From NCBI RefSeq assembly GCF_964355755.1, contig NC_092672.1:4154001-4218000 (forward strand): a stretch of DNA of 64,000 nt. The letters run 5' to 3'. Of this stretch, positions 1 through 64,000 are shown one piece after another (position 1 is the first letter of the stretch; every line of letters starts with the position of its first letter). A model generated the notes under the pieces. It was not told the origin of the DNA. It saw only the letters and a list, made by a program, of their open reading frames with translations, and searched no databases. Position numbers and translations under genes: made by a program. The stretch is from Antedon mediterranea. Its lineage: Eukaryota; Echinodermata; Crinoidea; Comatulida; Antedonidae.

Positions 1-1384
1 ATACAAAATGTGATTTCTACAGAGTACAGTACAGCCTACAGATACAGGCCTTTGCCTTGTTTTTGTGGGATCACTAACAATTAAGTAGGTATAATTAAGT
101 AGGTATAATTAAGCATAAAATAGTTCAAAACATAGATTATTAGATCTAAAAACACACAAAAACATTTTAAATCAAAATTATGCTGATAATTTTATTTGAT
201 TAGGTGGTCTAAATAGTAAAATTAACCAACGGCAGTTTTACATAGTGAGCATATCACATGCACTTTGTTCACTCGTGGTAGCTAGATACAGAACCTAGAA
301 ATTCGGTTCGGTTGTTAGGATTTATTCAAATTAAAGTTACCATATCACCTGGAATAGTTAGTTAAAGACATATATTTACTTAAAATGTAATATTAAATTA
401 TAAAACAGTAATTGTGCGTAAGTTGGCGCAATTTTCAAATAGCCCTCATTGTGCACGATAGTTGAATCCACGAATTCACTTCACTTGTGATGAAAACATC
501 ACGCATTTTTTAGATTTTTTCTGTTTTCGTTTTACTTTGATTAATTACAAATGAGGCAGTTAAGTCATAATAAAATTGTTTTTGCTTTCTATTAAACTTT
601 TAAGATAAAAATGTCATTTTATGAAAAAGTCAAGGAGAATTTTAGTTGTAAATTGTGAAGCGCCGCCGAAACGTTTGAGTTGAATAGGCACAACAATGCA
701 AAAATGGCTAGTTATTCATGAGGACTCCCATATTCACACAACCGAAATCGTTGTTTTTACATTGAAAAATGACTATTACAAACCAATGAACGTCTTGTGT
801 TTGACTCGTTAGACATGTCTGAGTATAGGCCCATACAAATTGCAATCAAAAACAAGTCAGGAAGAAATCTAAAGTTAAAATTTCAAACGCCATTAATCCA
901 GAATAGTCACGTCTATTTTACTGTACTCGAGCAACTTCATTATGCCACAAAACTACTCATTAGCATATCAGGTCATATCAAGGTCACGACAAAATCCCAG
1001 CCTTTGTCAAAAATATGCTGTAACAAAAGATTAATTATTGATATGACTACCGTTAGAAATTTATTAAATAGACAAATATAATATATTTAATATCCAAAAT
1101 TTATTTTACAAAATATTTGATTAATATTATTTAGAAATGTATTTTTGAAACTTACAGTAAAAGGTCATTAAATCCTAAATTCTTCCGTAAACATTTGGTA
1201 CACACACCGCCAGTGTTTTGTGTGGACCGTTTTGTGTACGTGCAATCAAGGAAACATATTAATATTATGTTGAAATTGTTTATTTTGTACAATATGTTTA
1301 ATTTAATGTGTAATTCTTTATATCATTAGTTAGGTAATCGTTCATCAAAATAGTACCACTTGAGTTGCTTTATTCTATATATAG
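1..1384. other. 5' flank of ORAI, no gene recognised
   Basis: AT-rich DNA with no convincing coding exon. The missing first exon of ORAI and its promoter may lie here or further left. A short duplication of 'aattaagtaggtat' occurs near position 80-112. Nothing else stands out. Confidence 0.4.
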
Positions 1385-2538
1385 AAATCCTGGCGAAAGT
1401 TAGTTATTCAGATTGGATGTTCAAGCTATATGTTGAAGAAATGTCGAACCAGCACTCGGAGCAGGCTCTCTCATGGAGAAAATTATACCTCAGCCGGGCT
1501 AAACTAAAAGCTTCTAGTAGAACATCAGCTCTTCTAGCTGGCTTCGCCATGGTATGTTTTTGAAAATAAAACATATACTACTAACAGTTTAATTGTATTA
1601 TATTTAAACAATTAATAAATAAACAATTTTTACTAGATTTGATTTTATTTGGTTTCAACATAAGATTACAAGACAATCTGAATACAAACATTTTACAAGT
1701 ACTGTAAATACATAAATAAGAAACCAAGGATAGCCAAGCCCATAAAGAAAAATCAACTTGATTCCAATGGGGTCCTTTAAAAACAGCAAAGACAATCACA
1801 ACTAACAGCATAAACATACAAATCAAACGCGCATGACAATAATATATTTTAATGGCAGATGATATACAGTTTAAAAATATGAGACAATCGTCAATAGCCA
1901 GTGGATGACCTACTGTACAGCATGAACCTAGATTGGAATATAGTATTTGTTATAATGGCATAAGACCTGGCATAAGTGCTTTTTAACAGCATGTTTAAAA
2001 ATATTTTTTCATTCTATTTTATTATTAAATTTCTATTTTTTAGGTGGCGTTGGTTGAAATAAGCCTCCCTGTTGGTCTACCGACAGCTCTCATTATGTGT
2101 TTCAGCGTCATCACTATTCTACTCATAGTGACACATCTGTTTGCGCTACTCGTCAGTACGTGTATACTACCAAACATCGAAGCTGTCAGTAACATTGAAA
2201 ACATTAACGCTGTCAAAGAATCGCCTCACGAGAGTATGAGCACGTACATTGAACTATCGTGGATTGCTTCTACCGCCCTCGGTATCTTGCTATTCCTTTT
2301 AGAGATTATGGTTTTAATCTGGATTCAATTTTATGAAAACTACAAATACGCAGGGTATGTGGCGACTGCGCTACTAATACCCGCCTTGTTGGCTGTTTGC
2401 GTTTTTGCATATCATTTTTATCATAAGCTAGTCACGCATAAATACAAAAGTTATAATACGACGATTGATGAACTGGATGGACTCGCAACCGAGTTAGAAA
2501 ACAATACAGAAATGCATGGTGTTACACTAGAAGTGTAA
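1385..2538 (+). CDS. ORAI: ORAI calcium release-activated calcium channel (5' end incomplete)
   Basis: Pore subunit of the store-operated (CRAC) calcium channel of the plasma membrane, gated by STIM. Two exons are seen: about 1385-1551, and 2044-2538 ending in TAA. The join is ATG|GTATGT to TTTTTTAG|GTG, in phase. Exon 1 encodes YSDW, then [20 protein letters not shown] and the start of TM1; exon 2 continues VALVE, where the Glu corresponds to the selectivity-filter Glu of the family. Next come [20 protein letters not shown] (TM2 and loop), KESPHE, TM3 with a conserved acidic residue (LFLLEI), TM4, and a short C-terminal tail that could form the STIM-binding coiled coil. The first in-frame ATG is at 1417, but the conserved YSDW lies upstream of it. 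I therefore infer an upstream exon joined at the acceptor near 1383-1384. Without that exon the visible protein is about 209-218 aa, shorter than vertebrate ORAI1. The long loop 3-4 insert of vertebrate ORAI1 is absent. Confidence 0.93.
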
Positions 2539-3763
2539 AATAACCATTGGTAGAAATGGGTGAAAACGGTTCTTGCCCAGACACCATGGCAGTTTTTTGT
2601 AATCACAATTCAAGTTTTATACTATTTGTAATTTGTAATACTTTTTATTCAATAAGAATCAATCATTACAATTTTGGTGCTAGGTTTTATTGAAATATAT
2701 TATTTTTCTGGGGTCTTAACAAACACACACACTAATTCATAATGTACTAATTGTACTCTAATGAATTAAATTCAATTTATTCTGGATTTTACAAAACAAA
2801 CAATAATAACACATACATCACAATGCAAGACCTGGGGGATGTCCCATTGTGATTAGACATCAATAAACAGACACTTTGCTGGTTTGTTTTTTAAAACTTT
2901 ACTTTACCTTCATTATTTTATTTATTGAGATAATTTTTAATGAGATATTAAAAACATATATTTACAGTATTTTGTATTACACATTTAAAAATGCTTTTAA
3001 ACAATTTATCAGCAATTGGAACTTTTATTCCAATTATAAAAGACCAAGTTGTAATCCTATTGTTCATTTACACTAGAATTACAGACCACTGCTATATCAT
3101 AGCTGGCTAAACACTATTTAGTATTATTATTATTTGTCCTCCCCCTTCAGATCAGGCCTTGAGAGCCACAAGCACCGATTACAACTATAACCCCATTTCT
3201 TGAAACATTGTTTAAGCAGGGAGTTGTCAACTCCCTGGTTTAAGGTGGTATTTTTTAATTTTTTACTGGAATATAATAAATTCTAAACTGGCCAGTGATA
3301 TAATGGGAATTAATAATATGTCTCTTCAACTATGTTTAGTAATGTAATTGGGTTGGTTTGAATTAATTCATGTTTTATATTACGTGTTTATTTGGCACAA
3401 TTGCAGCTAACGTTCTTCAGTATTCACTTTAAAAATATTAAATGTGCAATGCCTATCGCTATCAATAAAATGTTTAAATACAAGTAATTCATGATTTTCT
3501 GCTTGTTTTTTTTAAAAGTTTATTACTTCATTATCCACTGTCATATTCCTCTCAAGGTTTCTCTCTGCTTAGTGATTCCATGGAGATTCTGATCCAGGCT
3601 GTCCCAACCTATCAAGAAAAAAAAAGGAAGACAAGTTATTCTATTAATAGAGGGCAGCAAACAACAAATACACAAGCAATCATTGAAAATGCAAAATAAA
3701 ATATCACATCTAATTATACTTCTCCATCCAAGTCTATATGTATTGTCTTTTTTACGTTAGTCC
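2539..3763. other. ORAI 3' flank
   Basis: Probable 3' UTR followed by AT-rich intergenic sequence. No further exon recognised. A fragment around 3120-3250 (ending 'caactccctggtttaagg') resembles sequence at 58625-58665 and may be an old dispersed repeat. Confidence 0.4.
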
Positions 3764-3890
3764 ACCAGTCAGCGTTTCAATTTTTGTCTGAAACGAGCTC
3801 AAGTAGTATACGTATGAAACGCCATATGTGCCAACATATCTTTTTACTAATATTAAGTCGAAACTACATTTAGAATCTAGACTAATTTCT
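3764..3890. repeat. Dispersed repeat shared with about 50325-50440
   Basis: Both places carry 'tttttgtctgaaac', 'acgtatgaaacgccatat' and 'ctttttactaatattaag' in the same order, with modest divergence. The second copy sits inside a LINE fragment, suggesting a small mobile insertion. Family not recognised. Confidence 0.5.
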
Positions 3891-5751
3891 AATTTTCTTT
3901 TCTCTTCTGTTGGAAATTTAATAAATGATATATATTCCCTCTTTTTATGAATTGTTAAGAATATCAATATATGGCCTGATGTGTAGACTTAATGCAAGCA
4001 AAAATATTTTAATCTCAACGATTATAAGCAACGTGTTAGTTAAGTCAAAGATGCTCTCCAGATGGAAATGCCATCCTGAGATGAGTAGTAGTAATTTTGT
4101 TTATTTTATTTATTTCATTTATATGTAATTTACTTTCTATGGACCAGAGTTTCCAAAATAAAAGATTGAATGAAATGAATGAATATTTAATAAAAATTTT
4201 ATCTAAATTCTAAGTGTATATAGTAACAATACATTCATTCAATAGGACCTTTGAGAAAAAATGAATTCTCACCAATAAATATTTAAAAAGCAAAAAAATT
4301 AAGTATGAACTTACTTTGAAGCTGTATTTTTGTTTCTTTTCTAAATTAAAATAAAACAAAGTCAAATCATTTTGTTATAGTTGACATTTATTCCTGAATA
4401 AAACTTTATAAAAATTGTGAAAAGAAAAAAAAAAGCTTTTCTTTCTTATACTATTTTTAATTTCTATACTATGCAAGTATTGTTTAGTTGGTTTACTGAA
4501 AAAACAAATATTCCTAAGTTAAAATGAATAATAATAGCATTTTGATAGTATTACAAAAATAATGATAATAATTTGTCATGCTAGCACATCTGCTTTGTAG
4601 GCCTACAGTACCTGTTAATGTCGTCGGCATATTTCTTAGAAAAAAATTACATGCTATTTGTCCATTTACATTTTAACATACTGGACGATATACATTTTAA
4701 AACATGAATATTTAATTGAATACTGATAAATCATTTGGAATCTAAAAATAATCTCGATTTTAATAAAAAAAATTATAAAGAAAATAAGTAGATAGATATT
4801 AACATACAGGTGGCATTTCTACGAAAAGTAAAAGTTGTGTAAATTTTTCAAACTCAAAAAGAAAAAAAATAGATTGTTAAATTTATGTGAATGCAGATTT
4901 ATATTTCAATTAATTATCTATTGGAATAACTATAATACTAATATATATTTACAATTTACAAGCACAACATGTAGAATTGTCCTTAAATTACTTTTTTAAC
5001 CAATCATAAAACCTTATCCATATAAGGTCATCATAGTTTGATTGTTATCAGTTGTCTTAACCAGATCCTCTGCTGGGACAGAGGTTCCCATTAAGAACAC
5101 AGACAAATCACAGTAAAATAGAAATAGGTTTAAAAGAAAAATATGATTATTTACTAGGTAAGATTTTTTATTATAACACTTAAAAGTGATGAAAAATATA
5201 CAATGAATTGTCAAATATTGGCTATATGACTTGAACCAATCACCCTAAATTGGAAAGGCAAACTTGTTACAGCTAAATAACCGCCTTGTACTCAAATTTT
5301 AGAAACTGTATATGTACAATTGAGCATTTTCAAGCCAATAGTTTGAAAGAATTTAGTGCACAACATTATCCAGAACGGATCATTATAGTATGATTGTAGG
5401 ACATTTGTTTCATAATTTGTCATAAACTACTTACATACATACATATTAACACAAATTGGTCTTTATTTACTATATACTGTATTTTTAAATCTATCTTTAA
5501 ATAATAAACAACAAACTATCAATAATTAGGACATAAATAGAACAACGATTACACTTATACATTGTTTTTTTAATTTAATGTAAATTTTTTTGTTTTCAGT
5601 TTATAATAGTATTTTTTATATGCAAACTTCTTACTTTTTTTTTGTATTTTATTAAATTTATCAAAATAAAATTTACCTTTAAAAAAAAAAGAAAGAACAG
5701 TAAGCGAAGTGCTCAATCCACTGCTAGATGGATAAAATACTTTGATTAAAC
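3891..5751. other. AT-rich intergenic / BCKDK 3' flank
   Basis: Very AT-rich. At 4125-4190 a stretch ending in 'aaagattgaatgaaatgaatgaat' looks like the 3' tail of a CR1-type LINE. The part next to 5752 is presumably the BCKDK 3' UTR. No other gene seen. Confidence 0.4.
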
Positions 5752-8700
5752 TCAAATACGGAAGCTCTCGTATTTGCCGTCAATATGACGTAATCTTAAA
5801 TAGATATCAGTGCCTAAACCCTGCATGGTCTGAAATGTCAGAGATCCGCCAAGGTAAGTTGCGTATGCCCGAGATGTAGGTAGTCCAAAGCCAAACCTGC
5901 AAAAAAATGCATATCAGTATAATATACGAACACCACAGGAGCAGAACAAATTCTAAACCGTCTGCTGATATACTGAAAATGTATTAATTAATTTGAGATG
6001 AGGAAATCTGTGAGAATGAGAAAAAGTCACCCCAAACGAGATTCGGACCCGGAACCTCCTGCTTGATATGCAGATGTCTTAACCATTATACCACTGGGGC
6101 TTTCATGATATTGTTTAAAACTCTTTAACACGCTCGGCATGGTACGGCGGAACAGCACTAGTCCCTTAATATGCATGTGCAGCAGAGATAAAATTGATAT
6201 GCCCTCATATATATTTCGGGCAATGGGGGAAAGGGTGAAGTTATCATAAGGAATCAAGCTTACCCGTGCATTGGCCCTGCTCCTGGTCCAAGATGGTCCG
6301 AATTCATAACCTCTCCCAGAATTCCCCCAGTCACTCTAGAGTCAGTGTTTTGTCCAACAGTTGTAAAGTGATACTGGAACACTCTGTTCACTATAGAGTG
6401 AGGGCATCCACCACCCTTGTCAGAAATTCTGAAAATCAGAAAAAAATGTTAATGTTTAGTGTTATTTCTAAATTAACAAAAGCACATGATGATGATGATA
6501 TAGTAAATATAAATAATCTTGTTAAAAGATAAATGTAAAAGAAAAAATAAAGATCTTGTTTTTATTTTATGTAATAGGATATTGAAAAAATGAGTTGTGT
6601 GGCTGAGAGTCTAAAGTAGGGGACAACTTAAATAAAACGGTATAGTTGTTAAGGTTCTCTCCTTCGACATTCACCAATCACACTTAGGCTAAGGGAAACG
6701 CCCATAAAATTAAGAAAATCTCCTATCTAAGTGAATAGAATTTAAGTTAAGTGAAAAGGGAAATACAGTATCTCACTTAAGTGTGATTGGTCACTAATCT
6801 TTCAATCAGCGCTTAAGTATCAATGTGAAGCTATGGCCTTAGGGCAAATAAAAAAAAATCAAAATATCCATTTACAAATAATTATTTGGTTGATTCAGTT
6901 ATGAAATAAACATACCTGATGATAAAGTCAAGATCATTATTAGTGATGGTAACGTCAATGTCTGGTAAACTGTGAGGGGTATCTAGATGATGTTCGATAG
7001 TAGCCCTGTATGAGAATAGAAAAGTTAAGACAACTGAAGAATATAAAATGACATTTCCCAAGTGGTGATGAGCGCTCACTGGCTAAACCCAGTGGCCACG
7101 GAGCTTATAGGGGCCCTGACCAAAAACCTGGGAAAATGGCATTGGAATATGTAGAAAAGAGCTAAAAACGTTTAAAGGTCTCCAGCGTTGAAGAGCAACA
7201 AAACCAGGGGCTTCATGTCTCTGCGTAACACCACTGCATATCCTATGATTTATAAATTTTAAATAGGCCTATCTTTGTTAATTACTAAATTACCCGCAAA
7301 TTCAGTTAAATGTTTGCGGCAGTGGCCAGAGTGCTATTTTGGTGTCTTTGAATAACCTCACGGATTATACCAAGGTAGACAGATAAACAGCCTGGCTTCC
7401 TGACTTACCTCATAGCATTCTTAATGAGTTCTGGCAAGATATAGTCTAGTGGTTGAGGAATGTAAGGAAATGTAGCTGCATGATGACCTTTGACCTTGAC
7501 CCTTGGTGCATGTCCATACTTATGCATACACAATTCACTGTAACAATAACAATTGTGTTAACATGAATTGATAGAATGTATTCTGCTGCTTTCAGTCTGT
7601 TGCACGTTAGTTTATCCATGGAGGAAATATATATTTCCTCCATGGTTTATCATACTATAATGCACAGGTTCTTAAAGAAAATGTGCTATAAAGGCTTTCA
7701 AATATTTGAATGGTTTGAAATTAAACTTTCTCTCTTTCTCTCAATACTAGACTTCTTCCTAAAACTATCTTGGGTTCAAAAGGTCCAAAATTCTTCTCTT
7801 CTATTGAAATTGCATTTTGGAAACATTTTGACCGATAACGAGAGATTTGACTGCACACACATTTTCTGGCTTATCAAGAAATATGTGATTTACTGTTGTT
7901 TGTACTACGTGACAATCAATGCACAAGTTGTGATCGGGGCAACCTAATTAAAACAAGATAATGAATGATGAATATAATTACGTAGCAAATTCGGCCCATT
8001 TCTCAATGATCTTCTTGAGTGATAGCTTTGTACAAATCATACCAATGAAGTGAGGCTGAAAAAATATACATGAAAAATGAGAAATGAAATGATAATTTTA
8101 TTGAATTTCCTTGTGTATGTATCGTTAAAAGATATATTATCTTATAAGCAAGTATGGTAGCATACTGAATCTTGTGATTGGCTGGCAAGAAAATGAATAT
8201 TTATGATTGGCTAGAGTTAAAATATAAGCAGATTTTATTGGTTGTTGCATTGTATGTTATGCTCCATTAACCTATTTATATGTTTAACAACTTGAAGTTG
8301 AAAAGTCCAGGATATCAGATTCAGTGGAGAACTGCAATAAGATTACGAACAAAAGGTCATCACAGGTCAAATGTAGGCTAGAATCATTGTGTCTTTCAAG
8401 CTCTGTCTACACTTCAAACTAGTTAACAAAAAAAGTATGATGTGCCCAAATATGGTAGTGATATGATGTCATCGTGTGCATATATGGGCACATCATATTA
8501 AGTTTGATGGTATATATAGAGCTTTAAGCCAAAATATGTGATTTGAATATATATGTGGTATGCAAAGTTTTGTATCAGGAACATTTGTTGAATAATCTGA
8601 TTACCTTCTCTTGGTGCAGTGCCAGGTGGTGTTCTGCTAAGATTCGTATGCCAAGACGAGATGTTAACATACGATCTAAAAACTGACGTATCATATCTTC

Positions 8701-11700
8701 ATCCTTAAAAAAAATCACACATATTGCCTATTTAAAATACAATAAACAAATTACCTTATTGAGTTAGAAGATGTATTTCACTGAGCTAACTATGTATGTT
8801 TACTTTTTTTATTTTATTTCATACACATCCAAAAGCGAGCACAAACTCGCCGGATAACTACTTTATAATTTATCGTGCTTATAGACTAAGTCTCATTTGA
8901 GGCTAAGGGAGCGGAGTTGAAAGAGTCATGAGTTATAACCCTGGCACTAGTTCAGGATTGAACCCGTACATTGGGATTGGAAGGCAACCATGTTAACCAC
9001 CAAGATACAGCTCCACTACAATTACACTTACTTTTATGTCATGTTCTCTACCTTCAGTAAATCCCTGAGCTAACTATGTATGCATACTTTTTTAATTACA
9101 CTTACTTTGATGTGCTTTCTACATTCATTAAATCCCTGAGCTAACTATGTATGCATACTTTTTTAATTACACTTACTTTGATGTGCTTTCTACATTCATT
9201 AAATCCCTGAGCTAACTGTGTCACAATGTCTTTGTGATCATCTAGCAATCCTTTAACTAAACTACAGTATTCCTCTTCAACTTTAAAGTCTTCAATCTGA
9301 AATAAAAATAGAATATTTTATTATTACCATAATACTCTAAATCAAAAGCCTCGATCGCACTGGACTTAATTTGGTCAAATTAATCGAGTCGCCGGCTAAA
9401 GTGACCAGAAAAAGTCCAATCCGAACACTCGCCACAGGGTTTGTCCAAGTTACAGTTACCGACCACTGCCTGCCCAGTAGAACTGAAGATGGTCTTGGTA
9501 AAAGTAACAATCCAAATTAAATTTAAAAATTGCCAGACCTCTACAAGTCTTCCCAAAATCTAATCCCTTCCAAAGATCAAATTCCATTTCTAAGATTTAA
9601 TCTCTTTTCAATATTTAAGCTTGTTAGGGTTTTTTGTGATAATTTACACTACCTTAATTTTTTTAGAATTGTTAAACTTTATGATTTGTAAGCTGGATCT
9701 AGGCCAGACAGCTCATAAGGCTGTAGATGTTTACATTATGCCCTAATAAAACCGTCCTTAAATGTTCATGTTATAGTTTACTAAACTAAAGCTTTGGGAT
9801 TTAAAATAGAAATTAACTCAAACATGACGCATTATATTTCATCATTCATGCATACTATCATTTTTCTAAAATGACCTCCGTTTTATTTATTTTGACAGAT
9901 AAAATGACCTGGGATACACTCCTAATAAACTACTAATATTTACAAGGAAGGGAAGTCTTCTGTCACTGCCAAGTTTATCAGCGACACGACACACGACTGG
10001 TTTAAACCAGTTTCTATTACACTTGCCCCCACATCCTGTGCAATCAAATGAACAGTGTAATTTTTAAATTAGCTAGTACTGTAGTTTATTGATAGGTTGA
10101 GATTATCTTAAGCTCTGTCTACACTATCAAACTTCATGTGACAACAAATGTCATACCACCACCATATTTGGGCATATCACCACCATATTTGGGCATATCA
10201 CCACCATATTTGGGCATATCACTACTATATTTGGGCACACCTTTTTTGTCAAAATAATTTGATAGTGTAGAGAGAGCTTTAGATATATATGTGTAGGGAC
10301 ATATTTAGTTAAAAATTAATGGGTATTATATTATTCTATGCGAGTTTAGACGTTGATTTCCACATTGTATAAATATCTGGATAATTTCATAAATAAGATC
10401 ATGGCAAAGATGTTCATAATTTTGTTGATTATTATCATGTTTTTTAACATCCATTTATTAACAATATATTCCAAAACGCATTTCTTCCCCTGCTATGGCT
10501 ACCGCATATCAGCTAAAACATTACCTGTGGAAACTCGGACAGCAGGTGGAAAGACCGAATGTAGAGTTCGTGTACACTGAGGATCGTGGGATTGCATCCA
10601 ATGATGAACGGAAGATTTCGAAATTCAGCAATGCGATGGGCAACCCTAACAGGCAGCTCCTTGTGGAGATATTGGGCACTACGCTGTGAAGGGAAAGAAA
10701 GTTACTGTTAAGCTCTGTCTCCACTATCAAACGTTATGTGACAACAAAATGTGATGTGCCTTATGGACATGATGATGTCATATCACTACCATATTTGGGA
10801 ATATCACTACCATATTTGTGTACATCACACTTTCTTTTGTCAAATTAGTTGATAGTGTAGACAGAGCTTTATATTAGCACAACACATTCTAATTAAAAAT
10901 AGAGTCGCTATCCAATAAAATTTGAACCATACCATGAAAGCCTTAGTGGTCTAATGGTAGGGTGTCTGCATATCAAGCAGAAGGTTCTGGGTTCAAATCA
11001 GCCTTTGCTAATTCTCACATATATTATACAAATTATCCTCATTCAACTCATAAACATTCATTATTTCTATCACAGAATATATCTACAGGTAAACAGCTGT
11101 TATTCTTGATAAATAATATGTTAGTTAATAATTAAGTCTGAATTGACTGTTGTATTTGGAAACCAAATGAATTCATTGCGTTTAATTAAATATGCATATT
11201 TAGTGTTTTGTATTTACAAAACCAGAACTACATTTACCAGTAGATGGTTGCCATCTGGTGATTTACCCGTGTACAAGAGTGTTGCCGGTGTTAGTCGAAC
11301 TGAAGGCTGAAAAATAAAAACAACGAAAAAACAATTACTCGAAACCCTGATGAAAGCTATGCCACAGTAGTTACATTTACAATCCTGTTGGTTCAGTACC
11401 CGCTACTTATTTGGCCTCAAACCCCTAGCCATCAGCACAAGCTTGGTGGTCTAGAGGTATGAACATCAGGCTAGCGATCTGGAGGTTCGAATCCCCTTGT
11501 TCTTTTAATGGGAAACTGTCCCCTATAGTGGTGGCCCCTGAATAGGGGTTGGATGTAATGTTCAAATATATTACTTCTTGTTATTTTCATGGGAAAAGTT
11601 CCCTAAAGTGGTGGCCCCTGAATAGGGGTTAGATGTAGTGTTAAAATAAATTGTTCTTTTCATAAGAAAATGTTCCTTAATAGTGTCCCAAAGGAGTGAA

Positions 11701-14700
11701 ACTATAGAACTGAATCTTAAATTACATCACAACATGTGTACGTGTGTTAGTGTACACAGCCAGTGTCAGTCAGAGTTTAAGTATTGATTGTCAAGTAAAG
11801 TACAGTTCAGTCCAGTGACCTCACAAATGAATCATAATTATGTATTTAAATAAATGATGGTTTATCATGCATACCAATGCATGCAAAAGGCCACACAGTC
11901 AACAGTTTGAAGAGAAGAGTGGGGATATGGTACCTTAAAAAGTAATAAATATCATGTAAATAGGTACAGGACAACTATATAAAATATAACAGTTAATTAT
12001 ATCTCAACTGTAGGTTGTGTAACAATACTATAACAATAATATATATCTTATTTCACAGTTTTTGTATAATTCTGATATTCATAAAATTTTAGATTTTACA
12101 ATAATGCTTATTTAAGTTCTTTGAACAACAAAAAAGATTCGTACAATCCAGCTTCCTTCAACAAAACATGCTCATTCATTGCCCCCCCCCCCCCCCAACA
12201 GAGCTTGTTTCCCCCTCAATTTCATTGGCGGACCTAGGATTTTGAAATAGGGGGAGAGTGTAGTGCCCAGGGCCTAAAAAAGGCAAATTTTAGGTGGTCA
12301 ACTGAAATTTGTGTCCTACAGTATGAACTTGTTTTCATATATTTTCCCCTTAAATTTTGCCTACAGTACTTCTCTCCTTTCTAAGCTTTGTTATGTTTAT
12401 ATTGTTCTCAGGTACAATAATTATTATCAATAGAATAAATTAATTATCCACATACTGTAATGGGATTTGCTGCAACCAGAAAATAACAATTATTGTACTT
12501 TAGAATAAGTTCAATAACATGTAACAGGGGTCAACTCAAACTGAATCAAGGTTAAACTATAATGGGTTATTTAATATTGAAGCATTCAAATGCTGATTCG
12601 GAACATTTTACTGGTAATACTTTAGTATTGAGAATGCCTGGTGTTGTGCCACCTTGAAACCATGGAGTAAACTCCATGCTTGAAACACAGCTTTTTTCAA
12701 AGAAAAAGTTTACAATTTAGTAATTTAATATTCGACTGACCAATTAATTAACATTTTAAATGTTTTATAAATGATGATAGGCTAATTAAAAAACAATTTT
12801 AAAACATTCTTTAAAAAAAGCTGAAATACACAGTATTGAATTATTGGATTCGGAGTAATAGGCCTCAGCGTACCAAGAATATTGAATAACTCAAGGCTGT
12901 ATTTTGCAATAACGGTATGTATTGTTGCACTAATGATTGCAGGTCAAAGTTTATTCACGTCTCAGCTGGGTAGCGTTTGCACAATGGGTAATAAAAGGAG
13001 ATAAATCAAGTATCAGTATTGTGTAAAAAGATAAAAAGAAAAATTAAGAAATATAGTCGAAATGTATTGTTATTTAATATAGGCGACCATTACAAAATAT
13101 GTAAATATAATAATGCTGGTTTGTTATTTATTTGGGAGACATAAAACATAATGTCCGAGTCTATAAAATTCTATTGGTCTCAAAAGATGTGTTGTTTGGT
13201 AGCTGTGGGTGTGGCCACTACCAGTACCTGCCAAAATACAGATGGTTTTCACCGATAAAATGCAAATCGCTGATTACTTTCTTTAAGATTAAAAAACAAT
13301 GCATTAGTAGGTTTCTTTTACCCAAACAATTTAAAAATCACTGTTTAGTTTTATTTTACAGACATGTAATGTATTTAAATATTTTAATTACAAAATTAAT
13401 CAATTTAATTTAATTTTTTATTTAATTTGACTCAATAAAATATTTTGTTACATGTACATATGCCACTAGAAACTTTATATATAAAAATCTGCTCATGATG
13501 GCTTGTTTGCGTTTTGTAGCATATTATTGTTGAAGAATTTTATATATCTTTATTTATTCCAATTATTGTTAAAGTTTACCACTATACAGTAGTACATTAT
13601 AAACCTTACTGATTCACCATTTGCTATTTTAACCATTCTTCTGTGATTGATGACTTGGACATACAACGCACGACATTTTATTACCCCCTTAAATGTAACA
13701 TTCTAAACCTATATTATCTTTTGCCGCTTAGATAACAATGGCACATATAGCACTGCACTACTGCATAATAATAAGAAGAAAGACAAGACACTTCATGTTT
13801 CCAAATGTTATTATTATGAATTCATGAAATTGTGTGACTAGTGTTGAGTCATCAGTGTTCTGAGAATGTGAGTTATACTGTATGATCATTTTTTTTTGTA
13901 AAACTCAACATCGTGTCATACTTTTTAAAACAAATAGTAAATACACTGTAGTACTCAGGTACTACATACAAAAAACAGTAACAATTTTGGGAAAAATATA
14001 GTCTTGTGTTTTTCTGATAAATGATCACAGTAAAGAATCGGCAGTACATTAAAAAAGGTTAAATATTATTAAATAGTGGGTGGATGTCAAATCGACAAAA
14101 CCTGTTAAAAATATTTATTTGGGTGCCAAGTGAAAAGGATAGTTGTTTTGAAAGAAGGCCTTAGAATAAATAACGAATCTAACTTTATGCGAGATTTTTT
14201 TTCCCTAAAATGGTATCAAAGAATTGCTTGCATATAAAAAATATATATAAACATATAAAATTAATAAAACAATAATAATATGAATTTGTAATGCACCAAT
14301 TCCAGCAGTAAGTGATCAAAGGTGCGGTGTATGAGAGAGCTCAATTTGAAAGAAAAAGATGAGTTTTCAAGATGAGATGATGAAGATGAAAGGCAAAAGT
14401 AGAAGAACATGATCTAATACTAATATAGTGGTGGGTAAGGTCATTCCATAAGCGAGAGGAAGCAGAAATAAAGGTGCTTATTAGGTCATACGTTTTAGTG
14501 TTAAAAGTCGGAATGGAAAGGAAAATGTTTTGAAGACGAGCGAAGGGAAGGTATGTGAAGAAGAAGGTGGTCAGAGAGATATGAAGGGGATTTAAACGAG
14601 AGAGCTTTATAGGTTAAGAGAGAGTATTTTTAAAAAGTTAGAGGCGTTTAATTGAGGAAGAAGGAAGATTGAACAATAAGGAGTTACCTAACCCTTAGAC

Positions 14701-15159
14701 GACTATAATCAGTTTAAAAAACATTTAAAAGCACTATATTTCAAAGAATGTTACGATACTAATTGATGTGAAGCGCCGCTGATTATAATTAAATGTTGTA
14801 TAAATGTGCGCTATACAAGTAATAATAATAATAATAATAACCCTAACCCCAATTTAATAGTATATTACAAAAATTTACTATGTATAATTTATTTTACATA
14901 CACATTATTTTCATACCTTTTTGGCTGCTTCGTCAATGGCACTTTGATTGTAAAATGATACAACCGATCGATTGTTTAGGTCTCTTGCCGGGCTGAAGTC
15001 TGTCACTGCAGAATACCTCCGCTTTGGATCTTTCTGGTCTGCTGTACTTACTGAAAAGTTCCTAATCTTTGGTTTAAAGTGTTGTTGTAATGTTACGTTC
15101 ATTGCTCGTGATTTCGCAACAGAGTCCTTGATACATTGTATTCGTTTGCACAGAGACAT
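5752..15159 (-). CDS. BCKDK: Branched-chain alpha-ketoacid dehydrogenase kinase, mitochondrial
   Basis: Mitochondrial matrix kinase that phosphorylates and inactivates the E1-alpha subunit of the branched-chain ketoacid dehydrogenase complex. Ten coding exons, read on the minus strand: 15159-14917, 11306-11238, 10683-10525, 9296-9177, 8703-8605, 8055-7982, 7537-7409, 7005-6916, 6428-6264, 5896-5752. They sum to 1293 nt, or 430 aa plus stop, with all phases consistent; the human protein is 412 aa. The N-terminus (MSLCKRIQ...) is basic and resembles a transit peptide. Diagnostic segments include [18 protein letters not shown], the N-terminal helical domain ([21 protein letters not shown]), the His-containing EHHLALH near residue 220, the N-box ELIKNAMR near 290-297, the G1 box SDKGGG near 330 and the G2 box [12 protein letters not shown] from about 382. 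The C-terminus is [16 protein letters not shown]. Introns carry many MITEs and SINEs. The donor of exon 4 is followed by two near-copies of itself (see 9027-9176). Confidence 0.97.
6027..6100 (-). mobile_element. tRNA-derived SINE head
   Basis: On the minus strand it reads GCCCCAGTGGTATAATGG (A-box like), a CTGC/GCAG stem with loop ATATCAA, then GGTTCCGGGTCCGAATC (B-box like) and TTTGGGG, which can pair with CCCCA. A second copy in the opposite orientation is at 10940-11009, so this is a dispersed SINE rather than a functional tRNA. It lies in BCKDK intron 9. Confidence 0.6.
6671..6800. repeat. Inverted-repeat element with CCAAT boxes
   Basis: Left end 'caccaatcacacttaggc' and right end 'cttaagtgtgattggtcac' are inverted relative to each other, giving a MITE-like hairpin about 130 bp long in a BCKDK intron. 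The shared core is ACCAATCACACTTA and its complement. Confidence 0.5.
7069..7237. mobile_element. hAT-like non-autonomous element (CAGTGGCGTA family)
   Basis: Shares ordered words with 51941-52125 and 62331-62600: 'gagcgctcactggctaaaccc', 'gggaccc/ggcccctga', 'agctaaaa', and an end reading 'gcgtaacaccactgc'. The terminal CAGTGGCGTAA motif is of the type seen in many hAT-derived elements. Class assignment is by motif only. Confidence 0.45.
8398..8527. mobile_element. MITE family A, copy 1
   Basis: Starts AAGCTCTGTCTACACTTCAA, carries 'gatgtgcccaaatatggtag' and 'catatatgggcacatcat', and ends in a degenerate inverted copy of the start. In a BCKDK intron. Confidence 0.75.
8953..9016 (-). mobile_element. 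tRNA-derived SINE head
   Basis: On the minus strand: GTGGAGCTGTATCTTGGTGG, then GGTTAACATGG, then a B-box-like GGGTTCAATCC. The arrangement matches a tRNA-type internal promoter; the arms are too degenerate for a functional tRNA. Confidence 0.45.
9027..9176 (-). repeat. Tandem copies of BCKDK exon 4 end plus splice donor
   Basis: Just downstream (minus strand) of exon 4 are two further copies of its last roughly 40 nt plus donor and start of intron. One is nearly exact (unit of 71 bp, 9101-9171, donor GTAAGT retained at 9105); the other is more diverged (9027-9100, donor GTAAGT retained). Reading through the first donor meets an in-frame TAG within the repeat, so use of a distal donor would truncate the kinase. 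Confidence 0.85.
10108..10281. mobile_element. MITE family A, copy 2
   Basis: TTAAGCTCTGTCTACACTAT at the left and GATAGTGTAGAGAGAGCTTT at the right. The interior has three tandem 'caccaccatatttgggcatat' units. Confidence 0.85.
10708..10871. mobile_element. MITE family A, copy 3
   Basis: Both terminal inverted repeats are present (TTAAGCTCTGTCTCCACTAT / GATAGTGTAGACAGAGCTTT). It starts about 25 bp upstream of the BCKDK exon 3 acceptor on the minus strand. Confidence 0.85.
10940..11009 (+). mobile_element. tRNA-derived SINE head
   Basis: Same family as 6027-6100 in the opposite orientation: GTGGTCTAATGG, TCTGCATATCAAGCAG, GGTTCTGGGTTCAAATC. Confidence 0.6.
11441..11500 (+). mobile_element. 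tRNA-derived SINE head
   Basis: GCTTGGTGGTCTAGAGG followed by a CAGG/TCTG stem and GGAGGTTCGAATCC (B-box). A different lineage from the copies at 6027 and 10940. Confidence 0.5.
11505..11690. repeat. Dispersed repeat family E ('cccctgaataggggtt')
   Basis: Contains the words 'cccctgaataggggttggatgta' in shortened and repeated form (two tandem copies). The same words recur at 37076-37216, 40672-40833 and 52733-52862. Class unknown. Confidence 0.5.
12180..12310. repeat. Poly-C run followed by 'ggcggacctaggatttt' repeat
   Basis: A run of 16-17 C at 12181-12197, then 'ttggcggacctaggattttgaaataggggg'. Similar sequence occurs at 36362 and 43066, so this is a dispersed repeat. Confidence 0.5.
14290..14840. 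repeat. Probable retroelement fragment with TAA microsatellite tail
   Basis: A purine-rich stretch ending 'gtgcgctatacaagtaataataataa', a typical 3' end of invertebrate SINE/LINE copies. No protein motif recognised. It lies in BCKDK intron 1. Confidence 0.4.
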
Positions 15160-15379
15160 CGTAATATTTTAATAACTACAGTAAACTTACAATTTATAGG
15201 CCTAGATGGTAATTTAGATTTTCTACTACAAGAACACAAATTTGGTCATATGCATGGTCAGTAATAATAATATGGTTTTACAATTTGTATTCTTAGTTTT
15301 TTTAAAACTATTAACTAGGCCTAGAACAAAAGAAAGAACAAATCAGACTTAGCAAAATTCAATGTAACATTGCTTGTCA

Positions 15380-15529
15380 TTAGACCTTCTCCTTGTCCTT
15401 TTTGATGGTATGATTAAGGTCGTCCACTTTTCCTTGCTCACAAAACAGTTCATCACAAATGTAGGCAATATTTGCTGTGAGATTGACAATAAACTCAAAA
15501 TCAGAACTTTGCCTTGGCAGCATCCGCAT
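15380..15529 (-). CDS. 49-codon upstream ORF or small protein ahead of BCKDK
   Basis: On the minus strand an ATG at 15529 opens 49 codons ending in TAA at 15380, starting MRMLPRQSSDFEFIVNLT and ending IKKDKEKV. The frame is closed upstream by a TAG. Base composition is visibly less AT-rich than its surroundings and the peptide looks protein-like (acidic middle, charged C-terminus, two Cys). It ends 221 bp before the BCKDK start codon on the same strand and lies between that start and a CGCG promoter motif, so it may be a long uORF, the first cistron of a two-cistron mRNA, or an exon of an unrecognised gene. I do not recognise the family. Confidence 0.4.
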   Translation of the reverse strand: MRMLPRQSSDFEFIVNLTANIAYICDELFCEQGKVDDLNHTIKKDKEKV

Positions 15530-15620
15530 GCAGGCTAGGCCAGGTGTACTGTTTCTCCTCTCACCGCCTCTCTACCTCAAATCCTGAAGCCAATCCGCCT
15601 ACTTTACTAAAAAAAAAGGA

Positions 15621-15630
15621 TCTCGCGAGG
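15621..15630. promoter_or_regulatory. CGCG promoter motif (TCTCGCGAG)
   Basis: TCTCGCGAGG matches nine of ten bases of TCTCGCGAGA, the palindrome found in animal housekeeping promoters. It lies in a locally CG-richer stretch about 460 bp upstream of the BCKDK start codon and 90 bp upstream of the small ORF. Position and composition suggest the BCKDK core promoter. Confidence 0.45.
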
Positions 15631-16517
15631 CCTCGTTGTGTAGCAGCCTCTTCACTGTTCTAACTCTCGGCTAACGATTGCGAAGCTATCTCTCAGCTGT
15701 CCAAACCAAATACGCGAAATTAATATTAATGTGTTTATAGTATGTAAAAAGTAAGTACATGTATTAACTAACACAACTTAGCCTCAAACCACTCATTCTA
15801 CGGCGAATAAACATCGAACGACTTGGAGAGCGTGCATCATCCCATATCAGCTGCTCTTCTTTCTTTTTTTTATAAATTTTTATATCGAGAACAAAAAAAA
15901 CAAACAAAACATTGCACAGCGCCCTCAAGGACTGACAACCAATCATTCAAACAAACTTAAAATACTGTAATATTTTAGTCGATGAAGAAATAAACAATAA
16001 ATTTGTTTTTTTTTAAATTATAAAGCAACAAAAAAAATTCTTTGTTCTAAAAGTTCTTATTCAAATTTTATTTACATTTTACAATGTGACAAGACAACAG
16101 TTTCTCATGATAAAAGTTTCTTTTCGTATAAAAAATGCAGAAATCAATGCAAAAAGTACTACATTTTAATATTGATGAAAATGTTCAATAATGATATGCA
16201 TGCAAATACACACATACAATCAAATGTAACAATATATTAGAACACCACATCAAGGGGACACTTTTCCTTGAAAAATAAATGACGGGAAACATAATTTGTT
16301 ACGGCCAAACCTTATCTAGGACACCTCTACTGAGTGGATATTTCGTGAAGTGTTCTACTCTATGCAAAAAATGATAAATAATTTATCCTGCCTTGCATAC
16401 GTGTTTGCAAGAAAGTGTAATGTCTGTCACAAACTTCTTTCTTTCTTTCCTGTACAACCTGAGAAAGGGTTTCAGAGTTTTCATCTTCCCTCACTCATGT
16501 CTGTAAATATTAAACTA

Positions 16518-16763
16518 CCTCAAATGACCACTCAAAATAGGCAACTCCCTCAAATGACCACTCAAAATAGGCAATATCCCTCAAATGACCATTCAAAATA
16601 GGCAAATCCCTCAAATGACCACTAAAAATAGGCAATATCCCTCAAATGACCACTCAAAATAGGCAACTCCCTCAAATGACCACTCAAAATAGGCAATCTC
16701 CCTCAAATGACTACTCAAAATAGGCAATCTCCCTCAAATGACTACTCAAAATAGGCAACTCCC
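16518..16763. repeat. Minisatellite, about 31-bp unit, 8 copies
   Basis: Tandem units of the form 'cctcaaatgaccactcaa' + 'aataggcaactc', with small length changes (caactc/caatat/caatctc). Located just downstream of the POLR2J stop codon on the minus strand. Confidence 0.9.
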
Positions 16764-16917
16764 TGGCTGTGGCTGTTACTGCATGAGTCAGGGTTTACAA
16801 ACCAAATTCTTCCAATTGAGTAACAAAATGCAATATGGAATGTATTATACCGCCTTAACGATTACATGTTTATTTCAGTTTTTATTTTAATTGTCCATTC
16901 TGTAATTTTAATCTTCA

Positions 16918-18499
16918 TTAAAAGCCTTCCTGTTTTTCTTTGACGCAAACCTAGTAAACATAAAACAAATTTCATTCAGGTTTGACAGATACAAAAATTA
17001 ATTGTAAAACTACTATATATGTGTAATAGTTAATAGCTCACCCACCAATCATAATAATATTTTTTTTTGTATAGCGCTTAACCAGAATAAATTTTCTGTA
17101 AAGCACTACAACCACAAGGCTCGAACTAGGTGGAGATTACGTCATTTAATATGCTATACGAAAGAGCAACTGTTTGAAGATGTCAATAGAGTTGGCATTC
17201 TAGATTGATTGTGGAAGAGTTTTCCAGAATAAGTTTCAGTGACAAACCTTAAACCTCTCTTCCAAGAGAGAGACCTCACTAATAAGATCAGTGATGGCAT
17301 TGGTAAAAGCCTCTTGTGGGCTGTAGTCATTGCTTGTTTGTACTCGCAAAACAAACTTGTGTTCTAGAGGATGAGGAACCTTGTAACCAGCAAACAGTAC
17401 CTGTGGGTCTTTTAGTAGCTGTCTTAAAAATACAAACATAATACATTTATATGAAAGGACATCATTTGACACTGAAATTATTGTACCATTGGAACACTCG
17501 TAACAAAAGGGACATCCTATTTCGAGGATGTTTCCTCATGAAACGAACAATGGGAAATGTTTTATCACTACATCCAACCCCTACTCAGGGCACAGCCACT
17601 ATTCCGGCCACTTCCTTCTTTGGAGAGGGGGACGACACCTTTTATTAGGGGGAGGGGCAACCTTATTAGGGGAGGGGGAGGGGGGGGGGAGAAAGACACT
17701 TTGTTGGGTATTAATAATAGGGGTTCTATTCATACTACATAGTTCATATTCTATTATTTACAGAGCAGCATAACTCTGTAAAGTATTGTGTTATTCTGTA
17801 TTAAGTATTTCATTTAACCAGTGACAATTAATAATTTCACTCTTCCCTGTTTTAACTTACTGTCGGAGCATGTTGCCTAAGGTATGATCTTCTTTGTTGA
17901 CTGTGAATATTGCAGCATTTGGTACTTTGGTGTCCTTTTCAATTGTTATCCTGCCAAAAATAATCATTTTTCAATATTACAATACATACTAGTTTTACTA
18001 CTTAATAATATACAGTAGTAGGTCTATGTACTAAAAACAAATATTTAATAAATATAGTTATTATAGAGCCTAGCTAGCCTTGTTTGGTCTACCTAAACAT
18101 TCTTAAAAAAAGTTAATATAAATAATAATATTTATTTATATTAACAAATAGACCTAGGCTAGTAGTAGGTCAAAATAGCCTAGGTCTAGTCTATAGACTG
18201 TTAAACTAGATTATCTAGCCTTTAGTAAGTAGTTACAGTTGACACAAAAAAAACTTTAAAATATTCCTAGGCCCTAGGCCGAATCTACATGCAGATTTAT
18301 GGCAACGCAACCGCGTCCGTGCCGTGATTGATGTGAATGTCTGGCTTGTTGTTTAGACCTTTCACTAGCCTAGGCCTAGCTTCAAACCAATTGACGAGTC
18401 CTTAACTAACTAGAATTTTAATAAATGTACTGTTTGAAATACTCACTTTTTTTCTCCTTCAAACAGAATAAACGACTCAAATGTTGGAGGTGCATTCAT
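16918..18499 (-). CDS. POLR2J: RNA polymerase II subunit RPB11
   Basis: Small subunit that dimerises with RPB3 during assembly of RNA polymerase II in the nucleus. Four coding exons on the minus strand: 18499-18447, 17950-17861, 17422-17248 and 16950-16918. They give 351 nt, or 116 aa plus stop; the human protein is 117 aa. Recognisable segments are [18 protein letters not shown], the [20 protein letters not shown] alpha-like dimerisation core, [20 protein letters not shown], and [18 protein letters not shown] followed by LLEERFK. The last exon is tiny and encodes only [10 protein letters not shown] and the stop; it was found from the acceptor CTAG|GTT and frame continuity. For exon 3 the acceptor AAG|ACAG was chosen because it keeps the frame and the family length (LRQQLLKDPQ). 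The gene is divergent from the SnoaL-like gene. Confidence 0.96.
18060..18420. other. CTAG/AGGCCTA-rich tract in POLR2J intron 1
   Basis: Low-complexity sequence with repeated 'cctaggc', 'ctagc' and 'aggcctag' words, within 400 bp downstream of the first exon. Similar tracts lie next to the P2X first exon (46775-46845) and upstream of aspartoacylase (51175-51420). Confidence 0.6.
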
Positions 18500-19139
18500 T
18501 GTATATTTTTTAATTGAATTTTTGTTTTATTATTAGAAACTAGGCCTACCTTTGATTTGAGATAATGGATTCGTCAAAAACGTGAAATAATCCAGCGCCC
18601 TCATTTAAAGTGTGCTGGTTCCCGGGGCACGCACTCGGAAAAATAATAGGATGGGAAGAGTGTGAGGAGTGGCAAAAAGTGCGATTTATAGTCTTTGGCT
18701 ATTTGGCAAATATTTAAAGAAAAATAATACAATAAAAAACAATACCAAAAAAACAAAATACAATACAAACAATGCTTTCGCAATTTAAAATTGTCTAGAC
18801 GGGAAATCATTTTTATAACAGTAAATTGCTTAAATTAATCATGGATTAGAACCCGGCTGATGTTTTTGACAGCATACTCGCCTGTCACGTTATTTGGAAG
18901 CGACATTAACTCAAACTTGCATAATGTTTTATTAAGGAAATCATATCTTCCGTATTTGATCCAGCAGTGAACCTATTACGTCTCCAGGCAGTCTGATCAT
19001 AAGCCAATCCACCCTTCACCCATTACAAAATATCCAAATTAAAGTCACTAATCTACACAATCTCCTGATAATCACATTCGATCTTATACGACGTCACAAA
19101 TACCCCTTACATCACTTACACACACATCTATAATTTGAC

Positions 19140-19207
19140 ACATTTGCATACTCGATTACACAGACGTAACGTGGCTGTGACGACGGACTCTGCCAACAAG
19201 AAAGGGT
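19140..19207 (+). other. Candidate non-coding first exon of the SnoaL-like gene
   Basis: A locally GC-richer stretch ending AACAAGAAAG|GTAAGTC, a strong donor. A matching acceptor, TTCCCTTATAG, lies at 20765-20774, 38 bp before the ATG at 20812. Inferred from splice signals only. Confidence 0.35.
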
Positions 19208-19454
19208 AAGTCAGATATACACGGAACAAGGGGAGGGGATGATTTCTCTAGAAATATTTCTTTTGTAAAGAAACACTTCAAAACGTTCCCTGTTTACAAA
19301 GGACGATACCGACTAATTGTTTATTTAACTACAGTAGGTAGGCCTAATTCCTAATTAAAGAAAAATACTACGTAATTAAGTCGACATCTTTTAATTTAGT
19401 AACCAAAGATAATGTTATGAAACGATGCGATAAATGCAAGTTTGTTTAATTGTC

Positions 19455-19566
19455 TTAAGGTCTGTCTACACTATAAAACTAGTTTGACAATATGATGCGT
19501 GATGCCAAATATGGTAGTGATATACCCAAATAGGGTAGTAATATGTCCATATATGGGCACATCACA
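19455..19566. mobile_element. MITE family A, copy 4 (right end missing)
   Basis: Left terminus TTAAGGTCTGTCTACACTAT and the 'atatgggcacatcaca' core are present; the right inverted terminus is not found. Confidence 0.7.
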
Positions 19567-19979
19567 GAATTTAAATCTAGGAAAAACGATAGTCTGGCTA
19601 TTATAGTTTTAATGCATTACCGTATGCCTACATCAAATAATAAATATCTATTGAAGCAATGTTATTGTTATTTTCAGTGAAGTTGTTCAAACACTCACAC
19701 ACACTGGCAACGTTCCAATGTTTCCATTTTATTATAATTTTGTAACGCATAATTTATCTTGTCTGGTTTTATAGTTGACCTAACGATAATTTTTGAAATA
19801 CTTGATAATAACGATTAATTGTGTTTATTTATTATTTTACAAAATGTGATTGTTAATTTATTAATTATTAATTACAAAATGACATTTAGAATGTTATTAT
19901 TGTATTAACTTCCAAATTCAATTTACTTCAAAAAGCCACAATAAAGAGGAGAGAAAAAGAAGAAATTCTTAGAAATCTG

Positions 19980-20118
19980 AAGCTCTGTCTACACTATCAA
20001 ACTAGTTTGACAAAAAAAGTGTGATGTGCAAATATGGTAGTGATATGACATCATCATGTCCATATATGGGCATCACATTTTTTGTCACATAAAGTTTGAT
20101 AGTGTAGACAGAGCTTAA
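19980..20118. mobile_element. MITE family A, copy 5
   Basis: Near-perfect inverted ends, AAGCTCTGTCTACACTATCA and GATAGTGTAGACAGAGCTTA. Lies in the putative 5' UTR intron of the SnoaL-like gene. Confidence 0.9.
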
Positions 20119-20811
20119 GAGTAAAAAGACTGAGATAATGAATGTTTTGGTTACGTTATTGTTCAGCGAGAGGTGTCTTCAATTATCGTATTACTGTATA
20201 ACAGTGATGATCATTCATTTTAATACATTTTTGTTAATTGTTAACAAACGATTACTTAAAACTCATTTCAAGTTTAATGAGGTTTGATCTTGAAATAAAG
20301 TGATACCATGTTTAATGTGTATTATATAAAATCTACGGTAAAGGCCATTTTATTGACCAGTAGCCTCTTACTTAGTCTCATGGGTCTTTTTTATCTCTTT
20401 TTTCCCGATTCAGTCCCGGTTGTAGCGGCAATCTATATTATAAGTGAGAGAGTTTGTACGTTTGTGTGTTTGTTCGTTATACAAATTGTTGTTACTACAC
20501 GTAACCTTACATAGGGGTATCAAAATGACCGCAATTGTACCGGGAAAGTTCTAAACTATATTTGAACATCATCCGCCATCTAGGTCCAAGTTAGGGCCAA
20601 AATGGCTAACTTTTCCCACTTTCGATGTTTGTTCGTTCTGTTTCTGCACGTTTCTTCAATATTTAAATTGCAGTTTAACAAATTTAAACCTTTGTTTAGG
20701 CCTATAACAATAACGTATTCTGTCCAAATAATAGTGAAATATTTCAATTCTATGGTTAATTTATTCCCTTATAGGTTAAATAACGTGAATTTGTGATACA
20801 AAGTGTAAAAT

Positions 20812-22499
20812 ATGGCTAATCTAAACGAAAAGCTTCAAGAGTTACAAAACCGCAATATGACATTGTACAACGAGGGAAAGTACAGCGAATTAGCTGAAGC
20901 AAGTTACACTAGCGGTTGTCGTGTCATGCTGCAGGGGATGGAAACTCAGACAGGAAGAAGTTGTAAGTTCCAGGATGTTACTTCATTTCCATAAGGGGGT
21001 GTCACGTAATTGTCAATAAAACTATTAATCTTTGGTAACTTACCCGTCCCCCTAAAGTATTCGAGTTTAATGAACTAAAAAGTATATAAAGTTAGTTCAA
21101 ACTGTTGCAATGTTAGACCTTTTGCCTTTCATGTTTCGACGATAAAAAAACAATTATTATTATTATTTGCATCAGCATCGCAGTTAGGCCTACTGATTTT
21201 AACAAGGCCATATATACATGGCTGCAGTCGCGTGCGCAAATTTGAGTTAGTGTTTACCGATCGCGACCGACCGACCGACCAATCGATCAAATGTATATTT
21301 TAATAAAATAATAATAAAAACAAATTTCAAATAAAATAAAAAGTATTTAACAAATGGTGAAGACCAACAAATGGGAAAAAGTTATTTATTTGATTTTTTA
21401 AATTTGTAGAGACAATACTTTCAATGTGTTTTTTTCATTGTTTCAAAGAATTTTAAATATTTTATACGTATTATGTGGACCTAATCTTTGTATTAAAAAT
21501 TATTAGTATTAAAATTACAAAATTACAGTAATAAACTTCCAAATTAAAAAGGCCCCATAAAGCTAAGCAGAGCAAAACACTCAATATTAAATCGGAGGCC
21601 TACACATACTTTCTTTCTTTGGACCACAACAACTTTTTTAATTAACAAAAAACAGTTGGCAAGGTTTTTAGAAAGTTTGTAAAAACCTCATTGTTAGTGC
21701 CAAAACATTATAAAGTCAGCGCCAACAACCTGTTTGTCACTAACATTAAAGTACACATGCATTATCTAATGTCAAATCTACTAATTCATCAGCATGTTCG
21801 TGTTTTCTGTCAAATGTTCTCAATCAAGATAAATGTCATTGTACCTTAAACGTTCAACTTTTTTAAAGATGTTGTTTCCAAAATGTCTATCAATCTAATT
21901 GGTTTTCATAATGTTCTGATAAAGCACGTTTTATTGGTTGAACTTTTCTCTTAATAATCTATTTTTTTGCATAGTTGTACCTTCCCAAGTAGGCCTGCAG
22001 GCTTTTTTTATTCTTTCTTTTAACATTTTAATTTTAGACAGATTGCTGGATTGCAATAAGTAGAGTTTTTTACTTTATTCAACAAGTCTTTGGAAGTGGT
22101 GTTGTTTTTTCATGACATGAGAACAAATCCTAGAATCTTACAGGATTTGAACCCAATGCCCTGGGATCCAAAGCACCGACTCAATCGACTCATTAAAAAA
22201 ACTTGTACAAGTAATTTATGAAAGAAAAAAAACACAATCAAAATATAATAGTTTTGTTGCATTCTGTAGTTTTACCTGGATTGTGGGAAATGGAGAAAAA
22301 CTCTGGTCACCAGAAGATCAAACACACAACTGTGGAAGCTAGTCAGATGGATGGTGATTGCCGAGTATATGAGATTGGCAAGTACCAGGCTTATACATCA
22401 GATGGCGCAGAAGACGAAGTTGGTAAATATCTTACCATTTGGATCAAAGAAGGAGAGAATTATATGATAGATGTGACTTGTATCAACAGATCAAAGTAG
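20812..22499 (+). CDS. SnoaL-like / DUF4440 domain protein
   Basis: Small protein of the NTF2-like superfamily. Exon 1 is 20812-20962 (ATG, donor GTAAGT) and exon 2 is 22270-22499 (acceptor TTCTGTAG, stop TAG). Together they give 381 nt, or 126 aa plus stop, in phase. Exon 1 encodes MANLNEKLQELQNRNMTLYN followed by a segment with SELAEASYTSGCRVM and TGRS, the usual N-terminal helices and first strand of this fold. Exon 2 encodes LPGLWEMEKNSG, then TTVEASQMDGDCRVYEIGKY and GKYLTIWIKEG, the C-terminal sheet. The length is typical for single-domain members, and the biochemical role of the family in animals is unclear. There is no signal peptide or membrane segment. A family C repeat begins about 30 bp after the stop and is probably in the 3' UTR. 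Confidence 0.8.
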
Positions 22500-22530
22500 A
22501 TTCTAAGTATTTCTAATTGAATAGTTTCAT

Positions 22531-22690
22531 CAAGGCAATCAAACAACAGGATGCTGATCTCCGGAGATCAAAGGGTTTATCTATGGTTGCGACAAGATCA
22601 GTTCCAAGCCCCTTAAACATGTTCATAGTACAGTACTGTTTGTATTTGTCGCAGTCAGACATAAGATCAAAGAACTGTTACGAGTTCTTA
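22531..22690. repeat. Dispersed repeat family C, copy 1
   Basis: Shares 'caaggcaatc', 'ggtttatct..ggttgcgaca', 'gatcagttcca' and 'tttgtcgcag.cagacataagatc' with 32495-32660 and 59875-60013. The GGCTGCGACA / TGTCGCAGCC words are inverted, so the unit can fold into a hairpin. Confidence 0.7.
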
Positions 22691-23338
22691 TCTTGCGAAG
22701 GCGAGATCAGTGTCCTGTTGTTAGATTGCCTTGGTTTAATCTTTGTAATATAGTTTCACAAACAGACTACAAACAACTCAAACATCGATGGTACTTTTTC
22801 GTTGGAGCGAGAACATGAATTGATTGGAATGGGCATTTCCCCCCGATAACTGCAAGCTACTATCGTTTTATGAAACATGATTAGCCCTTGATTGTAAAAA
22901 TTAGCCCTTGTACTAGAACAATTACCAGTACTGTATTAGAGGGTAGTTTATCCCCTCTTAGTTTGGCAATAGCAGTTTTTTAAGTCTACATAGCAAACTT
23001 TGGCAAGCTTTTCTTGCTAAACGCCGAGTTAGCTTAAGTTTGGAAGTTTTCACGTAGACGTAGCTTTAGGATTATGTAGTATTAAGTAAGGAAAAATAAC
23101 TGCGCTACACCTAAGAGTGCAAATAAAGCGTGTTGAGTCACCATTGTGACCATTTATTTTGCTGTTGTTTACCATTATTAAATATATCCAACCAACACCA
23201 CAGCAAAACGAACACCAACAAACCAACATCACCGACCTACGGTAATTTAACATTTTATTTGGAATGTACAGTACGCTATATAATATTCAATAAATTATCA
23301 CTAGCAATAAAATATGTGTTTATATCTGTATGAAAGTA

Positions 23339-23540
23339 AAGCTTGGTTCCCACTAGCGACGGAACATAACGCGACCTACGCAACGTAAGAAAATGTCCTT
23401 CTGATAATTGTGTTTGCCCCGCCTGCGTGAAATCAAACCTGCGATCATTATTGCGTCGTCGGTTCCGACTTGTGATTACGCAATACAGCACTTTGCGTCA
23501 ATACGTCGTTGCGTTGCGTCCTAGTGGTAACCACGCTTTA
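23339..23540. mobile_element. MITE family B, copy 1
   Basis: Left end AAGCTTGGTTCCCACTAGCG and right end GTCCTAGTGGTAACCACGCT are inverted. The interior has 'aacgtaagaaaatg', 'cctgcgtgaaatcaaacctg' and 'ttgcgtcaatacgtcg'. Confidence 0.85.
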
Positions 23541-23898
23541 AGCTTGGTTCCCACTAGAACGTAACGCAAGGACGTAAACGCAACGCAAGCGAATTGACCA
23601 ATCACAAGCGATGGCTTATTCGCTTGTGATTGCTAACCGTCTATAACTTCGCTTGTCATTGGTTAAAACGTTGCAGGACTAATGTAATGTCTATGGCCGA
23701 ATAATAACAGGGTATCTGATTGGAGCAGGAGACACGAAGTTTACAAATTATCTATAGATTCCTATTCTACTTGGACACAACGCAAGCGAGTTGACCAATG
23801 ACAAGCGACAGTTCGAATAATTCATCACTTGTGATTGGTCAAATCTCTTACGATGCGTTACCTCGTTGTGTTGCGTCTCAGTGAATTAAATGGAACCC
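23541..23898. mobile_element. MITE family B, copy 2 (CCAAT subfamily, extended)
   Basis: Abuts copy 1. It begins AGCTTGGTTCCCACTAGAAC and includes several inverted pairs of GACCAATCACAAGCG / CGCTTGTGATTGG. It is longer than the other copies and probably composite; the right end (GTTGCGTCTCAGTG) is degenerate. Confidence 0.7.
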
Positions 23899-23986
23899 TC
23901 ATATCACGAAATCAGGTTTTGGGAAAACTAGCCAAAACCATATTGCATTGAATAAGATTGCTTGATCCGCATTTGAATTATCATCA

Positions 23987-26900
23987 TCAAGGTAAATAAT
24001 TATAAAAATGCCATTCCATATTAACGACTAGGTCTGTTTCGTCTACAAACTCCTTTCCGATTACGCAATGATTTGACTTCCAATTGTAGGCGTATCCGTT
24101 GCATAGTATATATCTGTTGCACATGATTGCGCAGTCGTACATGGTTCTTACGGCTGTAGTCTCCGTAACGTGTTCACTGGCGAAAGTCGCTAGTTTGAGG
24201 AATCTGAAAATGCTGCCTTCTTCTTCAGAATACAGTTTGCTGATCAACGACGCTGCAGTTTGTTTCTGAATTGTTTCTAGAATAAAATAAAACAACTTAG
24301 GATGCCACAAAAAAGCAGGCGTTTATATATTTTACAATATTACAATGGAAACTGATTCACGATTTAAGGTATTGTGTTACAGTCGATAAAAAAATGTAAA
24401 ACCACACTTATTATGCTAAAGTTAAATTTGTCTCAATTATTGAACGAAAGAGATGGTATACGGTACCTTCGGAAGGAATTGTAAGAGCTGCCATCAGTTC
24501 TTTTCGAGTCATCGCTCGGTCGTAGAAGTGCATGTTCCTAACATTCCCCGATGCACCACCGCTAAACCCAATATCTACGCCGCTCCACGACATATCCGGT
24601 GTCTGAAACATTACCTTGCTGACAAAGAACCCATTCCTCCACAAAGACACAGTACCACCACCATCCTGAATAATGGCGATGGATGTCCAGACATCTGGTT
24701 TGAAGACCACACCGCGGAGCTTTCTAGCATGGTTACTAAAAGTTACTTCTATCTCGGACGCGTAGACTTGAGTTCCTGAATTTGTTTGTGTAATGTTAAT
24801 ATGTCCAGCAAAGAGTATTTCACCAACCGAGTTAGGCTCTGGTTTAATATCAAACATCAGAGTGCAGATTCCATCTTGAAATAACTGGCCGCGGTTTGGA
24901 ATTGAGATACTGCTGGGTATGCCATCGACGGGTAAGAGATCTGCGAATGCCACTCCAGTCGTGCTAATAAAATGAACTCTTGAGGCGCTGTAATCATAAT
25001 CCCTAACACCAGACAGATCATGGATCGTGTAGATTGAGTTCAATGGCCAAAAACCACGTGGGTTTAGTGGTAGGTCGTTTTGGTCAGCTTCTATAAAACA
25101 GTTTCATAACCATGTACAATGTATTATTTTACAGAAGTAATAACACAACAGAATCAATGATAGCAGCGTGCAAGCCATCAGACGTAATGTTAACGTGACG
25201 CGTTAGACCGGTTCCTACTGAACGTTAAACGAACAATTTCAAATCAACTTGTGTCAATTTTGCCCATTACTTTGCTTTGAAATTGTGTACAGTAGAAGAA
25301 TAGTGTATATCATGGAAAAATAAGCCTCTTTTTATCCATTGTCTAATATTAAAGCATCACTTCATACTACACAACGATTAAACTGTTTTTATTTATGTCA
25401 TTTGATACTCCCCAAAACAATTTAAATATAGTTCTAAGGATGTTTGTCTTTTGTAGTAAACGTGTATATTTATAGTATCTATAAAAATGTATATATTTAT
25501 CGTCGTTCGTTATCGTTCCAGTATATAAACAGGCCATAATTATATTAGAGTAGTGAAATATGAAACACAAAAAAATGATAGGCCTACCTTCCTCAGAGGA
25601 ATAGACAAAAACTTCACATATTGCAAGATTTCTATCTGACACTGACGTAATAAACACGTACGCACCGTTGATTGGTGGAGAACATAATACGTCAACTATC
25701 GCGCTAGAATTATACTGCTCAAAAGAAATAGTTTGACCACATTGAGTATTCTGAGCAGAATCAACTCCGTCATTGCCAATCAGAACTTTGGAATCATGCA
25801 AACTGTATTGCACCGGTGCTGTAAAAAATAAATGTAAATACAGAGAACTCATATTAAGGGGACACCTTCAGGACCCAAAAGAGGGTCTCCTGAATCGTAT
25901 CCGGATATTCACCCCCTGGACATTTACCCCCGGAAAACTACCCCCCGGACAACCACCACCTGGACCACTACCCCCTTAGGACAACTACCCCTTTAGGACA
26001 ACTACCCCCGGACAAATACCCCCCGGACAACTACCCCCTTAGGACAACTACCCCCTGGACAACTACCCCCCGGACAATTACCCCCGGACAATTACCCCCC
26101 CCCCCCCCGGACAATTACCCCCCCCCCCCCGGGTAATTACCCCGACAACTACCTCTGACACAATACTCCCCGTAGGACAACTACTTCCTGGACAATACTC
26201 CGAGGGCAAATAATCTTTTAGGACAACTACCTCCGTAGGACAACTAACCCCTGGACAACTACCCCCGGACAATTACCCCCTAGGAACAATTACCCCTGAC
26301 AATTACCCCCGGAGAATTCCCCCCCCCGGGTAATTACCCCGCGGACAACTGCCTCTGACACAATACTCCCCGTAGGACAACTACCTCCTGGACCTGGACA
26401 ATACTCCGAGGGTAAATAATCTTTTAGGACAACTACCTCCGTAGGACAACTAACCCCTGGACAACTACCACCCAGAAAACTATCCCTTTAGAACAACTAC
26501 CCCCCGAACGGACAACTACCACCCAGACCATTCAACAACCTGACTCTGCAACAACAGCGTATAATAGGAATTAATAACTATATTTTAATTCGTTACTTTG
26601 ACGAATTACTATTCATTATTGTAAACAAAAGTAAAAGATTGAACATAAATATAGCCTGGTATAAACTGAAGATTGTCACACATGATCATAGGATAGTCGA
26701 ACGTATTATATAGTACTCCCTGTATTTACTGTAAAGACTGGGTTCGCTAATAATAATAATAATTTTTGCGTCAGGACAATGCTTCGATAACCACTGGTCT
26801 TAAAAGAATTAATTTTTGTCTCAAATTTGTCATTTGTATTTTTGTACACTTGAAGAATAATATCACTTTTGATATTTGACCTCAATGTTCACTCACCGAA

Positions 26901-29240
26901 TAAACGGCGATCTTTAAATAAATTCCCCTCAAATAAACGGTGACCATGTCACTCCCATGATACATCATATGGAATAATCGGCGTCTATTTCCATTAGATT
27001 ATACCCCCTCCCATTGAATAAACAACTTTCTTCCAATAAATGTCCACCTAAAAACCACCTGAACAATAAACAGCCCAGGCCGTTTTTTCAATAAATACGG
27101 TACTTTAAATCTAGCACATCTAGGGTGGTCTAGCGTGCTGTTAAACAGAATAATCGGTTAAAAACGGGTGTTTCGAAACTAGAGACCCGAGACCAGAGAC
27201 CAGAGACCCGAGACCCAATACGAAAAGGGAGACCTAAATATACGAAAAGGGAGACCCACGTACGAAAAGGGAGACCCCACTTTACGAAAAGGGAGACCCC
27301 ACTATACGAAAAGGGAGACCCTAATATACGAAAAGGGAGACCTAAATATACGAAAAGGGAGACCAAATATACAAAAAGGGAGACCCAAATATACGAAATG
27401 GGAGACCTAAATATACGAAAAGGGAGACCCACTATAAGAAAAGGGAGACCCCACTATACGAAAAGAGAGACCACACTATACGAAAAGGGAGACCCTAATA
27501 TACGAAAAGGGAGACCCAAATATAGGTCTCCCTTTTCGTATTGGGTCTCGTGTCAGGTCTCTGGTCTCGGGTCTCTAGTTTCGAAACACCCGTTAAAAAC
27601 AGATGATTTCATTTTTACAGAAACCGGTCCTATATATTTGTCTACTTTTGGATTGGGGGGGGGGGAGGTAGTTGACCGGGAGGTAGTTGACCGGGGGGTA
27701 GTTATCCTAAGGGGGTAGTTGTCCTAAGGGGGTGGTTGTCCGGGGGGTAGTTGTCCGGGGGGTTGTTATCCTAAGGGGGTAGTTGTCCTAAGGGGGTAGT
27801 TGTCCGGGGGTAGTTGTCCGGGGGGGGGGGGGGTAGTTGTCCTAAGGGGGTAGTTGTCCGGGTGGTAAACATCCGGGGGGTAACTGTCTAGGGGGTAGGT
27901 GTCCTAGAACCCTCCTGAATAGGAGAATCGATCCTCTGAATATAGGGGTGTCCAAAAGGAGGTGTTTTACTGTATTCCGGCAATATAAACAAAACAATCA
28001 CATTGAATGTTATCTAATAAGAAAGATGTCTACAATCTATCCTTCCTTAATCATACAATATGGCCTTACTATCATCAATGGCTGCAATGATGGTAACTTT
28101 GACAATCTCGTAGTCTTGTTCCAGGTCTACCCTCCACCAACGGTTTACGCCTTCATCTACAAAGATAGTAACCACTATATAACCACACAATTCAAATTGT
28201 GATTAATTAATCAATCGGTCCTCCAATTCAATTCAATTCAATTCAATTCAATTTATTTCCACAATATTATAACATACATACAGGATAATAAATGCAATGA
28301 AGTATTCATGTGGGGGTAGAGTCATATAAGTCAGAAAGACTTTAAGTTTGACCCACCCAAAGATATAACATTAATAAATACGAATATGAAAAAGAATAAA
28401 TAAATCAATAATCTTTCCCTTTCATCTTGAACATATCGGCCTTTTCACAGTTTTCTAAATTATCGATAAAACAATAATAGAAACTTAATTGCACGATATC
28501 TAGTCACATGACTGGATAAGAGCCAGTGGAAATTGAGATTGGCAGAAGGAACTGGAAATGGATTGCTAAAACACAACATAACTTGGCATACCCTAACATG
28601 GAATCCCCAAGGAAAACGAAATAGAGGACGCCCAAGGAACACATGGAGGAGAGAACTAGATAAGGAGGTGAAGGATGCTTACCTGATAAATAACAGCTGC
28701 CTTTTTCAATATATGGCACGTCATTGCCGTCTAAAGCATTTTGTGGAGGAACAGTGTTTGATAGACTTTCAGAACCGGTGGCAGTTTTGTTGTTAGAGAC
28801 TAACTCTAAAAGATACAGAAGCGATAATTATTATGGGCTAGTCATACCCCACATTACATTTTCCAACCAACAACAGTACAGATTCCATAACCAACGGACA
28901 ATGATGAAGCACTTCATCATTTCGATTACAATGACAATGTTTCTTTTTTTTTGTTTAAAATAAAATAATTGGTTATATTCCAACACCTGATCCAGAATCA
29001 AGAGTTGTTATCTTCAAACCTTCCATAAAAAATATCAGATGCAATAATTCTATTTAATCTTAAAATAACATGCGAGTTATTCGTATTTATAAAGCAGTTT
29101 TTAAAAAGTTACAGGCCTAAATAATAAAAATTATCGATATTGTAAAAAACACACTTACCTGCAATTGAGGAAATAATAATATGACTTTGAATAATTAGCA
29201 AAGTTAACATGAATGTGTCCATCCCGTCAGCTTCTCGCAT
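23987..29240 (-). CDS. Secreted F-type lectin fold / LamG-like / PAN domain protein
   Basis: Probable secreted recognition protein. Six exons on the minus strand: 29240-29159, 28805-28683, 28156-28070, 25818-25588, 25090-24467 and 24276-23987. They give 1437 nt, or 478 aa, all junctions in phase. Exon 1 holds a signal peptide; the start could instead be the ATG at 29222, giving MDTFMLTLLII. Residues about 29-174 form an F-type lectin (fucolectin/F5-8-like) domain: NKTATGSESLS, NALDG, NRWWRVDLEQDYEIVKVTII, NTQCG, and the closing LAICEVFVYSSEE. The RGDCC-type fucose-binding segment of classical F-lectins is replaced by AAIDDTPVQ, so sugar specificity may be altered or lost. Residues about 175-382 are a concanavalin A-like/LamG domain (FWPLNSIY, ILFAGHINIT, VSLWRNGFFVS, MHFYDRAMTRKEL), in one exon. 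Residues about 383-478 are a PAN/apple domain (MYDCAIMCNRYILCNGYAYN, HCVIGKEF). Intron 3 contains the large inverted-repeat complex at 25858-27905. Confidence 0.88.
25858..26530. repeat. C-rich minisatellite arm ('ggacaactaccccc')
   Basis: Dozens of degenerate 14-18 bp units of the form GGACAACTACCCCC(TTA), with two poly-C runs. It is the inverted counterpart of 27655-27905. In the lectin pre-mRNA (minus strand) it reads as G-rich and could form quadruplexes. Its outer end starts with 'ggggacaccttcaggaccc', resembling family E. Confidence 0.9.
27157..27600. mobile_element. Foldback element with 22-bp minisatellite core
   Basis: Inverted arms of about 78 bp: left begins 'gttaaaaacgggtgtttcga' and right ends with 'tcgaaacacccgttaaaaac'; both continue 'aactagagacccgagacc' and its complement. 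Between them are about 14 tandem units of 'acgaaaagggagacc' plus 6-8 variable bases (period 21-22 bp). It sits between the C-rich and G-rich arms, in a lectin intron. Confidence 0.85.
27655..27905. repeat. G-rich minisatellite arm ('gggggtagttgtcc')
   Basis: Tandem degenerate GGGGGTAGTTGTCC(TAA) units, inverted relative to 25858-26530, with several G runs of 5-13. The outer end reads 'tcctgaatataggggtgtcc', the complement of the left arm's outer end. Confidence 0.9.
28228..28400 (-). mobile_element. LINE/SINE 3' end with (ATTCA) tail
   Basis: Five 'attca' units followed by 'atttatttccacaatattat'. The tail orientation implies an element on the minus strand. Another copy type is at 30832-30960. 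Confidence 0.5.
28530..28672 (+). pseudogene. LINE endonuclease-reverse transcriptase C-terminal fragment
   Basis: Encodes TWNPQGKRNRGRPRNTWRRE followed by LDKEV, the C-terminal signature of a widespread animal LINE ORF. The upstream part needs a frameshift, so it is dead. It lies in lectin intron 2 and stops about 10 bp from the intron's 5' splice site at 28682. Confidence 0.75.
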
Positions 29241-31211
29241 CCAACCTATCACAAAGATTATCTGTAATAAGTATGTTCGCTTATCATTCGGTCACGAGGT
29301 GGTAGGCTGTGATTGGAAGTCAACAGCGCCTTTTAAAATGTGCTTGCTGTTACCATAGCAATCAGCGACATCGTTTATCAACGGAAGACGAAGTTGTTAG
29401 GATAGCTGATGAAGATTTACATTATGATAAATTGTGATGATACAATTTTGTTCTTCATAATATTAAAAATATATAATAGTTACTGTGTGATGTATGGGAT
29501 GTGCTATAAATTAAATTAAATTAGCAAGAAAAACGATTTTAATGTATTATTACGAAACTCTAAAATGCATTCAACTGTTCTGCTTACTCCGTATTGGTTA
29601 GGGGCTGTTTTCTGTCAAAGCTAGTATATAGATAGGACTACTTAATTAACGAACAATGCATCTTAAGTGCAATCGACTGTACATTTATTTTGATCAAAAT
29701 ATGTTTTTTTCTTCTTTTTTTTACATAATGTACTGTAGCCAAGTGCGATATTTATTGTTGATTAGTGACGTCACAAAAACATAACAATTACGCGCGCGTT
29801 CCATTATCTTGAAACATGATTAATTTGAGACTGGAACTGCAGACCTCTTAAAAATCCATCGATGTCGACTACAACTAAACGGATAAACTATACTCACATG
29901 TTAGCCTGGGCCTATAGAATCAAACCTAGAATGGAACCTCAATGGGCGGAGTAGTTATTAACGATGCCAAAGGGCCATAGGATGAGTGGCGCGGTACATG
30001 AAATGGAATAATGTATCGCCTACATCACGATTCATTAAAAACATTAAGGACGGCTCCATGTTAATACATTATCATTGATTTTAATAGACTCAATTAAGAA
30101 ATGTAATAAGTAGGGCAGAGTAATTATTTTTTTAAAGATGTATATCAGTCATTTTTGGGCAGAAACGGATTTTACTAATATAAGACTTACAAATAATAGA
30201 GCAACCTGTGTGGTTGTTATTCGTAAATAAAAAACAAAACTTTAGTTCTGGCCAGGTCTCGAATAGACGCATACAAAAATAATGGACTCGAGCGGAATAT
30301 GCAATGTAATCGTCTTTAAACCCATTGTACATGGAAAGCCTTCGGAGCACAACTTGATGATAAAGAGTATGATAGTTAAATACTGAGTATGCGTCCAACA
30401 CGTAGCGCTTATAAATTGGACAAAAATTGTACTAAGATGTGACTTAAACGAATATCAAAACTTCACACAGCAAAGAGTCAAATCAAAGTCCATACTGAAA
30501 TAAATCGAATAATGCCGGAAGCAGAAAACCCACTAGATAGTAATTAGTTCGCTTTTTAGGAATCCTGTCTCTGTCTAGTTATGTGTCTTGTTGTTCTTTG
30601 TCCACGTTCTGTGTCGCATTTTATGTAGACAAATAAATGAAATGAAATTATTAAAATGGCCATCTAATTAAAAGAGGTAAATCTCATCGAATCAACGTAC
30701 AATAATACTCTACCGTATGTTGTTCTTACAATAATTAAAACGTGCCGCAAAATACTCAAAATGAGAATCGTGAATAGAAGAGCAATGTTGACACGGCTGT
30801 ACAAACGTTGATAAAACGTAATATAACATTCAATTCAATTCAATTCAAAATTCTTTAATCATCCCACACGGGGCAATTCAAATAAAAAGGTCTGGATTAA
30901 AATGATCTTACAAAATAAGATTACAGTTTATACTGTACTAGACTACTGCTCGCGGCGCTACGTACGGCCAATCAAAGTGTTTCAATATTATTTCAGCAAA
31001 AAGAGCATTGTACTATATGACAGACGAGATATTGTTTATTTTTTTTACCATGAATAGCTACTATTATACTGTATTGTTTTTATGGCAATTAGACGTACAG
31101 TGGTATGTGACCGGACCTAGTTTTGATCATGATAGGTCTACGTAAAAATGGCTTTCAACGAGTTTTATTAAACGATATTTGATGTGGTTCTTCCAATTTC
31201 CGATTTTCATT
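29241..31211. other. Intergenic, no gene recognised
   Basis: AT-rich. LINE-like 3' tails lie at about 30535-30655 (ending 'aaataaatgaaatgaaat', plus orientation) and 30832-30960 ('attcaattcaattc' then 'tcccacacggggcaattc', minus orientation). An open stretch at 30132-30401 has no recognisable motif. Confidence 0.4.
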
Positions 31212-31327
31212 CAAGCTTGGTCCCCACTGACGCAACGCAGTTGACAAATCACAAGCGAAATTTTGGATAACCCGTCGCGTCGTGATTGGTCAAATCAATG
31301 CGTTGCGTTCCAATGGGAACTAGGCAT
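31212..31327. mobile_element. MITE family B, copy 3 (CCAAT subfamily)
   Basis: Ends 'aagcttggtccccactgacg' and 'gcgttccaatgggaactagg', with inner 'gacaaatcacaagcg' and 'cgtgattggtcaa'. Confidence 0.8.
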
Positions 31328-31499
31328 TCGGTTCACACAATCTATTTCTATACAGGTACTACAACAACGCTGTGGTGGATACAGAAACGACTATTCAGTT
31401 CAAATTCAATTGTGTGTGGCCGTAGCTCTAATATGATTCAATTGTAGATGAAGGGCCATGTATTACAGCACGATGTGCATCCACAGTGAGAAGAGCCAG

Positions 31500-31652
31500 G
31501 CCAAGTTCCCCAGTGTAGGATGCAACGCATGGACGTAACGCAACGATTTGACCAATCACAGGCGATGGATTGTTCGAACAATTGCTTGTGATTGGTCAAC
31601 TCGCTTGCGTTGGGTCTATGTGCTGCGTCTCTATAGTGAGAACCAAAGCAAG
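31500..31652. mobile_element. MITE family B, copy 4 (CCAAT subfamily)
   Basis: Contains 'gacgtaacgcaacg', 'ttgaccaatcacaggcgatg' and 'gcttgtgattggtcaa', with a degenerate right end 'gtgagaaccaaagcaag'. Confidence 0.8.
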
Positions 31653-32052
31653 CATTACGCGAGAGCGATTTGCATCACCAGTGACCAATGCACACAAGTC
31701 ACAGAACGACATCACATTGATTTGCTCAAATTGACGTAAAAACAACAAGCCATATCAAAAGTAATCACGATCATAGGAAAGGCTTTTAAAGTGCATTCTA
31801 TCAAATTACTGAACGTTTAATATTGAAACAATCGACCGAATTAATTGCGTGTTTAGGTACGCGACTCTGTCGCACTTCTTCTTGTTATCGATAATAATAA
31901 TGTTACCAAACAATAAGCAAATAAGAGAATTCGATTTCACAGATATGTTGACCCGGATATTCTATGAGGCGTAGTTAAATGTAAACCGGTTTAAATGTCA
32001 CCTAGATTGAACGCAACAAGGTTGTTAAACGTAATTGGGAGGGGTTAAATGG

Positions 32053-32299
32053 TAAGCGTGGTTCCCACTAGAACGCAACGCAGCGACGTATTGACGCAAA
32101 ATGATGTATTGCGTAATCACAGGTTAAAACCGACGACGCAATAGTGCTGCAAACATCGCAGGTGGAGAAAATACAATTATTGGAAGGACATTTTCTTACG
32201 TTGCATCGTCGCTAGTGGGAAATAAGCTTTATTGGAAGGGCATTTGCTTATGTTGCGTAGGTTGCGTTACGTTGCGTCGCAAGTGGGAACCAAGCCTTA
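32053..32299. mobile_element. MITE family B, copy 5 (two overlapping right ends)
   Basis: Left end 'aagcgtggttcccactagaa'. Two successive right-end motifs, 'cgtcgctagtgggaaataag' and 'gcgtcgcaagtgggaaccaa', suggest a second family member overlaps or inserted in the first. Confidence 0.75.
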
Positions 32300-32494
32300 C
32301 GATATATTTTTCGAATGATTGTAATAGTTTCAATCAACATGATGATGTAATATAAGCACACAGTATTCATTTTGTTTAACTAGTAATTTATTCGTATCAC
32401 AGAAAGACATAACAGTACTAAATAGCATGGAAGCACGTTTATTATTTTAAAATGGTTGTCAGTGTGGCAGAGCTTCACTATTGTCTATGCATAA

Positions 32495-32660
32495 CCAAGG
32501 CAATCTAACAACATGATGCTGAGCTCCAGAGATCACAGGGTTTATCTGTGGCTGCGACATGATCAGTTCCACGCCCGTTAATAGACACCGCGCCACGGAG
32601 AAATGTACATAGTACTGTTGCTATTTGTCGCAGCCAGACATAAGATCAAAGAGCTGCAGA
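32495..32660. repeat. Dispersed repeat family C, copy 2
   Basis: 'ccaaggcaatctaacaacatg', shortened here to the shared core, plus 'gtggctgcgaca' and 'tttgtcgcagccagacataa'. See 22531-22690. Confidence 0.7.
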
Positions 32661-33780
32661 GAATTGGAACTGTGTTATAGGGCGCGTTCAGGCTTTTACC
32701 TGGGTACCAACATTAGTAGTTTTACAATTAAACTAAATCTGAACGGGCCCTAGTCATGGATGCCACGTTATGCAAAAAACCCTATACAACCTTCATATTA
32801 AATTTTTTTTTCGCGAAAATAATGGCACGTATAAATAACGGAGCTTAAATTTCAGCAAAACAATAAACTATATTTAAATTCTTCACATTATATTTGACAT
32901 CTATCAACAATATAATATATATAATTATAAAATGACTATTTTCTACTATTATTTTCTTTTTACTTTACAATTTGATCATTTATTTTAATCATTAGCATTG
33001 GATACTGCCCACATGATATTTTCGCTAATTGGCACATAATATTGCATTTATAAAAATTAATGTCTACATTTTGGTCGTCTCATTATCATTCTTTATATAC
33101 CTATACGTGCAATACAAACAAAAACTAAAAAATTAGAAAATAAAAAATTAAGTTTTTAAAAATAATTAAGTAATATATTTCGTTGAATATTTGTTATCCT
33201 TTATATATACATTTTAAAACTTGAGTACTAAAACATTTAGTTGCCCTTCTAACCTTTGTAACGAAAAAATAAAAATTACTCATTAAAACATTACTTTTTA
33301 AAGTCTTTTTTAAACGCTGATCAGTGTATCTTATTTAAATATCTATTAACATTCTTTGGTTAAAATTAATAAAATTGCTAAAACTTCCTTTTCAGGAATA
33401 ATATCAAATTTTGGATACAATCTATCAGTCAAAAGGTGTTCACACCCCTGTATGCCACACCATTGTACCTCCCAGCCCACCCCTTTCCCCAAAATGGATC
33501 AGTTTCAGACAATAAAAGCCCACATATGCAGAGAATAAGAAAACATCTGAAAGCTGACAGCGTTACATGGGATCAATCAAATTTGGTTGACCCGAGGTCA
33601 ATGCGCCAGCATTCATAGAGACTATTGGTTGTGGTTCATCAGTGAATTTCTATAAAAGAAAAATTAAGTCACTTTAATTAGGATTTTGATCGTTATAGCT
33701 TTTGTTGCATTCAAATTCGTTATGTTATCATTATTACTATATTTTATAAATCCAACGGCATATTACTGAAAAAAAGACAA
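32661..33780. other. Intergenic, AT-rich, no gene recognised
   Basis: The part up to about 33420 is extremely AT-rich. 33430-33650 is GC-richer and open in several frames, but no protein family is recognisable. Confidence 0.35.
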
Positions 33781-34406
33781 TACTGTGGGTATCAGTGGCT
33801 AGATCTCAATGGAGATACAAAATAAAATAAGCACTGAAAATGACAATGCTGTTGGTTTCAGTGGCTGGATCTCAATGGAGATACAAAATGACAATGCTGT
33901 TGGTATCAGTGGATGGATCTCAATGGAGATACAAAATAAATTAAGCACTGAAAAAATGACAATGCTGTTGGTATCAGTGGCTGGATCTCAATGGAGATAC
34001 AAAATAAAATAAGCACTGAAAATGACAATGCTGTTGGTTTCAGTGGCTGGATCTCAATGGAGATACAAAATGACAATGCTGTTGGTATCAGTGGATGGAT
34101 CTCAATGGAGATACAAAATGACAATGCTCTGGGTATCAGTGGCTGGATCTCAATGGAGATACAAAATGACAATGCTGTGGGTATCAGTGGCTGGATCTCA
34201 ATGGAGATACAAAATGACAATGCTGTGGGTATCAGTGGCTGGATCTCAATGGAGATACAAAATAAAATAAGCACTGAAAATGACAATGCTGTTGGTATCA
34301 GTGGCTGGATCTCAATGGAGATACTAAATAAAATAAGCACTGAAAAAATGACAATACTGTTGGTATCAGTGGCTAGATCTCAATGGAGATACAAAATAAA
34401 ACAAGG
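33781..34406. repeat. Minisatellite, 48-bp unit, about 11 copies
   Basis: Unit of 48 bp containing 'gacaatgctgttggtatcag', 'tggctggatctcaatggag' and 'atacaaaat'; some units carry an extra 18-20 bp ('aaaataagcactgaaaat'). Because 48 is divisible by three, long open frames appear on both strands; I treat these as artefacts. Confidence 0.93.
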
Positions 34407-35204
34407 CTAAATCAAAAAGATAAAATAAAACAGCCAGAACAATTTGCAGAGCCTTCTGTAGGATAATCAAGCCTTCTAACTACTCAGCTATCCAACTCTT
34501 ACATTTTAAAGAGAAATTCTGGATTAAAATTATCAATAAAATATAATCAAACAATTTGGAATACAAAAATATTTGTAAACAACAGAAATGATAAAACCTA
34601 CAGTTGCACTTTAAATATTAATAATAAATCTCTGTTATCTGGGTTACGATTCAATTTACGTGGACAGACAAATCTCTCTCAAGGAAAAAGCAACAAATGA
34701 GGACAATATACCATAATGTTATGTCCATTATGTTACAAAAAAATCAAAGAAACACAAATGCTTTAAACATTCATGACGCAAGTAATTAGAACTTTAAGTA
34801 TCTAAATATCAATTTAACGAGCAATAAATAAAAATATAGAAACACAAAACAAAATAATAGCGTGGAAACATGAGAATGTAAGGGAAGCCGATAATGAAAT
34901 ATGCTGGGATGTAAAATGACTTAGCAATATTGATTATGCATTAAATGTAAATACAATACCAAGATAATAGAATAACCATAGACCTAATTTATAGGTCCAT
35001 GGAATAACGGTGAGAATTTAACCGATTTTCTATGATGCATTGTGGGATATCCGACAAGAAAGTTTTAGTAGACTTTGTTTCTATATATTTACTCCAAATT
35101 TTGTTCAATTAGGATGTGTATAAACAACTTAGGATGGTGTTCCATCTTCTGAATTTACACAACTTTTTTGGTTGTGGACGAAAACACCCTTTTGCTCAGC
35201 TTAT

Positions 35205-35330
35205 TAAGGTAAATTTACACTGATGAGCAGTAACGGTGTGACGCGGAAAAACCAAATATAGAATAGTCATTTACACAAAACGCGGTGTCGGTCGGGCGGT
35301 TGAGCAGAAACCCGCTCAGGATAGAAACAG
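35205..35330. repeat. Dispersed repeat family F, copy 1
   Basis: 'aaatttacactgatgagcag' then 'taacggt', and later 'gcggttgagcagaaac'. Related in inverted orientation to 58768-58960. Confidence 0.5.
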
Positions 35331-35333
35331 ATT

Positions 35334-35968
35334 CTTAAAGCCCCATTCCCTACGTTTTTTAGATCTAATTTAAGATCACAAACTATATTTAATGTAAAAA
35401 TAATACTATATGGTCCTATTGCGATAACTTTTTTCGTCTTTAAACGGTTAAAAATGTGAAAAATAAATCGATTTTAATAATTATAGCGGCCCGCTATAAA
35501 TCCCAAAATGCATTGCGCGCGGATTGATATTTTTGTTTTTCACCTGTAATTCGCCCACTTTTCGATCGATCGTGAAGCCAAAACAAATGGAAGACTCCTA
35601 ACTTTTCAGCGAAAATACCGGGTGTTCCCCAATTTGTATCAACGGAGTCTGGCAAAAATAGAAAGACAATTAATGCAGCAACTATACAACGTCAGGCTAG
35701 GTATATAGCTAGCGTACGATGTTCGTACGTTACCGATGTTTACCAGCTAGGCCTACAAAACTAAGCCTAGCTAGGCTAGGCCTGAGACCGTCCACGAGAG
35801 TTCGATCGCCGGAGCTACTTAGGTAGTGCATTGTTTCTCACTTTTTATCATAATTTACCATAAAACGTACATTTAAGACAAGGAATGACATGGTTTAATG
35901 TTTTTAAAGTGATATATATGTATTATTTTCCAAAAAACGTCCAAAATTGCAGGGAAGGGGTCTTTAAG
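35334..35968. mobile_element. TIR element, about 635 bp, non-autonomous
   Basis: Left end CTTAAAGCCCCATTCCCTAC and right end, reverse-complemented, CTTAAAGACCCCTTCCCTGC are inverted repeats; 'acgttttttag' and 'ttttccaaaaaacgt' extend the match. The interior has 'gatcgatcg' and AGGCCTA/CTAGCC-rich sequence but no recognisable transposase. Confidence 0.7.
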
Positions 35969-36007
35969 TTGTAGTGCACAATGAAAGATAAATATAAATG
36001 GGTACTA

Positions 36008-36160
36008 TAAAGCTCTGTCTACACTATCAAACTAGTTTGACAACCAAATTTGGTATTTATATGCCCAAATATGGTAGTGATATATGACATGCTTCTGTCC
36101 ATATATGGGCAAATCACAATTTTTTGTCACATAAACTTTGTTAGTGTAAACAGAGCTTTA
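36008..36160. mobile_element. MITE family A, copy 6
   Basis: TAAAGCTCTGTCTACACTAT at the left and 'gttagtgtaaacagagcttta' (shortened match) at the right; 'catatatgggcaaatcac' core. Confidence 0.88.
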
Positions 36161-36361
36161 CTAAATGAAAAAAAAAATGTATTCGTGAAGCAACATGCAA
36201 TCCCATCATGCAACAAAATAATGTCATGGACCAATTTCCTGAGTGACCTTTTAGTAGTAACCTATTTTCTTTTAGTATTTCTGTAATCTAATAACATAGC
36301 TCTTTCTCTGGTAGTTTCAGACAACATTATATATGGGATTCAATAACTGGATACTTGACTG

Positions 36362-36490
36362 CCAGTGACGGATCCAGGATTTTTCAATAGGGGATGGAGC
36401 GTGGGGACATGGCCTAAAATGGTAAAAGTAAATGCTGAACTTAAGCATTGCAATTTCCAAAAATTAGTGGGTGGGGCATTCCTTGAAAGT
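36362..36490. repeat. 'cagtgacggatccaggattt' repeat
   Basis: Same family as 12222 and 43066: a CAGTG-GCGGATCCAGGATTTT-type start followed by 'aataggggatgg'. Possibly the end of a larger element. Confidence 0.5.
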
Positions 36491-37075
36491 ACATTAATAA
36501 TTGTAATCTTCTATGTTAAAATTAATATACCTCATCATTTTTAAAAAATATGATTGACAAATATTACTGTAATTTTCAAAAATTGATAAAAACAAAGGTT
36601 CAACTATTAAATTATGAAAAAATGAAATTTTAGTAAAAGTCAATAGATAGCTTTAAAGAATAAATTAAATGAGAATTTGTTTTGAAGAAAGAATAAATTT
36701 AGAAGTACTAGATCTTACATGGTTGTTGACTAATGTTCGTCTTGAGACCAGAGCTGCATGTCAGACGACTAAATCAAAAAACAGAGCAATGCGGACAAAT
36801 CAGAAATGATACTAAACTATAACCATGACATTTCTAAATACTATTTTACTTTTTTTTAGGTGCATATCCATGATTTTTACTATTTACTTATTTATTTAAG
36901 TTTGCTTCATATGGAGTATTTATTGAATCTGTTTTCTGTTTCACACCTTTAAGTGGCAACCTTCGTTGCTGTTGGTTTTGATGAAATAAAATAAATTAAT
37001 TAATGATAAGCAAGAGAGTGAACAATTTGGGTGTGGACGGGGAGTTGGCCATGTGCGGGCGGCTGATGACTGAAA

Positions 37076-37216
37076 TGCAGTAAAACCTCTATTAAGGGGA
37101 CACTTTCCGGACCCAATCAAGTATCCCCTAATGTCCCCTGAATTGGGGTTGGCCATAGTGATAAAACATATAGGCCTATAATTGTTTGTTGTTATTTTCA
37201 CAGGAGAGTGTCCCCT
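37076..37216. repeat. Dispersed repeat family E
   Basis: 'aaggggacactttccggacc', 'cccctgaattggggttgg' and 'gagagtgtcccctt' in the same order as at 40672-40833 and 52733-52862. Confidence 0.65.
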
Positions 37217-37861
37217 TGTTTTTGCTATAGTTTATGGGCTTATGTCACTTTTGTTTAGGATTTGACATTATTTTGGGTGGATTTTTGGAATATATGGTCT
37301 AGAAGGAATAGTGTTTACTCTGTACATCAATTTTTTATTTTTTTTTAATTCTAAAATAATATATAAACAAACATGAATACAGGAATTTTCGGTTGAAGGC
37401 GTTTTCGCCTGGTAATCGCTCTGAAAAGACAGAACTAGAAAATATGGTAGAGGGCGGTGCAATGTATTATGTATTATGACAAAATTGTGAAATTTTATTG
37501 ACTATTTGTACGGTTTTGAAGACCAAAATTTGTCCAATTTGTTTTTAAAACTATATATGTACTGAGCATTAATGTAAAGAAATTTTTCCTTGCTCTAGTC
37601 TTAAAAAATGGTTTATAGATTTGGTATTTGTGTCCCCTCGTGGTAGCAAATGTATTTAAAAAAAAAACGAATTTCCAATATGTTTTATTGGACCAAATAA
37701 ATGTTGTGAAAGCAGCGCATTATTATTATTATTGAGTTCAAACAAGCTTTTGTAATATGCTGTAATCTTGCAATATAATAATATTGTAAAATCACAGTAA
37801 ACTAGCTGATTCACACATACAAACATTGACCAACAATAACCAAGTGTATCATTGCATTATT

Positions 37862-38024
37862 TAAGGGTCTTTCACACCTGTTCCGGCAAAATCCTAGCGA
37901 ACGTCAATGTTTCGTTTTCATGTGACTACGCTCATATCGATTGGCGCATAGCCGCATGAAAACAAACATTAATGTTTAATTCACCGGACCAGAACCGTGC
38001 CGGAACAGGTGTGAAAGACCCTTT
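37862..38024. mobile_element. TIR MITE, 163 bp
   Basis: TAAGGGTCTTTCACACCTGT at the left and ACAGGTGTGAAAGACCCTTT at the right are near-perfect inverted repeats that continue into TCCGGCA/TGCCGGA. The interior is non-coding and also partly palindromic (catgtgac... / gcatgaaaac). Confidence 0.9.
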
Positions 38025-38528
38025 AGAGCGTTGTAAACGTCCCAAGACCACATGCTAAATTTTAACACGTGAGGAAGGGCGCCAAATTCTACCGTGTTAA
38101 TAATTGGATATTGAATTTAAAAACTGAACACAATTTTCATTTATGAATCACTGTTTGTTTCTAATTCCTCACACGCTTTTTGAAAATAAAAAAAAAACAA
38201 ATTTTGTTTTTTAAATTAAAGAAATTTATTTTACCAAATTTCTCAGTAACAACTAATACTTTGATTGTATGTGTGACTATGGCATAGTTTGAAGCTTTGA
38301 TTACAACTAGTTTGTCTAGGTGCTAGATTATTTATATTTAAACCAAATGTTAAATACAGCAATTTAGGCCTATATAAAAATTATGAATTTGGTATATTGT
38401 ATGTTTTAAACATGCCAGACTACCTTACATTTTGAACAAGTAACCTGCATTGTTTGATAAACATTTACCAATAAACACAGTTAGAAAGAGGAATTGGATC
38501 ATAATTCTGCAAACAAATAAATAATCAG

Positions 38529-38670
38529 TTAAGCTCTGTCTACACTATCAAACTGTATGTGACAAGAAAATGTGATGTGCCCATATATGGGCATGATGAT
38601 ATCATGTCACTACCATATATGGGCACATCACATCTGTTTGTCTAACTAGTTTTACAGATGCTATTTTAAG
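38529..38670. mobile_element. MITE family A, copy 7
   Basis: Left terminus TTAAGCTCTGTCTACACTAT intact; right terminus eroded ('aactagttttacagatgc'). Confidence 0.8.
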
Positions 38671-39115
38671 ATATGTTTAAATGTAGTTGTGATTACAATC
38701 ATCCTCATGTTAAACTGAAAACTAAGGAAATTTGGATTAGGTCATTTACGGACCCACAGCAGCAGTGCAGCGTCTACCATGATCACTGCACGAGGAGACT
38801 TACCACCTACACTTTTCAAATAGTGTACCAAGCAAATTCAACAAATTTATGTTCATCTGAAGGACGAGGCAATGAGAATAAAGAATTTTCACACAATCAA
38901 TATGGCACAGACATAGACAGGCTCGAATCCATGCCTGTCAAATGTTAGTTTGATCCCTTACCAATATGTCATATCACTTTCTGAAAGGTCTATACAGCAT
39001 CAGATTTTTTAACGACATTTTTAGTATAATATATTTAGCTTTTGTGTCTAAATACAATAATATAGTCATCAAATAATTGTATCATATAAACAGTTTTATA
39101 TTTATAATTTTCATG

Positions 39116-39325
39116 CATGTCACAGCCGTTCTATTGCATGTCACAGCCGTTCTATTGCATGTCACAGCCGTTCTATTGCATGTCACAGCCGTTCTATTGC
39201 ATGTCACAGCCGTTCTATTGCATGTCACAGCCGTTCTATTGCATGTCACAGCCGTTCTATTGCATGTCACAGCCGTTCTATTGCATGTCACAGCCGTTTT
39301 ATTGCATGTCACAGCCGTTCTATTG
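39116..39325. repeat. 21-bp satellite, exactly 10 copies
   Basis: Ten uninterrupted copies of catgtcacagccgttctatt+g with a single substitution in the whole array. The 21-bp length keeps frames open (7-residue peptide repeats on both strands), but there is no start context or conserved flank to suggest a gene. Confidence 0.97.
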
Positions 39326-40119
39326 CTAATAAAAAATAAATTCTACTAAAGCTGCAAAAAGCGATGAGAAAGTAAACCAGTAATAATTATTTATGACCCA
39401 ATTGTGGAATAAACCTTGTCTTGGTTTTGTTTTATATTGTAACCAGAGTTTGATCAAACCAAATAATTGTCTATATTTTGTATTATTTTCAATGTCATTT
39501 GTAGTTTGTTGTGTGAAATCTATTTTTGAATTGTAAATAAGACATTTTTGTGTACAGCGCTTTGGGCTTTGGCAAAGGAGCTATAGAAATCACTATATAT
39601 AAAACAAATTAAGCAAAATCAAGGTTATAAAGTGTGTATACAAAAGTGACTGTTACACACGCTATATAGAGGGCTTCTACAATCAAAGTCAGTCAACGGT
39701 AAAAATACATTTAAGAACAAAAAATAACGCGACAAAGGTATGCCGTAAAACCTGGAATGAAAACGCAGACAACTGAAAAGAGTGACATGATTTTCTTTGT
39801 GATTTTGGTGCAAGAGGGCGCTCTACCAGCTAAAATAAAAGTATGAGCTATTATCTATTTTGACAGACTATACTAATATTCAAAGTTAGCGTTTAAAAAT
39901 GACTGGATCAACGTGTAAGCGGCTTCTATTCAAGGTTTTACGGCACGAGTGAAGAATGACATTTGACCTACATTGCATTATGATGAAACAGGTTGAGGAG
40001 GTTGAGATTTCGATGCATCATGAATGCGATGATATGGCTGTAAAAAGATGAACGCGTAATACATAGCATGAACAAACAATGAATTTGCTCAACTATCGCA
40101 AAGAACAAATAAATGAGAC

Positions 40120-40281
40120 TTAAGCTCTGTCAACATTATCAAACTTGTTTGACAAAAAAGGTTTGATGTGCCCAACCAGTGATATTCCCAAATATAGTAG
40201 TGATATGACAGCATCATGTCCATATACGGGCACGTCACATTTTTTTGCCACATAAAGTTTGATAGTGTAGACAGAGCTTTA
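40120..40281. mobile_element. MITE family A, copy 8
   Basis: TTAAGCTCTGTCAACATTAT / GATAGTGTAGACAGAGCTTT inverted ends with the 'catatacgggcacgtcac' core. Confidence 0.88.
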
Positions 40282-40671
40282 TGGTGTGCTTATAAATTAT
40301 TTTGAAAAGAAAATTTGATGGGTACTATAATATGCAACATATTATTGTAATGTAACATTTTTTAAAGCTATTTGAAAATGTTCTTTTAATTTTCATACCA
40401 ATCATTCATTTATTTAGCATTTACGTTAATGCCAAATACAAACAAATACAATTATAATCTGTTGAGCAAATTAATTGAAGAGATAAATTTATCAAAACAA
40501 CATTCCAAAGGTTAACAAAAAAGGGAGGGCAGAGGGAGGGAGGGTTAAAAAACATAAAGTAAACATTTAAATAAGGTTTAAAAGTAAATAATAAACCCAA
40601 AATCTAAAAATAAGAAAATTATATTCTTTGAAAATTATTATTATCATAAATCAATACTATGTTTTCAAATA

Positions 40672-40833
40672 CAGTAAAGGCTCTGTTAAGGGGACACCTT
40701 CTGGACAAAATAAAATATCAACCTCAATAGCGGTGTCCCCCAAATAGGGGTTGATAATAGTGATACAATTGGCAATTGTACTGGAGAGTGTCCCCATAAA
40801 AGGTGTCCCCTGAATGCTCCAAATTAGGGGTTA
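40672..40833. repeat. Dispersed repeat family E
   Basis: 'aaggggacaccttctggac', 'gtgtcccccaaatagggg', 'tggagagtgtcccc' and 'ggtgtcccctgaatg'. The first and last words are inverted relatives, so the unit may be a degenerate TIR element. Confidence 0.65.
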
Positions 40834-41017
40834 TATTTTTTAATGTTTTTTTATGATGCTGGATATTTTTTCAAAAAAATAATATGTTACATTGATATGC
40901 AAAGCATGATATCGACATAGCTGTAGCAATGTATAATAGTATAGTATTCTACTGAATAATAATCATCATGTAATATATACAGTATGTATTTTGAGAAAAT
41001 AAAGTTGAAAGATGAAA

Positions 41018-44000
41018 TTAACTTACGTTATACTCATCGCTATCAGCATTCTCAACATACAAGTACTTCTTACTTTTATAGTAATTGCCCTTCTTTAGGA
41101 TGTAAAATGTGATGATGTCACACATTACAGTTGCCTAGTAACATGAAACAAAAGAAACTTTATAAAAATCCATGAAAACTGGAATCCAATCTGAATTACT
41201 GTAGAACATTTAAGATTGGGAACTTTTGTTGTCAACATAAATATTCATTGAGTATTTTTTGTAATTCAAATAGTAAATTGTAAACGGATTTTGCTCAAGA
41301 GAAAGTCATTTGAATAGAAAACGTTGACAATGCAAGCTTTGCCATTAAGAACAATTTCAACGCTCAAAATAAATAAGTACTTAACGGAAAAACTATATTT
41401 AACAGTAAATTCGCAATCGAATACAACAATTATAATAGATACAAAATTATAAATCTGTTATGTATTTATTGCTTATCGACATTTCTTTAAATTCATTAGT
41501 ACTCATGTGTCTACTGACTGCCCTAGTAGACAGCATGATTTCATCAATATCCTGTAATTTTAAAAATTTGACCAACTGGGGAGTAGGCACTTGTTTGGCT
41601 ATAAATCTAGTCCAGAATATAAGGTTACAATTCTAAATGAATGAATCTGTAAAACGTTACCGAATAGCCATTTAAACAACTTGCTTTTGTTATGCTCAAC
41701 ATTTTATCTCTTTTGTTTTTTAACTTACTAACTAACTTGTTTTATACAGTATTTTTTTTAATGTATTTTTGCATATTTGTATTGTAGGGGCCCTCATGAG
41801 ACAAGCTATTGCTTCTAGCGCTGGACAGAGTTATTGTCAAATAACTGAATAAATCTGTATGAATGAACTATATTTAACAGTAAATTCGCAATCGAATACA
41901 GCAATTATAATAGATAAAATATTATAAATCTGTTATGTATTTATTTCTTGACATCTTTAAATTTATTAGTACTCTTGTGTCTATTGTATTGTGTCTTCTT
42001 TTTGTGTATTTTTGCATATTTGTATTGTAGGGGCACTCATGAGACAAGCTATTGCTTCTAGCGCTGGACACAGTTATTGTCAAATAACTGAATAAATCTG
42101 TATGAATGAATGAATGTTCAATAAATAAGCTATGCAACTAGTGTAAACTCACAATAGAGAGCAAAGCCAGCCCAGCTCCCAGGTTGGTAGTCAGTGGAAT
42201 GAAGTTAAATTTTCCTGCGGTTCCTGTAACAATGACCTCAAATAAAATACCATACGCCTTTGTTAACGTCCTGTATTCTGTATGGTTCTTTACATAGAAT
42301 TTTCCAAACCTGAGAAAAATAAAAGAATAAAACATTATTGAAAGTTTGCATGGTGAAATCAAATGTTGACAGAAAGTCCAGGAAACTGGGAATATCAGTG
42401 AAATAGGGTGGGACTGGTGTGAAAGCTAAAAACAATAGCAAGTTTACAGTGGGAGGGATTGAAAAACATATTTAATTTGAAATATGACATAATAAATAAA
42501 ATCAGGTATTAATTATTAGATCAACCTACCTAAAGTTATATCCTTTAGCAATTTTTGCATTTTTATTGTCCAACCGCCTAAAGGAATATTTGGGTCGACA
42601 CGCATCCCAACTTTTATCCAAGTTACAATCCCAGTTAACAAAAATTGCTATAACACCTCCCTACAAAACAAAATGATGGTACTGCAGGTTATTATAATTT
42701 ATAATGAATATTTTTATTTTTTTATTGTAAAAATCACTGTAAATACACATTATTACGATTACCATCATAATAATTACCATAATAGTTTAGTGGGTACAAT
42801 GGTGGATATCAGGTGCTTCTTGTATCTGTATTTACATTTTTTACTCATTAACCATGGATATAATTATGATGCCTTGGCCTTTAAAATGAATATTGACCTC
42901 TTAACTCATGAATAATTCATGAAGCAGATACAAACATTTTTAACATGGATAAAATTATGATGTGTAAACTGTATTCCATTCCACTTTGGGCACAAACTGG
43001 CATTATAATATAGTGACCCATCAACCATATTAAACTCTACATAATGGTATTTAGTATATTTTAACATCAGTAGCGGATTCAGGATTTTGAAATAGGGGGT
43101 GGGTAGGGGCCCAGGCCCTAAAAATGGCAAATTTAGGTGCCATACTGAAATTAGTGTCCTATTTTTGCATTACAATTTGCAAAATTTAGAACTTTGAATC
43201 TGCCTATGAATATTCATGCCATAATAGTCTCATAATCAGAAAACTTCATTTGTTATTACCTGGTATGCAATGGTGTTGAAGTCTTCGTTGGTCTCTTTAA
43301 CAATATCTCTCAAGCGAAACACTGGACAGAATGGATCTGTTACACTGTTGTATTTACAAGTTGTTAGGTACGTCTTGTTGTCACTTTCAGCTATATTTCG
43401 TCTATCATGATAAAAACGGAAAATACATTTTATAAAGCTTGTACAGTGACCCTGGAATTAACATAACATATAATGTACATGGAATTAGGTTTGTTCGGGA
43501 TGAGAAGACCAGCGTGGTTCCCCATTTGGACGCAATGCAACGAACAAGGAACCACTAAAAACGTATTGACGCAAAGTGCTGTATTGCGTAACCACAAGTG
43601 GAAACTGACGATGCAATACTGCTGCAAACATCGCATGTTTGATTTCACGCAGGCGGGGGCAAATATGATTATTGGAAGGGCATTTTCTTTTAATGTTTTC
43701 GATGTCAAAAAATTGGATGGAGTAAAAAAAAGAAGACATACTTCTCAAAATTGAACTTTGGATAACTAACACTGTTCTTGATAAGAACAGTAAAATGTTG
43801 TGCATCGGCTAGAATGGCTTCATCTTCTCTATGGAAACAAACAATACAGATTATTTATATTATTTATACTCCTTACACATCATCATCTAGCATAACTCTG
43901 GAATTTAACATTGTAAAAGCAGATGTAGATGCTTCAGTGTGTTTAGCACTGTCTACACTATCAAACTATTTATTTATTTATTATTCAACATTTTTTTGTT

Positions 44001-47000
44001 TTGTTTTTGACGTTATCAAATTTTTATTTTCTTTTAAGTTCTGTTATTTATTTGTTAATTTTGTAGCATAAGTTAGTTAAGATAAAAGGTACCAAGCTTG
44101 ATTAGCTTCGGCTATACCTTGGCTACCTGTTGTATTAAATTGTTTTTTTGTTTGATACAATAAAGAAGAGAAAGAAAGTTTGACAACAAAAAAGTGATTT
44201 TTTTGTAAAGTTTGATAGTGTAGACAGAAATCTATCTATGTTTGTGAAACTTTGCATGATGTCTGAACCAAGTTCTTACACAAATTATTTATGTAATTAT
44301 TACTTACAGAGGTGGTACGTCGTATTCTACTGGACACCACGCCTCAATTTCGCATGTTTTTGTTGTTTTACCATCTGGGTACGTATATGTAACGCAATTG
44401 CCCGTTTCTATACCTAAAAAACAAAGACAGTATCTTGATATTAACTATGCAATCGAAAAATGAATAATTTAGTTATACTGTAGTGTAGTTTAGTTAATTC
44501 TTAAGCTCTGTCTACACTATCAAACTTTATGCGATAACTAAATTTGTCCATATGGACATGATGATGTAGTATCACCACCATATTTGGGCATATCGCTACC
44601 ATATTTGGGCACATCACAGTTCACACTTTGTTTGTCAAAAAGAGTGTAGACAGAGCTTAACATACAGTAAAATTAAATCCAAGAAGTAGCAAATATACAG
44701 GAAATTAATAGTCATTTTATTTATTTTTTGGTAGTTTTGCAACATTAACCAGAATTCATTTATATCCTGGTACTTTACATTTAGTATGAATGTTGTAAGA
44801 TTTAATGACTTTATAAATATTAAATAAATATTTTCTATTACTTCCTATTAAGAGTAAACCCATTAGCAGACTGTGAAACTAGATCAATAATAAATCAAAT
44901 CTGTTTATATCCCTGCTGTGTGTGTAAATTAAACAAATCACATTTTATCTTATCTTTCACTTCTGCATAATATTAACCTTTGACCTGAAAAGCTCACAAT
45001 CTCTTGTTGAGAGTGCGATAAATATAGACTTACCATTTCCGTTTACTACAGGTTGACCTTTGCGACAAACATTCGGGTCATCTTCACAGTTAACATTGAC
45101 CATAAATGGGTCCTAAACAATAAAACCACATTAGTAAATAATCATAATGTAAGCTTTGATAGCCTATGATATTACTGTCATGCATTTCTGTCTTACCAGA
45201 GGAAACACAGAAATAAAAGTACTGTATACATTTAATTTTATTAAAGATGTATTGTCCCTCAAAAACATGAAAAATGATTAATTTAATCAGACTTTGAATA
45301 TGTTATTTTGAAAAAAAAAGGGAAAAAAAATGTTTTCACTTATAAAATGACAAAATAAATAGTTAAATTCAACCAAAAACCCATTGGATGCTAGCCAATT
45401 TGACCATTTTTTTGCTTAAAATTAGTTTTTTCAGGTAAATACATTTTTTTTCGATCCAATTTTTTGTCAAAGTGGATAACTATTATGTTACATTAAAATG
45501 GCATATATTCAAAAAAAATTTTTTCAGGGGGACAATACATCTTTAACTAAGAAACTAACTAACTAAGAATCCAATGAAAATATTGTTTAACTTACCTCTG
45601 CACAAACTCCCCTGGTCTGTTCAGGGGTTATAACCATGTTTGTCATAACAAAAAAGGCATTATCCATCTGAAAAATAAAGAAACAAATTATTATTCTACA
45701 ATTGCTATTCAAACCAAGAGTGAGATCCCTAATTAGATACTTTACCAGTACATAGTTAAAGCCTTGTCCACACTATCAAACTTCATGTGACAAAGTGTGA
45801 TGTGCCCAAATATGGTAGTGATATGTAACACTGTGGTCAAGGGTCAAATCTTGTCCACAAGCACACAGATATGTTAGAAGAGAAATCTCTCTTCCAAACA
45901 CATTTAAACCAAGGCATCACCAAAGTTTTGTTTTATGTCAATCCAAATGTAAAATTGGGTGGGAGGAGCAATACACTTTCGGCTTGTAGTAGTGTCTAAG
46001 GCTGTGTTTGTGTTTCTGCAAATTATACAGTAGGTTAATTGTGTAAAAGTGTCAGTCATTACCGAGCAACCAGTAGCCCAATCGCAACGCAACAATTTGC
46101 CCTTCAGTTTAAAAGTTAAAAATTATCGCATTTATTGGATAATTATCTGATTTGAATTTCTGCGCAGAATTAGAAAGAAACTTTATCGGTTAATTATCGA
46201 TTATTTGAAACACGGCTTTAGTAATATTAATATTAAAGTGTCTCATTAATATTAATATTTTTTTAATCGGGAGAAATTGCATTTAGCGGTAGATTATTTT
46301 AAATATCGGTAAACTCCTGTGATTATCGGGAGAGTGTGGAGGTCTGTAAAATGAATATTTTTATTAAAATACTATTTATTAGCAATACCATAGGAGGAAT
46401 GACATAGTCTACTGGATCCCAGATTCTGTTATATGGACCAACATCTTCTATCGAGAGATTTGGGTTGCCAGTAATGTTTGTGTAAGCAACTCCTTTTAAC
46501 TTGGTTGTTACTGCACTAACAACTTCATCTTTCTCCTGGTAACCCTTTTGCAGAATAATGGCCCATCTGTAAAACAAAAAATAAAGATTTAGGCTAGCAT
46601 GAAAGAAGTCAATATAGGATTTTTTTAAATAATAAAACAAATATCACAAATTAATAATAAATCATTTGTTTGGGTAATATTAGAGCATGGTCCATGATTA
46701 GAGTCAGAGTAGGCAAAGTGGGCCGAAACGTCCCTGATTTTTAAAATACCTAGGTTTATATGGCTATGTCACACGCATCATCACTGCAGACTGGCCTACT
46801 CTTAACCGGCTAGGCTAGCCTACCCTACTACTACTAGGCATTTTACTTACACGACAACATAGACGATAACACCGATTTGAATCAAACGATTTATAAAGCC
46901 GACTTTCTTGCTTTTTATGTGAACAACTTTAGGTGTATCATATTCAAGCGCGGAGTCTACAGCTATCCTACTCCAAGAGCTTACAGTTTCCTTAAACGGC

Positions 47001-47002
47001 AT
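41018..47002 (-). CDS. P2RX: P2X purinoceptor (ATP-gated cation channel)
   Basis: Trimeric ATP-gated cation channel subunit of the plasma membrane. Ten exons on the minus strand: 47002-46851, 46566-46389, 45667-45596, 45112-45034, 44413-44308, 43828-43742, 43401-43260, 42660-42530, 42309-42153 and 41134-41018. They give 1221 nt, or 406 aa, with all phases consistent. TM1 is VGFINRLIQIGVIVYVVVWA; KLKGVAYTN carries the ATP-contacting Lys. All ten ectodomain cysteines are present (VCAE; NCEDDPNVC; GNC, KTCEIEAWC; TTCKYN, DPFC; WDC, DAC). GYNFRFGKFY is the NFR ATP-binding motif. TM2 is in ITTNLGAGLALLSIATVMCD-like sequence across exons 9 and 10, and the tail holds the YXXXK trafficking motif (YKSKK). 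It resembles P2X4 in length. The last codons run straight into GTAAGTTAA, which could be read as stop (used here) or as a donor to a further exon. Confidence 0.95.
41390..42118. repeat. Tandemly duplicated LINE/SINE 3' ends
   Basis: 'aactatatttaacagtaaat', 'tcgcaatcgaatac' and 'ctgttatgtatttatt' occur at 41390 and again at 41868. 'gagacaagctattgcttcta' then 'gcgctggaca' and the tail 'aataaatctgtatgaatga' occur at 41800-41865 and 42040-42115. This is a roughly 480-bp direct duplication of a retroelement tail in the last P2X intron. Confidence 0.75.
43066..43190. repeat. 'cagtagcggattcaggattt' repeat
   Basis: Third copy of the family also at 12222 and 36362, in a P2X intron. Confidence 0.5.
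43511..43703. mobile_element. MITE family B, copy 6 (right end lost)
   Basis: Left 'agcgtggttcccca', then 'cgtattgacgcaaagtgctg', 'tgatttcacgcaggcggggg' and 'ttggaagggcattttctt'. The sequence then diverges before an inverted terminus. Confidence 0.75.
43942..44229. mobile_element. MITE family A, copy 9, interrupted by an insertion
   Basis: Starts 'gcactgtctacactatcaaa', then about 190 bp of unrelated T-rich sequence including 'aataaagaagagaaagaaag', then resumes 'gtttgacaacaaaaaagtga' and ends 'gatagtgtagacagaaat'. The insert resembles a retroelement 3' end. Confidence 0.65.
44501..44660. mobile_element. MITE family A, copy 10
   Basis: TTAAGCTCTGTCTACACTAT / GAGTGTAGACAGAGCTTAA with 'catatttgggca' repeats inside; P2X intron 4. 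Confidence 0.88.
45241..45546. mobile_element. TIR MITE, about 306 bp
   Basis: TTAAAGATGTATTGTCCCTC at the left and GGGGGACAATACATCTTTAA at the right are inverted repeats of about 18 bp; the interior is AT-rich and non-coding. In P2X intron 3. Confidence 0.85.
45756..45828. mobile_element. MITE family A, copy 11 (left half only)
   Basis: 'ttaaagccttgtccacacta' through 'gatgtgcccaaatatggtag'; the right half is missing. Confidence 0.7.
46775..46845. other. CTAG/GCCTA-rich tract next to P2X exon 1
   Basis: 'ggctaggctagcctacccta' and 'ctactactaggca' lie directly downstream (minus strand) of the first exon donor. Similar to 18060-18420 and 51175-51420. Confidence 0.55.
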
Positions 47003-48027
47003 TTTTAGACTCTAAAGCTAGGCCAGGCTTGGAGAGGCTCCTGTGGGCTGCTCTGCTGGCTGGTTGATTGGCTCGCTTCTCCTCTCAGGCTCGGACGGAC
47101 GGAAGCTCTTTCGGATCAGTTGTTGTGGTGGCTGCTCGTGACGCTGTTATTCCTATTCAGCAGAGCGTCAATTCGACGATCGAGCATTCTCTACTTCTAC
47201 GGAGCGCCATTTATGTCTTTATTTACTTCCGAAATAGAATAGTACTACGGTAACTGGTTCAGTGGACCAAATTTAGCACCAGTGGAGCACAATTCAGATA
47301 TAAAATAGAAATAAGTCACTAATTTTAATATCTTTTCGTATGTTAATACACTGTCCTCAAGTGCACCCAATTTGGAGCCAGTGGAGCACAGTGATATTAT
47401 AAATAGAAATAAGTCACTGAATGTTCTATCTTTTCGTATTTTAATAACTGTGCTCAAGTGGACCCAATTTGGCGTCAGTGGAGCAAAGTGATATAAAATA
47501 GAAATAAGTCACTGAATGTTAATATCTTTTCGTATTTTAATACACTGTGCTCAAGTGGACCCAATTTGGCGTCAGTGGAGCACAGTGATATAAAATAGAA
47601 ATAAGTAACTGAAGTTTAATATCTTTCGTATTTTAATACAATGTACTCATGTGTACCCAATTTGGCACCAGGCGAGCACAGTGATATAAAATAGAAATAA
47701 TTCACGGAATTTTAATATATTTTCGTATACACTGTGCTCAAGTGGACCCAACTTGGAGCCAGTGGAGCACAGTGATATAAAATAGAAATAAGTCACTGAA
47801 TTTTAATATCTTTTCGTATTAAGCATATTTGAATACCTACCGGTATGGTACCATACATGTTCGACAATACAGTGTCACATATCTCTATTAAAAAAAACCC
47901 CAATATTTAAATTAAAAAAAATATCCGTCGAGGTTGACTGAAAAGCTGATAATAGTCTATTTATACGTGTATTACGTAATTGATCATTACGTCATAAATA
48001 TCCTATTAACCTTGCTAAAACCAAAAC

Positions 48028-48099
48028 GATCAGTTAGCTCAGTCGTCTGAGCGTCGTGTTAACACACGTATGCCGTGGGTTCGATTCCCACGCTGGTCG
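48028..48099 (+). mobile_element. tRNA-like SINE head (near-intact cloverleaf, defective anticodon arm)
   Basis: Acceptor arms GATCAGT / GCTGGTC pair with two wobbles. The D arm is GCTC-AGTCGTCT-GAGC, and the T arm GTGGG-TTCGATT-CCCAC is perfect. The anticodon region CGTGTTAACACACG forms a stem with a 4-6 nt loop instead of seven, so it is probably not a working tRNA. The sequence continues non-tRNA downstream (ggtggaatagag...), as in a SINE. Confidence 0.6.
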
Positions 48100-49783
48100 G
48101 TGGAATAGAGTTAAGGCTATGCGAGCCACTGTGTTTGGGGTTCACAGATGCATACGTCCCCCTTTCCACCACACATCATGAGGCGACAACATCAATGCAT
48201 CTGGTGGAAACGACCCCATTTTGTAAAAATACACTATAATGTGTAACGGTAGAATTATAATTATAATGTAAAAGATTAACAAACGTGAATGTATCTCTCT
48301 CATCATGTTTGGTATGCCGTTCCTGTTATACAAATTAGTTTGTGCAGGTGCATTATGGTAAAGATGGTATTGTTAGTCATTCGCGGTCAACGCGCCCCAC
48401 TGTTAAATTTTGATTTTGTTAATCAATGTTGCAACATTGGTAGCGAAATGTCCGATTCTTCATAGTACAGTAGTTGGTGTGTATGGCCGCACCGCCCCAG
48501 AATAAACATGTTTTAAACAGATAGTTTGTCTCCGATGGTTTTTGTATGAGGTTAATGGAGAGTGGAATAAGATCAAATATAGAACATTTGCAAAGATGCC
48601 GATTTCCAGACCAATTTCGAAGCTTAGACTAATTCTGCCGCCGGGCTAGGCCATAGGCATATACGAAGTCGAGTTTTTAAAGTAGAAAACCCCACCTAAA
48701 ATGTTGAAGTGCGCATCTGGATAGTTGCAATTTTAACATTATCATAATTATCATAGGTGACTATGTATAGTAATAAGTGGATGGGCTAGTACTGGAGACT
48801 TAATATTTAATTTTATATTTCAATGAATAGGTGCACTTTCCCAGTTCCGGGGACAAGCTCATATATTGTCCTGGTGAGTTTGTTTCATTCAAATCATGTA
48901 ACGCCATTTTTTCGGGCGGGAACCTACTGTATAGAGCTCTTTTTTTTTTCAAAATTGACTTTGCTCAGCCCGAAGCATGGTGGGGTACTGAAGATTCTTA
49001 TGCATGTTGTTTGAAAACATACTAGATGTCATTTTCGGGTACCTTGTAGCTCTATTTTAAACTGTTTGGTATGCGTGCGTTGTTATGCAAATGAGTCTGT
49101 GCAGGTGCATTATGGTAAAGATGGTATGTTAGTCATTCGCGGTCAACACGCCACACTGTTAAATTTTGATGCTGTTATTTATTTACATTAGAAGATTTTT
49201 CAAATCATGTAAATAAAATATTTTCCGGGCGGGAAGCTAGCAGTTCCTCTCGTTTAGTTTGCAAAAGTAATCTCGAAACGAACTCCATGTGGAAAAGAAG
49301 CCCACCCAAGAGTACTAAAAATGAAGGAGCACATGGGCTTCTCTTCGAGGTTTTATGGCAGTCTATTTAATGGAAAATAATGCCATGCAACTTTGTTTCT
49401 GATTTAAAAAAAAGTTCCACTTGACATTTACAATCCTCAAAATATCTCTATTTCAAAATAAAAGAAAAACAATATTCATTATTTTCCATTTAAAAAAAAA
49501 TCCACTGGCGCCAAATTGGGTCCACTTGAGCACAGTATATTAACATACGAAAAGATTAAAACTTGAGTGACTTTATTTCTATTTTATATCACTGCTCCCC
49601 TGGTACCAAATTGTGTCCACTTGAGCACAGTGTTTTATACGAAAAGATATTAAAATTTAGTGACTTTATTTCTATTTTATATCACTGTGCTCCACTTGGG
49701 CCAAATTGGGTCACCACTTGAGCACATTGTATTAACATACGAAAAGATATTAAAATTTAGTGACTTTATTTCTATTTTATTTT

Positions 49784-50718
49784 TTTATTAAACCTTATTT
49801 TGTGAGGGTGACCCTAAACAGCATATGCAGAAAGTCAAAAACATAGGAAAAAACGGATGAACTATGTTAAAAAAATATAAAAATATATAATATATATGTA
49901 CTTAAATACAAAAATATAGCCTACAATACTATACAAAACGTTGAGTTTTTTCTTTTGAGATTAAATATTTTTTTAGAGCAGACTTAAAATTATTCATTGT
50001 TACCGCATTTCTTTTGGTGGGTAGCAAATTCAGGTATGTTGGTGCTCTATAGATGAAACTGTTCTTAAAAGTTTCAGTTTTAGGGAAAGGGACGACAAAT
50101 TTCCTCTCACTGACACTTCAGGTACATCGATGATTTGGAATTCTGGCAAGACGCAGAGCAAGAAGGTATTCCGGAGCAAGATCATTTGCAGACCTGTAGG
50201 CAAGATAGCCCAGTTGTAGATGCATGCAATCTTGGACTGTATGAAGATTTAAGGTGTTGTTAATGTTAGTTCGTGGTTAGACTTTGCTCCAAGTCTGTAT
50301 TTATTGTTTTTTTATGTCATTCCACACGTCGTCGTTTTGATTTTTGTCTGAAACAAGTAATACACGTATGAAACGCCATATTTTACTTTTTACTAATATT
50401 AAGACAAAACTCCGTCTGGAGCCCAGACTAGTTGGTGGTGTGAGAGGATGAGCTTTAAGGATAATGCGAAGTGCTCTATTTTGAATGGTCTGTATTCGGT
50501 CAATATTCGATCTGATTCCCCAAACACTATCAATAGTCAATGTGTGGGAGGATTATAGTGTTATAGAGGAGTATGGATGTGTGTTTATTAATTAAATTAC
50601 CGAGCACGCGGTAAGATGGAGATGGACAAGCTTGGAACGGAGTTTATTTACATGAAAAGAAAAAGATAAATTTGAATCAATGTGAATGCCAAGATGTTTC
50701 TGTTTGTCAGTTCGTGAT
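49784..50718 (-). pseudogene. LINE reverse transcriptase C-terminal fragment
   Basis: On the minus strand it encodes WGIRSNIDRIQTIQNRALRI plus ILKAHPLTPP, the conserved end of the RT region of CR1/jockey-type LINEs; upstream are remnants of the 'LGVTIDSNLSF.HVNKL' segment broken by stops. It is inserted in the right arm of the foldback element and itself interrupted at about 50325-50440 by the repeat also seen at 3764-3890. Confidence 0.7.
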
Positions 50719-51174
50719 ATGGGTATATACGAAACGATATTAAAAGTAGTGACTTTTATTTCTATTTTATATCACTGTGCTACCCTGGTGCTAAATTAAT
50801 AATAATAACAGGATTTTTATAGCACACATACCACTCAAGAGTGCTCAAGGCGCATAGAATTGGGTCCACTTGAGCAGTTACCGTAGTACTATTTCTATTA
50901 TTGAAGTTGATAAAGGTATAGTAGAGAATGCTCCAGTCGTCAGAATGACGCTTTGGCTCAATATACCTCGCGGTACCAGTATAACTAAATGCTGACCTAG
51001 ATGAGGGCGTATTTCAAGATACGTCATGCATGGATGCCTTCTTTTATTTGTGTTTTGTGTGTAAAACTTCATAAGAGTTTGTATTGTACTTTTCTTCCAT
51101 CTGTGTAGGTCTTATGTATAAAAGTAAGGCTATTTCTGTATTTAAATACTTTTTGAATAAGTTTTGAAATCGTA

Positions 51175-51420
51175 GGTAGCCTAGAAATGTTCATTTTAGT
51201 AAAAGGGGCTTCTAGGCCTAGTAGCCTAGGCTACTACTAACTAGTACTACTCTAGTACTAGCTAGAGGTAGGCTAGTAGTAGTACTACTTAGTAGTAGTA
51301 GTAGCCTACTAGCTAGGCCTAGAAGTCTACTAGGTAGGTTAGGGAGAGAAATCAGCCAGTAGTACCAGTACCGGCAGTAGCCTAGTACCTATATAGTCCT
51401 ACTACTACTATTTTAAAGCC
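51175..51420. other. CTAG/GTAGTA-rich tract upstream of aspartoacylase
   Basis: Dense 'cctaggctactactaactag' and 'gtagtagtagcctac' words, strongly self-complementary. It ends about 200 bp before the coding exon. Confidence 0.65.
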
Positions 51421-51616
51421 TACTTGTAGGCTGTACTATACGGTGTCACTAAGTGCATTTCGGCGAGGTAGACATCATCGACTGTTTGGACTCTGTTCAG
51501 CAGGGGGTTATAGTTAGTATATGAAAATAACCAGAATATATCAATAATTAAATATGTGTGGATTTTTGTAAATGAAGTTCTTTTATTCCAATTTTTTTTC
51601 AGAACTGTTGCATCAA

Positions 51617-54600
51617 ATGGCAACCGCAAAGCGTGTGCAAAATGTGCTATTACTCGGAGGAACCCATGGCAATGAGATGTCTGGTGTATATGTAGCTAAA
51701 CAATTTCTAAAAAACCCAGCGCAAATTACAAAAGATTCATTTAAAACTACAGTTTTGATGGGAAATCCGATGGCTGTGGAAAAATGCACAAGATATATTG
51801 ATGTAGACTTAAATCGACAGTTTACTAAAGAGAATTTAAAGTAGGATATTATATACTTATTATATACTATTTTACCGATACTATTTAAAGATCATTATGA
51901 TGGGTAATGAATACAAACTTTGTTGAGAAGCACTTGCTTCCAGTGGCGTAACACAGAGGCATGAGGCTCCTGGTTTAGGGCGTGGTCTCAAGCGTTTTTA
52001 GCTATTTTCAACATATTTTAATGCCTGTTTTTTCCTGTGGGCACTGCTCAGGGACCCCCATAAGGTCCGGGACCCCTGGGTTTAGCCAGTGAGCACTCAT
52101 AGTCGTTACGCTACTATTAGCTTCCCTCCTCCATCAAACACAAATGTAGATGAATTAATAATCATCATAATGTTTATTTGGTTTCTAACAATTAATAAGT
52201 AGTGAGAAACATATCTGCATAAATAAAACATAATGGTTTTTCCGAGACATTTCAAACTATTATTAAATCAACATAATATCTCACTTTATATTTGTTTCCC
52301 TTTCAGTGGTACCAATCCCAAAACAAATTATGAAGTCAAAAGAGTAAGAGAAATGTGGGAGACTTTATCAACACATTCTACAAATCCTGACGTTGTTTTA
52401 GATATGCACAATACTACAGCAAACATGGGCAATTGTTTTATAATTAAAAACCAAAATCAGATTTTTGACTTGCATCTTATTAACTATGTAGTGAAAAAGG
52501 CTACATTTTCTGCCCCTGCTCATATCCTATGCATTAGCAGTCCAAACCATGCATACAGCTGTAGCAGAGACATTGCACCAAATGGCTTGGGTAAGATATT
52601 AAGGCATTCAAAATTATATACTATAATGCACAGGGTTTTAAACTTTGTGCCCTAATTCTGTTGAACCGTGCAGTGGATTGAAATGTCAGTTTAAACATAC
52701 ATTTTTTTTGTTCTAATTAATACAGTAGAATAGTATTATGGGATGCCTTCTGGACCCAACAAAGTGTCCCTTTTAATTGGGGTTGGGTGTACAAATAATA
52801 TTACCCATGTTTGTTTTATGGAAAGTGTTCCCTTAATAAAGTGTTCATCAAATAGCTGTGTCACACTCAGGAAGGATTCTACTGTATGTGAAATCATCAT
52901 TCTTTTTTTATTTTTGCCTTCCATACCTGACCTGTTTTACTGGCTGATTGACCTTCATGACCTATTTATTAATTCCTTTTTCTTCAGCGTTAGAGCTAGG
53001 CCCGCAACCTCAGGGTATACTACTTTTTTTATTTTTGCCTTCCATACCTGACCTGTTTTACTGGCTGATTGACCTTCATGACCTATTTATTAATTCCTTT
53101 TTCTTCAGCGTTAGAGCTAGGCCCGCAACCTCAGGGTGTACTACTTTTTTTATTTTTGCCTTCCATACCTGACCTGTTTTACTGGCTGATTGACCTTCAT
53201 GACCTATTTATTAATTCCTTTTTCTTCAGCGTTAGAGCTAGGCCCGCAACCTCAGGGTGTACTACTTTTTTTATTTTTGCCTTCCATACCTGACCTGTTT
53301 TACTGGCTGATTGACCTTCATGACCTATTTATTAATTCCTTTTTCGTCAGCGTTAGAGCTAGGCCCGCAACCTCAGGGTATACTACTTTTTTTATTTTTG
53401 CCTTCCATACCTGACCTGTTTTACTGGCTGATTGACCTTCATGACCTATTTATTAATTCCTTTTTCTTCAGCGTTAGAGCTAGGCCCGCAACCTCAGGGT
53501 GTACTACTTTTTTTATTTTTGCCTTCCATACCTGACCTGGTTTACTGGCTGATTGACCTTCATGACCTATTTATTAATTCCTTTTTCTTCAGTGTTAGAG
53601 CTAGGCCCGCAACCTCAGGGTGTACTACTTTTTTTATTTTTGCCTTCCATACCTGACCTGGTTTACTGGCTGATTGACCTTCATGACCTATTTATTAATT
53701 CCTTTTTCTTCAGCGTTAGAGCTAGGCCCGCAACCTCAGGGTGTACTACTTTTTTTATTTTTGCCTTCCATACCTGACCTGTTTTACTGGCTGATTGACC
53801 TTCATGACCTATTTATTAATTCCTTTTTCTTCAGCGTTAGAGCTAGGCCCGCAACCTCAGGGTGTACTACTTTTTTTATTTTTGCCTTCCATACCTGACC
53901 TGTTTTACTGGCTGATTGACCTTCATGACCTATTTATTAATTCCTTTTTCGTCAGCGTTAGAGCTAGGCCCGCAACCTCAGGGTATACTACTTTTTTTAT
54001 TTTTGCCTTCCATACCTGACCTGTTTTACTGGCTGATTGACCTTCATGACCTATTTATTAATTCCTTTTTCTTCAGCGTTAGAGCTAGGCCCGCAACCTC
54101 AGGGTGTACTACTTTTTTTATTTTTGCCTTCCATACCTGACCTGGTTTACTGGCTGATTGACCTTCATGACCTATTTATTAATTCCTTTTTCTTCAGTGT
54201 TAGAGCTAGGCCCGCAACCTCAGGGTGTACTACTTTTTTTATTTTTGCCTTCCATACCTGACCTGGTTTACTGGCTGATTGACCTTCATGACCTATTTAT
54301 TAATTCCTTTTTCTTCAGCGTTAGAGCTAGGCCCGCAACCTCAGGGTGTACTACTTTTTTTATTTTTGCCTTCCATACCTGACCTGTTTTACTGGCTGAT
54401 TGACCTTCATGACCTATTTATTAATTCCTTTTTCTTCAGCGTTAGAGCTAGGCCCGCAACCTCAGGGTGTACTACTTTTTTTATTTTTGCCTTCCATACC
54501 TGACCTGTTTTACTGGCTGATTGACCTTCATGACCTATTTATTAATTCCTTTTTCGTCAGCGTTAGAGCTAGGCCCGCAACCTCAGGGTATACTACTTTT

Positions 54601-57412
54601 TTTATTTTTGCCTTCCATACCTGACCTGTTTTACTGGCTGATTGACCTTCATGACCTATTTATTAATTCCTTTTTCTTCAGCGTTAGAGCTAGGCCCGCA
54701 ACCTCAGGGTGTACTACTTTTTTTATTTTTGCCTTCCATACCTGACCTGGTTTACTGGCTGATTGACCTTCATGACCTATTTATTAATTCCTTTTTCTTC
54801 AGTGTTAGAGCTAGGCCCGCAACCTCAGGGTGTACTACTTTTTTTATTTTTGCCTTCCATACCTGACCTGGTTTACTGGCTGATTGACCTTCATGACCTA
54901 TTTATTAATTCCTTTTTCTTCAGCGTTAGAGCTAGGCCCGCAACCTCAGGGTGTACTACTTTTTTTATTTTTGCCTTCCATACCTGACCTGGTTTACTGG
55001 CTGATTGACCTTCATGACCTATTTATTAATTCCTTTTTCTTCAGTGTTAGAGCTAGGCCCGCAACCTCAGGGTGTACTACTTTTTTTATTTTTGCCTTCC
55101 ATACCTGACCTGGTTTACTGGCTGATTGACCTTCATAACCTATTTATTAATTCCTTTTTCTTCAGTGTTAGAGCTAGGCCCGCAACCTCAGGGTGTACTA
55201 CTTTTTTTATTTTTGCCTTCCATACCTGACCTGGTTTACTGGCTGATTGACCTTCATGACCTATTTATTAATTCCTTTTTCTTCAGCGTTAGAGCTAGGC
55301 CCGCAACCTCAGGGTGTACTACTTTTTTTATTTTTGCCTTCCATACCTGACCTGTTTTACTGGCTGATTGACCTTCATGACCTATTTATTAATTCCTTTT
55401 TCTTCAGCGTTAGAGCTAGGCCCGCAACCTCAGGGTGTACTACTTTTTTTATTTTTGCCTTCCATACCTGACCTGTTTTACTGGCTGATTGACCTTCATG
55501 ACCTATTTATTAATTCCTTTTTCGTCAGCGTTAGAGCTAGGCCCGCAACCTCAGGGTATACTACTTTTTTTATTTTTGCCTTCCATACCTGACCTGTTTT
55601 ACTGGCTGATTGACCTTCATGACCTATTTATTAATTCCTTTTTCTTCAGCGTTAGAGCTAGGCCCGCAACCTCAGGGTGTACTACTTTTTTTATTTTTGC
55701 CTTCCATACCTGACCTGGTTTACTGGCTGATTGACCTTCATGACCTATTTATTAATTCCTTTTTCTTCAGTGTTAGAGCTAGGCCCGCAACCTCAGGGTG
55801 TACTACTTTTTTTATTTTTGCCTTCCATACCTGACCTGGTTTACTGGCTGATTGACCTTCATGACCTATTTATTAATTCCTTTTTCTTCAGCGTTAGAGC
55901 TAGGCCCGCAACCTCAGGGTGTACTACTTTTTTTATTTTTGCCTTCCATACCTGACCTGTTTTACTGGCTGATTGACCTTCATGACCTATTTATTAATTC
56001 CTTTTTCTTCAGCGTTAGAGCTAGGCCCGCAACCTCAGGGTGTACTACTTTTTTTATTTTTGCCTTCCATACCTGACCTGTTTTACTGGCTGATTGACCT
56101 TCATGACCTATTTATTAATTCCTTTTTCGTCAGCGTTAGAGCTAGGCCCGCAACCTCAGGGTATACTACTTTTTTTATTTTTGCCTTCCATACCTGACCT
56201 GTTTTACTGGCTGATTGACCTTCATGACCTATTTATTAATTCCTTTTTCTTCAGCGTTAGAGCTAGGCCCGCAACCTCAGGGTGTACTACTTTTTTTATT
56301 TTTGCCTTCCATACCTGACCTGGTTTACTGGCTGATTGACCTTCATGACCTATTTATTAATTCCTTTTTCTTCAGTGTTAGAGCTAGGCCCGCAACCTCA
56401 GGGTGTACTACTTTTTTTATTTTTGCCTTCCATACCTGACCTGGTTTACTGGCTGATTGACCTTCATGACCTATTTATTAATTCCTTTTTCTTCAGCGTT
56501 AGAGCTAGGCCCGCAACCTCAGGGTGTACTACTTTTTTTATTTTTGCCTTCCATACCTGACCTGGTTTACTGGCTGATTGACCTTCATGACCTATTTATT
56601 AATTCCTTTTTCTTCAGTGTTAGAGCTAGGCCCGCAACCTCAGGGTGTACTACTTTTTTTATTTTTGCCTTCCATACCTGACCTGGTTTACTGGCTGATT
56701 GACCTTCATAACCTATTTATTAATTCCTTTTTCTTCAGTGTTAGAGCTAGGCCCGCAACCTCAGGGTGTACTACTTTTTTTATTTTTGCCTTCCATACCT
56801 GACCTGGTTTACTGGCTGATTGACCTTCATGACCTATTTATTAATTCCTTTTTCTTCAGTGTTAGAGCTAGGCCCGCAACCTCAGGGTGTACTACTTTTT
56901 TTATTTTTGCCTTCCATACCTGACCTGGTTTACTGGCTGATTGACCTTCATAACCTATTTATTAATTCCTTTTTCTTCAGTGTTAGAGCTAGGCCCGCAA
57001 CCTCAGGGTGTACTACTTTTTTTATTTTTGCCTTCCATACCTGACCTGGTTTACTGGCTGATTGACCTTCATGACCTATTTATTAATTCCTTTTTCTTCA
57101 GCGTTAGAGCTAGGCCCGCAACCTCAGGGTGTACTACTTGCTGAAATGTACCAAAGAATGCAAGAACTTGTCATCAATTCTATGATTTTTATAGAAGACT
57201 TTAACTCAGGTTTTTTTTTCATTTTTTATTTCTTATTTTATTAATCACAATTTTTATGTATTTTATGCTACATGGGTGTATTACTGTATTATTAATTATT
57301 CGTGATAATTAGACGTACCATTTATTTTGTATCACCAGAATATATATATATATACAGTATTTCTTTTACAAGAATATTTCTTAAGCATGGAAAAATAAAC
57401 CCATGGGGGAAA

Positions 57413-57443
<31 letters not shown>

Positions 57444-58182
57444 TATAAATTAAACAAAACTAATAATATAATATTTTGGTTTTGCTGTTCTATGTAATTC
57501 TTTTATGTTTTTTTGCACAACTTTTCATCAATATAATTTAACAACAAAAAAAAGATTTTTAATTTATTTTTTTTATCATAGGTGTCATCTCAGACTCATT
57601 TCAAACAGATGCCTACAACATAACGGATAAAGTAGACTTCCCACGAGACGCTGATGGTAATATAACAGCCATGATACACCCACGTTTACAGGTATATTTA
57701 ATGAAAATCATTGAATAAAACTACTGTAAACATATCTATATAATCTTGTATTTTTTAATTGCCTACACTACCAAACTTTATGTGACAAAAAAATGTGATG
57801 CGCCCATATATGGACATGATGATGTCATATCACTATCATATTTGGGCATATCACTACCACATTTGGGCACATCACACTTTTTTTGTCAAACTAGTTTGAT
57901 AGTGTAGACAGAGCTTAAGAAATAAAATGTGAATGTTTTTTACACTAAAAATATGCAAAAATTAAACATTAATTTAAAATTTCATTTTAGGACAGAGACT
58001 GGGAAGCAGTCAACAAGGGTGACCCCTTATTTCTGACCTTTGATGGTAAGACGATTACGTATGATAAACAAGAGACGAGATATCCAGTTTTTATAAATGA
58101 AGCCTCATATTATGAAAAAAATCTTGCTTTCTGGCTAACACGTAAAGAAACATTAAATATACCATCATTGAAAATGGAGTGA
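51617..58182 (+). CDS. ASPA: Aspartoacylase (N-acyl-aspartate amidohydrolase)
   Basis: Zinc enzyme releasing acetate from N-acetyl-aspartate (or the related ACY3 activity). Coding exons are 51617-51840, 52307-52590, 57102-57209, 57582-57691 and 57991-58182. They give 918 nt, or 305 aa, all in phase; human ASPA is 313 aa. The first coding exon follows an acceptor (TTTTTTTTCAG at 51592-51602), so a 5' UTR exon exists upstream. Zinc ligands are H17 and E20 in GGTHGNE and H109 in DMHNTT; DVDLNRQF supplies the substrate-binding Arg. The catalytic Glu is E172 in LELGPQPQG, encoded at the very start of exon 3. DGNITAMIHPRLQDRDW and NEASYYEKNLAF complete the C-terminal domain. Intron 2 ends in a 35-copy tandem array of the exon 3 acceptor plus its first 36 nt (52903-57137); only the last copy leads into the full exon. 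Aspartoacylase and aminoacylase-3 cannot be separated from this alone. Confidence 0.95.
51941..52125. mobile_element. hAT-like non-autonomous element (CAGTGGCGTA family)
   Basis: Starts CAGTGGCGTAACACAG and ends 'gttacgctact', an imperfect inverted terminus. Interior 'ggtccgggacccctgggttt' and 'agccagtgagcactca' match 7069-7237 inverted. In ASPA intron 1. Confidence 0.55.
52733..52862. repeat. Dispersed repeat family E
   Basis: 'gccttctggacccaacaaag', 'tgtcccttttaattggggtt' and 'gaaagtgttccctt'. It lies about 40 bp before the 121-bp array. Confidence 0.6.
52903..57137 (+). repeat. 35 x 121-bp array of splice acceptor plus ASPA exon 3 start
   Basis: Each unit is 85 bp of intron-like sequence ending in a strong acceptor (TAATTCCTTTTTCTTCAG), then 36 nt identical or nearly so to the start of exon 3 (CG TTA GAG CTA GGC CCG CAA...). 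Exon-like segments begin at 52988 and every 121 bp to 57102, so 35 copies with no indel. Only the last is followed by the rest of the exon and its donor. Variation is confined to a few sites: TTC[T/G]TCAG, CAG[C/T]G, GGGT[G/A]TAC, CTG[T/G]TTTAC and CAT[G/A]ACC. Every unit also carries TGACCTTCATGACCT or its one-base variant. Confidence 0.98.
57757..57918. mobile_element. MITE family A, copy 12
   Basis: Eroded left end 'attgcctacactaccaaact'; intact right end GATAGTGTAGACAGAGCTTA. In ASPA intron 4. Confidence 0.85.
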
Positions 58183-58187
58183 ATAAA
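58182..58187 (+). terminator. ASPA: Possible ASPA polyadenylation signal
   Basis: AATAAA overlaps the last base of the TGA stop codon (GAGTGAATAAAAGG). Other AATAAA-like motifs occur downstream, so which one is used is unknown; this one would give an extremely short 3' UTR. Confidence 0.25.
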
Positions 58188-59200
58188 AGGTCTGGTGTTA
58201 ACTTTTAAAAAAAAAGTATTTATTTTAAGGGGTTGGTGGCAAGGAAAATTTCCTTTAACTGAACTAAAATGGCAAAACTCATTTTAATATGACATTAGTA
58301 AAACTTGGATGAAGCATTTTTTTATACCTCCATGGATGAAGTATACAACCATCAACTTAAGACAAACCTAACCAAAATAAAAGATATAATAATATTGGTA
58401 TTACTGTATTATTAATGCAATGAAATGAAGTTGATGTCATTTACATTAGTAAGCTAATATTAATAATTTCATGATCATGTTGGCTTATGCAATATTAGAA
58501 AATGTTTATAACATGCACCCTTCCACTCCCACTGGAATCATGGCGGTTTTAAATATACTTCACTTTTGGAATAATACATTTATGACTTATTTTTGTTATT
58601 TATATTAAATAATATTATAATATAATATCTAAACAGGGTTTACAACTCCCTGATCTAAATATCTTTTGGTTACTATAAACATGTACACCTGGGCATATTC
58701 GCTAAACAAGGGTATATGATTATCTCAGAATTAAAAAGGGGAAGAGTTACTTTTATGACTGTGTGACTGCTAAGTTCAATTAACAACGACGAGTGGTAAC
58801 GGTAAGCAGAAAACCGCGTGGCTTGTTCCATGTAGAATCTGTATCTATCCCGAGGCGAAACCGCCCGTCCGCTCCGTGTTGTGTGTAAATGGTCATAAAG
58901 GAATAACATAGATTCTATATTACCGTTACTGCTCGTCTGTGTAAATTGGCCTTTATGGTGGTGAGTGCGCCCTCTAAAAGAAACGCTACTCATTCTTTTG
59001 TATTGATTAATAGATGATATTAAACAATATATTCAGTTATTTTTCTGCGTTATTGTTTTAAATCTTGAGTGTGATGGAATAAATTGATAATAATCACTTT
59101 CTAACAATTAACAAAATATTGAATAATGTACCATACGCCGCTACATAAATTCAACTGTTCAGTATCAGTTCACCACTCGCTTCCTAAATATTACTAATAA
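58188..59200. repeat. ASPA 3' flank with family F repeat (58768-58960)
   Basis: AT-rich. At 58768-58960 'aacgacgagtggtaacggta' and 'attaccgttactgctcgtct' form inverted ends around 'gcagaaaaccgcg', and 'gtgtaaattggcctt' matches 35205 inverted. No gene recognised. Confidence 0.5.
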
Positions 59201-59390
59201 TTAAGCTTGGGGGGTCCCACTAGCGACGCAACGTACGCAACATAAGCAAATGCACTTTCAATAATTGTGTTTTCCCCAGCCTCCTGCGTGAAATCAAACC
59301 TGCGATTTTTTTTCCCACTTGTGGTTACGCAATACAGCACTTTGCGTCAATACGTCGCTGCGTTGCGTTCTAGTGGGAACCACGCTTTAG
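59201..59390. mobile_element. MITE family B, copy 7
   Basis: Left 'ttaagcttggggggtcccac' (with extra G), right 'gcgttctagtgggaaccacg'; interior as in copy 1. Confidence 0.85.
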
Positions 59391-59874
59391 TGTGTAAGTA
59401 CTTCTTTATTAACTGTGTTAAATGCCATCGTCTATCTTTTTTTCACAATGATATAGTAAACGCTAATTAATGTGTCAATTATTATTGAATAATATTAATA
59501 TGAAATTGAATTGAAAAAAATATAATATCGATTTGTAACGAAAACGAACTTGCATTACAAATATTAACAGCTTAATGCATGAACTCATGGAACATCGCAG
59601 ATGATTAGTTAATCCTTATAAATTTGATCAATATTGATAAGTAACAAATAAACTGATGAAAGGACATACTACTAATCTAGTTACCTTACAAAAACACTGA
59701 TTTTCAGACATTTTAAAGCCTCAGTCTGGACGTAATGATCTCGGAGGGTTTTACTTTCAAAACATCGTATCAAAATTGCTCGTGCAAAAGATATATAATA
59801 TGGAAGGCAAACACCGCCAAACAATACAAACGAACATGGTAGGGGAGGCCATGATGCTTATACTATACTGTACA

Positions 59875-60013
59875 ATATAACAACATGATGCTGAGGGTTT
59901 ATATATAGCTGCGACCCAATCAGTTCCACAAAACTTAACAGCACTGAATATGTAGGCCTACATACAGTACTGTGGTATTTGTCGCAGCCAGACATAAAAT
60001 CAAAGGACTGTTA
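59875..60013. repeat. Dispersed repeat family C, copy 3
   Basis: 'acaacatgatgctgagggtt', 'agctgcgacccaatcagttc' and 'tttgtcgcagccagacataa'. See 22531-22690. Confidence 0.7.
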
Positions 60014-62330
60014 GTGTTACCGGTAAAATGTCAACAGAAATCATTGCCGCTTTCAACTATTTGATTTGTCACGTATGATTCACGGCCATCAAATTACAAA
60101 CTCTGCTGATATCTCATTTTAACGTCATAAATTGCATTGTAAATTAATGAAATGAGAAAGCCAATGATGCTATAAAACACCCTTTGTTTAAATAATGGTT
60201 TTAAATAATCCAATATATCAATTTGTGAGGGAAATGTTGTAAAAACGATCAGTGTCACTAAACGGAACTGATCCTGTAGCCGATTGTCGGTACTGTATCA
60301 AACCTGTCCAGTACACTAGGCGCATTTTGTGATACAGCATCACATGTGTTTTTATTTCATAATGTAACACCTGGTATCATAACCTAACTTAACCTAATGA
60401 TGCAGGCACGGGGCTATTATAATAGTATAGCTACATGATACAGGCACCACGTGTGATACACATACAATCCCGTTTTACGAATTACGAAATAGTGTCACAT
60501 TATGGAGATAGGCCTACAACACTAAACATTGTGTGCACAAATGAAAGATAGCACATTTAGCTTTGTCTTCCATGCTATTTTATGCTTTATTCAGCTTTTG
60601 TCAATTCACCTTTAATACAACCACGGGATGAACATTAAGCCTACATTCATGATAGACTGAATTTAATTATGTTCATGGCGGAACTCCAATTTTCCAATAA
60701 TTATAAATTACATTTTACCAAGAAAATACATAATACATGCTGCTAATTAAGTCTTATTTATTTCAACCTGCTATTCCATAATTAACGAGACTATGATATC
60801 ATAATATAGTGAGGAGAGCGGTTGTCGAAATTACATAATATATTTTATAGGCAAGAATGTTTTAGTCTTTTTTATATGAGACATAGAAAATGTATCCATG
60901 AACAATGAAGAGCAGTGATTTGCTGATGAAATCACGCTTCAAACTCGATTGTTATAGGATGGTTAGGCGTTGTCTACACCATCAAACTAAGTGTGATGTG
61001 TCCAAATATGGCAGTGATATTCCCAAATACGGTAGTGATATGACATCATCATGTCCATATATAGACACATCACGTTTTTTGTCACATATAGTTTGAGCAT
61101 GTGGACAGAACTTTAAGTAAGTTTTCTCTTCTCGTCATGCCTAAAACTCATATTGTCACATTCAAGGTGTACCGTAAACATCTCTATGTTAAGCTGTGTT
61201 CACACGAAGTCAAAATCCCGTCCTGTGAGTAAATGTGTGTGTAGGCTGCCTTTACACCGGATTCCGTACAAAACGTACGTGTAATCGGTGATCGGGAAAA
61301 TGAATATACTCTAGAATTTTCTCCGGTTCACCGGGTACCGATACGGTCTCAGTGTGAACGCATAGCTATCCTAACTTTTTCTCCATGGTGTAACTATACC
61401 TTATGAACATTTTATATATAAAAAAATACAGGTGACTTATTCTATAATTTTATTCATCTTTTAAAATTATTCTAAATGACCAACTTCAAAACATTACTTT
61501 GTTCGTATTTTTCTCGAGGATTCACGTCACTGGATAAAAAAATAAAAAAATAGGCCTACAGCGATAGCAATATAGGCCAAGATGACGTCACACGACCTTG
61601 ACATTTACGTAAGACGTAATGACGTATCACATTCGAATGGGTATACACGAATTATGATTAGAAATGTTTTATGCCTTTAAATTAAAATATTAATAATTTT
61701 CTCGTTTCCATACTAATTTATACCATTATTCAATTTGTGTAATGAATCATACACGACATGGCGACAGGAGAACGTACTATGTTCCAATTACTCTCTATAT
61801 CCGTAATCACAGTCTTGTTATCTTTCGGCGTTTTGAATTATGAATTGATACATTATAGTATTTATACATAATATCAATAATGACATCAAGATGACGTCAT
61901 TCATCTTAGTAAACGTAAATAAGGTCAAATGATTACATACTATTTTAAGATAATGTATTACATTATAAGCATGTAATAATCCACAATGCATGCTTAAATC
62001 AGTGTTTTCGTTAGTGATGATTTTCTTAGACAATAAACTGTTTACAACATAAATCATAAATTATTACCGAATTATACTATTTTATAGACAATGACGTAAG
62101 TAAAAATAATACTTTTAAAGTCTAATTTGATGAGATAGTAATCAATAAATCGCTCGTTACAGATTCAAGATTATTTCCAAGGAGAAACATGCACATAACC
62201 ATAGTGCTCATCTGTGTTCGTGTAAACTGTCATCATACATGATGGTAATCTCTTTTAAATCTACGTTCAGACGACGGAAGAATTAGTCTAGACTGAATCA
62301 TAAAGTCGGGTGTAAATAATGGCAGCTGGA
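60014..62330. other. Intergenic, no gene recognised
   Basis: AT-rich. At 61190-61390 a weak inverted pair ('gtgttcacacg', 'tttacaccggattc', then 'ctccggttcaccgg', 'cagtgtgaacgca') suggests another decayed hairpin element. MITE A copy 13 lies inside (listed separately). Confidence 0.4.
60963..61115. mobile_element. MITE family A, copy 13
   Basis: 'taggcgttgtctacaccatc' at the left and 'gcatgtggacagaactttaa' at the right; 'catatatagacacatcacg' core. Confidence 0.8.
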
Positions 62331-62600
62331 CAGTGGCGTAATGGCTATGACAATGAGCGCTCATTGACATTATAATATGTCGAAAAGGGCTAAAGCCGTA
62401 CGAGGCCTCCAACGTTGGAGGGCCACTAATGCTTGGTTCCCACTAGAGACGCAGCACAAGGACGTAACGCAACTTAAGTGAGTTGACCAATGACAAGCGA
62501 TTATTCGAACTGTCACTTGTCATTGGTCAACACGCTTGCGTTGCGTTACGTCCTAGTGGGAACCAAGCTTTAGGGTTCCTAATCCCTGTGTTACACCACT
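62331..62600. mobile_element. hAT-like element (CAGTGGCGTA family), split by a MITE
   Basis: Begins CAGTGGCGTAATGGC, continues 'gcgctcattgaca' and 'cgtacgaggcctccaacgtt', is interrupted at 62429-62572 by MITE family B, then resumes 'agggttcctaatccctgtg' and ends 'ttacaccactgc'. The two halves line up with 7069-7237. Confidence 0.65.
62429..62572. mobile_element. MITE family B, copy 8 (CCAAT subfamily), nested
   Basis: GCTTGGTTCCCACTAGAGAC at the left and GTCCTAGTGGGAACCAAGCT at the right are near-perfect inverted ends; inner TTGACCAATGACAAGCG / CACTTGTCATTGGTCAA. Confidence 0.92.
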
Positions 62601-63119
62601 GCTACTGGGATTTTTTGCCAATATGTCTATCGGTTGTGCATATTTTATCCAAATACATATCTTAGTTTATTTCACAAATATAGAATTGCATGCAATAATC
62701 AAGATTATATTAACTTGACATTATTATTAAAAGACGTTAAAATCGTTTCCTAATAATTTATCGTTTCCGGATCCGTGTTTGTTCCGGTTCTTTTATTGCT
62801 TATCACCACAAAGCTTTAAATAAATGTATTTAAAGATACAGTATTAACAGATCGCTTTAAAGGTTAAACACAGTCTTCTACTAAAATAGTTATTTTGGTT
62901 GGTTTATAAGGTTGACTTGGTGCAAAAATAGATTTATCAAAAGCAATTTGTGATACCGATGGCTATATTTTGTTGAGTGAGTTGATTTGTGTATCGCACA
63001 AAGCAACAGTGGAGGCGTCATTGCCACAATAAATAACAATGGTGGTCACCCGGGCCTCTTATTCATGTTGTCACCATATAATCGACGGTAACATTATCCC
63101 ATTCATTCAATTAGGATGC
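62601..63119. other. Intergenic, no gene recognised
   Basis: AT-rich sequence with no recognisable exon, RNA gene or repeat. Confidence 0.35.
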
Positions 63120-63490
63120 ATCCTTCGCTGTCAACCTCTCATTGTTCATTGTCACCATCATCAATCGACAGCAACATTATCCCATTCATTCAATTACCAT
63201 CTCATTCATAGTCATCATCAACAATCGACAGCAACATTATCCCATTCATTCAATTACCATCTCATTCATAGTCATCATCAACAATCGTTAGCAACATTAT
63301 CCCATTCTTTCAATTACCATCTCATTCATAGTCATCATCAACAATCGACAGCAACATTATCCCATTCTTTCAATTACCATCTCATTCATTGTCATCATCA
63401 ACAATCGACAGCAACATTATCCCATTCTTTCAATTACCATCTCATTCATTGTCATCATCAACAATCGACGGCAACATTATCCCATTCATC
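63120..63490. repeat. 60-bp minisatellite, 6 copies
   Basis: Period exactly 60 bp: 'caatcgacagcaacattatc', 'ccattcattcaattaccatc', 'tcattcatagtcatcatcaa'. The multiple-of-three length creates an open frame rich in His and Ser that I do not regard as a gene. Confidence 0.95.
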
Positions 63491-63544
63491 ACCATGAGTA
63501 CCTTCAATAAAATCCTCATCTTCTCCACTGACCTCTGTTCATCT

Positions 63545-63800
63545 CATCCTCGGTCAGCTTCTGTCACTCTCTTCTCAGTATCATCAATTAATACCATCCT
63601 TACTACAGTTGCTTGTGCCTCATTCTCGTCTTCTTGTGATCACATACTACCACCCCCATGAGTCACCATCAACACAATCCTCATCCTCAACTGTCCTCTA
63701 GTCAGTCATCTTCTTCTTTCTCATCCTCGGTCAGTTTCTGACACTCTCTTTCAGTATCATCAAAGATCATCCTCACTACAATTGCGTGTGCCTCCTTCTC
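63545..63800. repeat. Imperfect direct duplication, about 170 bp apart
   Basis: 'ctcatcctcggtcagcttct' ... 'ctcagtatcatcaa' ... 'gcttgtgcctc' recurs as 'ctcatcctcggtcagtttct' ... 'ttcagtatcatcaa' ... 'gcgtgtgcctc'. Pyrimidine-rich; no gene recognised. Confidence 0.7.
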
Positions 63801-63868
63801 CTGATCACATGTTAATACCAACATCATTCACAACATTTCTCCGAGTCATTGTGCTTTCTCATCCTCAC

Positions 63869-64000
63869 TAAAGCTTGGTTCCCACTAGCGACGCAACGTA
63901 ACGCCATCTACGCAACGTAAGAAAATGCCCTTCTAATAATTGTGTTTGCCCCCGCCTGCGTAAAATCAAACCGACGATGTTTGCAGCACTGTTGATGCGT
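63869..64000. mobile_element. MITE family B, copy 9 (cut by window end)
   Basis: Starts 'taaagcttggttcccactag' and follows the copy 1 interior ('aacgtaagaaaatgcccttc', 'gatgtttgcagcactg'). The right end is beyond the window. Confidence 0.85.

Follow-up and report, generated by a model that had tools for sequence, protein, structure and literature searches.

The window, a stretch of 64,000 nucleotides from Antedon mediterranea, carries an aspartoacylase (ASPA) gene with five exons that, joined by splicing, form an open reading frame of 305 codons and a stop (51617-58182, spliced translation). Its second intron consists largely of a tandem array that runs across the boundary into exon 3, and the features of the locus are as follows.

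51617..51840, plus strand: ASPA coding exon 1 from the ATG, donor AAA|GTAGGA (spliced translation aligned to human ASPA)
52307..52590, plus strand: ASPA exon 2, strong donor TGG|GTAAGA (human ASPA alignment and donor score)
52591..57101, plus strand: ASPA intron 2, 4,511 nt when copy 35 serves as acceptor; the part before the first acceptor measures about 397 nt and the rest is array
52902..57139, plus strand: tandem array, 35 x 121 bp, with CTT at both ends (TRF and unit alignment)
52988..53014, plus strand: 27-nt segment reaching from the AG to a donor-like word (GGTATAC/GGTGTAC), the first of 35 such segments and a hypothetical in-frame microexon (A/V LELGPQPQ)
57017..57137, plus strand: copy 35, the sole copy running into the real exon
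57102..57209, plus strand: ASPA exon 3, 108 nt, with the conserved Glu in LELGPQPQ; non-consensus donor CAG|GTTTTTTTTT (CAG|GTTTTT)
57582..57691, plus strand: ASPA exon 4, 110 nt, donor CAG|GTATAT
57991..58182, plus strand: ASPA exon 5 with the stop codon

GC content is low, at 31-39% (about 34%), and domain searches placed pieces of further genes in the window.

2044-2535, plus strand: Orai piece
17239-17535, minus strand: POLR2J-like RNA polymerase subunit piece
23990-25103, minus strand: laminin-G/PAN-domain protein piece
46326-46643, minus strand: P2X receptor piece

The spliced protein matches human ASPA over residues 5-303 (E about 2e-77) and has complete catalytic and C-terminal domains, together with the conserved GPQPQG motif and its Glu; the Pfam domains found in it are PF24827 (E 2.5e-37) and PF04952 (E 1.2e-23). 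A protein search of the genome with ASPA matched these five exons only, and ASPA therefore appears to be a single intact gene. A pseudogene was rejected, the open reading frame being intact and the genome protein search having given no paralogue. The human exons at the place of exons 3 and 4 are, we presume, also 108 and 110 nt long, and these sizes would fit the view that copy 35 holds the ancestral acceptor.

The array comprises 35 head-to-tail units of 121 bp at 52903-57137, or 52902-57139 when the end homology is counted, and Tandem Repeats Finder (TRF) delimits it at 52902-57139 with a period of 121, 35.0 copies, a 98% match and a score of 8182. Cut every 121 bp from 52903, the units are all of exactly this length (indels in 0/35 copies), and each consists of 85 nt of intron end and 36 nt of exon start (35/35). 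The intron part holds branch-like CTGAC/TTAAT words, which lie 15-57 nt from the AG in every unit, a pyrimidine tract and the intron-final AG at unit positions 84-85, present in all 35 copies, while the exon part encodes A/V-LELGPQPQGVLL, that is, a split first codon followed by the motif that holds the conserved Glu. The original prediction had described a 35-copy, 121-bp array lying across the exact exon 3 boundary of ASPA and including the catalytic Glu, and it is confirmed on each of these points by TRF, unit alignment and a whole-genome DNA search, in which the unit found 35 matches in the 354-Mb assembly (18 contigs), all of them in the array. Since no copy was found elsewhere in the genome, a dispersed satellite or mobile element was rejected. 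Chance origin was rejected too. Variation is confined to five of the 121 unit positions (33 G/T, 57 G/A, 81 T/G, 86 C/T and 115 G/A), and the copies fall into six unit types with a mean pairwise identity of 98.6%. Their order along the array, abbcbdebcbdebcbdedfebcbdebcbdedfdfe, shows strong periodicity at 5 and at 13 units; edge unit 1 is of a type found in no other copy, and the longest exact repeat inside the array measures 1,722 bp. The two ends of the array have CTT in common (left flank ATTCTT, right junction CTACTTGCTG).

As had been predicted, copy 35 alone continues into the full 108-nt exon, and the last acceptor is the only one to give the protein. When copies 1-3 and 30-35 were spliced to exon 2 and read on, full-length ASPA came from copy 35 only, and read-through from the upstream acceptors (copies 1-3 and 30-34) met a stop 54-61 codons past exon 2; the copies between 3 and 30 share this local sequence and, in stop-to-stop frames, this outcome. 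From the premature stop to the last exon junction there are between 175 nt (copy 34) and 4,147 nt (copy 1), a position that would normally trigger decay. If exon 3 is skipped, the frame is kept and a protein of 269 aa without the Glu results. Inclusion of the 27-nt segment that ends at the donor-like word likewise preserves the frame at every number of inclusions tested, up to 34.

The exon 2 donor meets 34 near-identical acceptors, the nearest 397 nt away, before it reaches copy 35. Scored with a matrix of general vertebrate frequencies, not fitted to Antedon mediterranea, the ASPA donors reach 7.05 (exon 2), 5.83 (exon 4), 4.93 (exon 1) and 1.53 bits (exon 3), and the array words AGG|GTGTAC and AGG|GTATAC reach 1.94 and 2.06 of 12.6 bits; pairing with the 5' end of U1 is similar as well, the exon 3 donor having -5.7 and the array words -5.9 and -5.1 kcal/mol. 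It had been argued that exon definition should favour the last copy, the others lacking a consensus donor. Copies 1-34 do lack one, but the real exon 3 donor is equally non-consensus (1.5 vs 1.9-2.1 bits on this matrix). Because it is no better than the array words, donor strength cannot discriminate copy 35, and by the matrix used the exclusive employment of that copy is not assured. The unique body of exon 3 may be what discriminates among the acceptors: copies 1-34 are without these 72 nt, and the purine-rich words GAAGAC, CAAGAA and GAAAT are absent from the duplicated 36 nt. Directly after the true exon 3 donor there is also a T-rich run that copies 1-34 do not have. A U-rich context is the route by which TIA-1-type proteins help weak donors, and the run resembles such a context. 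Recursive splicing was rejected, each acceptor being followed by CG or TG and not by GT, so that there is no ratchet site; RNA structure masking the decoys was likewise rejected, two-unit RNA folding no better than its shuffles (z = +1.35).

Exon-centred loci of two families were surveyed, 60 in number, with about 158 kb of sequence counted once and 79 exon matches; one gene, CCT eta, had three donor-spanning tandem arrays. The gene is on the minus strand of contig C4 (locus L037), and its arrays, at G000:C4:29705402-29707752, have the following places within the locus.

L037:2241-2578: 90 bp x 3.7 (about 4 copies), exon end GGTGGAG|GTAAGATATT
L037:1394-1575: 85 bp x 2.1, AATCG|GTAAGTT
L037:228-419: 87 bp x 2.2 plus a third partial copy, GTTGAA|GTAAGTAGAC

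One copy of the 90-bp array has TTAAG in place of GTAAG. Because the CCT eta arrays lie on the donor side and the ASPA array on the acceptor side, boundary-spanning repeats recur in this genome on both sides of exons.

Repeats of other kinds were also recorded. A myosin-head exon (profile 342-408) is present in at least 19 copies over 5.5 Mb (G000:C3:19618101-25122537), a large divergent myosin gene cluster, and two adjoining myosin-head matches at G000:C1:19159516-19159821 cover the same profile range, 107-152, and may be alternative exons or an internal duplication. Within the window, a 60-bp tandem repeat of 5.8 copies (63145-63489) lies in a 154-codon open frame of HHQQSTATLSHSFNYHLIHS repeats, whose coding status is hypothetical, and a 21-bp tandem repeat of 10.1 copies (39114-39326, 98%) leaves at least two frames open. 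Two further arrays, of about 97 bp at 47261-47820 and about 95 bp at 49501-49780, look like each other's reverse complement (GTGGACCCAATTTGGCGCCAGTGGA) and probably belong to a single family present in both orientations. A dispersed repeat with the 21-bp motif CATATCACYACCATATTTGGG occurs at 57826-57920, 44570-44617, 10152-10237, 60993-61042 and L037:841-960; in two places it adjoins TTTGTCAAACTAGTTTGATAGTGTAGACAGAG or a similar word, and it looks like a common mobile element.

Lancelet genes with tandemly repeated intron/exon boundaries have been described and the repeats named "mirages" (PMC3087553; PMC3902484), the genes being Adh3 and the globins BflGb6 and BflGb9 (PMC3087553), with TnC and PGBD5 added (PMC3902484). 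They are reported to be unstable in length and to leave regular splicing undisturbed (PMC3087553). The original prediction knew of no described counterpart to the ASPA array; lancelet mirages, which share its anatomy, are one (PMC3087553; PMC3902484). Both are minisatellite-like duplications over a boundary in which the splice signal is duplicated and the true boundary kept: in ASPA the unit crosses the intron/exon boundary in 35/35 copies, the AG is present in each, the authentic boundary stands at the end of the cluster in copy 35, and the six unit types in 5- and 13-unit blocks are the mark of concerted evolution within the cluster. Lancelet mirages affect 5' and 3' boundaries alike, and both types are found in the Antedon genome. 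The ASPA array differs from them in the gene affected, in the near-identity of its copies and in its higher-order blocks. It also has 35 copies, against 3-6 copies of 150-160 bp in the acceptor-side mirage of BflGb6, the one lancelet case compared for copy number (PMC3087553). The ASPA array is most likely a very long, young member of the known mirage repeats, and what is unusual about it is its copy number. The GFP family is expected in lancelets, and a search of the genome for it, run without a positive control, gave no match; the genome carrying the ASPA array is probably not that of a lancelet. Searches for the tunicate-type GH6 and for molluscan haemocyanin, also run without a positive control, gave no match either, nor did one for COX1.

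Duplicated boundaries are also known from the human CBS gene. Its 844ins68, the subject of a 2002 title by Romano et al., duplicates in tandem, a single time, the 3' splice site of an intron together with the beginning of the exon that follows, with one extra copy of 68 bp where ASPA has an array, and its splicing has been studied experimentally. The 31-bp VNTR of CBS is a multi-copy repeat across an exon-intron boundary which, unlike the ASPA array, lies on the donor side and has a short unit; a 2001 title by Lievers et al. links it to reduced enzyme activity. A duplicated intron-exon junction can also yield a new intron once a donor is activated (PMC4974935). There, as in ASPA, branch site, pyrimidine tract and AG come ready-made with the duplicated junction, but the new intron of that case arose with the activation of a cryptic GTAAG donor, whereas the ASPA array has created no strong donor. 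The best donor-like word per unit, at 1.9-2.1 bits of 12.6 on the vertebrate matrix, would argue against intron gain by tandem duplication in ASPA.

We consider it highly probable that the array is a boundary-spanning "mirage" minisatellite, that exon 2 is spliced to copy 35, and that the consequence is a longer intron and a normal protein. The first step would have been a 121-bp tandem duplication, its ends sharing 3 bp (CTT), that took in the last part of intron 2 and the opening 36 nt of exon 3; with the duplicate placed towards the intron, the original exon would have remained whole. Slippage or unequal exchange would then have added further copies, at a later stage as 5- and 13-unit blocks. 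Exon 2 would be joined to the last acceptor, the sole AG with the full exon body, purine-rich words such as GAAGAC and CAAGAA included, and a functional donor downstream. Products of copies 1-34, with their premature stops, would go to nonsense-mediated decay, and the net effect would be an intron 2 longer by about 4.1 kb, with mRNA perhaps slightly reduced. The array is most likely a young, unstable and near-neutral minisatellite.

A decoy, dosage or microexon role for the array is possible but has nothing in its favour beyond the anatomy; for the tuning and decoy functions that had been suggested, no evidence emerged. The 34 extra acceptors could titrate splicing factors or divert transcripts, such that array length would set the level of ASPA. 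The diverted products bear early stops, the acceptors are near-identical, and lancelet mirages differ in length between haplotypes (PMC3087553), all of which would suit such a regulator, but published mirages splice normally, and the AG in all copies carries no weight here, the chance of variation missing it being about 0.92 with five variable sites. Selection on the AG was rejected as an argument for this lack of power, and we regard regulation by copy number as unlikely. Quite unlikely is its fuller form, a length-polymorphic dosage switch in which copy number determines the loss of ASPA transcripts to products containing stops or 27-nt microexons, in a non-lancelet lineage where boundary-spanning minisatellites are common. 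The suggestion that the donor-like words generate microexons gained in one respect, since the 27-nt exon (AG to AGG|GTGTAC, with 94-nt introns between) is in frame, so that ASPA with several LELGPQPQ inserts would be read without stops at any inclusion number tested; the word equals the true exon 3 donor in score, and in copies 1-34 it stands directly before the T-rich beginning of the following unit. It lost in another, the word being weak in absolute terms (1.9 of 12.6 bits on the vertebrate matrix); the frame would be kept by accident one time in three, and the catalytic loop would probably be disrupted by such an insert. Repeated in-frame microexons are in our view most unlikely.

It is very unlikely that assembly inflated one or a few copies to 35. 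The 1,722-bp exact internal repeat would invite such an error, and a published mirage of a lancelet had been put together wrongly in a draft genome (PMC3087553), but the contig is of chromosome scale (39 Mb), modern long reads, if used, would span a 4.2-kb array, and the ordered variant units with their common 5- and 13-unit blocks look like the product of real unequal exchange. Judged from the sequence, this higher-order pattern and the variant units argue against simple assembly stutter.

The array is a natural test of how a spliceosome chooses among 35 near-identical acceptors of which only the last gives protein, and one in which donor strength does not obviously decide the choice. Mirages have been put forward as a source from which new introns may arise. 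If the host is indeed no lancelet, the array suggests that mirages of the lancelet type extend beyond a single clade.
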